NCBI GenBank assembly: GCA_028716165.1
Contig: JAQUQI010000001.1
Location: forward strand, 1 to 50,457
From: Candidatus Omnitrophota bacterium
Lineage (GTDB): Bacteria; Omnitrophota; Gorgyraeia; JABMRG01
Length of the DNA stretch: 50,457 bases
Direction of reading: 5' to 3'
Part shown: positions 1-50,457 of the stretch, piece by piece
How the letters are laid out: each line of letters opens with the position of its first letter
Position numbering within the stretch: the first letter of the stretch is position 1
Position numbers and translations under genes: made by a program
The notes under the pieces: generated by a model
What the model was told of the DNA's origin: nothing
What the model saw: only the letters and a program-made list of their open reading frames with translations
Database searches by the model: none

Positions 1-60
1 GGTGTTCCTCCTTTCATGTTTAAGCTTCAAGGCTATTCTTGAAAGCTTTTACTTCTAACA
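1..60 (-). promoter_or_regulatory. Leader hairpin and Shine-Dalgarno of an off-window gene
   Basis: Read on the minus strand, bases 14-7 are AAAGGAGG, a near-ideal Shine-Dalgarno site. Six bases remain before the window edge, so a start codon very probably lies just outside the window. Upstream, bases 48-38 and 31-22 form a hairpin (AAGCTTTCAAG against CTTGAAGCTT, one bulged base, 6-base loop) in the leader of that gene. No T-run follows the hairpin, so it looks like a leader structure rather than a terminator. The off-window gene itself cannot be identified. Confidence 0.6.
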
Positions 61-65
61 ATGAA

Positions 66-119
66 AGGATACACCCTTTTTTATTGGTATTTCAAGCTGA
101 ATTTACAGAGAACATTATA
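66..119 (-). promoter_or_regulatory. Candidate promoter(s) for the off-window gene
   Basis: There are two overlapping candidates on the minus strand. A perfect TATAAT lies at 119-114, but no good -35 box stands in front of it. A second pair is TTGAAA at 95-90 and TATCCT at 71-66 with an 18-base spacer. Either would drive the gene whose ribosome binding site is at the left edge, downstream of the terminator at 234-264. Bases 120-233 hold a GC-rich, CpG-rich stretch with no gene that I can support. Confidence 0.35.
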
Positions 120-233
120 CGTTACCTACGCGAAGGTCGGGCGCGCCGCGGGACGCGCACGCATATCCCAAGCCGTCCTCCGGCCGCGGCTGTCTGAACG
201 CGGAAAAGACTCCTTAAAAAACCCGAATTCTTT

Positions 234-264
234 TAAAAAAACACGTAACAATGTATTACGTACC
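234..264 (-). terminator. Rho-independent terminator after the NSS operon
   Basis: On the minus strand ACGTAA (261-256) and TTACGT (248-243) form a six-base-pair stem with a 7-base loop, extended by G-T wobbles. It is followed at once by GTTTTTTT. The stop codon of the small gene at 256-363 lies inside the first arm. The stem is AT-rich and fairly weak, but the T-run and the position at the end of the operon fit an intrinsic terminator. Confidence 0.6.
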
Positions 265-363
265 TTTTTGGCCGCGTGTTACAACCTTGATAAAACTAAA
301 TAAACACAAAGATACTATAAAAACCCACGATAATATCATAAACAGCCAACCGCTCCAGCGCAT
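256..363 (-). CDS. Single-span NSS transporter partner protein, 35 aa
   Basis: This tiny gene starts 14 bases after the stop codon of the sodium symporter gene. A GGAGG Shine-Dalgarno (377-373) stands 9 bases before the ATG at 363; an earlier in-frame ATG at 372 directly abuts the GGAGG and is too close to be used. The product is 35 residues: two tryptophans near the N-terminus, one hydrophobic span at about residues 6-25, then a basic tail (K, R, K). NSS-family transporters of bacteria such as the methionine/alanine importer MetP are known to need a small one-span subunit (MetS type) encoded just downstream. Position, size and topology match that role. Sequence membership in the MetS family was not tested. 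It would sit in the inner membrane beside the transporter. Confidence 0.7.
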   Translation of the reverse strand: MRWSGWLFMILSWVFIVSLCLFSFIKVVTRGQKGT

Positions 364-377
364 CCGCCGCATCCTCC

Positions 378-1931
378 TCAATAATAACTTTTCATCTTCC
401 GTTTTCTCCAGGCTGTTTTAACCAGCATGCAAAGAACGAAAAACAGTCCGGCAAGCGCAAGACGCGTACCGATGATATAGGGCTTGACGGTGCTATCAAT
501 ATCTCTCATCATGATAAAAGGCAGGCCGTCTTGGGCAAACCAAAAAACAAGTATCAAAAAAAGAAAAGAAGGCGTTATGTATTTGATAATAAACTTATAC
601 GGTGCCGGAATGCGCATCATAGAACCGTGATGCATTTCATCCCAGGCCTTATCAATACCGAAAACCCAGGCAAAAAGTAATACCTCAATAGTAGCAAACA
701 GGACAAGGCAAAAAGTGCCTGCCCAAAAATCAAGCTCATCCACCACGCCTTTGCCCAGTAAAAATATTGCCGCGTGGCAGAAAACAAAAGTAGCTGCTCC
801 AAATATCAAAACCGCTTTAGCCCTTGACATGTTAAATTCGTCTTCCAAAAAAGCTATAGCCGGCTGGGCAAGGGATACAGATGATGTTATGCCGGCCAAA
901 AAAAGCATTGCAAACCATAAAAAACCGAACACGGCAGACATCGGTATATGTTGTAATATCACCGGCATAGTCACAAAGCTCAAGTCAAAGGCGCCCTGCC
1001 TGGACACATCAATAATACCCGCCGGCCCGAAAAAAGCAAACGCGGCCGGTATGATTATAGACCCGCCAAGAACAACCTCAATAAGGGTATTGGTACCTGC
1101 GGCCGACAGGCCTGACAAGATAACATCATCGGCTTTTTTGAGATAGCTGGCATAAGTCAATATCACCCCGATACCGACGCTTAAGGTAAAAAATATCTGG
1201 CCGGCGGCCGCCAGCCACACCTTAGCGTGTTTTAACGCTGAAAGATCCGGGTTCCATAAAAAACCCAGTCCGTTAAGGCTGTTCCATGAAGGCAATAACG
1301 GATTTGGGGCGCCAAGCATGAACACCCTGACCATTATTACAAAAGCGAATATGATAAGAACGGGCATGGCGATCTTGCATAATCTTTCAATGCCGACTTT
1401 TATGCCGCGTGTGATTACCGCCATATTTAGCGCGAAGGTGGCAAGAAAAAAACAATAAGCTGTGTAAATACCTCTAAAATGCCCTCCCTGCGTAAGCCCC
1501 TGAAAACCCCTTAGAAAATCCGTCATACCCGATTGAGTTCGTATACCGTTATAAGCGCCGGTCATTGAAAATACGCTGTAGGCAAAGCACCAGGACTCAA
1601 TATACAAATAATAGACAAATATAACCATCGGGCCGAATATGCCTATCACGCCAAAGTATTTTATAAAACGGTTTTTTTGCCACATGCTGTGGAATGCGCC
1701 CGGCGCGGTAGAATGCTCAAACCCGCCGCCATATCTTCCTATCGTCCACTCTATCCACATAAGCGGTATGCCTAATAGAAAAAAAGACAAAAAATAAGGT
1801 ATCATAAACGCGCCGCCGCCGTTCTGCGCCGCCTGAACCGGAAAGCGCAAAAAATTGCCTAAGCCTACAGCACTGCCTGCCACGGCAAAAATTATACCCA
1901 GTTTTGAACCCCACTGCTGCCTTTTTTTCAC
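378..1931 (-). CDS. Neurotransmitter:sodium symporter family amino-acid transporter
   Basis: A 517-residue inner-membrane protein with about 11-12 hydrophobic spans, the usual size for bacterial NSS (SLC6/LeuT-type) transporters, which import amino acids with sodium. The family signature is plain in the first helix: WGSKLG, then AVGLGN (Asn26 at the sodium site), RFP and NGGGAF at about residues 7-42. The broken sixth helix shows SVGIG followed by TYASY. Translation begins with GTG at 1931, overlapping the truA stop as GTGA, with GGAG nine bases upstream. The gene is last-but-one in the leuC-to-NSS operon, just before its small partner gene. The substrate cannot be read from sequence; the operon context and the family favour a neutral amino acid. 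Confidence 0.92.
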   Translation of the reverse strand: MKKRQQWGSKLGIIFAVAGSAVGLGNFLRFPVQAAQNGGGAFMIPYFLSFFLLGIPLMWIEWTIGRYGGGFEHSTAPGAFHSMWQKNRFIKYFGVIGIFGPMVIFVYYLYIESWCFAYSVFSMTGAYNGIRTQSGMTDFLRGFQGLTQGGHFRGIYTAYCFFLATFALNMAVITRGIKVGIERLCKIAMPVLIIFAFVIMVRVFMLGAPNPLLPSWNSLNGLGFLWNPDLSALKHAKVWLAAAGQIFFTLSVGIGVILTYASYLKKADDVILSGLSAAGTNTLIEVVLGGSIIIPAAFAFFGPAGIIDVSRQGAFDLSFVTMPVILQHIPMSAVFGFLWFAMLFLAGITSSVSLAQPAIAFLEDEFNMSRAKAVLIFGAATFVFCHAAIFLLGKGVVDELDFWAGTFCLVLFATIEVLLFAWVFGIDKAWDEMHHGSMMRIPAPYKFIIKYITPSFLFLILVFWFAQDGLPFIMMRDIDSTVKPYIIGTRLALAGLFFVLCMLVKTAWRKRKMKSYY

Positions 1932-2722
1932 TGCTTGATACTCCGGTTATCGCGGGCCGCGGTTTTTGGATACTTTACCCGCATAAGGCAAAGCCCCTTC
2001 GCGGGGGCCGTAGGCCCTGCCTCGCGCCTGTCTCTGGCCTTTAAAATATCTCTAATATGTTCGGGTTGTATCTTTCCCCTGCCAATTTCTACAAGTGTCC
2101 CAACAATATTACGCACCATATTATAAAGAAAACCATCAGCTTCAATATACATACTGATGACATTGCCCCTCCGGCTTATAGACAGGCTTATTATTTCGCG
2201 CACCGGATCTATTTTTTTGCCGCCAGAGGCCTGAAAAGACCTGAAATCATGCCTGCCTATCAAAACCCGCGAAGCTGATATCATTAAATCGTGATTAATC
2301 TTGTAAGGTATATGATATTGATATAACCTGTCAAAAAGAGGCGCGCAAGGGCAGTTAAATATGCGGTAACGGTAGAGCTTTGAAATCGCGTCAAACCTTG
2401 AATGAAAGCTTTCCTTAACGTCAGTAACACTTGTGATAACGATATCTCTAGGTAAAACACTGTTTAAAGCGCGCAGGATACGGTTGCAAGGCATTGAATT
2501 ATTCAGCTTGAAATTTGCCACCTGGCCCAAGGCATGAACGCCCGCATCGGTACGCCCGGAACCTATAACCTTTACCCTGGCTGTAAATATACCGCTTAAA
2601 GCGGTTTCTATCTCATGTTGTATGGTCTTCTGCGGATATGACGCCCCGGCCCCTTTGGCCTGTATCTGCCATCCTTTATAGTTTGTACCATCATAGGCTA
2701 TGTTCAGCCTGATATTTCTCAT
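1928..2722 (-). CDS. truA: tRNA pseudouridine(38-40) synthase TruA
   Basis: TruA converts uridines 38, 39 and 40 of the tRNA anticodon stem to pseudouridine in the cytoplasm. The 264-residue protein has the expected length and the diagnostic motifs: AYDGTNYKGWQ near the N-terminus and GSGRTDAGVHA, in which Asp59 is the catalytic aspartate (Asp60 in E. coli). FLYNMVRNIVG near the C-terminus is also typical. The ATG start at 2722 lies 42 bases after the asd stop, and the gene end overlaps the GTG of the symporter. It is a housekeeping gene carried inside an amino-acid operon. Confidence 0.96.
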   Translation of the reverse strand: MRNIRLNIAYDGTNYKGWQIQAKGAGASYPQKTIQHEIETALSGIFTARVKVIGSGRTDAGVHALGQVANFKLNNSMPCNRILRALNSVLPRDIVITSVTDVKESFHSRFDAISKLYRYRIFNCPCAPLFDRLYQYHIPYKINHDLMISASRVLIGRHDFRSFQASGGKKIDPVREIISLSISRRGNVISMYIEADGFLYNMVRNIVGTLVEIGRGKIQPEHIRDILKARDRREAGPTAPAKGLCLMRVKYPKTAARDNRSIKQ

Positions 2723-2764
2723 TATATCCCTGGATTGGCACAGCCCCTGGGCCTTGTTGTTATG

Positions 2765-3790
2765 CTATCTCTTCTTAACCAGGACTTCTGCTATCTGGAC
2801 GGCATTTAAGGCAGCCCCTTTTAATAGGTTATCGGAAACAATCCACAGGTTTAAACCGTTTTTGATACTCTCGTCCCTCCGTATCCTGCCTACATAAGTC
2901 TCATAACTTTCGGCCGCGTTAACCGGCATGGGATATTTTAACTGCCCGGGATTATCAATAACCTTGATACCGTCAGACTTTGACAATATACGCCTTGCTT
3001 TATCCGCTGAAAGCGGCCTAAAGGTCTCTATATTAACAGATTCTGAATGAGAGACAAAAACCGGCACCCTTACACATGTAGCCGTCACGCCTATAGACTT
3101 GTCGTGCAGTATCTTTCTTGTTTCGTTGACCATTTTCATTTCTTCCTTGGTATAGCCATTGTCAAGAAAAACATCAATGTGGGGAATGAGATTATACGCT
3201 ATCTGATATGGAAACTTTCCCGGCCTGTAATTCTTATTTAGGCGCGGAGATTTTTTATTTCCTATCATGGCCGTTTCCTTTTCAAGCTGTATCAGGCCTT
3301 TATTGCCGGCGCCCGATACTGCCTGATAAGTAGAAACGACGATTCTTTTTATTTTTGCATAATCATGCAGAGGCTTAAGAACGGCTACCATCTGTATGGT
3401 TGAACAATTGGGGTTTGCGATTATACCCTTATGCTTAAAAACGTCTGCGGGATTTACCTCCGGCACAACAAGCGGGACATCTTCATCCATCCTAAACGCC
3501 GAGGTATTATCAATACAAACAGCTCCGGATTTAACGGCATAGGGTAAAAATTTCCTGCTTATATCAGCGCCCGCGCTTGATAAGACTATGTCAATTCCGC
3601 CAAAAGCGTCTTCGGTCAATAGTTCAACAACAATGTTTGCCTTATTAAAACGTATCTTTTTACCCGCGGACCTGGCAGATGCCAAAGGCCGCAGGGTCTT
3701 GACAGGAAACATCCTCTTTTCAAGAGTGTTAAGCATCTGCGTCCCGACAAGTCCGGTAGCGCCTACTACCGCTACATTGTATTTTTTCAT
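2765..3790 (-). CDS. asd: Aspartate-semialdehyde dehydrogenase
   Basis: The enzyme reduces aspartyl-4-phosphate to aspartate semialdehyde with NADPH, the branch point to lysine/diaminopimelate, threonine and methionine. The 341-residue product has a Rossmann motif (VGATGLVGTQML, residues 9-20), SSAGADISRKF, and NPNCSTIQM with the catalytic Cys129. AGGAG stands eight bases before the ATG. The stop codon is TAG, showing that amber is an ordinary stop in this genome. It lies between leuB and truA in the same orientation, separated from leuB by about 100 bases without a clear terminator. Confidence 0.95.
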   Translation of the reverse strand: MKKYNVAVVGATGLVGTQMLNTLEKRMFPVKTLRPLASARSAGKKIRFNKANIVVELLTEDAFGGIDIVLSSAGADISRKFLPYAVKSGAVCIDNTSAFRMDEDVPLVVPEVNPADVFKHKGIIANPNCSTIQMVAVLKPLHDYAKIKRIVVSTYQAVSGAGNKGLIQLEKETAMIGNKKSPRLNKNYRPGKFPYQIAYNLIPHIDVFLDNGYTKEEMKMVNETRKILHDKSIGVTATCVRVPVFVSHSESVNIETFRPLSADKARRILSKSDGIKVIDNPGQLKYPMPVNAAESYETYVGRIRRDESIKNGLNLWIVSDNLLKGAALNAVQIAEVLVKKR

Positions 3791-3893
3791 ATCACATGCT
3801 CCTGTTATGGCGTCAAAAACAAAAATTTCTTTTTATAACACATGGACCTCTATCGCCAAAGCCTCATTAGCCGCAAAACCTGTATTTTTTTCT

Positions 3894-4943
3894 TTACAGG
3901 CTCGCGGCAACAAGCTCGCCCACCTGGCTTGTTGAATATCCCATCTTCCCGGCTGAAAGTGATTTTAATTTATTAGACGTAACATTAATAATAGCTGACT
4001 CTATGGCCTGCGAAGCCTTGTCTTCGCCTATCTCTGCCAAGAGCATCGCCACGGCACCGATAGCGGCCAAAGGGTTTATGACATTCTTACCGGTATATTT
4101 AGGCGCGGAGCCTCCTATCGGCTCAAACATTGACACGCCGTCAGGATTAATATTGCCTCCCGCGGCAATACCCATACCGCCTTGTATCATTGCGCCCAAG
4201 TCCGTTATGATATCACCAAATATGTTATCAGTCACTATAACATCAAACCATTCCGGATTCTTGACAAACCACATACACGTCGCGTCAACATGGACATAAT
4301 CGGTCTGCACGTCCGGATATTGAGCGGCAAGCTCATTAAATGTCCTCTGCCACAGGTCCCAGGCATAGGTCAAAACATTTGTCTTTCCGCAAAGCGTCAA
4401 TTTTTTTCTCTTGTTACGTTTCCTTGTGTATTCAAACGCGTATTTTATGCAACGCTCAACGCCTCTGCGGGTATTATAAGAAATCTGTATAGCCACTTCA
4501 TCCTTAGTCCCCTTGTCCCGGAACTCGCCCATACCCGTATACATGCCTTCATTATTTTCGCGGACAACAACGAAGTCTATATCGCCTGGCCCTTTATCTT
4601 TGAGCGGCGTCCAAACGCCGGGATAAAGTTTTACCGGGCGAAGATTTATATATTGTTCCAGCCCAAACCTTGTATTCAGCAATATGCCTTTTTCAAGGAT
4701 ACCGGGTTTTACCCTGGGGTCTCCTATGGCTCCTAAAAATATAGCGTCAAAACTTTTAAGTTCATCAAGCCCGCCTTCGGGTATTGTCTCTGATGTCTTT
4801 AAATACCTCTCACCGCCCCAATCAAATATCTTGGTTTCGTATTTAAAGTTATATTTTTGCGAAGCGGCCTTCAGGACCTTGAGCCCTTCCCTTACCACTT
4901 CAGGCCCTGTCCCGTCACCGGGTATAACAGCTATCCTATACAT
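3894..4943 (-). CDS. leuB: 3-isopropylmalate dehydrogenase (LeuB-type)
   Basis: A 349-residue beta-decarboxylating dehydrogenase that would oxidise 3-isopropylmalate with NAD and release CO2, the third step of leucine synthesis. IPGDGTGPE at residues 8-16, NLRPVKLYPG, VRENNEGMYTG and NIFGDIITDLG (metal-binding aspartates) are family hallmarks. The family also includes isocitrate, homoisocitrate, tartrate and malate dehydrogenases, and the substrate-binding loop here (LLNTRFGLEQYINLR) is not the textbook LeuB form. The leucine assignment rests mainly on the leuD and leuC genes directly upstream. AGGA lies six bases before the ATG. No leuA is in the window. Confidence 0.85.
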   Translation of the reverse strand: MYRIAVIPGDGTGPEVVREGLKVLKAASQKYNFKYETKIFDWGGERYLKTSETIPEGGLDELKSFDAIFLGAIGDPRVKPGILEKGILLNTRFGLEQYINLRPVKLYPGVWTPLKDKGPGDIDFVVVRENNEGMYTGMGEFRDKGTKDEVAIQISYNTRRGVERCIKYAFEYTRKRNKRKKLTLCGKTNVLTYAWDLWQRTFNELAAQYPDVQTDYVHVDATCMWFVKNPEWFDVIVTDNIFGDIITDLGAMIQGGMGIAAGGNINPDGVSMFEPIGGSAPKYTGKNVINPLAAIGAVAMLLAEIGEDKASQAIESAIINVTSNKLKSLSAGKMGYSTSQVGELVAASL

Positions 4944-4973
4944 ACCTTGTCCTTTCTTATCCTTTCTTGCCCT

Positions 4974-5480
4974 TTAAAGCGTATCTTGCGCGCCTTTCTC
5001 GGGTTTTAAGCATTGCATTAGCCCGCCCGCGGATACTATCCTCTGCATAAATTCCGGAAAAGGCTGTGTAATATATGCCTTGTCTTTTTTAGGCTCATAT
5101 ATCCTGCCTGCGGCAAGGTCTATCTCAATAATATCGCCTGTTTGAATATCGCCCGGCAATTGCCCGTTTTCAAGGATAGGTAGTCCTATGTTAATGGCGT
5201 TACGGTAAAATATCCTGGCAAAACTGCGGGCTATAACACAGGATATGCCCGACGCCTTTATGGCAATAGGGGCGTGTTCCCTTGATGAACCACAGCCAAA
5301 ATTACTGCCTGCCACTATGATGTCCCCTTTTTCAACCTTATTGACAAAATCAGGATCAGCGTCTTCCATGCAATGCCTGCTTAGTATGGCAGGATCAATG
5401 GTATTGAGATAGCGCGCCGGAATTATTTCGTCCGTATTCACATTATCGCCAAACTTATGCGCCCTGCCTTTGAGCTTCAT
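4974..5480 (-). CDS. leuD: 3-isopropylmalate dehydratase small subunit
   Basis: LeuD pairs with LeuC to isomerise 2-isopropylmalate to 3-isopropylmalate in the cytoplasm. The 168-residue length matches the short HacB/archaeal-type small subunit rather than the roughly 200-residue E. coli type. [16 protein letters not shown] near the N-terminus and [14 protein letters not shown] (about residues 58-71) are the conserved swivel-domain motifs. GAGG lies nine bases before the ATG. It is spaced 30 bases from leuB and 86 bases from leuC. Homoaconitase subunits of lysine synthesis look alike and cannot be fully excluded. Confidence 0.92.
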
Positions 5481-5566
5481 CTTTATATTCCTCTTATTCT
5501 GCCCTAAGTATTTTTATCAGGGCCAAAAATACCGCTGATTGTATTAATATAACCGCGATAAACGCG

Positions 5567-6850
5567 TTAAACAACCTCTGCCGGATGGGTAATTCTTGCC
5601 TTGACGGCGCTTGCCGCGGCGACAGCCGGATTTGCCAGGTACACAAAACTCTTAGGACTGCCCATCCTTCCTACAAAATTCCTGTTTGTCGTGGCTATGG
5701 CCACCTCGCCTTCGGCGAGTATGCCGGCGTGCCCCCCAAGGCATGGTCCGCAGGTGGGCGTTTCAACAACAGCTCCCGACTTTGTAAAAACCTCCAAAAG
5801 GCCTTCTTCCAGGGCCTGTTTATATATATTTTGCGTGGCAGGTATCACAATCAGCCTGACACGGGAATTGACTTTTTTACCTTTTAATATCCTGGCAGCT
5901 ATCCGGAGATCGGATATCCTGCCATTAGTGCACGAACCGATAACAGACTGGTCTATTGATACCTTTTTAAGGGCGCTAACACCTTTAACGTTACTGGGCA
6001 GATGCGGACAGGCGACTTGAGGCTCCACAGCCGACATGTCCCATTCATAGCTATCGGAATAACAAGCCTCTTTATCGGAGAATAGATATGACCAACGAGC
6101 GGCATACGATAAATAACGCCTGCCCATGGCCTGTTTTATATACGCGCGCGTTTTTTCGTCCGGGGCTATTATCCCGTTTTTGCCGCCTGCCTCTATGGCC
6201 ATATTGCACATGGAAAATCTATCATCCATAGACAGGCCGCGTATAACAGGGCCGGTAAATTCCATAGCCTTGTAGTTTGCCCCGTCAACTCCTATCTTTC
6301 CTATAGTAAATAATATAATGTCCTTGCCGCCGGACCATTTCTGCATTCTGCCTTTGTATATGAATTTCATAGACTGCGGGACCTTGAACCAGCACCTGCC
6401 CGTGGCCATCACAGAAGCCAGATCGGTAGAACCTACTCCCGTGGAAAAAGCTCCAAGAGCGCCGTATGTGCACGTATGCGAATCAGCTCCGATTATAAGG
6501 TCTCCGGGCCCTGTTAAGCCCGCTTCCGGTAAAAGCGCGTGCTCCACGCCTACCCTGCCCTGTTCAAAATAATGCCTTATGCAATGTTTCTTGGCAAAAA
6601 CCTGCAATACCTTGCATTGCCTGGCGCTCATCGCGTCTTTGTTGGGCGTAAAATGATCAGGCACAAGGGCTATCCTGTTTTTGTCCCAGGGATCAGCAAT
6701 GCCGGCCTTCTCAAACTCCGATATGGCCAGGGGCGCGGTGATGTCATTCCCAAGGCACAAATCAACTTTCGCGTTAATAAATTCGCCCGGCTCAACCCTT
6801 TTCTTCGCGTAATGCCTGGCTAAGATCTTTTCCGTTATGGTTTGTCTCAT
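5567..6850 (-). CDS. leuC: 3-isopropylmalate dehydratase large subunit
   Basis: The aconitase-fold large subunit carries a [4Fe-4S] cluster. The three ligands are visible: Cys307 in GSCTNGR and Cys367/Cys370 in [28 protein letters not shown] and [10 protein letters not shown] are further family motifs. At 427 residues it belongs with the shorter HACN-type subunits (about 420 residues), not with the roughly 470-residue enterobacterial LeuC. Together with leuD and leuB it gives the second and third steps of leucine synthesis. The spacing to the acetyltransferase gene upstream is 44 bases, consistent with one transcript from the promoter at 7377-7405. Confidence 0.93.
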
Positions 6851-6894
6851 TGCCGTAAGGCCGCCTTTTTAAAATTTATGTTTTATCCAAGGAA

Positions 6895-7353
6895 TCAAAT
6901 GCGGGTCATCATGGCTTGCTCGTCGCAATTCGGAAACTTCGCGCATTGCAGGCACTCCGTCCATATCTTATGAGGAAGCAATTTTCTGTCTATATTTTTA
7001 AAACCCAATTTAACAAAAAATTTCGGCGCGTATGTCAGGCAAAAAACCTTCTTAATGTCAAGCGAACGCGCTTCTTTTAAGGCCTGTTTCACAAGTGTCG
7101 TCCCTATATCCTTCTTGTGCCAGTTTTCGTCAACGGCAAGAGCCTTTACTTCAGCGAGATTCTCCCAGCATATGTGCAAAGCGCAACAGCCTATTATATT
7201 ACGGCCATTAACCGCCACAAAATAATCCCTGATATTTTCATACAATTCAATAAGAGACCTCTGGAGCATAAGGTCTTTTTTAGCGAAACAACCGATAAGC
7301 CCCTGGATAACGGGCACTTCTTTTATATAGGCCTTCCTAATTATCGTTTTCAT
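6895..7353 (-). CDS. Short ArgA-like GNAT N-acetyltransferase
   Basis: A 152-residue GNAT-fold protein. The acetyl-CoA loop region lies around residues 75-95 (AVDENWHKKDIGTTL), after CCALHICWENLAEVKALAV. Its C-terminus has the pattern HKIWTECLQCAKFPNCDEQAM, which I associate with short stand-alone N-acetylglutamate synthases of thermophiles and anaerobes. These acetylate glutamate as the first step of arginine synthesis. It heads the leuCDB operon, directly behind a good promoter. No other arg gene is in the window, so the arginine role is family inference. The ATG at 7353 is preceded by only a weak ribosome binding site. Confidence 0.8.
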   Translation of the reverse strand: MKTIIRKAYIKEVPVIQGLIGCFAKKDLMLQRSLIELYENIRDYFVAVNGRNIIGCCALHICWENLAEVKALAVDENWHKKDIGTTLVKQALKEARSLDIKKVFCLTYAPKFFVKLGFKNIDRKLLPHKIWTECLQCAKFPNCDEQAMMTRI

Positions 7354-7376
7354 TCGGATATGCTTTCAGTTAGGGT

Positions 7377-7405
7377 ATTATATAATAAACGGATAAAATG
7401 TGCAA
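7377..7405 (-). promoter_or_regulatory. Promoter of the acetyltransferase-leuCDB-asd-truA-NSS operon
   Basis: The minus strand carries a perfect TATAAT (7382-7377) and TTGCAC (7405-7400), exactly 17 bases apart. Transcription would start near 7370, giving a leader of only about 17 bases before the ATG at 7353. No attenuator or riboswitch fits in that space. The preceding ABC operon ends at 7425 without a convincing terminator, so some read-through is likely. Confidence 0.6.
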
Positions 7406-7424
7406 ACAAAAATTAAGTAAAGCC

Positions 7425-8078
7425 TTACAGGCGTATGATTTTGTCTGATACGGCGTTAATGCTATCGGCATCGTGCGATATAAAAAGCATGGCCAGATTC
7501 TCCAGGCTCCTTAACCCGCAAAGCAGTTTAAGGATATTAATCTGCGACGGAAGGTCAAGCGATGACAATGGTTCGTCACAGATAAGCAGTTTGGGCCCTG
7601 CCGCGAGCGCCCTGGCTATATTTACGCGCTGTCTTTGCCCTCCGGAAATCTGGTGAGGGTAGCAGTTGATAATTTCATAATCCAAACCGACTTTTTTTAA
7701 CAAGGACCTTATCTGAAACGCCAATCTCATTTTTCCGGGATATCTATTTATTATAATAGGTTCGGACAGGCTTTGGCCTATGGTCATTTTAGGATCAAGG
7801 CTGGCCAAAGGGTCCTGAAAAACAATCTGGACCTTCTGCCTGAATTTTTTCCAACCGGTTTTTTTAAATTTGGATATGTCTTCGCCTCTAAACAAGACAC
7901 TGCCTTCGCTGGGCCTGATAAGGCCGCAGACTATCTTCGCCAACGTAGTCTTGCCACTGCCGGACCTGCCTGATAAGCCCACGGTCTGGCCATAACCGAT
8001 ACTAAAACTTACCGGAGCCAGGGCCTGCCTGTCTTTATATTTTTTTGATACGCCCACAACCTCTACTATAGTTTCCAT
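7425..8078 (-). CDS. Peptide ABC importer ATPase (DppF/OppF-like, short)
   Basis: One of two ATP-hydrolysing subunits of an oligopeptide/nickel-type ABC importer on the inner face of the membrane. Walker A GRSGSGKTT is at 37-45, the Q-loop Gln88 precedes DPLASLDP, the signature ISGGQRQ is at 144-150, Walker B with Glu169 lies in LLICDEP, and the H-loop is His202. All catalytic elements are present. At 217 residues it stops just after the H-loop and lacks the roughly 80-100 residue C-terminal extension normal in DppF/OppF. It follows the partner ATPase gene by 34 bases and is last in its operon. Confidence 0.9.
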   Translation of the reverse strand: METIVEVVGVSKKYKDRQALAPVSFSIGYGQTVGLSGRSGSGKTTLAKIVCGLIRPSEGSVLFRGEDISKFKKTGWKKFRQKVQIVFQDPLASLDPKMTIGQSLSEPIIINRYPGKMRLAFQIRSLLKKVGLDYEIINCYPHQISGGQRQRVNIARALAAGPKLLICDEPLSSLDLPSQINILKLLCGLRSLENLAMLFISHDADSINAVSDKIIRL

Positions 8079-8112
8079 TGATAAGATAACCCTTTTACCG
8101 CTGATTGCATAT

Positions 8113-8916
8113 CTATTCTGCTACAAAATTTTTAGGCGTGGATAGAACCAGTAGTTTCGTGTATTCGTGCCTCGGAAACCTGAATACTGTGTCCGCCGGC
8201 CCCGACTCAACGATCCTGCCTTTATGCATAACAGCGGCTTCATCCGCTATGCCTTTGGCTATCCGGATATTATGCGTAATAAGCAATACCGAAAAATGCA
8301 TACTGGCGCGAAGCGATAAAAGCAGATCCAGTATTTCTCTTTCGGTATCAATGTCCAGAGCAGTGGTCGGTTCATCCGCTATCAGAAGCCTGGGCCCGGC
8401 TGCTATTGCCATGGCTATTGCCGCGCGCTGTTTCATGCCGCCTGAAAGCTGGTGCGGGTATGCTTCGTAAACACGCTTCGCGTCTTCAAGCCTGGCAGCG
8501 CGTAGAGCCTCCAATGTCAGGCACCTGGCCTGGCCCCTGCCGGTTATCTCATGGGCTAACAGGACCTCATCAATCTGCCGGCCTATTGTCATAACAGGAT
8601 TAAAGGCGGATGCGGGTTCCTGGAATACATATGATATCTTACCGCCCCTGATATTACGCAGTTTTTCTTCGGTTAACCTTAATATATTATCTCCATCCAT
8701 AACCACACTGCCCCTCATTATACTGCCTTCGCCGGCATCTATTAACCTTGTCATGGCAAGGCCCAATGTTGTCTTGCCACTGCCCGATTCTCCTATCAAG
8801 GCAAAAATACTTTTGTCCGGTATCTTCAAGCTGACGCCATCAACAACAGGAATCGGCGCTTCTGTCCGGCGCCTGCCGCGGCTGTAACAAACTGTTAAAT
8901 CGTTTATTCGTATCAT
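8113..8916 (-). CDS. Peptide ABC importer ATPase (DppD/OppD-like)
   Basis: Second ATPase subunit of the importer, 267 residues. Walker A GESGSGKTT is at 42-50, Gln99 lies in the Q-loop followed by PASAFNP, LSGGMKQ is at 157-163, Walker B ends in DEPTTALD at 181-188, and the H-loop is His215. The FQEPASAFNP and SGGMKQR forms are characteristic of DppD/OppD. As in its partner, the C-terminal oligopeptide domain is shortened; the protein ends soon after FRFPRHEYTKLL. Its ATG overlaps the stop of the upstream permease gene as ATGA. Confidence 0.92.
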   Translation of the reverse strand: MIRINDLTVCYSRGRRRTEAPIPVVDGVSLKIPDKSIFALIGESGSGKTTLGLAMTRLIDAGEGSIMRGSVVMDGDNILRLTEEKLRNIRGGKISYVFQEPASAFNPVMTIGRQIDEVLLAHEITGRGQARCLTLEALRAARLEDAKRVYEAYPHQLSGGMKQRAAIAMAIAAGPRLLIADEPTTALDIDTEREILDLLLSLRASMHFSVLLITHNIRIAKGIADEAAVMHKGRIVESGPADTVFRFPRHEYTKLLVLSTPKNFVAE

Positions 8917-9716
8917 ATCTTATAAGGCATAAAATGCTCCCGCAAGCCTTCTCCGATCATATTAAAACCTAATACGGTAATCAATATAAATAACCCTGGA
9001 AACACCGTAGGCCACCAGCAGGCCCCCAAAGATGCCTTACCCTCCATAAGGATATTGCCCCAACTGGGAGACGGCGGCTGAATACCTAAGCCTAAAAAAC
9101 TCAATGACGATTCCAGTAATACCGCCCCGGCAACACCAAACACCGCGCTTACTAAAACAGGCGCTATCGCGTTAGGAATAAGATGCCTGAATATTATCCT
9201 GGCACTGCTTGAGCCAAAGGCCTTTGAAACCAGGATGAACTCCCTGTTTTTCAGGCTTAATATCTCCGCGCGGACAAGCCTGGCAACAGGCATCCAGCTT
9301 GTCAACCCTATTATGACCATAATATTTATTATACCGGGTTCAAGCATAGCAACAACTGCAAGAACAATAAAAAACGCCGGAAAACACAGCATAATATCCA
9401 CAATACCCATAAGCGCGAGGTCTGTTATGCCGCCGTAATATCCGGCTATTGAACCTACAACAAGCCCTATGATAAGCGCGATTATTATTGCCACAAGGCC
9501 TGTCAGCATGGATACCCTGCCGCCATATATGACTCTGCTGAAAATATCTCTTCCCAGATAATCTGTCCCGAATATATGGGCTTTTGAAGGCGCCAGGAGA
9601 GCTCTTTCAATATTAATACTGACCGGGTCATGACGGCATATGACCGGGGCCAGCAATACCATAACGGCAAGGACACCTACCATTACTATGCCTGTTATCA
9701 TCAGGTTATTTGTCAT
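8913..9716 (-). CDS. Peptide ABC importer permease (DppC/OppC-like)
   Basis: Inner-membrane permease of 267 residues with about six spans. The N-terminal helix is followed by the periplasmic motif HIFGTDYLGRDIFSRVIYGGR (about 48-68), typical of DppC/OppC. The EAA-type cytoplasmic loop that contacts the ATPases is visible as SKAFGSSSARIIFRHLIPN. The C-terminus contains the family motif PSWGNIL near residue 220. The start lies inside the upstream dppB-like gene (overlap 11 bases) and its end overlaps the ATPase gene, so the subunits are translationally coupled. Confidence 0.93.
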   Translation of the reverse strand: MTNNLMITGIVMVGVLAVMVLLAPVICRHDPVSINIERALLAPSKAHIFGTDYLGRDIFSRVIYGGRVSMLTGLVAIIIALIIGLVVGSIAGYYGGITDLALMGIVDIMLCFPAFFIVLAVVAMLEPGIINIMVIIGLTSWMPVARLVRAEILSLKNREFILVSKAFGSSSARIIFRHLIPNAIAPVLVSAVFGVAGAVLLESSLSFLGLGIQPPSPSWGNILMEGKASLGACWWPTVFPGLFILITVLGFNMIGEGLREHFMPYKI

Positions 9717-10683
9717 ATTTTACCCTCGGGTCTGCCAATGAATATACTATGTCTGCCAGGATATTGCCGGCTAATGTAAGCAATGCCCCTATAACGAGAA
9801 CTGCCATAATAACAGGATAGTCCCTGCTCATTGCGGATTCATAAAATAACCTGCCCATGCCGGGGATACCGAAAACAGATTCAAATATAACACTGCCTCC
9901 TATAAGCCCGGGCACTGCAAGGCCCAATATTGTTATAACAGGTAATATCGCATTTTTAAGCGCGTGTTTGTATATCACATCTCTTTCCTTAAGCCCTTTG
10001 GCCCGGGCCATTTTGATATAATCCTTTCGCAGGACCTCCAGCATGCTGTTCCTGACATATCTGCTCATGCCCGCTATTCCCCCCGCGCAAGAGACAAAAA
10101 CCGGCAAGGCAAGATGCCTGGCTATATCAGCCGCCTTGCCTGCCATTGTAAGAGTATCAAAATCAAGCGAGACAATACCTTGTATCGGCAGCCATCCAAG
10201 CCTGATACCGAAAAAAGACATCAGAAGCAGGGCCAGCCAAAAACCGGGAAACGCAAATCCAATGAAAACAATTATTGTCGTAAGCCGGTCAAATAAACCA
10301 TTACACTTTACGGCTCCGGCCGCGCCAATGGGTATAGCAATAAGCAGAATAAGCAGGACAGATAACCCGTTGATAAACAGGGTAATCGGCGCGCGCTCCG
10401 CTATCTTTACCATAACCTTCTGTCCGTCTCTGTACGATACGCCAAAATCAAAATTAATAATACGCCTTACCCAGTTCAGATACTGCTTATGGATAGGGCT
10501 GTCAAGCCCGTATTGCGCCATAAGCTTCTGTTTGAGCTCAAACGACGAAGCCTTTGGGTCAAGCATTGTCATGCCGTCAACAGGATTACCCGGGGCAAGG
10601 TGTATGACAATAAACGATATCAAGGTAATGCCAATGATCGTCGGAATAGCCAATATAATACGCCTGATTATATAACGCCTCAT
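9706..10683 (-). CDS. Peptide ABC importer permease (DppB/OppB-like)
   Basis: Inner-membrane permease of 325 residues. MRRYIIRRIILAIPTIIGIT is the usual DppB beginning, followed by PGNPVDG, and the EAA loop reads MARAKGLKERDVIYKHALKNA. I place the start at the ATG at 10683, which has AAAGG seven bases upstream and overlaps the stop of the binding-protein gene as ATGA. The frame is open 18 codons further up, but that extension is basic and unlike the family. It partners the downstream DppC-like permease. Confidence 0.92.
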   Translation of the reverse strand: MRRYIIRRIILAIPTIIGITLISFIVIHLAPGNPVDGMTMLDPKASSFELKQKLMAQYGLDSPIHKQYLNWVRRIINFDFGVSYRDGQKVMVKIAERAPITLFINGLSVLLILLIAIPIGAAGAVKCNGLFDRLTTIIVFIGFAFPGFWLALLLMSFFGIRLGWLPIQGIVSLDFDTLTMAGKAADIARHLALPVFVSCAGGIAGMSRYVRNSMLEVLRKDYIKMARAKGLKERDVIYKHALKNAILPVITILGLAVPGLIGGSVIFESVFGIPGMGRLFYESAMSRDYPVIMAVLVIGALLTLAGNILADIVYSLADPRVKYDK

Positions 10684-12341
10684 AGTAATACCTTTTGCCT
10701 TGGGCCGTACTTTTGCTGCTCTTCGGGAACATACCATTCGGTAAAATTATGCCTTATGCCCGAAAGCGACGGTTTAATATTTTTAAAACGTTTGTGGATA
10801 ATCGGCAGGCTGTCCTCAACCCATAAAAACATATACGGTTGTTCCTCATGCAGTATAGAATGGATTCTGTGATACACCCGAGCCCTGGCAGGCCGGTCAA
10901 TGATAAGCCTGCCCTGGTCAAACAGATAGTCAACCTCTTCATTTTTATAACTTATGAAATTAAATTCTCCTTCCCTGGTCTTTGATGAGTGCCATATATC
11001 AAGGCAATCCGGATCAGGGGATAGCCCCCAACCCATGAGAACTGCCTCAAACTTTTTTTTATTAATAAACTCGCCCAACAAAACACTCCACTCCATCGGC
11101 TTTATTCTCATAACAATGCCCGCCTCTTTTAATTGCTGCTGTATCATCTGCGCCGCGTATTCCCTAAGGTTATTACCCTGATTAATAAGCAGGCAAAATT
11201 CAAAATCCACACCATCTTTATCTATGACGCCGTCTCCGTCCGTGTCAGACCAGCCTGCCTGGGCCAAAAGCCTTAAAGCCGCGGTTATGTCCCTGGGCCT
11301 GGGAATTATATCTTTATTATACGCCCACGAGCCAGGCAAAAAGGGCCCTGTGCATATCCTGCCAAGGCCAAGCAATGCACCGTCAATGATACTCTGTTTG
11401 TCAACTGCCAAATCCAGCGCCTGGCGCACTCTTTTATCTTTGAACTTTATATCGCGCAGATTATAACCTAAATAGGTATAACCGGATGAAGAATAGCTGT
11501 ATTTATTAAAACATGCCCGAAAATAATCATTTTGCGTCTGTCTCTTGTATTGCAAAGGGCTAAGGCCCATAAAATCAATCCCTCCGGCCTGAAGCTCAAG
11601 AAACATCGTAGACGGATCGGGTATCACCCTGTATATATAATAATCAATATAAGGCCTTTTCTTGAAATAGTCCTCATTGGCCTTTAAAATAATCTGCTGT
11701 CCGGTAATCCATTTCACGAATTTATACGCCCCTGTACCGACGGGCTGGCGGGCAAACTTTGTCAGGCTCAAATCTTCATTCTGCAGGATATGCCTTGGGA
11801 TAATAGGCATAGTCCATGAAGACAAGGCTGGGGCAAAAGGGCTGTAATAAGAAATTTTTATCTTATAGGGGTTAATCACCCTGAATGACTCTATTCTATT
11901 GAAATCTCCGGAGTAGGCCGTTTTAGTCTTAGGGTCAATAAGGCTCTGGTATGTAAAAAGAACATCTTCGGCGGTAAACGGCGCGCCGTCATGCCATTTC
12001 ACGCCATCGCGCAGGATAAAAGTAATCTCGCCTCCGTCACGGCTCATTTCCCAGGACAGGCAAAGATCTCCGATTATATTGAGATCTTTATCATATCTTA
12101 CAAGGCCATTATATAAAAGAGAACACAGCTCGTGGGAAACTGAATCCGAGGCTACGATAGGGATAAGGGTTATGGGGTCGGCAATAGACGCTGTAACAAG
12201 GCAATCTCCGTTGGCGGGTAAATTGTCCGGGGCATAATCTATGCCCGCGCTTTTTAATGAACATCCGAAAAGGCACGGCAATAAAAAAGCCGCCAAAAAA
12301 ACCAGCGGTCTTGCCAGATAACGCTTTAAGCTACGCAACAT
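10680..12341 (-). CDS. Peptide ABC importer substrate-binding lipoprotein
   Basis: Extracytoplasmic solute-binding protein of family 5 (DppA/OppA type), 553 residues. The N-terminus has basic residues, a hydrophobic stretch and the lipobox LFGC with Cys27, so the mature protein would be lipid-anchored. Family landmarks are WHDGAPFTAEDV, RVIPDPSTMFLELQAG and RQALDLAVDKQSII. Near residue 400 a DTDGDGVIDKDG segment resembles a calcium-binding loop, as often seen in this family. It is first in the ABC operon, behind a candidate promoter at 12366-12395. The ligand may be peptides or another small compound; sequence alone does not decide. Confidence 0.92.
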   Translation of the reverse strand: MLRSLKRYLARPLVFLAAFLLPCLFGCSLKSAGIDYAPDNLPANGDCLVTASIADPITLIPIVASDSVSHELCSLLYNGLVRYDKDLNIIGDLCLSWEMSRDGGEITFILRDGVKWHDGAPFTAEDVLFTYQSLIDPKTKTAYSGDFNRIESFRVINPYKIKISYYSPFAPALSSWTMPIIPRHILQNEDLSLTKFARQPVGTGAYKFVKWITGQQIILKANEDYFKKRPYIDYYIYRVIPDPSTMFLELQAGGIDFMGLSPLQYKRQTQNDYFRACFNKYSYSSSGYTYLGYNLRDIKFKDKRVRQALDLAVDKQSIIDGALLGLGRICTGPFLPGSWAYNKDIIPRPRDITAALRLLAQAGWSDTDGDGVIDKDGVDFEFCLLINQGNNLREYAAQMIQQQLKEAGIVMRIKPMEWSVLLGEFINKKKFEAVLMGWGLSPDPDCLDIWHSSKTREGEFNFISYKNEEVDYLFDQGRLIIDRPARARVYHRIHSILHEEQPYMFLWVEDSLPIIHKRFKNIKPSLSGIRHNFTEWYVPEEQQKYGPRQKVLL

Positions 12342-12365
12342 AGGCCTTTATTTTCCGGCTGTTTG

Positions 12366-12395
12366 TCTATACGCATATATTTCCCGGCATGGCAA
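12366..12395 (-). promoter_or_regulatory. Candidate promoter of the ABC importer operon
   Basis: On the minus strand TTGCCA (12395-12390, five of six consensus bases) and TATAGA (12371-12366) are separated by 18 bases. The site lies in the 139-base gap between secG and the binding-protein gene, about 25-30 bases before the ATG at 12341. The same gap carries a small GCCTG-TTC-CAGGC hairpin just after the secG stop, without a T-run, so separation from secG may be incomplete. Confidence 0.4.
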
Positions 12396-12480
12396 TAAAA
12401 CAATTCTGCCGGCCGGACACCGTGTTACCGGTTCTTTACTTTAAAACATTTTACGACGCTGTGCCTGGAACAGGCCCTGC

Positions 12481-12855
12481 CTATTTTGACGCATCGGGCT
12501 GATTGCCTGTCTGCGGTTCTATTCGGGCATTCTTATCAATGTCGGTTTTTTGCCCGGAACTATCCAGTGTATCCGACGCGGTAACCGGTATGGTTTTTAC
12601 GCTGTCCATAATAGACTTCTGCCTCCTGCCCGATAAAAAGGCCAGAGCAAGCGACGTGCATAAAAAAAGTATAGCGCTTACCTCGGTCGCCTTTGTAAGA
12701 AAAGCTCCCGCCTTCTGCCCGAATATGGTCATTTGCGAACTTCCGCCTCCGCCGAATGTCTCGGCAAGCCCGCCGCCTTTTCCGGTCTGAAGCAGTATAA
12801 CGCCAACAAGGACAAATGAAACAATTATATGCACAACAAGTACTAATATATACAT
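12481..12855 (-). CDS. secG: Protein translocase subunit SecG
   Basis: SecG is the small auxiliary subunit of the SecYEG channel in the inner membrane. The 124-residue product has two hydrophobic spans (about 2-22 and 52-73) linked by the conserved loop LQTGKGGGLAETFGGGG and the FGQKAGAFLTKAT segment. A polar tail of about 45 residues follows, a common but variable extension. It ends with TAG. The gene is tightly coupled to tpiA: its Shine-Dalgarno lies inside the tpiA coding sequence. The order tpiA-secG is common in bacteria. Confidence 0.95.
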   Translation of the reverse strand: MYILVLVVHIIVSFVLVGVILLQTGKGGGLAETFGGGGSSQMTIFGQKAGAFLTKATEVSAILFLCTSLALAFLSGRRQKSIMDSVKTIPVTASDTLDSSGQKTDIDKNARIEPQTGNQPDASK

Positions 12856-12874
12856 CGGTTTACACCGCTCCTTT
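12856..12874 (-). promoter_or_regulatory. secG ribosome binding site with an intervening hairpin
   Basis: The minus strand reads AAAGGAG (12874-12868), then CGGT-GTAA-ACCG (12867-12856), then the secG ATG. The Shine-Dalgarno is 12 bases from the start, too far for normal use, but the intervening bases can fold into a four-base-pair stem with a GNRA-type GUAA loop. That fold would bring the two into range. The tpiA stop codon TAA is in the loop, so ribosomes ending tpiA would open the stem. Translational coupling is inferred. Confidence 0.5.
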
Positions 12875-13615
12875 CACGATAGCGCTAAACGAATCAGCCT
12901 TCAGGCTTGCTCCTCCTACTAAAGCGCCGTCTATGTCCTGCTCGTTCATGAGCTCTCTGATATTATCAGGCTTGACACTGCCGCCGTATTGTATTCTTGT
13001 CTCCTGAGCAATGCTGTCATTAAACATCCCTCCAAGCATCTTTCTGATATGGGCATGGACCTGCTGGGCGATTTCCGGAGTCGCGGTCTTGCCCGTGCCA
13101 ATGGCCCAAACAGGCTCATACGCGAAAACTATATTCTTCATACTATCGGATTTTATACCTTCAAGCGCGTTTTGGACATGGTCTTTTATCACATCAAATG
13201 CCTTGCCCTGCTCACGCTGGTTGAGGGTTTCTCCGACGCACACAATGGGCTTTAGTCCGGCTTCAAGCGCCGCCTTTATCTTTTTATTGACATCAGAATT
13301 TGTTTCATGAAAATACTGCCTTCTCTCGGAATGGCCGATTATCACATATTCACAGCCGGCGTCCTTAAGCATATCGGCTGAAACCTCTCCGGTAAAAGCC
13401 CCTTTCTTTTCCCAGTACATATCCTGCGCGCCAAGCTTGATGTTTGAATCAATAAGTATTTCGCGCACATCAGATAATGACGTAAATGCGGGGCAAACTA
13501 CAATGTCAACAGAGTCCGTGCTGCAAAGTTCACGCTTAAGCCCGTTGACCAGGTCCACAGCCTCTTTTATCGTGTTAAACATCTTCCAGTTACCGGCAAT
13601 AATAGGTTTTCTCAT
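12860..13615 (-). CDS. tpiA: Triosephosphate isomerase
   Basis: A cytoplasmic TIM-barrel enzyme interconverting dihydroxyacetone phosphate and glyceraldehyde 3-phosphate. The 251-residue length is standard. All active-site residues are present: Asn9 and Lys11 in GNWKM, His95 in IGHSERR, and Glu167 in AYEPVWAIGTG. The phosphate-binding YGGSV and GGAS motifs follow. GGGAG lies six bases before the ATG. The gene follows pgk by 102 bases and overlaps the secG translation signal. Confidence 0.98.
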   Translation of the reverse strand: MRKPIIAGNWKMFNTIKEAVDLVNGLKRELCSTDSVDIVVCPAFTSLSDVREILIDSNIKLGAQDMYWEKKGAFTGEVSADMLKDAGCEYVIIGHSERRQYFHETNSDVNKKIKAALEAGLKPIVCVGETLNQREQGKAFDVIKDHVQNALEGIKSDSMKNIVFAYEPVWAIGTGKTATPEIAQQVHAHIRKMLGGMFNDSIAQETRIQYGGSVKPDNIRELMNEQDIDGALVGGASLKADSFSAIVKGAV

Positions 13616-13717
13616 TTATTACTCCCTTTTCTTCGCGTATTAAAAATAATAACACCAACACCCTAAACCCTTAAAAACCTTAAAAGACACAGCTGACAAA
13701 TAGGAAATATCCCTTGC

Positions 13718-14902
13718 TTATTTATCTGAAAGCGCTGCTATTCCCGGCAAAATCTTGCCTTCAAGATATTCCAACGAAGCGCCGCCGCCGGTTGAGATAT
13801 GAGACATCTTGCCGGAAAACCCAAACTTGGCTACTGCCGCCGCTGTATCACCGCCGCCTATAACAGAAACGCAGTTTAAGCCCGCTATCGCCTTGGCAAG
13901 GGACCTTGTCCCGTGGGCAAATTTATCGTTCTCAAATATACCTACAGGCCCGTTCCAGACAATGGTCCTGGCAGGACGCAGTTTAACAATAAACAAGTCT
14001 ATGGTCTTAGGGCCTATGTCAACAGCCATAAATCCCTTATCAATGGATTCGCCTGCTGTCGTCTTCACATTAGAAGCCTTTTCTATATCATCGGTTACAA
14101 TGTGGTCTATTGGAAGTATAATCTCTACTTTTCTTTTTTCGGCCTTGCGCAGAATAACCCTGGCAGTTTCAACCATGTCCTGTTCAACCCGCGAAGAACC
14201 CACATCAATGCCGCGTGTCTTCATAAAAGTATATGCCATAGCGCCGCCTATAATAATTGCGTCCGCCTTCTCCATCATGTTCTCAATGACGGGTATTTTA
14301 TCAGCTACCTTGGCGCCTCCGAGCAAAAACACAAAAGGCTTATCAGGGCTGGTAACAACCTTCTGAAAATATTCTATCTCTTTTTCAACAAGAAGGCCCG
14401 AAACAGACTCAAGATAATGCGTAACACCTTCTGTTGAGGCATGGGCCCGGTGGCATGTTCCAAAGGCGTCATTTACAAAAATGTCCCCTAATCCCGCCAG
14501 TCTTTTGGAAAACACCTTATCATTATCAGTCTCTTCCTTATGGAACCTTAGGTTCTCAAGCAATACCACGTCGCCGTTTGACATGCCTGAAACGGCCTTT
14601 TCTACCTTTTCACCAACGCAGTCGTCCAGGACCTTTACAGGCTTATTTAATAAAGCGCTTAACGATTTGGCGCACGGCTTTAAACTGTATTCCGGTTTTA
14701 CCTCACCCTTGGGCCTGCCGAGATGGCTCATCAGGACAAGCCTGCCGCCTTTTGACAATATATATTGGATAGTAGGCAATGCGGCCCTTATCCTGTTATC
14801 ATCCGTTACGTTTTGCTGTTTATCCAGCGGAACATTGAAATCAACCCTCATCAAAACGCGTTTTGCCGCGAAATCAACATCCCTTACGGATTTTTTATTC
14901 AT
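13718..14902 (-). CDS. pgk: Phosphoglycerate kinase
   Basis: Transfers phosphate between 1,3-bisphosphoglycerate and ADP. The 394-residue protein has the bilobal family motifs: RVDFNVPLD near residue 20, SHLGRPKG, RFHKEE, AFGTCHRAHAS, LGGAKVADKI, and the nucleotide-lobe motifs GGGDTAAAV and STGGGASLEYLEG. GGAG stands seven bases before the ATG. It lies between gap and tpiA, forming the classic lower-glycolysis run. The 150-base gap to gap contains strong hairpins described separately. Confidence 0.98.
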   Translation of the reverse strand: MNKKSVRDVDFAAKRVLMRVDFNVPLDKQQNVTDDNRIRAALPTIQYILSKGGRLVLMSHLGRPKGEVKPEYSLKPCAKSLSALLNKPVKVLDDCVGEKVEKAVSGMSNGDVVLLENLRFHKEETDNDKVFSKRLAGLGDIFVNDAFGTCHRAHASTEGVTHYLESVSGLLVEKEIEYFQKVVTSPDKPFVFLLGGAKVADKIPVIENMMEKADAIIIGGAMAYTFMKTRGIDVGSSRVEQDMVETARVILRKAEKRKVEIILPIDHIVTDDIEKASNVKTTAGESIDKGFMAVDIGPKTIDLFIVKLRPARTIVWNGPVGIFENDKFAHGTRSLAKAIAGLNCVSVIGGGDTAAAVAKFGFSGKMSHISTGGGASLEYLEGKILPGIAALSDK

Positions 14903-14930
14903 TTTACGTCTCCATCCCGGCGGTTAAGGC

Positions 14931-15033
14931 ATGCCGGAGTTTATCTTGTCTGCCACAGATTCTGCCTTAGGCAGGCCTGCCGGGCCGAAAGCGTTTTTAT
15001 CCGCCCGCGGCTAAAAAAGGCGGGCGGATAAAA
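14931..15033 (-). repeat. Inverted repeats in the gap-pgk spacer
   Basis: Bases 14995-15007 and 15021-15033 are perfect 13-base inverted repeats (TTTTATCCGCCCG arms) around a 13-base loop. Beside them, 14970-14992 hold overlapping palindromes (CTGCC-TTA-GGCAG and GGCAGGCCTGCC) that cannot both form at once. No T-run follows the large stem on the minus strand, so it is not a standard terminator. It could protect the 3' end of gap mRNA, mark a processing site, or cause partial termination. Confidence 0.55.
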
Positions 15034-15052
15034 CAATGCCTTACGGCCACCA

Positions 15053-16057
<1,005 letters not shown>

Positions 16058-16117
16058 TTACCTCCTTGAATTTTTTTGAAGATAGAATCTCAAGCCTGTT
16101 TTTAGAACATTGCCCGG

Positions 16118-16204
16118 TAGGCTTGTCTAAGCCTAAGACATTCTTCTTCTTTTTTCTACGGCATCCGGGCCGATAGGAGGGTTATTTATCCGACCGGGCC
16201 GGAA
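16118..16204 (-). other. Structured leader between galT-like gene and gap
   Basis: Minus-strand bases 16135-16118 form TAGGCTT-AGAC-AAGCCTA, a seven-base-pair stem with a four-base loop. Farther upstream CCGGTCGGAT and ATCGGCCCGG pair in eight of ten positions around a 13-base loop. Neither hairpin is followed by a T-run. The region may shape or stabilise the gap transcript; no gene or clear promoter was seen here. Confidence 0.35.
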
Positions 16205-16219
16205 TGAAACGCTTCCTGC

Positions 16220-17236
16220 TTATATCACCGCTTCCCTTAAATACCTGCTGGCTGTTTCAGGCGATGTTGAATTTATATAAAATCCGCTGCCCCACTCAAA
16301 ACCGGCTATCTTGCTAAGCTTCGGCATCACCTCAACGTGCCAATGATAATATACATGAGAATCATTGTCCGAATTACTGCCGTTTAAAGGCGCTGTGTGT
16401 ATCGTAAAATTATAAGGCGGATTATGCAATACCCGCTTTATCCTCATAAGGATCTCTTTGAGTATCCAGGCAAAATTTTCCACCTGCCCCTCACTTATAT
16501 CGGTAAAACAGGCTTGATGGCTCTTCGGTATAATAAATATCTCAAAAGGCGACCTTGACGCGAAAGGACAGAATGCGACGAAATCATCGTTTTCGCATAT
16601 CTCCCTGTGCCTGTATTCCAATTCCTGACGGGCTATATCGCAAAACACGCACCTCTCTTTATAATCATAATACCTTTGAGCGCACTCAAGCTCTTCCATA
16701 ACGCGCTTGGGCACTATCGGAAGCGATATGAGCTGTGTGTGGCTATGCTCTAACGAGGCCCCTGCCGCGAGCCCGTAATTCTTAAATATCAGGACATACT
16801 TAAACCTTCCATCCCTGCCAAGTTCAATAGACCTTCTTTTATAGACGCGTATTATCCTTTTTATCTGGTCTATATCCAGGTCCGCGAGTTGTTTATTGTG
16901 GTCAACATCCTCAATAATGACCTCGTGTTCACCAACACCGTTCATCATGTCAAACATGCCTATACCGGATCTTTTAAGATCGGGCTCGTTCTTCAGCGCG
17001 GGAAATTTGTTCGGCACCGTCCTCGTTATCCAGCCGGGAGTGTTCGCGGCAAGAGCGGAAGGCCTGTCCGCGTCAACTTCCGGCGGAGTCAGCTTTTCAT
17101 TACCCGGACAAAAAGGGCAGGCTCCGCTGCCGTCTATGCGCGGGCTTTCTATATCATAACCCTCGGGGCCAAAATCTTTCTCATTGCTGATTATAACCCA
17201 TCTTGCCGTCATGGGATCAAGCCTTAATTCGCCCAT
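16220..17236 (-). CDS. galT: Galactose-1-phosphate uridylyltransferase-type enzyme (complete active site)
   Basis: A 338-residue member of the GalT branch of the HIT superfamily. These enzymes move a nucleotidyl group between hexose phosphates through a covalent His intermediate. The structural zinc site (Cys40, Cys43, His113, His164), the nucleophile His166 in HSHTQ, and the second metal site (Glu182, His280, His298, His300) can all be placed by alignment with E. coli GalT. AAGGA is nine bases before the ATG. The substrate could be galactose 1-phosphate or, as in some relatives, ADP-glucose/glucose 1-phosphate. Neighbouring glycolytic and glucan genes favour a glucose-1-phosphate role. Confidence 0.85.
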   Translation of the reverse strand: MGELRLDPMTARWVIISNEKDFGPEGYDIESPRIDGSGACPFCPGNEKLTPPEVDADRPSALAANTPGWITRTVPNKFPALKNEPDLKRSGIGMFDMMNGVGEHEVIIEDVDHNKQLADLDIDQIKRIIRVYKRRSIELGRDGRFKYVLIFKNYGLAAGASLEHSHTQLISLPIVPKRVMEELECAQRYYDYKERCVFCDIARQELEYRHREICENDDFVAFCPFASRSPFEIFIIPKSHQACFTDISEGQVENFAWILKEILMRIKRVLHNPPYNFTIHTAPLNGSNSDNDSHVYYHWHVEVMPKLSKIAGFEWGSGFYINSTSPETASRYLREAVI

Positions 17237-17316
17237 ATATAACTATCCTTATTTTATGTCATCATGCACTGCTTTATAGAACAGCCGCGTAAATTGCGCG
17301 CATAAAACGCGTGATA

Positions 17317-18336
17317 TTACGCCTCGCGTAAAAATTTAGCGGCGTCTTCCGGGGGCATTGGGTTTATATAAAAACCCGTGCCCCATTCAAAACCCGCCAC
17401 CCTTGTCAGGCGCGGTATTATCTCAATATGCCAGTGGTAATCGTTCTCAATCGTAGCCCAGTAACCTTTTTTCATACGCCTGTAAGGAGCCGTGTGAATG
17501 ATATAATTAAACGGGGGATCGGAAAGCAGGCGGTGCATGCGGGACAATACCTCCTTAAGAATCTTGGCAAGTTCATTGGCGCTCTCGTCGGTTATGCTTG
17601 TATAATCCGCGGAATGTTTTTTGGGCAATATCCATGTCTCAAACGGAAACCGCGCGGCAAAAGGGGATATGGCCACAAAGCCGTCTATGTCCAGTATGAG
17701 CCGGCTCTTATCGTTGAGCTCCTGTGAAATAATGTCACAGAAAACACATCTATCTTTATACTCAAAATACCTCTTGGCCCCTATCAGCTCTCCTTTGACG
17801 CTCTTGGGGCAGACTGGAAGGGCTATAAGCTGGCTTCGGCAATGTTTTATTTTTGTCGCTCCCGCGGCAGGCTTATGATTTTTGAACACAAGAACATATT
17901 TAAACCGCGTATCACCCTCAAGATCAGCTATTCTTTCCTTATAGGCCATTAAGACCTTGGCTATCTGTTCGTATTTCAAAGAACTCATGTGTTCCGTGTG
18001 CTCATGGGTCTCAATAATAACTTCATTGGCACCCACGCCGCTCATCATATCATATATGCCATGAGGCTGTTTGTCTAAATTGCCTTCTATTCGTAACACG
18101 GGATGCAGATTAGGCACTACCCTGACATCCCATCCTGGGCCATTAGGTATTGACCCAGGCCTTCTGACGGCTCTTATTTCCGGAGGCGTAAGCCCTTCAT
18201 TGCCTTCACAGAACGGACAAGGCATCACCTCGGTTATATCCGCCGACATTTGTTTGAAATCATTGGGTCTTTTGGCGCGTTCTGTCGCTATAATAACCCA
18301 GCGGCCGATAACGGGGTCTTTGCGCAGTTGGGGCAT
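17317..18336 (-). CDS. GalT-like paralogue lacking the nucleophilic histidine
   Basis: A 339-residue paralogue of the next gene, alike along its whole length. The zinc ligands (Cys40, Cys43, His113, His165) and the second metal site (Glu183, His281, His301, His303) are kept. The active-site motif, however, reads HCRSQ instead of HSHTQ, placing Arg167 where the nucleophilic His belongs, with a one-residue insertion just before. A uridylylated-His intermediate therefore cannot form in the usual way. It may be a phosphorylase or hydrolase with a different mechanism, or a regulatory partner of the intact GalT. It is the first gene after the promoter at 18385-18412. Confidence 0.8.
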   Translation of the reverse strand: MPQLRKDPVIGRWVIIATERAKRPNDFKQMSADITEVMPCPFCEGNEGLTPPEIRAVRRPGSIPNGPGWDVRVVPNLHPVLRIEGNLDKQPHGIYDMMSGVGANEVIIETHEHTEHMSSLKYEQIAKVLMAYKERIADLEGDTRFKYVLVFKNHKPAAGATKIKHCRSQLIALPVCPKSVKGELIGAKRYFEYKDRCVFCDIISQELNDKSRLILDIDGFVAISPFAARFPFETWILPKKHSADYTSITDESANELAKILKEVLSRMHRLLSDPPFNYIIHTAPYRRMKKGYWATIENDYHWHIEIIPRLTRVAGFEWGTGFYINPMPPEDAAKFLREA

Positions 18337-18646
18337 ATCATCCTGATTGTTATAGATAAAGGTTTCAGATTATATTAGTGTGTTATTATAACATATAAGA
18401 ATATAAGCGCAAGAGATTTTTTTAAAACAATTTAGGCCTCCGATAGAAACCCTGCCGAGTCCTTAACGGTCCCATGCTCTTGACAATGTCCGGTTACGCT
18501 AATAACACCGTTTTTGGCCTAACCAAAATTTTTTAAGTCCGGGCCCAAAATCATTTTTGATAAAAAAATAAAATATTTTTTACCATTATTCTGAATTGGG
18601 CACGGGGAAATAACCGTCAAAGACAAAAACTCTAATACCGGCCTAG
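18337..18646. other. Non-coding stretch upstream of the galT-gap operon
   Basis: Of the 361 bases between galT-like and GH57 genes, the terminator at 18647-18691 and the promoter at 18385-18412 explain the ends. The middle (about 18413-18646) is AT-rich with weak hairpins. Examples on the minus strand are CGGTGTTA against TAACCG around 18490-18510 and TTTTGG against CCAAAA near 18513-18532. No open frame with a ribosome binding site, tRNA or recognised riboswitch was found. Confidence 0.4.
18385..18412 (-). promoter_or_regulatory. Promoter of the galT-galT-gap-pgk-tpiA-secG run
   Basis: The minus strand carries TTGCGC (18412-18407) and a perfect TATAAT (18390-18385), 16 bases apart, in AT-rich surroundings. 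Transcription would begin near 18378, about 40 bases before the ATG at 18336. This is the clearest promoter in the central part of the window and sets the start of the galT-glycolysis operon. Confidence 0.6.
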
Positions 18647-18691
18647 GCCAAAAATTCTCTACACCCGGTGAGATTCCGGCGAAGAGAATTT
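18647..18691 (-). terminator. Rho-independent terminator after the GH57 gene
   Basis: On the minus strand AAATTCTCT (18691-18683) pairs perfectly with AGAGAATTT (18660-18652), and an inner CCGG-CCGG pairing can extend the fold. TTT GG follows, so about five T residues close the structure. It begins seven bases after the GH57 stop codon at 18698. Confidence 0.65.
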
Positions 18692-18697
18692 AGAAAA

Positions 18698-20722
18698 TTA
18701 TAAATTGTCTTTTATGGATATGCCCACGCCTACGCCCGTTGAGGAATCTTTTCCGACAGACAACCGGAATACCGGTATAATACATGTTGCCTGGTAATTG
18801 TCTTCAAGCCCTTCCTGCGTTTGAGACAAAGTGTACACAGGGTATCTGAATACGGGAAAAGCCGGCTGTGAGAAATCCAGGTCCACTCTTATGCCCTCAA
18901 TCTTATCGTGGAATTTAATAGATTCGGTATTTGGTATACTTGTCTCTCTGTCGTCTTGTGTTATGGAAAAATTTAATTCGGGCGCGAACAAAAATTCCAG
19001 AGATTTTGAGGAAAGATTGTCAAATTGATAGTTGACCCTGACCGTTTCTTTCTCTTTGCCAAAAGTAAAGACCTTCCTTAGCACAATCTGTCTGCCGTCA
19101 ACAATACCCTGCCTAAAAACACTTATGCCGTCGGCGGGCCTGGTATCAGATACCTGATAACGGGCCTGGGCAAAATCTCCGCACTCTCTATACTGGTTAT
19201 GCTTAAGCGACTTCAGGCTGATATCAGGGCTTAAGAAATGATCTATGAATAATCCCCGCCTGTAATTATCATAAAATACCTTCTTCTTGGCCTTTTTATG
19301 ATATGGCTCCCGCCGCCTTGACAGCGTATTGACGATATTAAGGGGTTTGGTTTTCAATGACCATTCAGTCACGATCCCGCCCTGGGCATTGTCAATAATG
19401 ATAGTGTTTTTTGACGTTGAAACTATCAATTCGTTTTCTCCGTCACAATTAAAATCAACCTCGTCTATCTCCAGCCGGGGCTCTTTCTTTGACTCCAGCG
19501 CGTCCAGAAGTTTCTCGGCCTCAATCAGATGTTTGAAAAGAGAAGCGCGCAGGTGATAAAGATACAGGCCTCCGAATACCCCATGCCAATAAACACAATT
19601 GCATTGCGCCTTGTATATTTCCCTTTTCGCCCTTGTCAACAGGTCGGAACCGGCGTTTTTGGCAGGCTGGGCCTCGAGCGCCCCGGATGACTCAACGGCA
19701 TAAAGCCTCCTGCTTGCGAGCGCCACCCTTTTATGTATATGGTTTACCTCCGGGTATTTTATCATAAAATTCTTCCATGTCCCGGTCCTTAAAAACAGGC
19801 TGTATTTATTCAGCAGGTTATATTTTTTTAAATGCTGCTTCAGCGCTTCAAGGGATTGCGCGGCATCGGAGGGCAATGACCATTCATTCATTTCTTCATA
19901 CGAAACATTGGGTATATATATAATGCCGTTGGGCCGGGCCTGGCCTAAATAATCCGATATCTTCCATGTCTTCACCCACGATGAATTTTTCTCAAGGAGC
20001 TGAAGGAATTTTTTAAGCCAGCCCTTTTCGTAAACAGCATTATAGGTGCCCGGCCAGGCGCCGAATTTCTCGCCGTCATCACCATAACAGACCGTGTATT
20101 TGCCGTAGTCCTTCATTATCTTCCTGAAATAATCAATGCTGGCCTGGGGCTGACGGAAAGGGATGGCATATCTTAACGGCTTATCCGACGGGATAATATT
20201 AATCGTTTTGCCGTTATATTCCGTCATGTAGTGGCCGTACAGCTGGCCCTCTTTACAGCCGGCATAGATCAGATGCTGGTCATCAACTATAGTGTATTTT
20301 ATGCCCGCCTGCGACAGTATTTCCGGTATCTGCGGTTCCCATATCCTTTCGGCCAGCCATGCCCCCTGGGGCAATGACTTGAAATTCGCCTTCAGGAAAC
20401 CGGTCATCATAGCTATCTGCCCCGCGGCGTCCTGATAGCTTATTGATGAAAGTATTGGCTCATAAAACCCGCCGCTTATTATCTCCACCTGTCCGGATTC
20501 AACCAAACGGGCAATAAGATCAAGGACATTTGGCCTGTTATCCCTCAACCATTCAAGCAAAGGGCCGCTGTAATGCAGATTAAACTTTATGGAAGGAAAA
20601 TCCTGTATCGCGTAGAGAAAAGGCTCATAGCACTTATCCGATATTTCCTCAAAAACAAAACCAAAATTATCCACCGGCTGATGAAAATGTATTGCCATTA
20701 AAAAGTTAAATTCTTTTTCCAT
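18698..20722 (-). CDS. GH57 4-alpha-glucanotransferase/alpha-amylase
   Basis: A 674-residue glycoside hydrolase family 57 protein. The catalytic domain has HFHQP at 12-16, the nucleophile Glu125 in WLAERIWEP, and the acid/base aspartate in YGDDGEKFGAWPGTY (Asp215 or Asp216). A helical region follows to about residue 400, then a C-terminal beta-rich domain of the kind found in Thermococcus 4-alpha-glucanotransferase. No signal peptide is visible, so it acts in the cytoplasm, probably rearranging or degrading glycogen-like glucan. GGGGAG lies before the ATG, only eight bases after the fmt stop. A terminator follows. Exact product specificity is not determined. Confidence 0.9.
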   Translation of the reverse strand: MEKEFNFLMAIHFHQPVDNFGFVFEEISDKCYEPFLYAIQDFPSIKFNLHYSGPLLEWLRDNRPNVLDLIARLVESGQVEIISGGFYEPILSSISYQDAAGQIAMMTGFLKANFKSLPQGAWLAERIWEPQIPEILSQAGIKYTIVDDQHLIYAGCKEGQLYGHYMTEYNGKTINIIPSDKPLRYAIPFRQPQASIDYFRKIMKDYGKYTVCYGDDGEKFGAWPGTYNAVYEKGWLKKFLQLLEKNSSWVKTWKISDYLGQARPNGIIYIPNVSYEEMNEWSLPSDAAQSLEALKQHLKKYNLLNKYSLFLRTGTWKNFMIKYPEVNHIHKRVALASRRLYAVESSGALEAQPAKNAGSDLLTRAKREIYKAQCNCVYWHGVFGGLYLYHLRASLFKHLIEAEKLLDALESKKEPRLEIDEVDFNCDGENELIVSTSKNTIIIDNAQGGIVTEWSLKTKPLNIVNTLSRRREPYHKKAKKKVFYDNYRRGLFIDHFLSPDISLKSLKHNQYRECGDFAQARYQVSDTRPADGISVFRQGIVDGRQIVLRKVFTFGKEKETVRVNYQFDNLSSKSLEFLFAPELNFSITQDDRETSIPNTESIKFHDKIEGIRVDLDFSQPAFPVFRYPVYTLSQTQEGLEDNYQATCIIPVFRLSVGKDSSTGVGVGISIKDNL

Positions 20723-20730
20723 GTTCTCCC

Positions 20731-21669
20731 CTATCCGAGTATTATATCCTGCTTTATGTTATATCCTCTTAAAAATTCCGCCGCCTTAAGACAGCGCCTG
20801 CCTTCAAGCTGAAGCTCGTCCAGTATAATGGCTGAACCCTTGCAAGAAACCACTAACTCTGTATCCGATACAACCATTACGCGGCCGTGCATAAGCGGGC
20901 CGCGGCCGTCTTCCAAAAAGTATTTGCGCGCTTTGATTATCTTCAACAATTTTTTGTTCATAAACGTATACGCGCCGGGCCAGGGCATACAGCCCCGTAT
21001 CTTATTCAAAATATCGTCGGCGCATTGATCCCAGCAAATAAGCCCGTCTGCTTTCGTAAGCTTCGGCGCGTATGTAGCGCGCGCGCTGTCCTGGGGTATT
21101 AACTTTACCATGCCCGACTCTATTCTGTCAACCGTCTTTACGATAAGCTGGGCCGAAAGCCCGGCAAGCCTGCGCGACAATACCACCGCGTCATCCGCGT
21201 CAGTAATAACCGTTTCCTCGACCGCTATAATATCGCCCTGGTCTAAAAATTCATTCATAACAATAATGGTGATACCGCTTTTTTCATCTCCATTGATAAT
21301 GGCCCTTTGTAGCGGTGATGCCCCTCTATAGCAGGGTAGAATTGAGGCATGTATATTGACCGGATACAGTTTCGGAAGAGCAAGCAGTCTTTGGCCGAAT
21401 ATCTGTCCGAATGCTGAAACGACAAAAATATCAGCGTCCAAACCGCGCAGGGCTTTAATAGCAGTGCCTGAATTCACGTCATCAAACTCCATTGTCTCTA
21501 ACGACAGGGCGCGGGCGCACTCCTTCACAGGGCTTTGGGCCGGCCTAAGATGCCTGCCTTTGTTTCTGCCAGGCTGGGTAACCACGCAGGCAATGCCATG
21601 CCTGCCTTCAGCCAATGCCTTAAGAGAAGGCACGGCGAATTCTGATGTCCCGAAATATATTATTCTCAT
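20731..21669 (-). CDS. fmt: Methionyl-tRNA formyltransferase
   Basis: Formylates the amino group of initiator Met-tRNA using 10-formyltetrahydrofolate. The 312-residue product begins MRIIYFGTSEFAVPSL and has the catalytic NIHASILPCYRG motif (Asn105, His107) and DQGDI with Asp143. The C-terminal OB-like domain follows. I use the ATG at 21669; one codon earlier is a TTG that gives a less typical start. The stop is TAG. The gene sits 21 bases after priA, a common pairing (often priA-def-fmt); no def gene is present here. Confidence 0.96.
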   Translation of the reverse strand: MRIIYFGTSEFAVPSLKALAEGRHGIACVVTQPGRNKGRHLRPAQSPVKECARALSLETMEFDDVNSGTAIKALRGLDADIFVVSAFGQIFGQRLLALPKLYPVNIHASILPCYRGASPLQRAIINGDEKSGITIIVMNEFLDQGDIIAVEETVITDADDAVVLSRRLAGLSAQLIVKTVDRIESGMVKLIPQDSARATYAPKLTKADGLICWDQCADDILNKIRGCMPWPGAYTFMNKKLLKIIKARKYFLEDGRGPLMHGRVMVVSDTELVVSCKGSAIILDELQLEGRRCLKAAEFLRGYNIKQDIILG

Positions 21670-21690
21670 CAACTTATCCGTATAAAAATT

Positions 21691-23706
21691 TTATACAGGG
21701 TCTACGTCTACCGTAAGTATTACCCCGCCGGGTTTCCTAAATTCCTTTAAACAAGCCTTGAGCGATGGATTGAATTCCGCCAGGCCCTTGACCTTTAATA
21801 TTATATTCCATCTATATTGCCTGCGCAACCTGTAAACCATGGCCTGGCAGGGGCCCAAGAGCTCTATCAACCCTATAGGCCTTTTGCTTAATATATGCGC
21901 GGCCAGGGCCTGGCAGGCCCTGCGGGCATCTTCTTCCTTGAAGGAACGCGCACACAAATTAATGATATTTGAAAACGGGGGCAGGCAAAGCTCCTTCCTG
22001 AAAGCCAGCTCTCTCTTATAAAAATCATGGTAATCATGGTTCAGCGCGCATTGGATCGCATAGTGATTAGGCATATAAGTCTGTATGATCACTTCGCCCG
22101 GGGCCTGTCCTCTGCCGGAACGGCCCGCGACCTGGGTAAGCAATTGAAACGTCCTTTCTCCAGACCTGAAATCAGGCAGGTTAAGCGACGTATCTGCTAA
22201 AACAACTCCAACAAGCGTGACCATGGGAAAATCATGGCCCTTGGCGACCATCTGAGTCCCTATCAGCACCCGGGTTTTTCCGCTTGAGAACCTGCTTAAT
22301 ATTTGGGCGTGGGAGGCGCGCTTTTTGGTTGAATCGGTGTCCATCCTGCTTACCTCCAAAGAGGGAAAATACCTGCTCAATTCGCTCTCCACGCGCTGTG
22401 TCCCAAAACCAAAATAATCTATATAACCCTTACCGCACGCGGGGCAGATATTAACAGGCTTTTTCTGGAAATTACAATAATGGCAAAGCAGTATGTCCGT
22501 GTCAGAGTGAAAATTCAGCGCGACATTGCATTTTCCGCATTTTTCCACATGGCCGCATTTTCTGCAAAAGGCATAGGTAGAAAACCCGCGCCTGTTCAAA
22601 AAAAGTATAGCCTGTTCATTGTTGCGGACAATCTTCTCCATGCCTTCAATAAGGGCCCTGGAAAAAATTATTCTTTTTTTTCCGCGCTCCACTATTTCCT
22701 GGCGCATGTCAAGTATGCGTACTTTGGGCAATGGCCTTTTTTCTATCCTCTCGCTTAAACAGAGCAGTTTGTAACCGCCCGACACAGCCTTATAGTATGA
22801 TTCAAGCGATGGGGTCGCGCCGCCCAGCACAACCGCGGCGGAACAAATCCTGGCTCTGATAACTGCCGCGTCAACAGCATGGTATCGCGGCACGTCCTGC
22901 TGTTTATATGAAGTATCGTGCTCTTCATCAACTATTACAAGAGCCAGGTTCCGGACGGGCGCGAAAACCGCCGAGCGCGCGCCTACTACGATATGGCATA
23001 AGCCATCCGCCAATTTTTTCCATTCATTGTATTTCTGGCCTGATGTCAGGCGGCTATGAAAAACCGCCACACTGTCCCCGAAGCGGGCCTTAAACCTCTC
23101 CACCGCTTGCGGCGTAAGCGATATTTCCGGCACAAGCACAATACAACCGCCGCCTTTTTTAAGCGCATTGCCTATAGCCTGCATATAAACTTCGGTTTTT
23201 CCGCTTCCCGTAACGCCGTGGAGCAGAAAGACTTCGTGCAAACCGGCATCCACAGCCTTGTTTATGGCTTTAAGCGCGTCAAACTGTTCTTTCGTCGGAG
23301 CAAACGCCGATGAAGGCTTTATAGCGCTGTAATCATCCTCCTTGGCCCTGCACTTAACCGAGACATTGCCTTTCTTAAGGCTTGATGGTACCGCCGCGCC
23401 CACCACCGAGCCCCACGAACAAAGATAATGCCGCGATATCTCTTTGGTAAGTTGAAGTATGTCTTCACGCAATATAGGTTCTTTATCAATAACCGCCAGA
23501 ACGGGTTTGACGCTTTCGCAATCCGTCTTATCGGATAATCCGATTACATAACCTATTGTTTTGCGCGGGCCGAAATTTACCCAGACCCTTTTGCCTAAAG
23601 CGATATCTTTTCGCGTATCCTCGCCCGCTTCATAATCAAAAGGCCCTTCAACCGGAAGGTTTACAAGAACTTTTGCGTATAAATGATTTTTACCTGTAAT
23701 ATTCAC
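21691..23706 (-). CDS. priA: Primosomal helicase PriA
   Basis: PriA reloads the replisome at stalled forks. The 671-residue protein has the N-terminal DNA-binding part (NLPVEGPFDYEAG), Walker A GVTGSGKT at 164-171, DEEH at 260-263, and a zinc-binding region with paired cysteines (CRKCGHVEKCGKC, CHYC, CPACG) near 395-435. Helicase motifs QVAGRSGRG and GTQMVAKGHDFP follow. The length is a little shorter than the E. coli protein (732), as in many non-proteobacteria. The first usable codon is GTG at 23706 with a poor ribosome binding site; no in-frame ATG precedes the conserved N-terminus. Confidence 0.95.
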   Translation of the reverse strand: MNITGKNHLYAKVLVNLPVEGPFDYEAGEDTRKDIALGKRVWVNFGPRKTIGYVIGLSDKTDCESVKPVLAVIDKEPILREDILQLTKEISRHYLCSWGSVVGAAVPSSLKKGNVSVKCRAKEDDYSAIKPSSAFAPTKEQFDALKAINKAVDAGLHEVFLLHGVTGSGKTEVYMQAIGNALKKGGGCIVLVPEISLTPQAVERFKARFGDSVAVFHSRLTSGQKYNEWKKLADGLCHIVVGARSAVFAPVRNLALVIVDEEHDTSYKQQDVPRYHAVDAAVIRARICSAAVVLGGATPSLESYYKAVSGGYKLLCLSERIEKRPLPKVRILDMRQEIVERGKKRIIFSRALIEGMEKIVRNNEQAILFLNRRGFSTYAFCRKCGHVEKCGKCNVALNFHSDTDILLCHYCNFQKKPVNICPACGKGYIDYFGFGTQRVESELSRYFPSLEVSRMDTDSTKKRASHAQILSRFSSGKTRVLIGTQMVAKGHDFPMVTLVGVVLADTSLNLPDFRSGERTFQLLTQVAGRSGRGQAPGEVIIQTYMPNHYAIQCALNHDYHDFYKRELAFRKELCLPPFSNIINLCARSFKEEDARRACQALAAHILSKRPIGLIELLGPCQAMVYRLRRQYRWNIILKVKGLAEFNPSLKACLKEFRKPGGVILTVDVDPV

Positions 23707-23785
23707 GTATTAAAAACGCCTTTTTTGTTTTTTAAAAATTATCCGGGCCAGCCCGCAATAAAAGCCCTTGCGGCAGGCAACTGCC

Positions 23786-24517
23786 TCACGCTTTTAACAT
23801 ATCGCGGACATTTTTCATGTCTTCCCAGGCCAGGCGCTTGTCCTGCGGATTACGCAAAAGATAAGCGGGATGAAATGTGCACAGCACATTTACTCCTTTG
23901 ACCTCGTAAAATCTGCCGCGTAGTTTTGATATTGGCTCCTGGCTTGAAAGTATCGTCTGCGCCGCGAACTTTCCTAAACAACACACAATAACCGGCTTTA
24001 TAATATCAATCTGCCGCATAAAAAATTCATTGCAGGACGCTATTTCGTCCGGAAGAGGGTTTCTGTTTTGCGGAGGGCGGCACTTAAGACAATTGGTTAT
24101 ATAGACGTCTTCCCTGCGCAGGCCTATAGCCTCTATAATCCTTGACAAAAGCTCTCCTGCTTTGCCGACAAAAGGCCTTGCCTGTATGTCTTCATTAAGC
24201 CCCGGAGCTTCGCCGATAAACATAAGCCTGGCATCGTATGACCCTTCTCCAAAAACAATATTTCTCCTGCTTTTGCATAACCGGCACCTGGAGCATTCAA
24301 GAACAGCCGCCTTCAACGTATCCATGGCCCGGGCTTTGTCCTGCGCGGTGTAAACATTATGGGCGGTGAAAATGCCGCCGCCGGGCGAGTCGGAACAATT
24401 CGCAAAAGGCATAGGCTTAATAAGCCCTGACAGCACGTCATCTGCCATACCGGATTCTTTTTCAAAATCCATATAGCTCTTAAGATCTTTTTCTAAATCT
24501 TTGTAGTAACCATTCAT
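23786..24517 (-). CDS. Family 4 uracil-DNA glycosylase (Fe-S type)
   Basis: Removes uracil from DNA in base-excision repair. The catalytic domain begins near residue 74. Cys78 and Cys81 (CRLC), Cys146 (KCRPP) and Cys162 fit the [4Fe-4S] ligand spacing of thermophile-type family 4 enzymes. GEAPG at 103-107 and HPAYLLR at 216-222 are the active-site motifs. An N-terminal part of about 70 residues, with charged residues and a glycine-rich stretch, has no assigned role. The ATG overlaps the stop of the upstream glycosyltransferase gene as ATGA. Confidence 0.93.
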   Translation of the reverse strand: MNGYYKDLEKDLKSYMDFEKESGMADDVLSGLIKPMPFANCSDSPGGGIFTAHNVYTAQDKARAMDTLKAAVLECSRCRLCKSRRNIVFGEGSYDARLMFIGEAPGLNEDIQARPFVGKAGELLSRIIEAIGLRREDVYITNCLKCRPPQNRNPLPDEIASCNEFFMRQIDIIKPVIVCCLGKFAAQTILSSQEPISKLRGRFYEVKGVNVLCTFHPAYLLRNPQDKRLAWEDMKNVRDMLKA

Positions 24518-25641
24518 CTTTTTAACATTCCAAGCGCCAAACCGGCTATGTCAATAGCGGCAGAAGGCTTGCCTGCCTGCCTTATGCGTTTTTCAAGCTC
24601 ATTACAGCTGGCAGGATTATGCCGGACATTTTCTATGATCGCGTTTATATCATTCAGGGTTTTCGCCTTAAAACCGATATTATTTTCCGTTAAAAAAAGT
24701 GCATTGGCCTGTTCCTGCCCGGGTATGGGATTGAAACATATGATAGGCAGGCCTATTGATAGGGCCTCTGCTACCGTAATACCTCCGGCTTTGCTGACCA
24801 TAATATCGCTTGCCGCCATAAGCTGTGCCACATCATGGCTGAAGCCCGTTACCTGGATATTTTTCCCCGGGCCCATATCTACAGCGCTTACCTGACTGCG
24901 CAGGGCTGTATTATGGCCGCAAACAACTATGACTTGCAGATTAAAAGTTAAGGCGCGCAGGCGTTTCAGTATCTGGATAACCGGGCCAACGCCAAGGCCT
25001 CCACGCATCATAAGTATGGTAAATCTGCCGCTGTCCAATCCAAGCCTTGCCCGGGCCTGTTGTTTCAACGTAACAGTTAAAAACTGCTTTCTTACCGGAA
25101 TGCCCAGAGGCATAATCTTTTCCCGCGTAACGCCCATGTTTTCAAGGCCTAAGGCCGTTTCGTTTGCGGCCACCGTGTAAATGTCAACGCAATCTGATAT
25201 CCAGTAAAGATGAGGCATAAAATCAGTAATAACATTTATAAGCCTGGATTTTATCAAACCCTTTTTCTTAAGCCTTGATATAATATAGGGGGCAAAAAAA
25301 TGGGTTGAAACAATAACGTCAAAGTTTTCTGCGCGCAGAAACTTAGCAAGCCTTTTTGAATTCGCGATATTGGCAATCATCCTGAACAATGAGGCAAGCA
25401 CGAAGAAAAATCTGATATTTAAAAGCCTGTAAAAAAATCCCCAAAGCCAGGGAAACTTTTTTATCATTATAATATATGTCCTTTTATAAAAAAACTTAAA
25501 AAACCTGGTCGTGTAATTCAATGAATCAATAGGCATTACCAGGACATCTGCTTTATAATAAAGCAGGCTTTTGTATATAGCCTCGGCGGCCTTCTTATGG
25601 CCGTCTCCAGCAGAAGCGTATATAACAAGTATTTTTTTCAT
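24514..25641 (-). CDS. MGDG-synthase-like GT28 glycosyltransferase
   Basis: A 375-residue protein of the monogalactosyldiacylglycerol-synthase/UgtP type, which transfers a sugar to diacylglycerol or a related lipid at the inner face of the membrane. The N-terminal domain starts KKILVIYASAGDGHKKAAEA; the C-terminal GT28 domain has SKAGGITVAEAL and the donor-site PGQEQANA. An aromatic, hydrophobic stretch around residues 45-85 probably contacts the membrane. I choose the ATG at 25641, eight bases after GGGGT; an ATG 24 bases upstream is less likely. The lipid acceptor and sugar are not known. The end overlaps the uracil-DNA glycosylase start. Confidence 0.85.
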   Translation of the reverse strand: MKKILVIYASAGDGHKKAAEAIYKSLLYYKADVLVMPIDSLNYTTRFFKFFYKRTYIIMIKKFPWLWGFFYRLLNIRFFFVLASLFRMIANIANSKRLAKFLRAENFDVIVSTHFFAPYIISRLKKKGLIKSRLINVITDFMPHLYWISDCVDIYTVAANETALGLENMGVTREKIMPLGIPVRKQFLTVTLKQQARARLGLDSGRFTILMMRGGLGVGPVIQILKRLRALTFNLQVIVVCGHNTALRSQVSAVDMGPGKNIQVTGFSHDVAQLMAASDIMVSKAGGITVAEALSIGLPIICFNPIPGQEQANALFLTENNIGFKAKTLNDINAIIENVRHNPASCNELEKRIRQAGKPSAAIDIAGLALGMLKR

Positions 25642-25720
25642 ATCATTACCCCATATCTGTATCATATCCTGACACCGCTTTTTCGCGGAGCAGGAAACAC
25701 CTGCAAGACAAAATCGGTTT

Positions 25721-26611
25721 TCAGGGCCTTTTATGCGCGTCTACCGCGCGCCTTACACTTTTTATATGTTCCGGCGTCGTGCCGCAGCATCCTCCGATAA
25801 TATTGGCGCCTTTCTCAATAAGAGAAATCGTGTGCTTGCCAAAGCATTCGGCAGTCTCGTCATATACGATCCTGTCCGATTCCATTCTCGGCATTCCCGC
25901 GTTTGGCTGGGCTATAATGGCTGACGCTTTCTGCTCTTTTATCCCTAAAACAATATCCGCCATATCAATGCCGGTGACTGTGCAATTGGAACCTATAATA
26001 TCAGCTCCCGCTTTAACGGCCTGTTCAACGAAACAGGCTATATTTATGCCTGATGTTGTTTTAAAGCTTTTGTCCTTTAACCGCTGAAAAGTCATGCTGG
26101 CGATAACAGGCAATTTCGTATTATCCTTCACGGCAAGTATAGCACAGTTTAATTCCTGCATATCGTAAAATGTCTCTAATAAAATAAGATCAACCCTCGC
26201 GTCTTCAAGTGTCCGCGCCTGTTCGGCAAAAATATTATACATCTGGTCAAACTCAATATCTCCCACAGGTTTTATATATTCTCCGCTGGGGCCTATATCA
26301 CCGAGCACATAGGCCTTGTCCCGGGCGGCCTGCCTGGCAAGTTCGGCAGAAATCGTGTTTATCTGCCGCACCTTGTCCTGCAGGCTAAACCTCTTAAGCT
26401 TCAACCAGTTGGAGCCAAAAGTATTTGTTGTTATCATATCGGCTCCTGCCTGTATATAGGACTTGTGTATATCAAGCAGTTTCTTATGATTTACCATGCC
26501 CCAGTAATCCGGGCATTCCCCCTCTGGCATGCCGTTTTGCATAAGCATAGTCCCCATCGCGCCATCGCAAACCAATACCTCTCTGATAAGCCTTTTTTTA
26601 ATATCCTTCAT
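25721..26611 (-). CDS. Stand-alone homocysteine S-methyltransferase domain protein
   Basis: A 296-residue homocysteine-binding TIM barrel like the N-terminal module of cobalamin-dependent MetH or betaine-homocysteine methyltransferase. CDGAMGTMLMQ at 15-25 and the zinc ligands Cys210 (SNCTV) and Cys275/Cys276 (GGCCGTTP) are all present. The pterin, cobalamin and reactivation domains of full MetH are absent and not encoded nearby, so the methyl donor must come from another protein or a small molecule such as S-methylmethionine. A strong AGGAGG lies six bases before the ATG. It lies 37 bases after the HAD phosphatase gene. Confidence 0.85.
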   Translation of the reverse strand: MKDIKKRLIREVLVCDGAMGTMLMQNGMPEGECPDYWGMVNHKKLLDIHKSYIQAGADMITTNTFGSNWLKLKRFSLQDKVRQINTISAELARQAARDKAYVLGDIGPSGEYIKPVGDIEFDQMYNIFAEQARTLEDARVDLILLETFYDMQELNCAILAVKDNTKLPVIASMTFQRLKDKSFKTTSGINIACFVEQAVKAGADIIGSNCTVTGIDMADIVLGIKEQKASAIIAQPNAGMPRMESDRIVYDETAECFGKHTISLIEKGANIIGGCCGTTPEHIKSVRRAVDAHKRP

Positions 26612-26648
26612 TTTAAGCCTCCTGCCGGAACCCTTTCGGCAAAAAAAG

Positions 26649-27233
26649 TTATTTATGGCAGCGACAAAGGCACCGGAGCAATTTACGCTCTGCCAGGATT
26701 ATGTCTTTTACGGAAGAATATAAATTCCTTGACACAAAATCAGGATTAATGCTCCAATCCTTTATATCTTTTTTTGAACAATATCCCGACAGAACGGCTA
26801 TTGTCTTCAGGCCAAAGGCACGGCCTGCAAGCATATCCCTTTCCGTGTCTCCTATAAAATAAGAATTCTTTCTGTCAAAGGCTATCCCTGCCACAGCCTT
26901 TTTAAGCATTCCTGTTTTTGGCTTACGGCATAAACATCCGGCATCAGGGTGATGTATGCAATAGCATATCTTATCAAGCCGGGCGCCGCTTTTGGCAAAG
27001 CCTTTTGTCATCTTTTCCGTAATCCGTTTTAAATCCTCTCCGGTATAAAGGCCCTTGCCCACCCCGGTCTGGTTAGATATTATCATAACCAAAAACCCCG
27101 CCTCATTAAGCAGTTTTACGGCCCTGCGCGAACCAGGGAGAAATTTAAATTCCGAAGGCCTTTTTACATAATCGCGGTAAACGGGATTTACATTAATCAC
27201 TCCGTCCCTGTCTAAAAATACTATTCTTTTCAT
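26649..27233 (-). CDS. HAD-family heptose-bisphosphate phosphatase-like (GmhB type)
   Basis: A small HAD phosphatase of the GmhB/HisB-N group. FLDRDGVIN carries the nucleophile Asp8 and Asp10. SNQTGVGKG, the zinc-binding CIHHPDAGCLCRKP loop, and GDTERDMLAG complete the motifs. In lipopolysaccharide synthesis GmhB removes the 7-phosphate of heptose 1,7-bisphosphate; HisB-type activity on histidinol phosphate is an alternative. The three GT9 genes upstream favour the heptose role. I use the ATG at 27233, where the family normally begins. An in-frame ATG at 27296, three bases after the GT9 stop, would add 21 basic residues and cannot be excluded. Confidence 0.82.
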   Translation of the reverse strand: MKRIVFLDRDGVINVNPVYRDYVKRPSEFKFLPGSRRAVKLLNEAGFLVMIISNQTGVGKGLYTGEDLKRITEKMTKGFAKSGARLDKICYCIHHPDAGCLCRKPKTGMLKKAVAGIAFDRKNSYFIGDTERDMLAGRAFGLKTIAVLSGYCSKKDIKDWSINPDFVSRNLYSSVKDIILAERKLLRCLCRCHK

Positions 27234-27299
27234 GATCCCTATTTTTCCTTTTCTTACGGCTTTTAAAATATCGGTTTTACCGCCTTTGACAGCCATAGC

Positions 27300-28397
27300 T
27301 TATATATCTCTTTGGTATAAATCCTCCACGGCCTCCACGGCCATATCCACGCTTATATTGTTAAGGCATTTCAAATCATCGCATGCAGGCAGATTAAAAT
27401 TTTTATAGCAAGGCGAGCACGGTAAAGACCTGTCTCTTAATATAATATATCTGCCGCAGTCAGGATACGGGCCATAAACATTTTCAGGAACCGGGCCGAA
27501 TATGGAAACTGTCTTTGTCCCTGTCGCGGCAGACATATGCAGTGGGCCGCCGTCATTGGTAAGCAAAACCTTGGCGTGCTTTAAAACCGCCACAGATTCC
27601 ATAAGTGAGCACCTGCCGCACAGATTTACCACCGCGGGGACTGCCTCTTTTATAAAATCGCATAACTTGCTCTCGTCAGGACTGCCCAAAAGCACTATCT
27701 TAAGCGGTAATTTGCCTGCTAACCGCGATACGGCGCTGGCGAATCTTTCAATAGGCCATCGCCTCCTGAAAGCCGTCAAGCCCCAACTCGCGCCGGCGCC
27801 GGGCATGACACATAAATATTTATCCGTTAAATCCATGCCGCAAGAGCGCAACAGGCTGCCGGCTTTCCTAATGTCCTCTTCCAAGACGTAGACCTTGGGT
27901 ATTGCCTGTAAATCAATTGCTGGATTTAAAAGAGCCAGTAAACTCTTATGGTAATCTACCACATGCCTGCCGCAATATCCATTCGCGATCTCAACCTTAT
28001 CGGTCAGAAATACGCCTCTGTTTTTATAGTTGTAACCTATCCTGCGCCTGATACCCGCAAGCATGGAAAAAAAACTATATTCCCTGGCCATGGAAAAGTC
28101 AAGCATCGTGTCAAAGCGTTCTCTTCCTATGCGCCTGAAAAGGCGCCAGGCAGAGGCTATGCAGGAGGTTTTTGACAATTGCCACAACCGGCGGTATTCG
28201 TCTTTTTCAAAAACAAACACCACGCCCACGCTCGGGTCTGAAAACAAAATCGGAGCAGTCCTTTTATTACATAGATATCCGATATAACTGCCGGGAAAAG
28301 CTGATTTTATAGACTGAATAACCGGCGTGGTAAATATTACATCACCTATGCCAAACGGGTTTATTAGAAGTATTCTTCTATCCTTTGCCCTGGCCAC
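27300..28397 (-). CDS. GT9 heptosyltransferase-type glycosyltransferase
   Basis: A 365-residue GT-B enzyme of family 9, which adds heptose or a related sugar to lipid A-core in the cytoplasm. The N-terminal motif NPFGIGDVIFTTPVIQSI and the C-terminal donor motif TNDGGPLHMSAATG are complete. Conserved cysteines near the C-terminus (LPCSPC, CDDLKCL) resemble those of other GT9 proteins. It starts with GTG at 28397, one base after the methyltransferase stop. It is one of three GT9 genes in a row of four. Confidence 0.88.
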   Translation of the reverse strand: MARAKDRRILLINPFGIGDVIFTTPVIQSIKSAFPGSYIGYLCNKRTAPILFSDPSVGVVFVFEKDEYRRLWQLSKTSCIASAWRLFRRIGRERFDTMLDFSMAREYSFFSMLAGIRRRIGYNYKNRGVFLTDKVEIANGYCGRHVVDYHKSLLALLNPAIDLQAIPKVYVLEEDIRKAGSLLRSCGMDLTDKYLCVMPGAGASWGLTAFRRRWPIERFASAVSRLAGKLPLKIVLLGSPDESKLCDFIKEAVPAVVNLCGRCSLMESVAVLKHAKVLLTNDGGPLHMSAATGTKTVSIFGPVPENVYGPYPDCGRYIILRDRSLPCSPCYKNFNLPACDDLKCLNNISVDMAVEAVEDLYQRDI

Positions 28398-28398
28398 A

Positions 28399-29112
28399 TT
28401 ATTTCTTTCTGTTTAAGGCGCTTATGCAGGCAACGCAATCGGCCGCCTGTCTGCAATCAACGGAATCCGCCTCCTGGCAGCTGATCTCTTTCCAGTAATT
28501 ATTCGCCAAAGCCGGTTTCGTATTTTTATAATACGCCGCGCTTTCTATCTTAAATCCCGACAAAAGCCTTTTGACGGCTGGCGTATCATAAACGCGCTGG
28601 TGTTTGTTAACGCAAAAAATCCCGAAAGGCACCGTCAAGACCAAAAGCCCTTGCGGTTTTAACACCCGGCTTATTTGGGCCATTGCCTTTATATCAGGCT
28701 CTGACGTCATGCCCTTGGGGTCATTATAAAAACCTATGCCTATATGCTCAATGGTTGAGATGCAGGTCACGGCGTCATAGCTGTTGTCATCAAAAGGCAG
28801 ATCAAGTATATCCCCCTGGACAAATCTGAAATTCGGCACGCGGCAAGGATAATGCCGGAAATCAAAACCCGTGACATCATAACCAAGGCCTGCCATAAAC
28901 AGGGGCAGTTCGCTCTCCATGCATCCGACGTCCAGGACCCTGCAGGGCGCGGGCATAGCGCTTATCTGTTTTATAGCAAACGGTATTTCAATAACACGCT
29001 CATTTAGTGTCGCGCTTTTTATAAAAGCCTTCCTTCGCATCCGCTTAAGATCAAACCCGCGCTTGTATTTTAAAAACACGGGCTGATTAATAAAATAATC
29101 CATCTGTTCCAT
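28399..29112 (-). CDS. Class I SAM-dependent methyltransferase
   Basis: A 237-residue Rossmann methyltransferase. VLDVGCMESELPLF is motif I, GDILDLPFDDNSYDAVTCIS covers motifs II-III, and STIEHIG follows. A C-terminal cysteine group (CQEADSVDCRQAADCVAC) is unusual and might bind a metal. I choose the ATG at 29112, five bases after the AAGGAG that lies in the end of the preceding GT9 gene; the frame is open from a GTG two codons earlier. Lying between two GT9 genes, it probably methylates a sugar of the surface glycan; the substrate is unknown. Confidence 0.82.
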   Translation of the reverse strand: MEQMDYFINQPVFLKYKRGFDLKRMRRKAFIKSATLNERVIEIPFAIKQISAMPAPCRVLDVGCMESELPLFMAGLGYDVTGFDFRHYPCRVPNFRFVQGDILDLPFDDNSYDAVTCISTIEHIGIGFYNDPKGMTSEPDIKAMAQISRVLKPQGLLVLTVPFGIFCVNKHQRVYDTPAVKRLLSGFKIESAAYYKNTKPALANNYWKEISCQEADSVDCRQAADCVACISALNRKK

Positions 29113-29114
29113 GT

Positions 29115-30116
29115 TCACTCCTTCAGCATCAACCTGGCCTGTTCAATGACCTCTTCAGGCTCAAGCTCGCTGAACGTTTTGTACAAAACAACATGGCCCT
29201 TGCCGCAAGGAGACCACCTGCGCGGGTTTGAGCCATTTGCCTTTCTGTTAAACAGCGCCAGCACTCTTGTCCCGGAACAAGCGGCTATGTGCATCGGCCC
29301 GTTATCGTTTGTTATAAAAAGATCGGCGCATTGGAATAAAGCCGCCAGGCCTTTAAGGTCAAAAAATCCGCACAGGTTATAAACGCCCTGTCCGGAATCT
29401 GCCGCTATCCGGTCGCATAAAGCTCTTTCTCCGGCATGGCCTATCAAGACTATGTCCGCGGCCTTGGCATAAGCCAAAGCCTTAATTATAACAACAAATT
29501 TTTCCGCGGGATATATCTTATACGGATTACTGCTTCCCGGATGAATTACGATTACCTTTCTGTCCCCGGACAAACCCTGCTCTTTTAAGATGGCGCGCAC
29601 GCGGGTTAATCTCTGCGGCAGGAAAGACATGGAAGGCAAGATACCGTCTCTATAAACATCAACAGCCCTTAATAGCCGCAGATTATACTCTGCCTCATGA
29701 TACTCCGCTTCGTCGCGTTTATCTGTAACTTTCGCGTTTAAAAGAAATCCCCATTTTCTGTCAAAACCCACCCTGTATTTTATGCCTGCCAAAAAAACTG
29801 CCAGATGCAGCAGCTTATGAGGATTTAGCACAACAGCCATGTCAAAAGAACCGGCCTTCAGCGTCCACGCCAATCTAAGGGCTTTAAAAAAACTCTGGTT
29901 ACAGCCTATGGTGCTAAAAATAATAACGCGTTCAATATCCGGCCTGCCTGTAATAATATCCTTTGAATAATCGGATGTGACAAAACTGATTTTCACGCCC
30001 GGAAAACTCCACATCAGAGCGTCTATAACAGGCGTGCAAAGCAAAACCTCACCTATCCTGTCTGTTCTGATTATCACCGCTTTCTTTATATCTCTGATAA
30101 TGCCGCTTTTATTCAT
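29115..30116 (-). CDS. GT9 heptosyltransferase-type glycosyltransferase
   Basis: A 333-residue GT9 enzyme with the N-terminal motif IRTDRIGEVLLCTPVIDAL (about 15-33) and the donor-site motif TNDNGPMHIAACSG near residue 270. VIHPGSSNPYKIYP is the usual linker motif. All landmarks expected of an active heptosyltransferase-type protein are present. It overlaps no neighbour upstream (38-base gap) but carries the ribosome binding site of the downstream methyltransferase in its last codons. Confidence 0.88.
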   Translation of the reverse strand: MNKSGIIRDIKKAVIIRTDRIGEVLLCTPVIDALMWSFPGVKISFVTSDYSKDIITGRPDIERVIIFSTIGCNQSFFKALRLAWTLKAGSFDMAVVLNPHKLLHLAVFLAGIKYRVGFDRKWGFLLNAKVTDKRDEAEYHEAEYNLRLLRAVDVYRDGILPSMSFLPQRLTRVRAILKEQGLSGDRKVIVIHPGSSNPYKIYPAEKFVVIIKALAYAKAADIVLIGHAGERALCDRIAADSGQGVYNLCGFFDLKGLAALFQCADLFITNDNGPMHIAACSGTRVLALFNRKANGSNPRRWSPCGKGHVVLYKTFSELEPEEVIEQARLMLKE

Positions 30117-30154
30117 CTGTCCGGTTTACCGTTTTTGGCCAAATATAAAACCTG

Positions 30155-31318
30155 TCAAAAGGCCTTAATGTTCTTATGCCTTGCTTCAAGCACATCAGCG
30201 ACAGCTTCTACCGCATCATCAACTGAAATCAGATCCATACATATATTCTGGGCGCAATCAGGCATATAGCATCCTTTGCAGGATATGTCCCTTCGTATCC
30301 TGACAACCTTTTCTTCTATGCCCGGCCATTTATCATCCGGCCAGGCGCAGCTGCAAAGTATAACAGACGCTACCCCCTGAAGCGCGGCCAGATTGGCCGG
30401 TAAGGCGTCTATGCCCACAAATAAAGAGGCCTTTTTTATCAGCGCGGCCATAACCTGAAAAGAACATTTGCCGCAGGCATTTATTATATCAACTCCGCTT
30501 AAGGCCGCCATCTCATTGATTTTACGCTTATCGCTTTCATCTCCAAGCAATACTATCCTGGCATTATACTGCTCGCGAATAACCCGCGCGAGAGCGGCAA
30601 ATTTTCTGTCAAGCCAGTTTTTAGACGGGCAATCGGCAACCGTGTGCATTACCGCTACAAAATCTCCGTTTTGTATCCCGGCATCGTCAAGAATACTCCG
30701 TGCTATGCCCTCATTTGCGGCTGATATATATAATTTCGGCTTATTTTCAGTAATTCCGGCACCCAGTTCTTTCAATAGGTTTGAACCTTGCTCTATATTG
30801 TGCAGGTAAGGCATATACTGGGCTTTCTTATGAAGCAGGAACCCTCCTCCCATGGCCCCATATCCTATCCTGAATTTGATACCGGCCAAAGCCATAAGAA
30901 ATATATGCCTGATATCTCCCTTAAGATCAACGCCAATGTCATATCTATGGCCTTTAAGCTCATTTGCCAATTTTAGAAATCCCGTAAGGCTGAACTTATT
31001 AGTATTTCTTTGGCAAAGCCATGGAGCGTCATAACATATAATTTCATCAATGTGGGGGTTATCAATAACGGCATCGCGGGCAAAACTATTAGTCAGCATG
31101 GTGATCTTAGCGCCCTTGTAATGCGCCTTTAAATTCAATGCCGCCACGGTTGAAAATATTACGTCAGATATATCGTCTAACCTTATAATAAGTATATTGC
31201 CTACGTTTCCGGGCCTGGTTTTCTTAAAAAGTAAAAAAGGCAAAAAAATAAACCCTCCTATCAGGTCAAACAGAAACATAAAAAAAATACCCGCCCTGTT
31301 TTTAAATATATAATCCAT
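30155..31318 (-). CDS. Divergent GT9-like protein with N-terminal membrane segment
   Basis: A 387-residue relative of the two other GT9 proteins, with a hydrophobic stretch (about residues 8-33) before the GT9 fold. The nucleotide-sugar landmarks have drifted: the N-terminal motif reads RLDDISDVIFST, with Ser in place of the usual Gly, and the C-terminal motif is GIDALPANLAALQG instead of a GGPxHxA form, so the conserved His is missing. CSCAWPD and a cysteine-rich tail (CKGCYMPDCAQNIC) remain. I choose the ATG at 31318, nine bases after GGAG, over an ATG 15 bases upstream. It may be a membrane-tethered transferase with changed specificity or an inactive partner. Confidence 0.78.
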   Translation of the reverse strand: MDYIFKNRAGIFFMFLFDLIGGFIFLPFLLFKKTRPGNVGNILIIRLDDISDVIFSTVAALNLKAHYKGAKITMLTNSFARDAVIDNPHIDEIICYDAPWLCQRNTNKFSLTGFLKLANELKGHRYDIGVDLKGDIRHIFLMALAGIKFRIGYGAMGGGFLLHKKAQYMPYLHNIEQGSNLLKELGAGITENKPKLYISAANEGIARSILDDAGIQNGDFVAVMHTVADCPSKNWLDRKFAALARVIREQYNARIVLLGDESDKRKINEMAALSGVDIINACGKCSFQVMAALIKKASLFVGIDALPANLAALQGVASVILCSCAWPDDKWPGIEEKVVRIRRDISCKGCYMPDCAQNICMDLISVDDAVEAVADVLEARHKNIKAF

Positions 31319-31364
31319 TCGCGATAACTCCATCCTTATACGATACCGTCAGAAAACGGCCTGC

Positions 31365-32045
31365 CTAAATCCTGAATCTTAACAATGTCCACAGGGCCAT
31401 AAAACCGTCTTTCCACGTGATTTTTTTCCCTTCATGATACGGCCTGCCTTTGTATGATATAGGCTCTTCAATGATCTTACAGCCTTTCCTTAAAAGCCTT
31501 GCCGTTATTTCAGGCTCAATATCAAAACGGTCCGACCTAAGCCTAAGAGCCTTGAATATATCCGTCCTTATCAGCTTATAGCAGGTCTCCATATCAGTAA
31601 GCTTTGAACCGTATAAAATATTAGTGGCCATAGTCAACGCTCGATTAACAATAAAATGCGGCAGTGACGTGCATCGCCAAGTTTTTAAAAAGCGGGACCC
31701 GTATACTATGTCAGCGCCGCCGGCCAATGCCGCGCGCAGCAGCAACTTATAATCCTTTGGGTCATATTCAAGATCTCCGTCCTGTATAATAGAATAATCC
31801 CCTTTGGCATATTCCAAGGCTGTTTTTACGGCAGCGCCCTTGCCCTGATTTTTTTTATGATAGATAATCTTAACGCGGTCCAGACTGCCGTAATACTCAT
31901 CAAGTATGCGCCTTGTCCCGTCTGTTGAGCAATCATCAACAAGAATGATCTCCTTGTCAATGTCCACTCGCCGGACATCTTCAATGATCTTACGAATAGT
32001 CTTAGACTCGTTATAAACCGGTACCAAAACCGATAGTGTTGGCAT
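31365..32045 (-). CDS. GT2 dolichyl-phosphate mannose synthase-like glycosyltransferase
   Basis: A 226-residue GT-A enzyme that loads a sugar onto a polyprenyl phosphate at the cytoplasmic face. VLVPVYNESKTIRKI, LVDDCSTDGT, KNQGKGAAVKTAL and the DXD-like QDGDLEYDP are all typical of the DPM1/GtrB group. No C-terminal membrane helices are present, so it is the short form. AAGG lies six bases before the ATG. Next to two GT-C membrane glycosyltransferases, it probably supplies their lipid-linked sugar donor. Confidence 0.88.
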   Translation of the reverse strand: MPTLSVLVPVYNESKTIRKIIEDVRRVDIDKEIILVDDCSTDGTRRILDEYYGSLDRVKIIYHKKNQGKGAAVKTALEYAKGDYSIIQDGDLEYDPKDYKLLLRAALAGGADIVYGSRFLKTWRCTSLPHFIVNRALTMATNILYGSKLTDMETCYKLIRTDIFKALRLRSDRFDIEPEITARLLRKGCKIIEEPISYKGRPYHEGKKITWKDGFMALWTLLRFRI

Positions 32046-32053
32046 ATTATGCC

Positions 32054-33517
32054 TTATTGTTTAACCCTTAGCGCGTATTCATAACGCATTGGGCTGTCAT
32101 TCCAATATATATCAAGATCGGCAGGCAAAGGGCGCTTAAGCTTTTTTGAGCCTGCGTCAGCGCCAAGAAGCGCGTAAGCGGTCTGCCTGTCGTCTTTTCC
32201 TTTACCGATAAAATGTATATCCAGGTCAAGATAATGCCCGGGAGGGCTGGCGGATATTATCTCCTGCCGCCATTGGAGCATTTTCTTATACGATATGCCA
32301 TACGCGTAATAATGCCCTCCCGCCCTTTGGAGAAATACCAAAGTAAATACTAATAATATAAGGGTTGAAGATATGCCTGCCGCGGCCAAAACCCTGCCCC
32401 AGGACTTGTGCCATAGTCTGGAAACGGCAAAACCCGCGATCACGGCATGGGCCGGAAAAAGAATTATAAAATAATGCGCCGGAGTGCGCACCCTGCAGAA
32501 CATAAACCCTGCTGTCAGGACAATAACAAGAAAACCCGATATCTGCACAGGTATGGGCATAGCCCCGCCGCTATCAGGGCTTTGAGCGAACAACCTGCGG
32601 CCTTTAAAAAGCCATGAAAGATAATTATAAAATCCGAATATAAAAAACCCGGGCAGGGCCAGGGCAAACGCATACAGCGGCCAGCCGGCATGGCAGGCCG
32701 CTTCTTTCAATACTGCGTTAAAGTCATATCTAAAATAAGACCTGAAAAACTCAAAAGAAGACATGCGCAGGTGCATGACAATAGCCTTCCATGGAAAATC
32801 ACGGTCCGGCGATACGGCATACGAAATAAACCTCTTAAGCTCGCCTTCAAAAAACAGATGAAAAAAATAGGGCACGAACAAAAATAATCCCGCGCAGGCG
32901 GCTGCCATTAGCACCCTCTTGTCTATCGCTTTGCGATATACATAAAAAACTATTGCCAAAGCCGGCAATATAAAGAAACCCGACATATGCAATCCGCACG
33001 CTAAAATAACGCACATACAGCAGAAGAAAAAATCGCGGCTCAGGCGGTATTTGATAAACCTGCAAAGGCATAGATTAAATAATATCATAGGTAATGGCAA
33101 AAGGCATTGCGCCCATATATTGTTTGAGTAAATTATATAAGCCGGAAGAAGGGCCAATAAAACCCCGGCGGCCAAAGCATGCACAGGCTCCAAATAATGA
33201 TAAAAATACCGCATCGCTATGGCCATTGCCGCAAGATTCACCAATAAGAAACATAATGTGAGCAAAAAAGGATCTTCAGTAAACCAGGTCAATATCCCCA
33301 TTACCTGAATAAAAAGCTGGGGATTATTTATTCCAACCCCTGAAGGCATTCCATGGGTTATTAAAAAGCAAGCCTGCCTTGCCGCATGCCCCAGGCTTAT
33401 GGCGTCAAGCTGGTCGTTCTTAAACTCAAAAAATGATAATTGATAAAACCTTATTGCCAGCCCCGCGGCAAAAAAAAGGCACAATAAAATAATATGTCTG
33501 TTGGGCCTTAACTTCAT
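32054..33517 (-). CDS. GT-C type polytopic membrane protein
   Basis: A 487-residue inner-membrane protein with roughly ten hydrophobic spans and a short soluble C-terminal part. Soon after the first span, the loop contains FEFKNDQLDAISLG, an acidic motif like the catalytic Asp of GT-C (ArnT/PMT-type) glycosyltransferases that use polyprenyl-phosphate sugars. The adjoining GT2 and second GT-C genes support this role. The family assignment is from topology and the loop motif only. Its ATG overlaps the stop of the upstream GT-C gene as ATGA. Confidence 0.72.
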   Translation of the reverse strand: MKLRPNRHIILLCLFFAAGLAIRFYQLSFFEFKNDQLDAISLGHAARQACFLITHGMPSGVGINNPQLFIQVMGILTWFTEDPFLLTLCFLLVNLAAMAIAMRYFYHYLEPVHALAAGVLLALLPAYIIYSNNIWAQCLLPLPMILFNLCLCRFIKYRLSRDFFFCCMCVILACGLHMSGFFILPALAIVFYVYRKAIDKRVLMAAACAGLFLFVPYFFHLFFEGELKRFISYAVSPDRDFPWKAIVMHLRMSSFEFFRSYFRYDFNAVLKEAACHAGWPLYAFALALPGFFIFGFYNYLSWLFKGRRLFAQSPDSGGAMPIPVQISGFLVIVLTAGFMFCRVRTPAHYFIILFPAHAVIAGFAVSRLWHKSWGRVLAAAGISSTLILLVFTLVFLQRAGGHYYAYGISYKKMLQWRQEIISASPPGHYLDLDIHFIGKGKDDRQTAYALLGADAGSKKLKRPLPADLDIYWNDSPMRYEYALRVKQ

Positions 33518-34824
33518 ATCGTAAACGACCTTTCAGTTTCCCCGGCCGGCAAAAAAGCCGAAAGGCATAGCAGGCTCAAAAGCGGAATCAGGGGAACATA
33601 ATACCTGGCAATACCCAAAATCAAAAGATGCGGCAATATATACGCTAAAGAAAACACGAGTATAAGCATAATAACAGGGCCCCTCTTATACCCCTTGAAA
33701 GCGCCTATTACGGAAAAGGCTATAAGCGGCAGGGACAATATAAAATTCATGCATGAGGCGGCATGCGTCCGGCCCTGAAACCAAAATCCTAAAAAATTAA
33801 ATAATACGCTTCTTAATAAAAACGGCGCCGATGAGGCGTATTCAGCCATTGCCTTTTTGAATACAAAACTGTCAAACATTACCTCGTCGCGGGCAGATAA
33901 AAAATATTGAAAAAAACCATCCCTGAATTTCAGGCCCAATCCTTGGGCCATTATAGCCTGGCAGTCTGTCGCCTCGTCCATTAGCTGGCGGTATTCCCTG
34001 CCCGAGAATATGTTCTTGTTTATATACATTCCCTGATAGGCCGTCGTCCCTTTAATTGTCATAGCAGGCGCGAATTTACCAGTGACATAATAATTTCTTA
34101 TCACCCAGGGCGAATACACAATACATGCTGCGGCGACAAAAAAAACTGAAGCGAGCGCCGCCCGTTTTAAGGCATCCTTGCCGCGCTTATATATAAAAAA
34201 AACCGGTATAATAAAAAACGGAAACAACAATAAAGTGCTCTTAACAAGCAGGCTTGCGCCGAGCGCGCAGCCTGCCGCGGCATAATACCAATAACCGCGG
34301 CCCGTCAAAGCCTTATACGTTAAAAAAACCAATAAAGCTGAAAAAAAAGCCAGCAAACACTCTACCCCCGCCCTTGATTCTGAAAATACTATGGCCGGGT
34401 GTAATAAAAAAATAACGGGCGCCGATACAGTCAAGGCGATGTTCTTAAACATGCGCCGTGCCAGATAAAAAATAATGCACGCCGTTAGAGCTGACAAGAA
34501 TATATTAAATACCTGGGCGGCGGCAAGGCTTGGGCCGAAAAACCGGAACAGGCCTGCCAGTATCATCACATAGCCGGGGCCCCTGACAAGCGTTAAAGCC
34601 GTATCAGGATAAAAACGATACCCGCAGCCGTTGATCAGATTAATCGCTATCCTGTGATAATCATCTGAAAAATCGGCAATATTATATAGGCCCGGAAACA
34701 GGCTGTTTATTTTAGGCAGTGCCGCCAGCACTATCACCAGCTTTATCAATAATAATACCGTCAGCAATATTAATATGCCCGCGTTAGCGTTTAAACGGTT
34801 GGCTTTATAATCAGCGGTTGCCAT
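33514..34824 (-). CDS. GT39/ArnT-like membrane glycosyltransferase
   Basis: A 436-residue polytopic protein with about ten spans. The first periplasmic loop has IADFSDDYHRIAINLINGCGY, followed by RGPGYVMILAGLF, which matches the PMT_2/dolichyl-phosphate-mannose transferase family; the paired Asp residues would be catalytic. Such enzymes transfer sugars from lipid carriers to glycan or protein acceptors outside the inner membrane. It overlaps the upstream ligase gene by 14 bases and the downstream GT-C gene by four. Confidence 0.8.
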   Translation of the reverse strand: MATADYKANRLNANAGILILLTVLLLIKLVIVLAALPKINSLFPGLYNIADFSDDYHRIAINLINGCGYRFYPDTALTLVRGPGYVMILAGLFRFFGPSLAAAQVFNIFLSALTACIIFYLARRMFKNIALTVSAPVIFLLHPAIVFSESRAGVECLLAFFSALLVFLTYKALTGRGYWYYAAAGCALGASLLVKSTLLLFPFFIIPVFFIYKRGKDALKRAALASVFFVAAACIVYSPWVIRNYYVTGKFAPAMTIKGTTAYQGMYINKNIFSGREYRQLMDEATDCQAIMAQGLGLKFRDGFFQYFLSARDEVMFDSFVFKKAMAEYASSAPFLLRSVLFNFLGFWFQGRTHAASCMNFILSLPLIAFSVIGAFKGYKRGPVIMLILVFSLAYILPHLLILGIARYYVPLIPLLSLLCLSAFLPAGETERSFTI

Positions 34825-36070
34825 ATTGGCCTGTTTTAATATTATAAGCGGACACTAAAATACCCGTAATCAGCCAGAATGCCGCGTTGAGCTGGACTGA
34901 ATAAAAGTTTGTATCAAGCCCGCTCTGCGACAGAAAAGCAAGCAGGCCGGACAATAGGCCGGCCATAAGGAAATCCGTCTCATCCCTATCCCTGCCAAGC
35001 GCCGATAAGGCCCTGCGAAATAAAGTAAATACTACCCACAGAAAAGTCAATAATCCAAATATCCCCATCTCCGCGGCCATTTGCAGATAACAATTGTGAG
35101 CGTACATATGGCCTGTCCACACAGTCTTGTTTTTATATGTCTCAAAGCACCTCATGAAAGTATTCAGGCCGTGGCCAAATACCGGGCCGGCCTTTATCAT
35201 GTCAACCACATCCAGATATGTCTTTGTCCTGTTTTGGAACATCTCGCGTATTGAATCAGGCGCTAATCTTAGCAAATCCAGATTTCTGCCCGGAACAAAA
35301 GAATATACTATGGCCAAGCCGGCACAGGCCAAGAGCAGGATAAAAAGCGCCTTTTTATCCACAAGAAATAACAGGAATATCACGCCAACGACAGCGCCTA
35401 AATACGCCGCCCTTGATTTGGTTAGTATGACAGATAGCGCGATAAACCCAAACAGGCATAATAGCCCGAGAAAGCGCGCATCCTTCATTGTGTATTTGCC
35501 GGCGCGCGATATGGTTTTTGCCCCTCCAGCCAGGACACCCGCGGTAAGAAACAGCGCCAGGAGCAGATATCCAGCCAGGTCATTGGGATGATTAAATGTT
35601 GACGTTATTCCGTCTCTTATCATCTGCCTGGCATATATAAAATCATAACCGCCGGTTACATAATACTGCATGATGCCATTAAGGCATATAAAGCCCGCCG
35701 CGCATAAAGCGGCTTTAACGGCCATTTGGAGATGGGCCTTTTTGTTTATAACCTCAATCACAATAAAAAACAGGACAATGCCTTCAAGAAATTTGGAAAA
35801 AAACGCGCGCAGGCTTATCCCGAAATGCACGCTTGCCGCGACTGATAATAATCCTGCCGCGATATAAAAAATCAACGGGACATTGAGAATACTGGCGGGT
35901 ATGCAAAGATTTCTGCCAAAGGCCCTTTTTATAAGCAATAATATCAGGCTTACGAAAAAACATATTTCAACCCACGCCTTACCGATGGGGAACATGAATA
36001 TCATCACATAAAGAGTAAAACGGATGAGGCTGTTGATTTTTTCCATGAAAACTATATTTCGTGGTTCCAT
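34811..36070 (-). CDS. O-antigen ligase/polymerase family protein
   Basis: A 419-residue polytopic inner-membrane protein of the Wzy_C (O-antigen ligase) family. About 11 hydrophobic spans are visible, with the large periplasmic loop at about residues 255-335 containing GHGLNTFM and GHMYAHNCYLQMAAEMG, the typical region with conserved His. NHPNDLAGYLLLA earlier is also characteristic. It either polymerises the repeat units or attaches them to lipid A-core; sequence alone does not separate the two. The ATG at 36070 is eight bases from the polyprenyl transferase stop; an in-frame ATG at 36046 is possible but has no ribosome binding site. Confidence 0.85.
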   Translation of the reverse strand: MEPRNIVFMEKINSLIRFTLYVMIFMFPIGKAWVEICFFVSLILLLIKRAFGRNLCIPASILNVPLIFYIAAGLLSVAASVHFGISLRAFFSKFLEGIVLFFIVIEVINKKAHLQMAVKAALCAAGFICLNGIMQYYVTGGYDFIYARQMIRDGITSTFNHPNDLAGYLLLALFLTAGVLAGGAKTISRAGKYTMKDARFLGLLCLFGFIALSVILTKSRAAYLGAVVGVIFLLFLVDKKALFILLLACAGLAIVYSFVPGRNLDLLRLAPDSIREMFQNRTKTYLDVVDMIKAGPVFGHGLNTFMRCFETYKNKTVWTGHMYAHNCYLQMAAEMGIFGLLTFLWVVFTLFRRALSALGRDRDETDFLMAGLLSGLLAFLSQSGLDTNFYSVQLNAAFWLITGILVSAYNIKTGQYGNR

Positions 36071-36077
36071 CTAAATT

Positions 36078-37487
36078 TTAAACCCCTTTACCGCGCAGGA
36101 TCGTAAGGAATGTCCACCATATTATATTCATATCAAGCCCGAAAGACCAGTGGTTCATATACCAAATATCAAATCTCACCCACCTGGCAAAGCTAAACTG
36201 GTCCCTGGCCTTTATCTGCGAAAGCCCTGTGATGCCCGGCCTTATGGAAAGCCTGCGCATATTCTCAACCGTATATTTTTCTACCTCTTCGGGCAAAGGA
36301 GGCCTGGGGCCTACAAGCGCCATATCCCCTTTTATAACATTAAAAAGCTGGGGAAGTTCATCAAGGCTAAACCTGCGTAAAAACTTGCCGATACGTGTTA
36401 CCCTTGGGTCTTGCGACATCTTAAATATTACACCGTCTTTGACTTCATTCTTTGGCAAAAGGCCTGTTTTCATGCCGGCAGCGTTGAGGATCATGGAACG
36501 GAATTTATACAGATTAAACGGGGTATTTTTAAGCCCTATCCTTCTGTCTATATAAAAAACAGGGCCTTTGGAATTTATCTTGATAAAAACCGCTATTATA
36601 AAAAATACGGGTATAAGCGCTAAAGAAAGAAACAGCGCCGCGGTAAAGTCAAACAGCCGCTTGAAGGCAAATTCGGCCGGGTGATGCCTCCTTTGCCTGT
36701 AGGTAATAAGCGGTATAAGCCCGAGATAGCCAATACCCAGGACCGGCAGGGGCTCTTCAAAGTTTTCCGGCACTATCCTTATGCCCATGCTTATGTCCTT
36801 GGCCTGCCTTATAAGGTTAGACACCACTTTTCTTTCGGAAGGTATAGTGACAATGGCATCTTCAACAAAATACTTTTTGGCAACAGCTTCAAATGCCGAT
36901 ATAGGGCCCAGAACACCCATACCTTCTATGGGGCCGGGCTTATTATCATCCAGGAAACCTACTACATTGAAACCAAGATAGGGGCTTTTTTTTATCTCAT
37001 TAAGGATGGCCGAGCCTATCCTTCCGGCGCCGACAATCAGGACATTGACATTATGGAAACCCTTAATTATCAAATGCCTAAGAATAAGTTTTTTGACAAG
37101 CCTCCAGCCGCCCAGCGCGATGGAAAAAAGCGCCGAGCTTACAAAAAAGACCGTGCGCGTGAAAAAATTATATTTGGCAAAAAATATAATACACCCCATC
37201 AGTACGCTGGAGAACAAGACATTAACAAATACCCTATACATCTCCTTCGGGATGGACAGCGACCTGTCGGTAACATAAAGATTATTCTTTTTAAAAAGAA
37301 ATACAACCAGTATACTCCATAGGATAAAAACAAAGGTATGCTCCTGCAGAAAAGGCAGATTAAGGCCGTAAGAGATATCGTGGCCAAAATTACACCTAAT
37401 AACATAAACCGTGTAATACACAAAAGACATCGCCACAAGGTCTAAAAAAATATAAAACGGGTATATTTTTTTATTTATCTTAAGCAT
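36078..37487 (-). CDS. Polyprenyl glycosylphosphotransferase (WcaJ/EpsE-type)
   Basis: Starts the glycan repeat unit by moving a sugar phosphate from a nucleotide sugar to undecaprenyl phosphate. The 469-residue protein has four or five N-terminal membrane spans, a Rossmann-like domain (VGAGRIGSAILNE, about 150-162), another membrane segment, and a C-terminal catalytic domain with KFRSM, SLDELPQLFNVIKGDMALVG, GPRPPLPEE and RPGITGLSQI. AGGAGG lies seven bases before the ATG at 37487, inside the end of the WecG-type gene, which it overlaps by eight bases. Confidence 0.93.
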   Translation of the reverse strand: MLKINKKIYPFYIFLDLVAMSFVYYTVYVIRCNFGHDISYGLNLPFLQEHTFVFILWSILVVFLFKKNNLYVTDRSLSIPKEMYRVFVNVLFSSVLMGCIIFFAKYNFFTRTVFFVSSALFSIALGGWRLVKKLILRHLIIKGFHNVNVLIVGAGRIGSAILNEIKKSPYLGFNVVGFLDDNKPGPIEGMGVLGPISAFEAVAKKYFVEDAIVTIPSERKVVSNLIRQAKDISMGIRIVPENFEEPLPVLGIGYLGLIPLITYRQRRHHPAEFAFKRLFDFTAALFLSLALIPVFFIIAVFIKINSKGPVFYIDRRIGLKNTPFNLYKFRSMILNAAGMKTGLLPKNEVKDGVIFKMSQDPRVTRIGKFLRRFSLDELPQLFNVIKGDMALVGPRPPLPEEVEKYTVENMRRLSIRPGITGLSQIKARDQFSFARWVRFDIWYMNHWSFGLDMNIIWWTFLTILRGKGV

Positions 37488-38226
37488 GCCCGCGCCTCCT
37501 GTTGGTAAAACCGGACATTTCCTTGAGCGCTATTTTTAAAAAACCGATACCGTCCTGATAATATCTCTTAAACATCGCCGCCGGTTCCTGCAGGCACCTA
37601 TAAAACCACTCAAGCCCCGCAGTCTGCATCAGTAAAGGGGCGCGCGTCGTCTTTCCGGATAAGATATTGAAAGCTCCGCCCACGCCTGCCGCGTAGCGCA
37701 GTCCGGGCACTTTTTTATATATCTCATATCCCAAAAGCTCCTTTTGGGGCGAGGGAAGAGCAATAAATAATACCTCGGCGCCGCTTTTTCTTATATCCTC
37801 TATTATCAAAGATTTATCTTTAAAAAAACCATTATGGCTTCCGGCTATAAAGGAAGCGGGAAATCTTTGTGTCAAAACAGAAACAGCGCCTTTAAGAGCC
37901 GCTTCTTGAGCGCCGAGAAGGTATATGCCAAGCTTTTTATCCCGCGAAGCGGAGAAAAAACTATCTATGACATGCAGGCCGCCGAAACATCTGCCTGTCC
38001 GTATGCCGCAAATCCTGGCAAGCCATTCTACCCACTTGCCGTCAATGGAAAACACGCACTCATCATCCGAAAGGATAGTTGAAAAATCTTTATTGCCATA
38101 TAGCAGATTAATCTTTCTGATATTAAGGAATATATTAAAAACCCTTTTCTTCCCGCTAATGACCATATCCCTTATTTCGCCAAGGCCATAACAATCAACA
38201 GGGATATGAAAAATATATTTTCGCAT
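37480..38226 (-). CDS. WecG/TagA/CpsF family glycosyltransferase
   Basis: A 248-residue GT26 enzyme that adds the second sugar to a polyprenyl-linked primer. FSIDGKWVEWLARI (with the conserved Asp), CFGGLHVIDSF, LPSPQKE, GVGGAFNILSGKTTRAP and GLEWFYRCLQEP all match the family. It would act after the polyprenyl glycosylphosphotransferase encoded next. It is the first gene downstream of the promoter and palindrome at 38249-38331. Confidence 0.92.
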   Translation of the reverse strand: MRKYIFHIPVDCYGLGEIRDMVISGKKRVFNIFLNIRKINLLYGNKDFSTILSDDECVFSIDGKWVEWLARICGIRTGRCFGGLHVIDSFFSASRDKKLGIYLLGAQEAALKGAVSVLTQRFPASFIAGSHNGFFKDKSLIIEDIRKSGAEVLFIALPSPQKELLGYEIYKKVPGLRYAAGVGGAFNILSGKTTRAPLLMQTAGLEWFYRCLQEPAAMFKRYYQDGIGFLKIALKEMSGFTNRRRGHA

Positions 38227-38248
38227 AAATAGGCCTGCCGGAATTTTA

Positions 38249-38267
38249 AATAATGGTTTCCATTATT
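38249..38267 (-). promoter_or_regulatory. Perfect palindrome in the wecG-type gene leader
   Basis: AATAATGG-TTT-CCATTATT is a perfect eight-base inverted repeat with a three-base centre. With one bulge the pairing can extend into the flanking TTTTA/TAAAA. It lies about 25 bases before the ATG at 38226 and downstream of the promoter, so it could be a repressor operator or an mRNA hairpin. No T-run follows it. Confidence 0.5.
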
Positions 38268-38301
38268 ATAAAATACGATTATAAACAATTAGTGTTAGTG
38301 T

Positions 38302-38331
38302 AGTATATCATAATAAAATAAATTATAGCAA
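38302..38331 (-). promoter_or_regulatory. Promoter of the exopolysaccharide/LPS block
   Basis: On the minus strand TTGCTA (38331-38326) and TATACT (38307-38302, five of six bases) are separated by 18 bases in a strongly AT-rich spacer. Further TATAAT hexamers occur nearby (for example around 38318-38323 and 38269-38281), so alternative starts are possible. The 170-base gap at 38227-38396 is the only sizeable break between the two glycan blocks. Confidence 0.5.
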
Positions 38332-38396
38332 TAACAAAACCATCCAGCCTGACATATATCAAACGCCATGCGGTAAGCGGCCGGTATTATCAGGTA

Positions 38397-40121
38397 TCAA
38401 TCTTTCAGCTTAAAAAGATTGAATGCTCTCCACCAGAAATAATCACCGTTATAACGGACTTTATATTTTTGGACAAAATCATTGAAGCCGCTTATGCCCG
38501 GCAGCCAGTCTTTTTCGGGCGTTTGAAAACCTATCTTATCTCTGCGCCATATTATTTGCTCCGGCACATGGGCTTTCAAAGACATCCTTAGTATATATTT
38601 AGTCCATCCATTGTGTATTTTATAAGCCGGCGGCATATTAAGGGCATATTCAACAAGCCTGTAATCGGTAAACGGGGCTCTTGATTCAATTCCAAAACGC
38701 ATGGAATTTCTATCCTCATACCTTAAAAGCTGCTGCAGATTAAACCTCGTCGTGTCATTGTATAATGACTCGCCTAAGCAAAGGCTGTATTTTTCCCTTA
38801 TAACATTTAAAGCGAAATTCAGGTCAAAACGGGACCCTAACATAGACTCTATTGTCCTTATCTTACCGCGCCAGGCCGCGCGCAAGAAAACGCCGGGGGC
38901 GGCTGATAATATCATTTTTAACAAATTCTTTCTGTAAGAACCGTATCCGGCGAATAGCTCATCGGCTCCCTGGCCGTCTAAGACAACCTTGACATCGCGG
39001 GCGGCCCGCCTCATGATAGAGAATTGAGCATAAGACGACGTGGAAAAAGACAATTCATCGTGGGTTGATAAAAAAAGCTCCAGATCCCGCGATAAACCGT
39101 CTTTGCAAGGATACACATATTCGCCGCAAGCATTGGCATGCCTTATCATCGTATCAGCCCACTTCGTTTCATCTATATCACCGCCGTCCTTGTAAGCGGC
39201 TGTAAACGTCATCTGCCTGCCTTTTAAAATATCAGACTCCCTGCAATGGGCTTTTATAAGCGCGCTGATAATACCCGTTATTGCCGAGCTGTCTATGCCG
39301 CCCGAAAGACAGGTGCCTACAGGCACATCCGAACGAAGCCTTAATCTTACGCTGTCACGCAATATCTCACCTGTGTTTCGGGCATATTCGGATACCTTTG
39401 AGGCCTCAAGAGGCTCTTTGCTTCTATTAAAGCCAGGGTCCCAATACCTGTGGATCTGCGGCTTTAGAGACGTCATATCCAATAACATGCTGTTGGCAGG
39501 CTCCAGCTGATAAATGCCTTTATACATGGTCTGTTTTGAAAAATCGGAAACACCGAAAAGCATGAATACGCCCGTAACAGAGTTGTCCCATTGCCTGGAT
39601 ACCGATGGTATTTTAAATAAAGTTTTTATTTCAGAGGCGAAAAAAAATCCCTGTCCGTTACGGCAATAATACAAAGGCTTGACACCAAGCCTGTCCCTTG
39701 AAAGAAAAATCCTGTTATTGGATTTATCAAAAATACAAAACGCCCAGTCGCCGTTAAAGTGTTCAACGCATTCCCGGCCCCACCTTTTATAAGAGGCTAA
39801 TATTACCTCTGTGTCACTGCGCGTCTTAAATTCAAATCCGTCGCCGGTCAATTCCTGCCGCAGTTCTACGTGATTATATATCTCTCCGTTATATACGATA
39901 TGAAGGTTGTCATTGTCATAACTCATCGGCTGGGCAGAGCGGGCGGATAGGTCAATTATTGCAAGCCTTAAATGAACAAGGTCAAGGACATTGCCGCATG
40001 CGGCATTAAATCTTCTGCGGCCGCAGCCATCAGGGCCTCTGTGCCGCAAAGAGGCTTGCGCGTTATCCATATCAACACTGTGAAGGCCTTTTTCTGTAAT
40101 AGCCCCGAATATACCGCACAT
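38397..40121 (-). CDS. Asparagine synthase (glutamine-hydrolysing) family protein
   Basis: A 574-residue class II amidotransferase. Cys2 is the glutaminase nucleophile; RHRGPDG and YNGEIYNHVELR follow in the N-terminal domain. SGGIDSS at 273-279 is the PP-loop of the synthetase domain. In glycan clusters such proteins often amidate a sugar carboxylate or a glycan-linked amino acid rather than make free asparagine. It is shorter than the roughly 610-650 residues common for AsnB-like proteins in this setting, with the reduction at the C-terminus. GAGGTG precedes the ATG, four bases after the GT4 stop. Confidence 0.88.
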   Translation of the reverse strand: MCGIFGAITEKGLHSVDMDNAQASLRHRGPDGCGRRRFNAACGNVLDLVHLRLAIIDLSARSAQPMSYDNDNLHIVYNGEIYNHVELRQELTGDGFEFKTRSDTEVILASYKRWGRECVEHFNGDWAFCIFDKSNNRIFLSRDRLGVKPLYYCRNGQGFFFASEIKTLFKIPSVSRQWDNSVTGVFMLFGVSDFSKQTMYKGIYQLEPANSMLLDMTSLKPQIHRYWDPGFNRSKEPLEASKVSEYARNTGEILRDSVRLRLRSDVPVGTCLSGGIDSSAITGIISALIKAHCRESDILKGRQMTFTAAYKDGGDIDETKWADTMIRHANACGEYVYPCKDGLSRDLELFLSTHDELSFSTSSYAQFSIMRRAARDVKVVLDGQGADELFAGYGSYRKNLLKMILSAAPGVFLRAAWRGKIRTIESMLGSRFDLNFALNVIREKYSLCLGESLYNDTTRFNLQQLLRYEDRNSMRFGIESRAPFTDYRLVEYALNMPPAYKIHNGWTKYILRMSLKAHVPEQIIWRRDKIGFQTPEKDWLPGISGFNDFVQKYKVRYNGDYFWWRAFNLFKLKD

Positions 40122-40125
40122 AATA

Positions 40126-41265
40126 TCACCTCATAGCAGGGGAAGGGACAATACCGGCAAAATATTCATATGCCTTTTGCAGTTTATCAAAATTTTTATT
40201 CCAGTCAGCTTCATTCCGCGCTATATCAAGATTAACCGCGCTCATTTTTTTTCTTAAAGCCTCGTCCCCAAACAGCCTTACCACATTACAAGCGAATGCG
40301 TGTTCATCTTTTATAGGCGAAATAAGCCCGTTTATTCCGTCCTTGACCCATTCCATGTTTGCCGGCACATCCGTGACAATTACCGGCATGCCGCAGGAAA
40401 AAGCCTCAAACAAAGACTGCGAGGTCCCGTCACTTAATGATGTTGAGATATAGATATCGGCATCATTTAAATAGCTTGGCATTTCATGATTGGGAATAGG
40501 GCCTGTAAAAAATATAAAACCCTCAAGCCCCATATCGCGGACCAGGCTCTTTAACCTGCTCTCTTCGGGCCCGGAACCGGTTATTATCACTCTGGCAAGC
40601 GGTTCATGCTTAAGTATATCGGGAAAAGCCTTTATTATAAGATCTATATTATAAACATAATATAAATTTCTGGTTGATATCAAAACCTTTTTCCCTTCAA
40701 GGCCGAGCTTTTTCCTGAAACCAGAAGACCTGTTGTCCTTGTTAAAAACCTTAGGGTCAAGTCCGTAACGAAAAAAGATAAAATGACGGTCTTGGCGTCC
40801 GGCCAGCGACTTTACTTTGGTTTTTACCGCCTGGCAGTCGCAGATAACGGCATCGGCCTGCCTTAATGAATACCGGACCACCTGCCGGCATATCCAGAAC
40901 ATGTCTGGGTGCCGCAAAACATCACAGCCCCAGGGCATGATCAGATGCGGATGAAAGCCTGAAAGAGCGGCTAAAAAACCGTCTTTCCAGATAAACCCGC
41001 TATGAATAATATCCGGCTTTATTTGCCTGATAATATTTTTGAAATCCCGGGTTTTGGCAAAAAATAAAAATTTCTGAATACTGTGAAAATATCTGGGCCT
41101 GCGGTGTATTATATTAAGGCCCTTGTCCTTAAGAGACATTATATTCTGCGGCAGGTCACCGTCCAAATAGGTGACCAGATATGCCTGTGAAAACCTATTT
41201 GTCATTTCACGCAGTATCTTATAATCATGTATCGTCAAAACGCTTGATACAAAGCATACTCTCAT
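40126..41265 (-). CDS. GT4 glycosyltransferase
   Basis: A 379-residue GT-B retaining glycosyltransferase. The donor-binding C-terminal domain has STRNLYYVYNIDLII, GSGPEESRLKSL, and SDGTSQSLFEAFSCGMPV, the E-x7-E region with Asp in place of the first Glu. The N-terminal acceptor domain has no signal peptide, so it works at the cytoplasmic face. Its ATG overlaps the epimerase stop as ATGA. Substrate unknown. Confidence 0.88.
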   Translation of the reverse strand: MRVCFVSSVLTIHDYKILREMTNRFSQAYLVTYLDGDLPQNIMSLKDKGLNIIHRRPRYFHSIQKFLFFAKTRDFKNIIRQIKPDIIHSGFIWKDGFLAALSGFHPHLIMPWGCDVLRHPDMFWICRQVVRYSLRQADAVICDCQAVKTKVKSLAGRQDRHFIFFRYGLDPKVFNKDNRSSGFRKKLGLEGKKVLISTRNLYYVYNIDLIIKAFPDILKHEPLARVIITGSGPEESRLKSLVRDMGLEGFIFFTGPIPNHEMPSYLNDADIYISTSLSDGTSQSLFEAFSCGMPVIVTDVPANMEWVKDGINGLISPIKDEHAFACNVVRLFGDEALRKKMSAVNLDIARNEADWNKNFDKLQKAYEYFAGIVPSPAMR

Positions 41266-42119
41266 CTATTAACGCTCCAATTTCTGTATTTCATTATCCC
41301 TTCGCGCAACCGCGTGTCCGCGCTCCACGATAATTGCTTGACGGCATCTTCAAGGCCTTCTATATTTCCAGTATAATCATCAGGCCTTTGTTTCGATCCG
41401 TCAATTTTTATGGTGGAATCGGATGATAATACGTCCTTAACTAAAAAAGCGAGATCTTTTATTGAAACAGCTTCACTGCTTGACAGCACAAAGGTCTTGT
41501 TCGCGGCGGCAGAGCATAAGGCCGCGGCACAGCCTCTTGCTATGTCTTCGGCATAGGTAAAATTCCTCTTTTGCCGGCCTGAACCGTGTATTATTATATC
41601 GTCATTATTTAAAGCCTTTTTGACAAATATGGAAACGACGTCTTCTCCCCTGCTTCCCGGCCCGTAAGCGGTGGCAAAGCGTAATATGGTGTAATCAAGG
41701 CCATAAAGAAGGTGATAATTTTTACACAGCATTTCAGAGGCAAGTTTAGTCGTGGTATATATGTGGCCCTGTCCGCCGCAGATATATATACTGCTGGCAA
41801 ATAAAAAACGCCTGACACCGGAATTCCTGCACTCTTCCAGAAGATACGCCGTGCCCATTATATTGGATTCTATGGTTTCAATCGGATTATCCTTAACAAA
41901 GTCAATATTTGAGAAAGCGCCTATATGATAAACAATGTCCTGGCCCTTAACCGCTCCGGCTATATCATGCCTGGAGCGCAAATCGCCTTTTACAAATTCC
42001 GCCCTGTCTTGATACGGATTTTTAATGTCAAAAATCCGAACCTTATGTCCTGCCTGAATCAGCGCGCCGGCTATATGACTGCCTATAAAACCGCTACCCC
42101 CTGTTACGAGAACATTCAT
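41262..42119 (-). CDS. NAD-dependent sugar epimerase/dehydratase (extended SDR)
   Basis: A 285-residue extended short-chain dehydrogenase acting on a nucleotide sugar. TGGSGFIGSH at 6-15 binds NAD; FASSIYICGG, YTTTK (catalytic Tyr and Lys) and RFATAYGPG are the usual motifs. The exact reaction (4-epimerase, dehydratase, reductase) is not clear. GGAGG lies six bases before the ATG, within the end of the aminotransferase gene, with which it overlaps by 26 bases. Confidence 0.88.
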   Translation of the reverse strand: MNVLVTGGSGFIGSHIAGALIQAGHKVRIFDIKNPYQDRAEFVKGDLRSRHDIAGAVKGQDIVYHIGAFSNIDFVKDNPIETIESNIMGTAYLLEECRNSGVRRFLFASSIYICGGQGHIYTTTKLASEMLCKNYHLLYGLDYTILRFATAYGPGSRGEDVVSIFVKKALNNDDIIIHGSGRQKRNFTYAEDIARGCAAALCSAAANKTFVLSSSEAVSIKDLAFLVKDVLSSDSTIKIDGSKQRPDDYTGNIEGLEDAVKQLSWSADTRLREGIMKYRNWSVNR

Positions 42120-43254
42120 ATACAGCCTCCTTTAAAGACGCTACTATATATTCCAGTTCGCGCAGCGTAAGCCCGGGATACAAAGGAAGGCATATGTGAC
42201 GCGCGCATACATAATCCGTGACAGGAAAACTGTCACTTTTTTTATTATCCATTTTTTCAGGGTATTTGCCAAATACCGGCTGGCTGTGGCAGGGATGCGA
42301 ATACACTTCTCCCGGAAGGCATATATCATATCTGTCTTTTAATAACTGCTTAAGCCTGCCGCGGTCTATTGCCTCGTCAATATAGACCATATATTTATAA
42401 TAGGCCGAGATAACCTCATCCGGTATCTTGACAAGGCTTATGCCGTTTAATCCCGCCAGGTTTTGATCATAAAAACGTGCTATATTGCGCCTTTGTTTCA
42501 ATATCCATTCAGATTTGGCCATCTGCCTTATGCCAAGCACCGCGTGTATTTCGCTGAAACGCCAATTATCTCCAAACTCCACGTGAACATTTTGTTTATG
42601 ATCTGCCTTGCCGTGCTCTCTAAGGACAATGGCCTTACGGTATATCTGTTCATTATCCGTGGTAAGCATGCCGCCTTCGGCAGTGGTAAAAACCTTGGTA
42701 GGATAAAACGAAAAAGAACCCGCCAGGGCGAGAGAACCTGCCATCTTGTTTTTAAAAACAGCCCCATGCGCGTGCGCGGCATCTTCTATCAAAAAGATAT
42801 TATTCTCTTGGCATATACGCTTTATCCTGTCAAAATGAGGCGAAATAATGCCTCCGATATGGACAACTATCACAGCCTTGACGCGCGGAGTTATCTTTCT
42901 TTCAATATCATCGGGGTCTATCTGAAAATTTTCTTTCTGACACTCGGCAAATATCACCTTTGCCCCTGCCTTGACAACAGCGATAGGGGTCGCCATATAA
43001 GTATTGGAAGGCACTATGACGCTTGAACCTTCAACCCCTATGGCCCGTAAAGCTATTTCAATAGAGCTGGTGCCGGAGTTGGTAGCAACAGCATATTTGG
43101 TATTACAAAACCTTGCAAACAGCTCTTCAAATTCAGCGACTCTGCCATTCATGGTAAGATGACCGCTTCGCAGGACCTTTTCTATTCCGTCTTTTATAAA
43201 CCTGATATCACTTTCATCATACGGAACTCTCAATATAGGAATATTCATTTTCAT
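42094..43254 (-). CDS. DegT/DnrJ/EryC1/StrS family sugar aminotransferase
   Basis: A 386-residue PLP enzyme that aminates a keto-sugar nucleotide. TNSGTSSIEIAL, VPSNTYMATPIAV, EDAAHAHGA, and SFSFYPTKVFTTAEGGML with the Schiff-base Lys are all present. I start at the ATG at 43254, seven bases after AAGGA; the frame is open two codons further to a GTG. With the epimerase and reductase nearby it implies an amino sugar, perhaps an aminodideoxy sugar, in the surface glycan. Confidence 0.92.
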   Translation of the reverse strand: MKMNIPILRVPYDESDIRFIKDGIEKVLRSGHLTMNGRVAEFEELFARFCNTKYAVATNSGTSSIEIALRAIGVEGSSVIVPSNTYMATPIAVVKAGAKVIFAECQKENFQIDPDDIERKITPRVKAVIVVHIGGIISPHFDRIKRICQENNIFLIEDAAHAHGAVFKNKMAGSLALAGSFSFYPTKVFTTAEGGMLTTDNEQIYRKAIVLREHGKADHKQNVHVEFGDNWRFSEIHAVLGIRQMAKSEWILKQRRNIARFYDQNLAGLNGISLVKIPDEVISAYYKYMVYIDEAIDRGRLKQLLKDRYDICLPGEVYSHPCHSQPVFGKYPEKMDNKKSDSFPVTDYVCARHICLPLYPGLTLRELEYIVASLKEAVYECSRNRG

Positions 43255-43287
43255 GTTCACGTCCTTATGTTTTGCTCTCCGCAGGCC

Positions 43288-44811
43288 TTATGTTTGTTTT
43301 GTTTTTAAAAATCTTTGCCCGCTAACCACTTTACGCCCTCTGCTTACAACATCTGCTCTATCTGGATCATTCTTTTCCAAAAGACTATTAAGGTAAAAAT
43401 TCTGTTTTTCGACCCATGTTTCAAATTCTTTCTGATCAGCAAATCCATCAACCTTAATAAGAGAATTTCGATAAATCATATCATCTGTTTTTCTATCAGG
43501 ATTCCACCAAAGATTTTCTTTCATAACCTTTCTGTAAATTGGCGTACCAGGAAGGGGTGCCAAGATAGCTACAGAAAAACTATCAGCTCCTGATTGTGCA
43601 GCAAACTTGATTGTATCTTCCATCTCTTTCCTCGTTTCGCCAGGGTATCCAACAATCCAAAATGTATGGACAATAAGACCTGCCTCTTTAGCATTTTTTA
43701 TCGCAGGCTTTATTTGTTCAAGCTTCAAATTTTTTCTAATAATATCATCTAGGACTCTTTGCACGCCACTTTCGCATCCAAGGGTAACCTGATAGCATCC
43801 CGCCTCCTTCATTTTCAAAAACATATCAAGCTGCCTAGCTAAATGATAGTTAATCTTTATCCCATTGGGCGTACACCATGGTATTTTTAATGGCCCTATC
43901 AAATCACACAACTACATTAAATGCTGTATGTTTGCTGTCAATGAATCGTCTTCAAACTGCACCTCTCCTATGCCATACTGCTTGATACCATTTTTTATTT
44001 CAGAACAAACATCCTCAGGATCGCGCCAACGAATATTATTTCCCCACATCGCGGGGGTTGTGCAGAAAGAACACCTTTCAGGACAGCCCCGTGACGTCAT
44101 GACATTGAGCACTCTCTTGGAATATGCCTGAGATGAATGGAATAAGCCAATTCTAAAATATCCTTCCATGTTCATTAAATGCCTTGCCGGATGCGGCAGC
44201 TGCCGTATATCAACCTTATTTTTTGCTGTAGGTTTATTTATAACAATCCCTTGCTTGTTTCGAAAAACTAATCCCTCCATATCTGCGGGGTCTTGATTAT
44301 TCAATAAAGCCTTTGCCAGTTTAGCAAACTGGAAATCTGATTCTCCTATCATTGCATAGTCAATGTTTTTATCGTTCAAATCATGGGGTATATTCTCTGC
44401 TTGGCTGCATGCCGTAGCAAACCCATAATCTCGAACTGCATTAGTAATATGATTTCCTCCCAGCACAACCCTAATATTTGGATTTATTCCTTTGACAATC
44501 CTTGCAACTGTGTGCGCGTGTTCTGATAGATTTGAAAAAAGAACGGAAATCCCGACCAAATCAGGTTTTAAGTTGGAAATATAACTAGCAACAGATTCTT
44601 CAGGCTCTCCAATTTCAACCATATTAGTACCGACCAGCGGGACCTGTCTGCCATATCCTTCTAATGCCGTGTCACGAACATGTACTTCATATCCCTTTTG
44701 CTCTAAAACAGCGGCAAGGTATCCAACACCAAGACTAGGCTGTATCCTGTTTACCCCACCCTTCATGCCTTTTAGATTAGGCGTAATTAATAAAATTTTA
44801 CGTTTATTCAT
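43288..44811 (-). pseudogene. Cobalamin-binding radical SAM protein, interrupted by an in-frame amber codon
   Basis: Two frames that together make one B12-binding radical SAM protein are separated by a single TAG at 43914-43912, with no frame change. The N-terminal piece (299 residues) has the cobalamin-type domain and SRGCPERCSFCTTP with the CxxxCxxC cluster ligands, ending in FEDDSLTANIQHLM. The C-terminal piece continues LCDLIGPLKIPWCTPNGI and then GCESG, GYPGETRKE and APLPGTP. The joined 507-codon length fits the 448- and 490-residue neighbours. The TAG needs one substitution (from CAG, GAG, AAG and others). The downstream piece would have only a TTG start without a ribosome binding site. 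It is probably inactivated. The gene is AT-richer than its neighbours. Confidence 0.8.
43912..43914 (-). other. In-frame amber stop within the radical SAM gene
   Basis: The minus strand reads TTA ATG TAG TTG TGT GAT, giving L-M-stop-L-C-D in one frame. TAG is also the ordinary stop of asd, fmt and secG here, so whole-genome reassignment of amber is not supported. Read-through, suppression or an assembly error remain possible. Confidence 0.85.
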
Positions 44812-44841
44812 TTTTAGCCAGATTTTCGTCTTTTGTTTTAC

Positions 44842-46188
44842 TTATATCCTTTTACCCTTACATTTTTCATTAATATTAAAGAACTCATCTACTAAATGTT
44901 TTGATAGATTGGAATTTATTATCATCTCCTTGCTCTGATGATAAAAATATTCCCAGTGCGCCTTGCTGAAATCATGCCCCGACGCGGCCAGGTCATGGTA
45001 TATCTGCGTCCCATAATACGGCGCTACCACGCTTAAGCTATTGTAATCGGCATTGATTTCTTCAGCTAATCTTATCGTCTTTTTGACGTCCTCATCCGTT
45101 TCGCCGGGAAAACCTATCATAAAATACGCTGTCAGGGATATGCCCTCGTTTTTTATAAGAGAGACCGCTCGCTTTATCTGCTCTATAGTAATTCCCTTTT
45201 TTATCCTTTTCAGTATCTGATCGCTCCCGCTCTCAACGCCTATCTTGAGCCTGGCACAGCCGGACTTTTTCATAACGGAAAGCATTTCTTTGTCAAGCCT
45301 GTCCACGCGGGTATCGCACACCCATTGGGCATTGAGCCTTCTGGACATCATGCCTTCCAGAATGGCGCAAGAACGGGCCTTGTTCAGGGTAAAGGTATCG
45401 TCCTGAAAACGGATCAGTGACACATTATGTTCCTTTACCATATACTCCAATTCGTCAAGCACATTGCCGATACTTCTATACCGGACCTTTCTCTTCCATA
45501 TCTTCGGAGAAGCGCAATACGCGCACCTGAAAGGGCATCCGCGCGAAGTTATAACAGCTCCCGTGTCAATATACCCATCGCCTACTAAGAAACCTTTTCT
45601 TTCGGGAAAAGGCAAAGCGTCAAGATCTTCTATAAACAGCCGTTCTTCATTGTTTATAATGCGTTTGCTTTTATCGCGATAGGTCAGACCTTTTATTTGT
45701 GACAGATCCCGGCCCTCAAGTATCTCAAGCATGGTATATTCGCCTTCCCCCCTGCACACATAATCATAGGCATTGCAACTCATAGTCCCTTCAGGGTCAA
45801 GCGATGGGTGTGTGCCTCCGGCGATAACCTTGATCTTCGGATTAAAAGCCTTGGCGATAGAAGCGACATTTTGGGCGTTCTTATACGTGCCCGTATAAAC
45901 CTGTATCCCCACAATATCGGGATCAACAGACTTTATCGCGGAAGCGACCTCACGCCATATAGGATGATTACTATCATTAAGAGTCGCCTTATAATGGTCA
46001 AAATTGGCAAAAAGCTTTCTCTGGTCCAGGTAATGTGAATCGTTATAAAAATCCGCGTTATATATGACGGCTTCATGGCCGTTCTTTTTTAAAAACGACG
46101 CTATATAGGAAAGCCCGAGATCAAGGCCGTTATAATGGCTTCCCATTAATCTGTAAAATGGCGGCGCGATTAAAAGTATCCTGGACAT
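44842..46188 (-). CDS. Cobalamin-binding radical SAM protein
   Basis: A 448-residue protein with an N-terminal B12-binding-like domain (about 1-150, with GLSYIASFLKKNGHE and VGIQVY) and a radical SAM barrel. TSRGCPFRCAYCASP carries the three cluster cysteines; RFQDDTFT, GVESGSDQILKRI and GFPGETDEDV are typical later motifs. Members of this class methylate or rearrange unreactive carbons; the substrate is not predictable here. I start at the ATG at 46188 behind GAGGAG; the longer frame would begin with TTG inside that site. It lies between two related genes. Confidence 0.9.
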   Translation of the reverse strand: MSRILLIAPPFYRLMGSHYNGLDLGLSYIASFLKKNGHEAVIYNADFYNDSHYLDQRKLFANFDHYKATLNDSNHPIWREVASAIKSVDPDIVGIQVYTGTYKNAQNVASIAKAFNPKIKVIAGGTHPSLDPEGTMSCNAYDYVCRGEGEYTMLEILEGRDLSQIKGLTYRDKSKRIINNEERLFIEDLDALPFPERKGFLVGDGYIDTGAVITSRGCPFRCAYCASPKIWKRKVRYRSIGNVLDELEYMVKEHNVSLIRFQDDTFTLNKARSCAILEGMMSRRLNAQWVCDTRVDRLDKEMLSVMKKSGCARLKIGVESGSDQILKRIKKGITIEQIKRAVSLIKNEGISLTAYFMIGFPGETDEDVKKTIRLAEEINADYNSLSVVAPYYGTQIYHDLAASGHDFSKAHWEYFYHQSKEMIINSNLSKHLVDEFFNINEKCKGKRI

Positions 46189-46202
46189 CAGGCTCCTCAA
46201 TA

Positions 46203-47675
46203 TTATCTTGATTTAAGATGAAGGTTCTTGTGCGGCAAGTATTTCTTCATCTGGTAGACTTGTTCAATAATTATCTCTCTTATGTTTCTGCTTATTAAAT
46301 TATCAGGTATGGCCGGCGAAACAAGCATTTGGTATATTAACCGCAGCATATGCACAAACCAATATAGCCCTTTTGGCAAAAGCACAAACCAGTCAAAAAA
46401 TCCCTGATAACCAACAAGTGTGCGCCCTGAAATATTTTTATTATCAACCACAACCTGGGAATAATAATTGGTAGTCTCAGTAACATTGCCTGCTATAAGG
46501 CCCTCTGCTCTGCATTGTTCTCCAAGCTCCGTGCCGGGTAAAGGCATAAAGATAGAGCACATAATGCGGTCCGGCCTTAACTTACGATTAATATCAATAG
46601 TTTCCCATACCTGCTTATGGGTTTCTTTTGGCAGGCCTATCATATTGAAACTGGCTGTCATCATACCATTTTCAGCAACTGACCTGTAAGCTTCTATTAT
46701 CTTTGCCGTTGATATGTTTTTCTTGAGTACTTTATTGCGTATATACTCATTTCCGCTTTCAATAGCCATATTTACCATGAAACAGCCTGCATCGGCTAAT
46801 TCTCTGGCCATTTTTTTATCCATATAATCTGCTCTTGTCTGAACCATAAAAGGCTTATTAATACGCTTCTTATACTCTTGGCAGAATTCTATAGCGCGCT
46901 GTTTATCAAGTGTAAACATTTCATCTGAAAGATAAAAAGAAGGGGCCTGGTATTTCTCTATAACATACTCCATCTCCTTAAACACATTGTCAAGGCTTCT
47001 ATGACGCACAAACCTGCCTTTACCCTTATAATGCTCCATAAGAGCCTTGTTTTGACAAAAACTGCATAAGAAAGGGCAGCCTCTTGCGGTAAGAATATTC
47101 GCCCCTGTAAGTTCTGCGCGGTAATATTCCGGCTCAAACAAGTCCCTGTCTGGAAACGGTAGCTGGTCTAGATTATCGATTAACTCAGGACAGCCATTAC
47201 GATAAATGCGCCCCTGGCTGTCTTTTGCCCAGATTCCTTCTGTTTTTGTAGTATCTTCCCTGTTTCCAAGGCGTTTTAGGAATTCTACAAAGACATGCTC
47301 CCCTTCACCTGTACATATATAATCTACCTCTTTTTCTGCTATACTTTTCTCAGGCTCCAGTATAGGCTGGATACCTCCCCAGATAACCGGTATTTTAAAT
47401 AAATTTTTAGCAATCCACGACAGCCTCTTTGTCAGAGCATAATCCTGCACCATAACTGAAAATGCGACAATATCAGGGCTAAAGTCTTCTATATATTTTA
47501 AGAACCCCTCTTCTACACGTTGCGATATATTTTTATGCCATGATATTTTCTTATACGGGCTGAAGTGAAACAGCCTGGTAGTATGGCCCGCTTCCCTGCA
47601 CGCGGCGCTGACGTACATGACATTAAGCGGCACCTCTCTTACTATATATCCTGGATAGACAAATAGTATTTTCAT
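46203..47675 (-). CDS. Cobalamin-binding radical SAM protein with C-terminal extension
   Basis: A 490-residue relative of the two downstream genes. The N-terminal cobalamin-type domain includes VGI-like VAFSVMVQD and WGGIQPILEPEKS; TARGCPFLCSFCQNK holds the cluster cysteines; AIESGNEYIRNKV and GLPKETHKQV follow. About 90 C-terminal residues are hydrophobic and aromatic in part (WFVLLPKGLYWFVHMLRLIY), suggesting membrane contact and possibly a lipid-linked substrate. Its ATG overlaps the GT2 stop as ATGA. Confidence 0.9.
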   Translation of the reverse strand: MKILFVYPGYIVREVPLNVMYVSAACREAGHTTRLFHFSPYKKISWHKNISQRVEEGFLKYIEDFSPDIVAFSVMVQDYALTKRLSWIAKNLFKIPVIWGGIQPILEPEKSIAEKEVDYICTGEGEHVFVEFLKRLGNREDTTKTEGIWAKDSQGRIYRNGCPELIDNLDQLPFPDRDLFEPEYYRAELTGANILTARGCPFLCSFCQNKALMEHYKGKGRFVRHRSLDNVFKEMEYVIEKYQAPSFYLSDEMFTLDKQRAIEFCQEYKKRINKPFMVQTRADYMDKKMARELADAGCFMVNMAIESGNEYIRNKVLKKNISTAKIIEAYRSVAENGMMTASFNMIGLPKETHKQVWETIDINRKLRPDRIMCSIFMPLPGTELGEQCRAEGLIAGNVTETTNYYSQVVVDNKNISGRTLVGYQGFFDWFVLLPKGLYWFVHMLRLIYQMLVSPAIPDNLISRNIREIIIEQVYQMKKYLPHKNLHLKSR

Positions 47676-48598
47676 TCTTTATTATTCCTGACAGCATACC
47701 ATGCCTTTTGAAAATAATATGACAGAAAAATTGGGTCCGCGCAAAAAGCCAGCATGAGATATTTAATGCCGTTACCAGCGCGTTTAGACCTAAAATATTC
47801 CTTTGATGCCCTGAAATAAACAAGCGCCCGTCTTCTGCGCATCAAATACCAGGCCATTAAGTGTATTTTGTTTAAATCTGCATAGCGTTTATAGTGTTCC
47901 TTAAGAACGCAAAGTTCACCCTTTAACATAGTATCTAACTCTTTAGAGAAATTTGAATCATGTTTCGAGCATTCCCCTAGGACAAGGTTTGAAGAATAAA
48001 ACTTGCGCCCTGCCTTTGCCATTCTAAGCAATAGATCATAGTCCTCGACAAAATGCATATTAGTTCTGTCTTCAGAAAAAAACTCAGTCGCGCCTTCAAC
48101 TACTCTTGAAAATGTAACTGCTGATGTTGAAAATATATTATCAGCAAACTTATTATCAAATAGCATCTGCCTGTAAACATCGCCTTTAATAGGTTCGGGC
48201 CTGAAAACACGCGTTATGTTACCATTACTACGAACATTCTGGCTATGGCATATGACATTTATTTCCGGATTGCTTTTATAAATTTCGGCCACTTTCGCGA
48301 GCTTGTCTTGATACCATATGTCATCTTGATCAAGTATTGCTATAATATCCCCTGTTGCTTCGCGTATTCCAGCATTTCTTGCTGCACCTAAACCCTTGTT
48401 TTCCTGTTTTCTGTATATAAAACAAGTACCACTATGCTTAGAAATATACCTTTGCACAATCTCTTCTACATTATCAGGCGAACCATCATTCACTAGTATA
48501 ATCTCATAATCCTTATATGTCTGCGCCAGAACACTGTCTAGCGTAGCTTCTATAAATCTGCTGCCATTATATAATGGTATGATTATGGAAAATTTCAT
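47672..48598 (-). CDS. GT2 family glycosyltransferase
   Basis: A 308-residue GT-A inverting glycosyltransferase. IIPLYNGSRFIEATLDSVL, LVNDGSPDN, GLGAARNAGIREA and the metal-binding LDQDDIWY are all classic. The C-terminal part is soluble and basic. It acts at the cytoplasmic face of the membrane on a surface-glycan precursor. Its start overlaps the RmlD-like gene stop. Confidence 0.92.
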   Translation of the reverse strand: MKFSIIIPLYNGSRFIEATLDSVLAQTYKDYEIILVNDGSPDNVEEIVQRYISKHSGTCFIYRKQENKGLGAARNAGIREATGDIIAILDQDDIWYQDKLAKVAEIYKSNPEINVICHSQNVRSNGNITRVFRPEPIKGDVYRQMLFDNKFADNIFSTSAVTFSRVVEGATEFFSEDRTNMHFVEDYDLLLRMAKAGRKFYSSNLVLGECSKHDSNFSKELDTMLKGELCVLKEHYKRYADLNKIHLMAWYLMRRRRALVYFRASKEYFRSKRAGNGIKYLMLAFCADPIFLSYYFQKAWYAVRNNKE

Positions 48599-49479
48599 TT
48601 ATTCTTATTCGTTTCTATATACTCTTTCAGGCAATACTGCCAATCAGGCATATTATTTATATTCAGCATATCCATTTTAAAATTACGCATTATCTCAGAC
48701 CTAGCCCTTGGTGCAGGCAAAGGATATTTGTCTGAACCCACAGGCTGGATACTGACACTATCCTTGAGCCCCATAAATTCGACTATCTTAACCGCCATAT
48801 CATAGCGAGAGCATTCGCCTTTGCACGCCAGGTGATACGTGCCATAACGCTGCGTGTTTATAATATTCATAAAGTTTAACGCAAAATATTTTGTAAATGT
48901 AGGGGTGCCAAACTTGTCGTTTACAACAGTTAACTGCTTTTTGCCTTCCTTAAGCTGTTTTACGATTTTGTAAACAAATTTTTTGTCTATCTCCCACCCG
49001 CCGACCATCCATCCGGCCCGTATAATAAAATACTCGTTCAACAGATCTTTTACTATATATTCACCCTCCAGCTTACTCTTACCATATACATTTATAGGGT
49101 TTGGCGTATCAAATTCAGTATAAGGGCCTTCTTTATCACCATAAAACACGCCTGCCGTGCTCACGTAAAGCAGTTTTACATTATACCTCTGGCAGGCTAA
49201 GGCGATATTCTCTGTTCCGAAAGTGTTGGCATAGAAGGCATGGTCCGGTTTTTCTTCGCACAAATCCACATTTGTCTCCGCCGCAAAATGAAACACATAA
49301 TCAGGCTTATGCTTACCGATCTGCTTGAATACTTCCTTAGAGTCTGTTATATCCAATTTTCTTATCACAGGAAGCCTTTGGTTGATATCTGTTTGTATCA
49401 ACTCATGCCCCTGCTTAATAAGCGCCGGGATAACATCCGCGGAAAGCATGCCGGCTGAACCTGTAATTAGGATTTTCAT
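48595..49479 (-). CDS. RmlD-like dTDP-4-dehydrorhamnose reductase/sugar reductase
   Basis: A 294-residue extended SDR of the RmlD group. ITGSAGMLSADVIPAL at 4-19 is the NAD(P)-binding turn, STAGVFYGDKEGPYTEFDTPNP and YGKSKLEGE (catalytic Tyr and Lys) follow, then RAGWMVGG. These match RmlD, which makes dTDP-L-rhamnose, but rmlA, rmlB and rmlC are not in the window, so another deoxysugar is equally possible. AGGAGA lies before the ATG. It is 15 bases from the kinase-like gene. Confidence 0.87.
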   Translation of the reverse strand: MKILITGSAGMLSADVIPALIKQGHELIQTDINQRLPVIRKLDITDSKEVFKQIGKHKPDYVFHFAAETNVDLCEEKPDHAFYANTFGTENIALACQRYNVKLLYVSTAGVFYGDKEGPYTEFDTPNPINVYGKSKLEGEYIVKDLLNEYFIIRAGWMVGGWEIDKKFVYKIVKQLKEGKKQLTVVNDKFGTPTFTKYFALNFMNIINTQRYGTYHLACKGECSRYDMAVKIVEFMGLKDSVSIQPVGSDKYPLPAPRARSEIMRNFKMDMLNINNMPDWQYCLKEYIETNKNK

Positions 49480-49494
49480 CGCCTGTCTCCTGTT

Positions 49495-50235
49495 TTAACT
49501 TTTTAATAACGCGTCTAATTTTTCAATAATACATTTAGTACCGGGGTCGTGACTGTATGCTATAAAAGGGCACCTCTTATAATCCACGCCTGTTTTTCTA
49601 ACATAGTCCAGCGCCATATCCAGACACCATCTTCCCGGGGCCTTTTTAATCCCGCAAGCCGCGCCGACTTCTTTCTCTATCTTGAAGAATAAGCTATGAT
49701 AAACAGAAATTTCAGCCTTAGACAAAAAACCCCTTTTGGCCAGGCTGCAAAGCACGTTTTCAGTAATACAATAAATAAGGTCATACTCGCGGGGCATTAT
49801 ATCATTCGCATTTTCCCAATCCATTATCCATTTAACCGATGAACCTTCAAACAAAACATTGCTTATTGAAAAATCGCCATGGGATATCAGCTCTTTGTTA
49901 TCACAGAACACTCTCCTGTAATAGGATATAAGATCTGATAGTTTCTGATAATTCTTATCTAATTGCGCCATATAATCGCCCGGCATGCCATTGTGATACT
50001 TTAGCTCCATCTTCCCGTAAGAATCCAGTAATTTAAAATTTATTATATTCTTTTCACGTCCAGTGTTAAGGCGCTCGGAGTATTTTGATATGCCCTGCAA
50101 TTCTCTGGATAAGGCCATGACACCCTTTGCCGAAAATGTTGTCCGGACTATGAGCACAGGCAGGCCATTATCATCTGTCTTAATACCTGTGCATACATCA
50201 CCATTGTGGCTGCAATTTCTTATAATATTTATCAT
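49495..50235 (-). CDS. APH/choline-kinase-like phosphotransferase
   Basis: A 246-residue protein with the core of the aminoglycoside/choline kinase fold: ISHGDFSISNVLFEG (the catalytic-loop HGDxxxxN) and IMDWENANDIMPREYDL (the metal-binding Asp). The N-terminal lobe is short and the usual ATP-lobe motifs are hard to see. In a glycan cluster it may phosphorylate a sugar or choline/ethanolamine-like group rather than an antibiotic. The ATG overlaps the stop of the upstream gene as ATGA. Confidence 0.75.
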   Translation of the reverse strand: MINIIRNCSHNGDVCTGIKTDDNGLPVLIVRTTFSAKGVMALSRELQGISKYSERLNTGREKNIINFKLLDSYGKMELKYHNGMPGDYMAQLDKNYQKLSDLISYYRRVFCDNKELISHGDFSISNVLFEGSSVKWIMDWENANDIMPREYDLIYCITENVLCSLAKRGFLSKAEISVYHSLFFKIEKEVGAACGIKKAPGRWCLDMALDYVRKTGVDYKRCPFIAYSHDPGTKCIIEKLDALLKS

Positions 50236-50457
50236 TTTTTATACGCGTGCGCGATGAAGCTCGGGGCAAAAAACGCGCATCGCAGCCTCCTGAAAATTAT
50301 CTCTTCAATCAATCTCAATATAACCTTTTTATAAACAGGCTTTTTGCCTATTGATTTATTATACCTGAAAAAATCCATACCCCTTTTTTCGCTTAATATA
50401 AAATCCGGCTCCTTGTAATCAGGAAAAGCATAAAACATCTCAACACGCGAAAACCCT
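50232..50457 (-). CDS. C-terminal end of a gene running off the right edge
   Basis: The frame is open to the window edge and gives about 74 residues. It includes FYAFPDYKEPDFILSEKRG, then a basic tail ending HAYKK. The FPDYKxP motif recalls the C-termini of some class I methyltransferases in O-antigen clusters, but too little is present to name the function. An internal ATG at 50438 exists but has no ribosome binding site, so the gene almost certainly begins outside the window. It is coupled to the kinase-like gene by ATGA. Confidence 0.6.
   Translation of the reverse strand, partial: GFSRVEMFYAFPDYKEPDFILSEKRGMDFFRYNKSIGKKPVYKKVILRLIEEIIFRRLRCAFFAPSFIAHAYKK

Follow-up and report, generated by a model that had tools for sequence, protein, structure and literature searches.

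Three consecutive minus-strand genes (A, B and C, positions 43288-47675) of an Omnitrophota surface-glycan cluster encode B12-binding radical SAM proteins. They are tentatively explained, with a confidence somewhat short of an even chance, as independent tailoring enzymes gathered in a mosaic glycan locus: B would act on an amino-sugar, A would serve phosphonate methylation and may be dead, and C would be an orphan. The window, i.e., the whole stretch of DNA that was analysed, is 50,457 nucleotides long, and its features are listed in Table 1. As the initial annotation had it, the three are cobalamin-binding radical SAM proteins whose genes stand between glycosyltransferase/reductase genes on one side and aminotransferase/epimerase genes on the other. 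Each protein combines PF02310, PF04055 and a CxxxCxxC motif. Both Pfam domains pass their cut-offs in B and C; the same is true of PF02310 in A and, for the read-through gene, of PF04055 (76 bits).

The run is operon-like together with its GT2, RmlD, DegT, SDR epimerase and GT4 neighbours, identified by Pfam and NCBIfam profiles. C overlaps the GT2 gene by 4 nt, and gaps of 2, 30 and 27 nt separate C from B, B from A, and A from DegT, respectively. B has the GC content (44%) of the DegT, epimerase and GT4 genes (43-44%), from which A (37-41%) and C (40%) differ; this would fit an insertion of A between B and DegT. The locus of A also harbors nonulosonate genes, with PseB and PseC above cut-off, a NeuB/PseI and a PseF-like cytidylyltransferase. 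An Rfam search, covering elements such as cobalamin riboswitches, returned no match in the window or in the remaining locus.

Table 1. Features of the radical SAM run and of its neighbours in the window.
Feature	Position	Strand	Basis or remark
GT4-type glycosyltransferase	40126..41265	-	near B also in G079 and G272 (37-38%)
Short SDR sugar epimerase/reductase	41262..42119	-	profile match
DegT/DnrJ/EryC1-type sugar aminotransferase, PseC-like (below cut-off)	42094..43260	-	downstream of A
A, B12-binding radical SAM protein, probable Fom3/Sden_1168 clade, 507 codons, TAG-interrupted	43288..44811	-	profiles, tree
In-frame TAG, codon 300 of A	43912..43914	-	ORF list, read-through translation
B, radical SAM protein with B12-binding domain, 452 aa from TTG	44842..46200	-	HpnJ/BchE-like profile; MgmA/AprD4/TsrM-like fold
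C, radical SAM protein with B12-binding domain, 490 aa, weakly hydrophobic helix at the C-terminus	46203..47675	-	profiles
GT2-type glycosyltransferase	47672..48598	-	4-nt overlap with start of C
RmlD-family reductase	48595..49479	-	above TIGR01214 (dTDP-4-dehydrorhamnose reductase) cut-off
Protein without Pfam/NCBIfam match	49495..50235	-	aminoglycoside/choline-kinase-like motif HGDFSISNVLF...DWEN, by eye only

The three enzymes had been proposed to modify a single sugar or lipid carrier step by step, yielding an amino, deoxy, C-branched sugar. Their shared orientation and tight packing with the RmlD, GT2, DegT, epimerase and GT4 genes would suit such a pathway, as would the run of three B12-radical SAM genes that holds the orthologue of A in genome G045, and the adjoining B-like and C-like genes of G354. 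However, among 384 genomes of the phylum, orthologues of A are found in one other genome, those of B in six and those of C in none, and the three never occur together (0/384), which rules out the triad as a conserved unit. In the tree, A, B and C fall into separate, well-supported clades that are distinct and old, and an origin by recent tandem duplication is thereby ruled out. Furthermore, B accompanies sugar genes without A or C in G079 and G272, and A is interrupted and unlike B in composition. With orthologues this rare and single, and three clades, the claim of one sequential pathway is not upheld, and we regard it as improbable. B and C may still perform C-branched sugar chemistry. Runs of three to five B12-radical SAM genes are found in other Omnitrophota loci (L097, L105, L112), and a first look gives up to ~50 candidates per genome in the phylum. 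The triad is not a chance arrangement, yet it is not rare in Omnitrophota. Among the papers listed on radical SAM proteins, phosphonates or cobalamin in Omnitrophota, none describes this arrangement.

B possesses an alternative ATG start four codons downstream of its TTG, and its predicted structure matches those of TsrM, TokK, OxsB and MgmA. In G079 and G272, homologues of the window's GT4, DegT and epimerase genes occur no more than about 6 kb from a homologue of B (41-42% identity). Since both genomes belong to one family, this synteny counts as roughly a single independent case, and the DegT of these genomes does not stand out from background. The suggested link to glycan synthesis is supported, most clearly for B, and the expected synteny with DegT and epimerase, to which GT4 is added, comes from a single family of genomes. 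C-methylation is the commonest chemistry of the B12 radical SAM class. B would most likely perform a radical change of the amino-sugar handled by the adjoining DegT, epimerase and GT4 proteins.

C has no relative at E<=1e-85 in the 384 phylum genomes. The hydrophobic C-terminus reported earlier is real in C, although weak: its Kyte-Doolittle 19-mer maximum of 1.19 makes an amphipathic helix likelier than a membrane span. Most relatives in the C clade have a C-terminal stretch that is as hydrophobic or more. A single-sequence structure model of C (pLDDT 41) is too poor for use. Its substrate is probably a glycan intermediate linked to the membrane or to a lipid.

A has a different kinship. Its top NCBIfam match is NF038361, the Sden_1168 family, with 248 bits versus 154 for the next family. 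A genuine Streptomyces Fom3 displays the same pattern (293 bits versus 138). In a careful tree, A and its G045 orthologue group with Fom3 and with proteins of G074 and G257 (support 80/97; 99/98 for the wider clade). A groups with the Fom3/Sden_1168 phosphonate methyltransferases, a placement that is part of what the initial annotation named as counting against its sugar pathway. Constraining Fom3 and the PepM-adjacent proteins to one clade with A, without L015, gives a p-AU of 0.063. The G074 protein, itself from Omnitrophota, is 64% identical to Fom3 and lies beside PepM, as do two NF038361 members of G257 (597 and 765 bits). The NF038361 score does not prove methylation of P or of a phosphonate, as relatives from PepM-less genomes reach 283-366 bits, near or above A and Fom3. 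Nor are A-clade genes supported as a PepM marker, PepM being present in one of nine genomes with A-clade relatives (adjacent in G074 and G257).

A Fom1/Fom2/FomC-like operon is located at contig positions 75198-78171, outside the window and ~30 kb upstream of A, on the same strand and in the same glycan block. It encodes a CyTase-PepM fusion (76891-78171; PF01467 and PF13714), Ppd alpha and beta, and an Fe-ADH, so that the supply genes for CMP-HEP, the context expected of a Fom3, are found in the cluster of A. A CDP-OH_P_transf gene (Pfam) lies at 51278-52150, 3.6 kb from C. In the fusion, the PEP mutase part scores 168 bits with PF13714, above cut-off, and 232 bits with TIGR02320 (cut-off 319.55), and the operon context supports the assignment; its motif is EDNxxxxxNS versus EDKxxxxxNS. 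The Ppd and ADH matches are under the NCBIfam cut-offs, and that of Ppd beta is equally good for sulfopyruvate decarboxylase. Genome G072 possesses a phosphonate operon that is 71-76% identical (ADH, 49%), beside a CDP-alcohol-transferase homologue recognized by BLAST and an active-site motif (Pfam was run on the copy of the present genome), and lacks an A-like gene altogether. In fosfomycin biosynthesis, Fom1, Fom2 and FomC lead to 2-HEP-CMP, of which Fom3 then methylates C2 (PMC8158854).

Domains, gene order, clades, the phosphonate operon and the TAG are observed here, and the substrates and reactions of all three enzymes are inferred. A would be a descendant of the Fom3/Sden_1168 clade, most likely gained to C-methylate a cytidylyl-phosphonate. 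The operon (contig 75.2-78.2 kb) would convert PEP to phosphonopyruvate, phosphonoacetaldehyde, 2-hydroxyethylphosphonate (HEP) and CMP-HEP; A would perform the radical C2 methylation of CMP-HEP, and the CDP-alcohol transferase (51.3-52.2 kb) would transfer the methylated product onto a glycan or lipid. Against this phosphonate reading of A stand the ~30-kb distance of the operon and the G072 operon without a companion A-like gene, as do the subthreshold Ppd and ADH, the EDN motif and the PepM-less G045. It is rather unlikely that a surface glycan or lipid of Omnitrophota carries 2-hydroxypropylphosphonate made by the Fom1/Fom2/FomC route and a Fom3-clade enzyme, A being intact in some members of the population. 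Alternatively, A may work on glycans, as a member of the wider, PepM-less branch, and modify a sugar or CMP-sugar, the nearby phosphonate operon being a coincidence. G045, which holds the only close orthologue of A (L012:265-1752, intact, 51% identity), has no PepM match, and that orthologue lies amid DegT, epimerase and Gfo/Idh glycan genes. Most wider-clade members likewise belong to PepM-less genomes, several of them beside glycan genes, so clade membership is no proof of phosphonate chemistry; the nonulosonate genes of the locus also favor a glycan role. In the tree, however, A falls among the proteins encoded next to PepM or involved in fosfomycin synthesis, apart from the main PepM-less branches, and PepM, present in ~6% of the phylum sample, is found in A's own locus. 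We consider a sugar substrate for A unlikely, though not strongly so.

Whatever its substrate, A lacks the intact reading frame of a Fom3 and may make no enzyme. It is listed as two ORFs of 299 and 207 aa, and its TAG parts the CxxxCxxC half of the radical SAM domain from the second half. Among the 34 radical SAM matches of the genome, A alone has an internal stop. The TAG site is a Cys in the G045 orthologue and is not conserved. A may be a dead gene, or the TAG a base error of the MAG, so that A would have no present role and B and C alone would matter. The loss of half of the radical SAM domain at codon 300, the lack of a PylS match above cut-off and the isolated stops of other MAG relatives argue for this; it is a real possibility, if a doubtful one, and compatible with either reading of A's past role. 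The TAG is, however, the sole lesion, frame and length are otherwise intact, and the halves are similarly conserved (53% identity to the G045 orthologue before the TAG, 46% after), so that either the gene began to decay recently or the base is an error or a polymorphism. With a nonsense codon in the assembled gene, the sequenced population may have lost the methylation step or vary in it. The ordinary protein in frame on both sides of the TAG would also suit read-through, a recoded pyrrolysine or suppressor tRNA giving a functional A with a special residue. This is very improbable: matches to PylS in the genome are weak (20 and 18 bits), comparably weak ones are found in 13 of 14 control genomes, the site is not conserved, and 33 of the 34 radical SAM genes are free of internal stops. 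Pyrrolysine or other TAG recoding of A is, on the missing PylS match and these 33 genes, rejected.

Omnitrophota harbor many B12-radical SAM genes, often in tandem in glycan loci, and an apparent triad can be a mosaic instead of a pathway. Two handles are offered by this one: the GT4, DegT and epimerase neighbourhood of B, and a probable Fom3-clade gene that shares its locus with a complete CMP-phosphonate operon. If the mosaic reading with a phosphonate-methylating A is true, B12 radical methylation would be tied to surface phosphonates, the phosphonate-methylating clade would reach beyond antibiotic clusters, and the early chemistry of fosfomycin would serve surface tailoring.

Among known systems, AprD4 and MgmA are the solved structures closest to B by sequence and fold (TM 0.70-0.74 and 0.64), although identity is just 17-19%. 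AprD4 is a radical SAM diol dehydratase acting on the sugar paromamine, and MgmA is a glutamine C-methylase. B and C both have HpnJ (TIGR03471) as their top NCBIfam match, with 220 and 124 bits, far under its cut-off of 577.6, and A too stays below it (154 bits). HpnJ is credited with the ring contraction yielding the bacteriohopanetetrol (BHT) cyclitol ether, in a pathway whose HpnI and HpnK make glucosaminyl BHT (PMC8590665). For A, the Sden_1168 family P-methyltransferases (NF038361)/PhpK are the best family by a wide margin, although its score is below those of the G257 members and the cut-off (575 bits). Fom3 has the domain order of A and probably shares its clade, and Fom1/Fom2/FomC-like genes are present in the locus; identity to Fom3 is low, however, with 30% in the N-terminal half (315 residues) and ~31% for the A orthologue (Fom3 compared over residues 8-447). 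The annotations of the stretch show neither an HppE epoxidase nor FomD, and A differs from Fom3 by its surface-glycan setting and its interruption. Surface phosphonate clusters commonly possess fused cytidylyltransferase-PEP mutases (PMC6697681). The Fom1/PntC-Ppm surface-phosphonate pathways share with this locus the PF01467-PF13714 fusion, Ppd, ADH and the CDP-alcohol transferase, whereas the locus described here is distinguished by EDN in place of EDK, by a Fom3-clade gene and by adjacent nonulosonate genes.

The genome (1.6 Mb, 27 contigs) holds the window at the opening of a 301-kb contig, on which a block of glycan genes, all on a single strand, runs from ~27.3 kb to 82 kb, beyond the window end. 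The closest relative that bears a name, reached through the orthologue of A, is a Candidatus Omnitrophota metagenome-assembled genome, and the genomes searched below belong to this phylum. Within it, three consecutive genes encoding the B12-binding radical SAM proteins A, B, and C are tightly packed with GT2, RmlD, DegT, epimerase, and GT4 genes, which bears out the surface-glycan setting proposed in the initial annotation. The observation made there also stands, although the break of A by an in-frame TAG had gone unmentioned. The G+C content of B (44%) resembles that of the GT4, DegT, and epimerase genes, from which A (37-41%) and C (40%) deviate, a compositional pattern consistent with A having entered between B and DegT.

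Two more B12-radical SAM genes are found on the contig: D, in the same glycan block, and E, between PseC-like and PseF-like genes of a nonulosonate operon in which PseB and PseC exceed the cut-off. D clusters with E and with the gene adjoining the orthologue of A in genome G045. The contig also encodes an unusual three-domain fusion and, just ahead of the glycan block, a methyltransferase-like protein recognised by eye.

Coordinates of the genes discussed, in the contig (C1) and in genomes of relatives
Feature	Position	Strand	Description
A	43288-44811	minus	B12-binding and radical SAM domains; codon 300 is an in-frame TAG
B	44842-46200	minus	B12-binding and radical SAM domains
C	46203-47675	minus	B12-binding and radical SAM domains
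D	C1:59553-60998 (L094:12554-13999)		B12-radical SAM
E	C1:71327-72691 (L095:4328-5692)		B12-radical SAM
Methyltransferase-like	25721-26611		stand-alone homocysteine S-methyltransferase-like, MetH N-terminal type
CDP-alcohol transferase	contig 51278-52150		PF01066; 3.6 kb from C
Fusion	C1:67470-69578 (L095:471-2579)		NAD-dependent epimerase, GNAT acetyltransferase, SAM methyltransferase domain
Phosphonate operon	contig 75198-78171	same as A	iron-containing alcohol dehydrogenase (ADH), two phosphonopyruvate decarboxylase (Ppd)-like subunits, cytidylyltransferase-PEP mutase (PepM) fusion
PepM fusion	C1:76891-78171 (L095:9892-11172)		last-named operon member
G074 Fom3-like	L159:9558-11183 (G074:C33)		
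G074 PepM	L159:11284-12999		
G257 pair	L160:8654-10282; L160:14646-16346 (G257:C27)		NF038361 members
Interrupted genes	G214:C2:3112-4440 (L073); G054:C5:52551-53729; G034:C49:1000-1998		B12-radical SAM, one in-frame stop each

The three genes had been read as a triad of paralogues, plausibly acting in sequence on a sugar or lipid carrier. Among 384 genomes of the phylum searched at E<=1e-85, A has a single match besides itself (G045, 51%), C none, and B six (G079 and G272 at 41-42%, the rest at 36-39%), and none of the 384 holds all three. In a tree of 111 B12-radical SAM proteins, each falls in a different supported clade, which rules out recent tandem copies and, with the search, leaves the three-step pathway unsupported. 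Runs of such genes are common in the phylum (three each at loci L097 and L105, five at L112), and genome G354 carries adjacent B-like and C-like genes in reversed order.

A is the only one of the 34 radical SAM genes of the genome with an internal stop. No pyrrolysyl-tRNA synthetase reaches the cut-off in this genome, and the weak matches below it are of a type also seen in 13 of 14 control genomes. In the G045 orthologue, Cys occupies the TAG position. The two halves of A are 53% and 46% identical to this orthologue, so the stop is a nonsense mutation of recent origin, a polymorphic site, or an error in the base. Single in-frame stops also occur in B12-radical SAM genes of three metagenome-assembled relatives.

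The initial annotation proposed a sugar or lipid carrier as the substrate, which is likely wrong for A, since A probably groups with Fom3, the 2-hydroxyethylphosphonate (HEP)-CMP C-methyltransferase of the fosfomycin route, and with PepM-adjacent proteins. Its top curated family is NF038361, the Sden_1168 family P-methyltransferase profile (248 bits; runner-up 154; cut-off 575 unmet). The same pattern (293 bits) is displayed by the L116 gene taken as Streptomyces Fom3, which lies in a fosfomycin-type cluster upstream of an HppE-epoxidase-like gene (by eye) and of BLAST matches to the decarboxylase subunit and dehydrogenase of the present genome. Careful tree building placed A and the G045 orthologue with the two Streptomyces Fom3 sequences, an Omnitrophota protein (G074) beside PepM, two PepM-flanking G257 proteins, and the PepM-less L015 (support 80/97); when L015 is left out, a grouping of A and the orthologue with the PepM-adjacent proteins is barely unrejected (p-AU 0.063). 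The wider 20-member clade (99/98) is mostly PepM-less, as are most of the genomes harbouring these relatives. Phosphonate methylation is judged the likeliest original role of A, and only likeliest because G045, the sole genome with a close orthologue, lacks a PepM match, PepM-less relatives score on a par with A and Fom3 for NF038361, and ~30 kb separate A from the phosphonate operon, which is outside the window.

The G074 protein is 64% identical to Streptomyces Fom3; PepM and Ppd-like, ADH-like, and small cytidylyltransferase-like genes (matches to the present operon) are nearby, apparently a fosfomycin-type early pathway outside Streptomyces. The G257 pair scores above the NF038361 cut-off (597 and 765 bits) and flanks PepM; the gene run there also includes a CDP-alcohol transferase and an aminotransferase of class V.

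In G079 and G272, which belong to one family and count as about one independent observation, the B homologues lie within ~6 kb of homologues of the window GT4 (37-38%), DegT (35-37%), and epimerase (28-31%); A and C are absent from these neighbourhoods. Their DegT is unexceptional against those of the phylum, so the GT4-B pair bears most weight. Modelled with AlphaFold (pLDDT 83), B has a cobalamin-type radical SAM fold, matching MgmA, AprD4, OxsB, TsrM, CysS, and TokK, with the best TM-score for the sugar-acting AprD4; this fold would fit C-methylation, dehydration, or ring contraction alike. For C, the best family match is HpnJ (124 bits, far under cut-off), and a single-sequence model was too poor for use. 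The hydrophobic C-terminus previously noted is present, but mild and frequent in its clade; the guess that C acts on a substrate linked to membrane or lipid comes from this C-terminal helix.

Genome G072, from another class of the phylum, harbors the same four-gene operon (71-76% identity, dehydrogenase 49%), followed by a BLAST match to the CDP-alcohol transferase of the present genome, with the corresponding motif; an A-like gene is absent from G072. Both PepM fusions (L122 in G072) carry EDNxxxxxNS instead of the published EDKxxxxxNS, and filtering on the motif in the manner of PMC6697681 would overlook them; their gene context points to phosphonate synthesis. At this locus, a link of B12 radical chemistry with amino-sugars and surface phosphonates can be put to the test. 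Cytidylyltransferase-PepM fusions are frequent in phosphonate clusters with a presumed role in cell-surface tailoring (PMC6697681). In the fosfomycin route, Fom1, Fom2, and FomC produce 2-HEP-CMP, the substrate of Fom3 (PMC8158854), and the four-gene operon corresponds to this Fom1/Fom2/FomC gene set.
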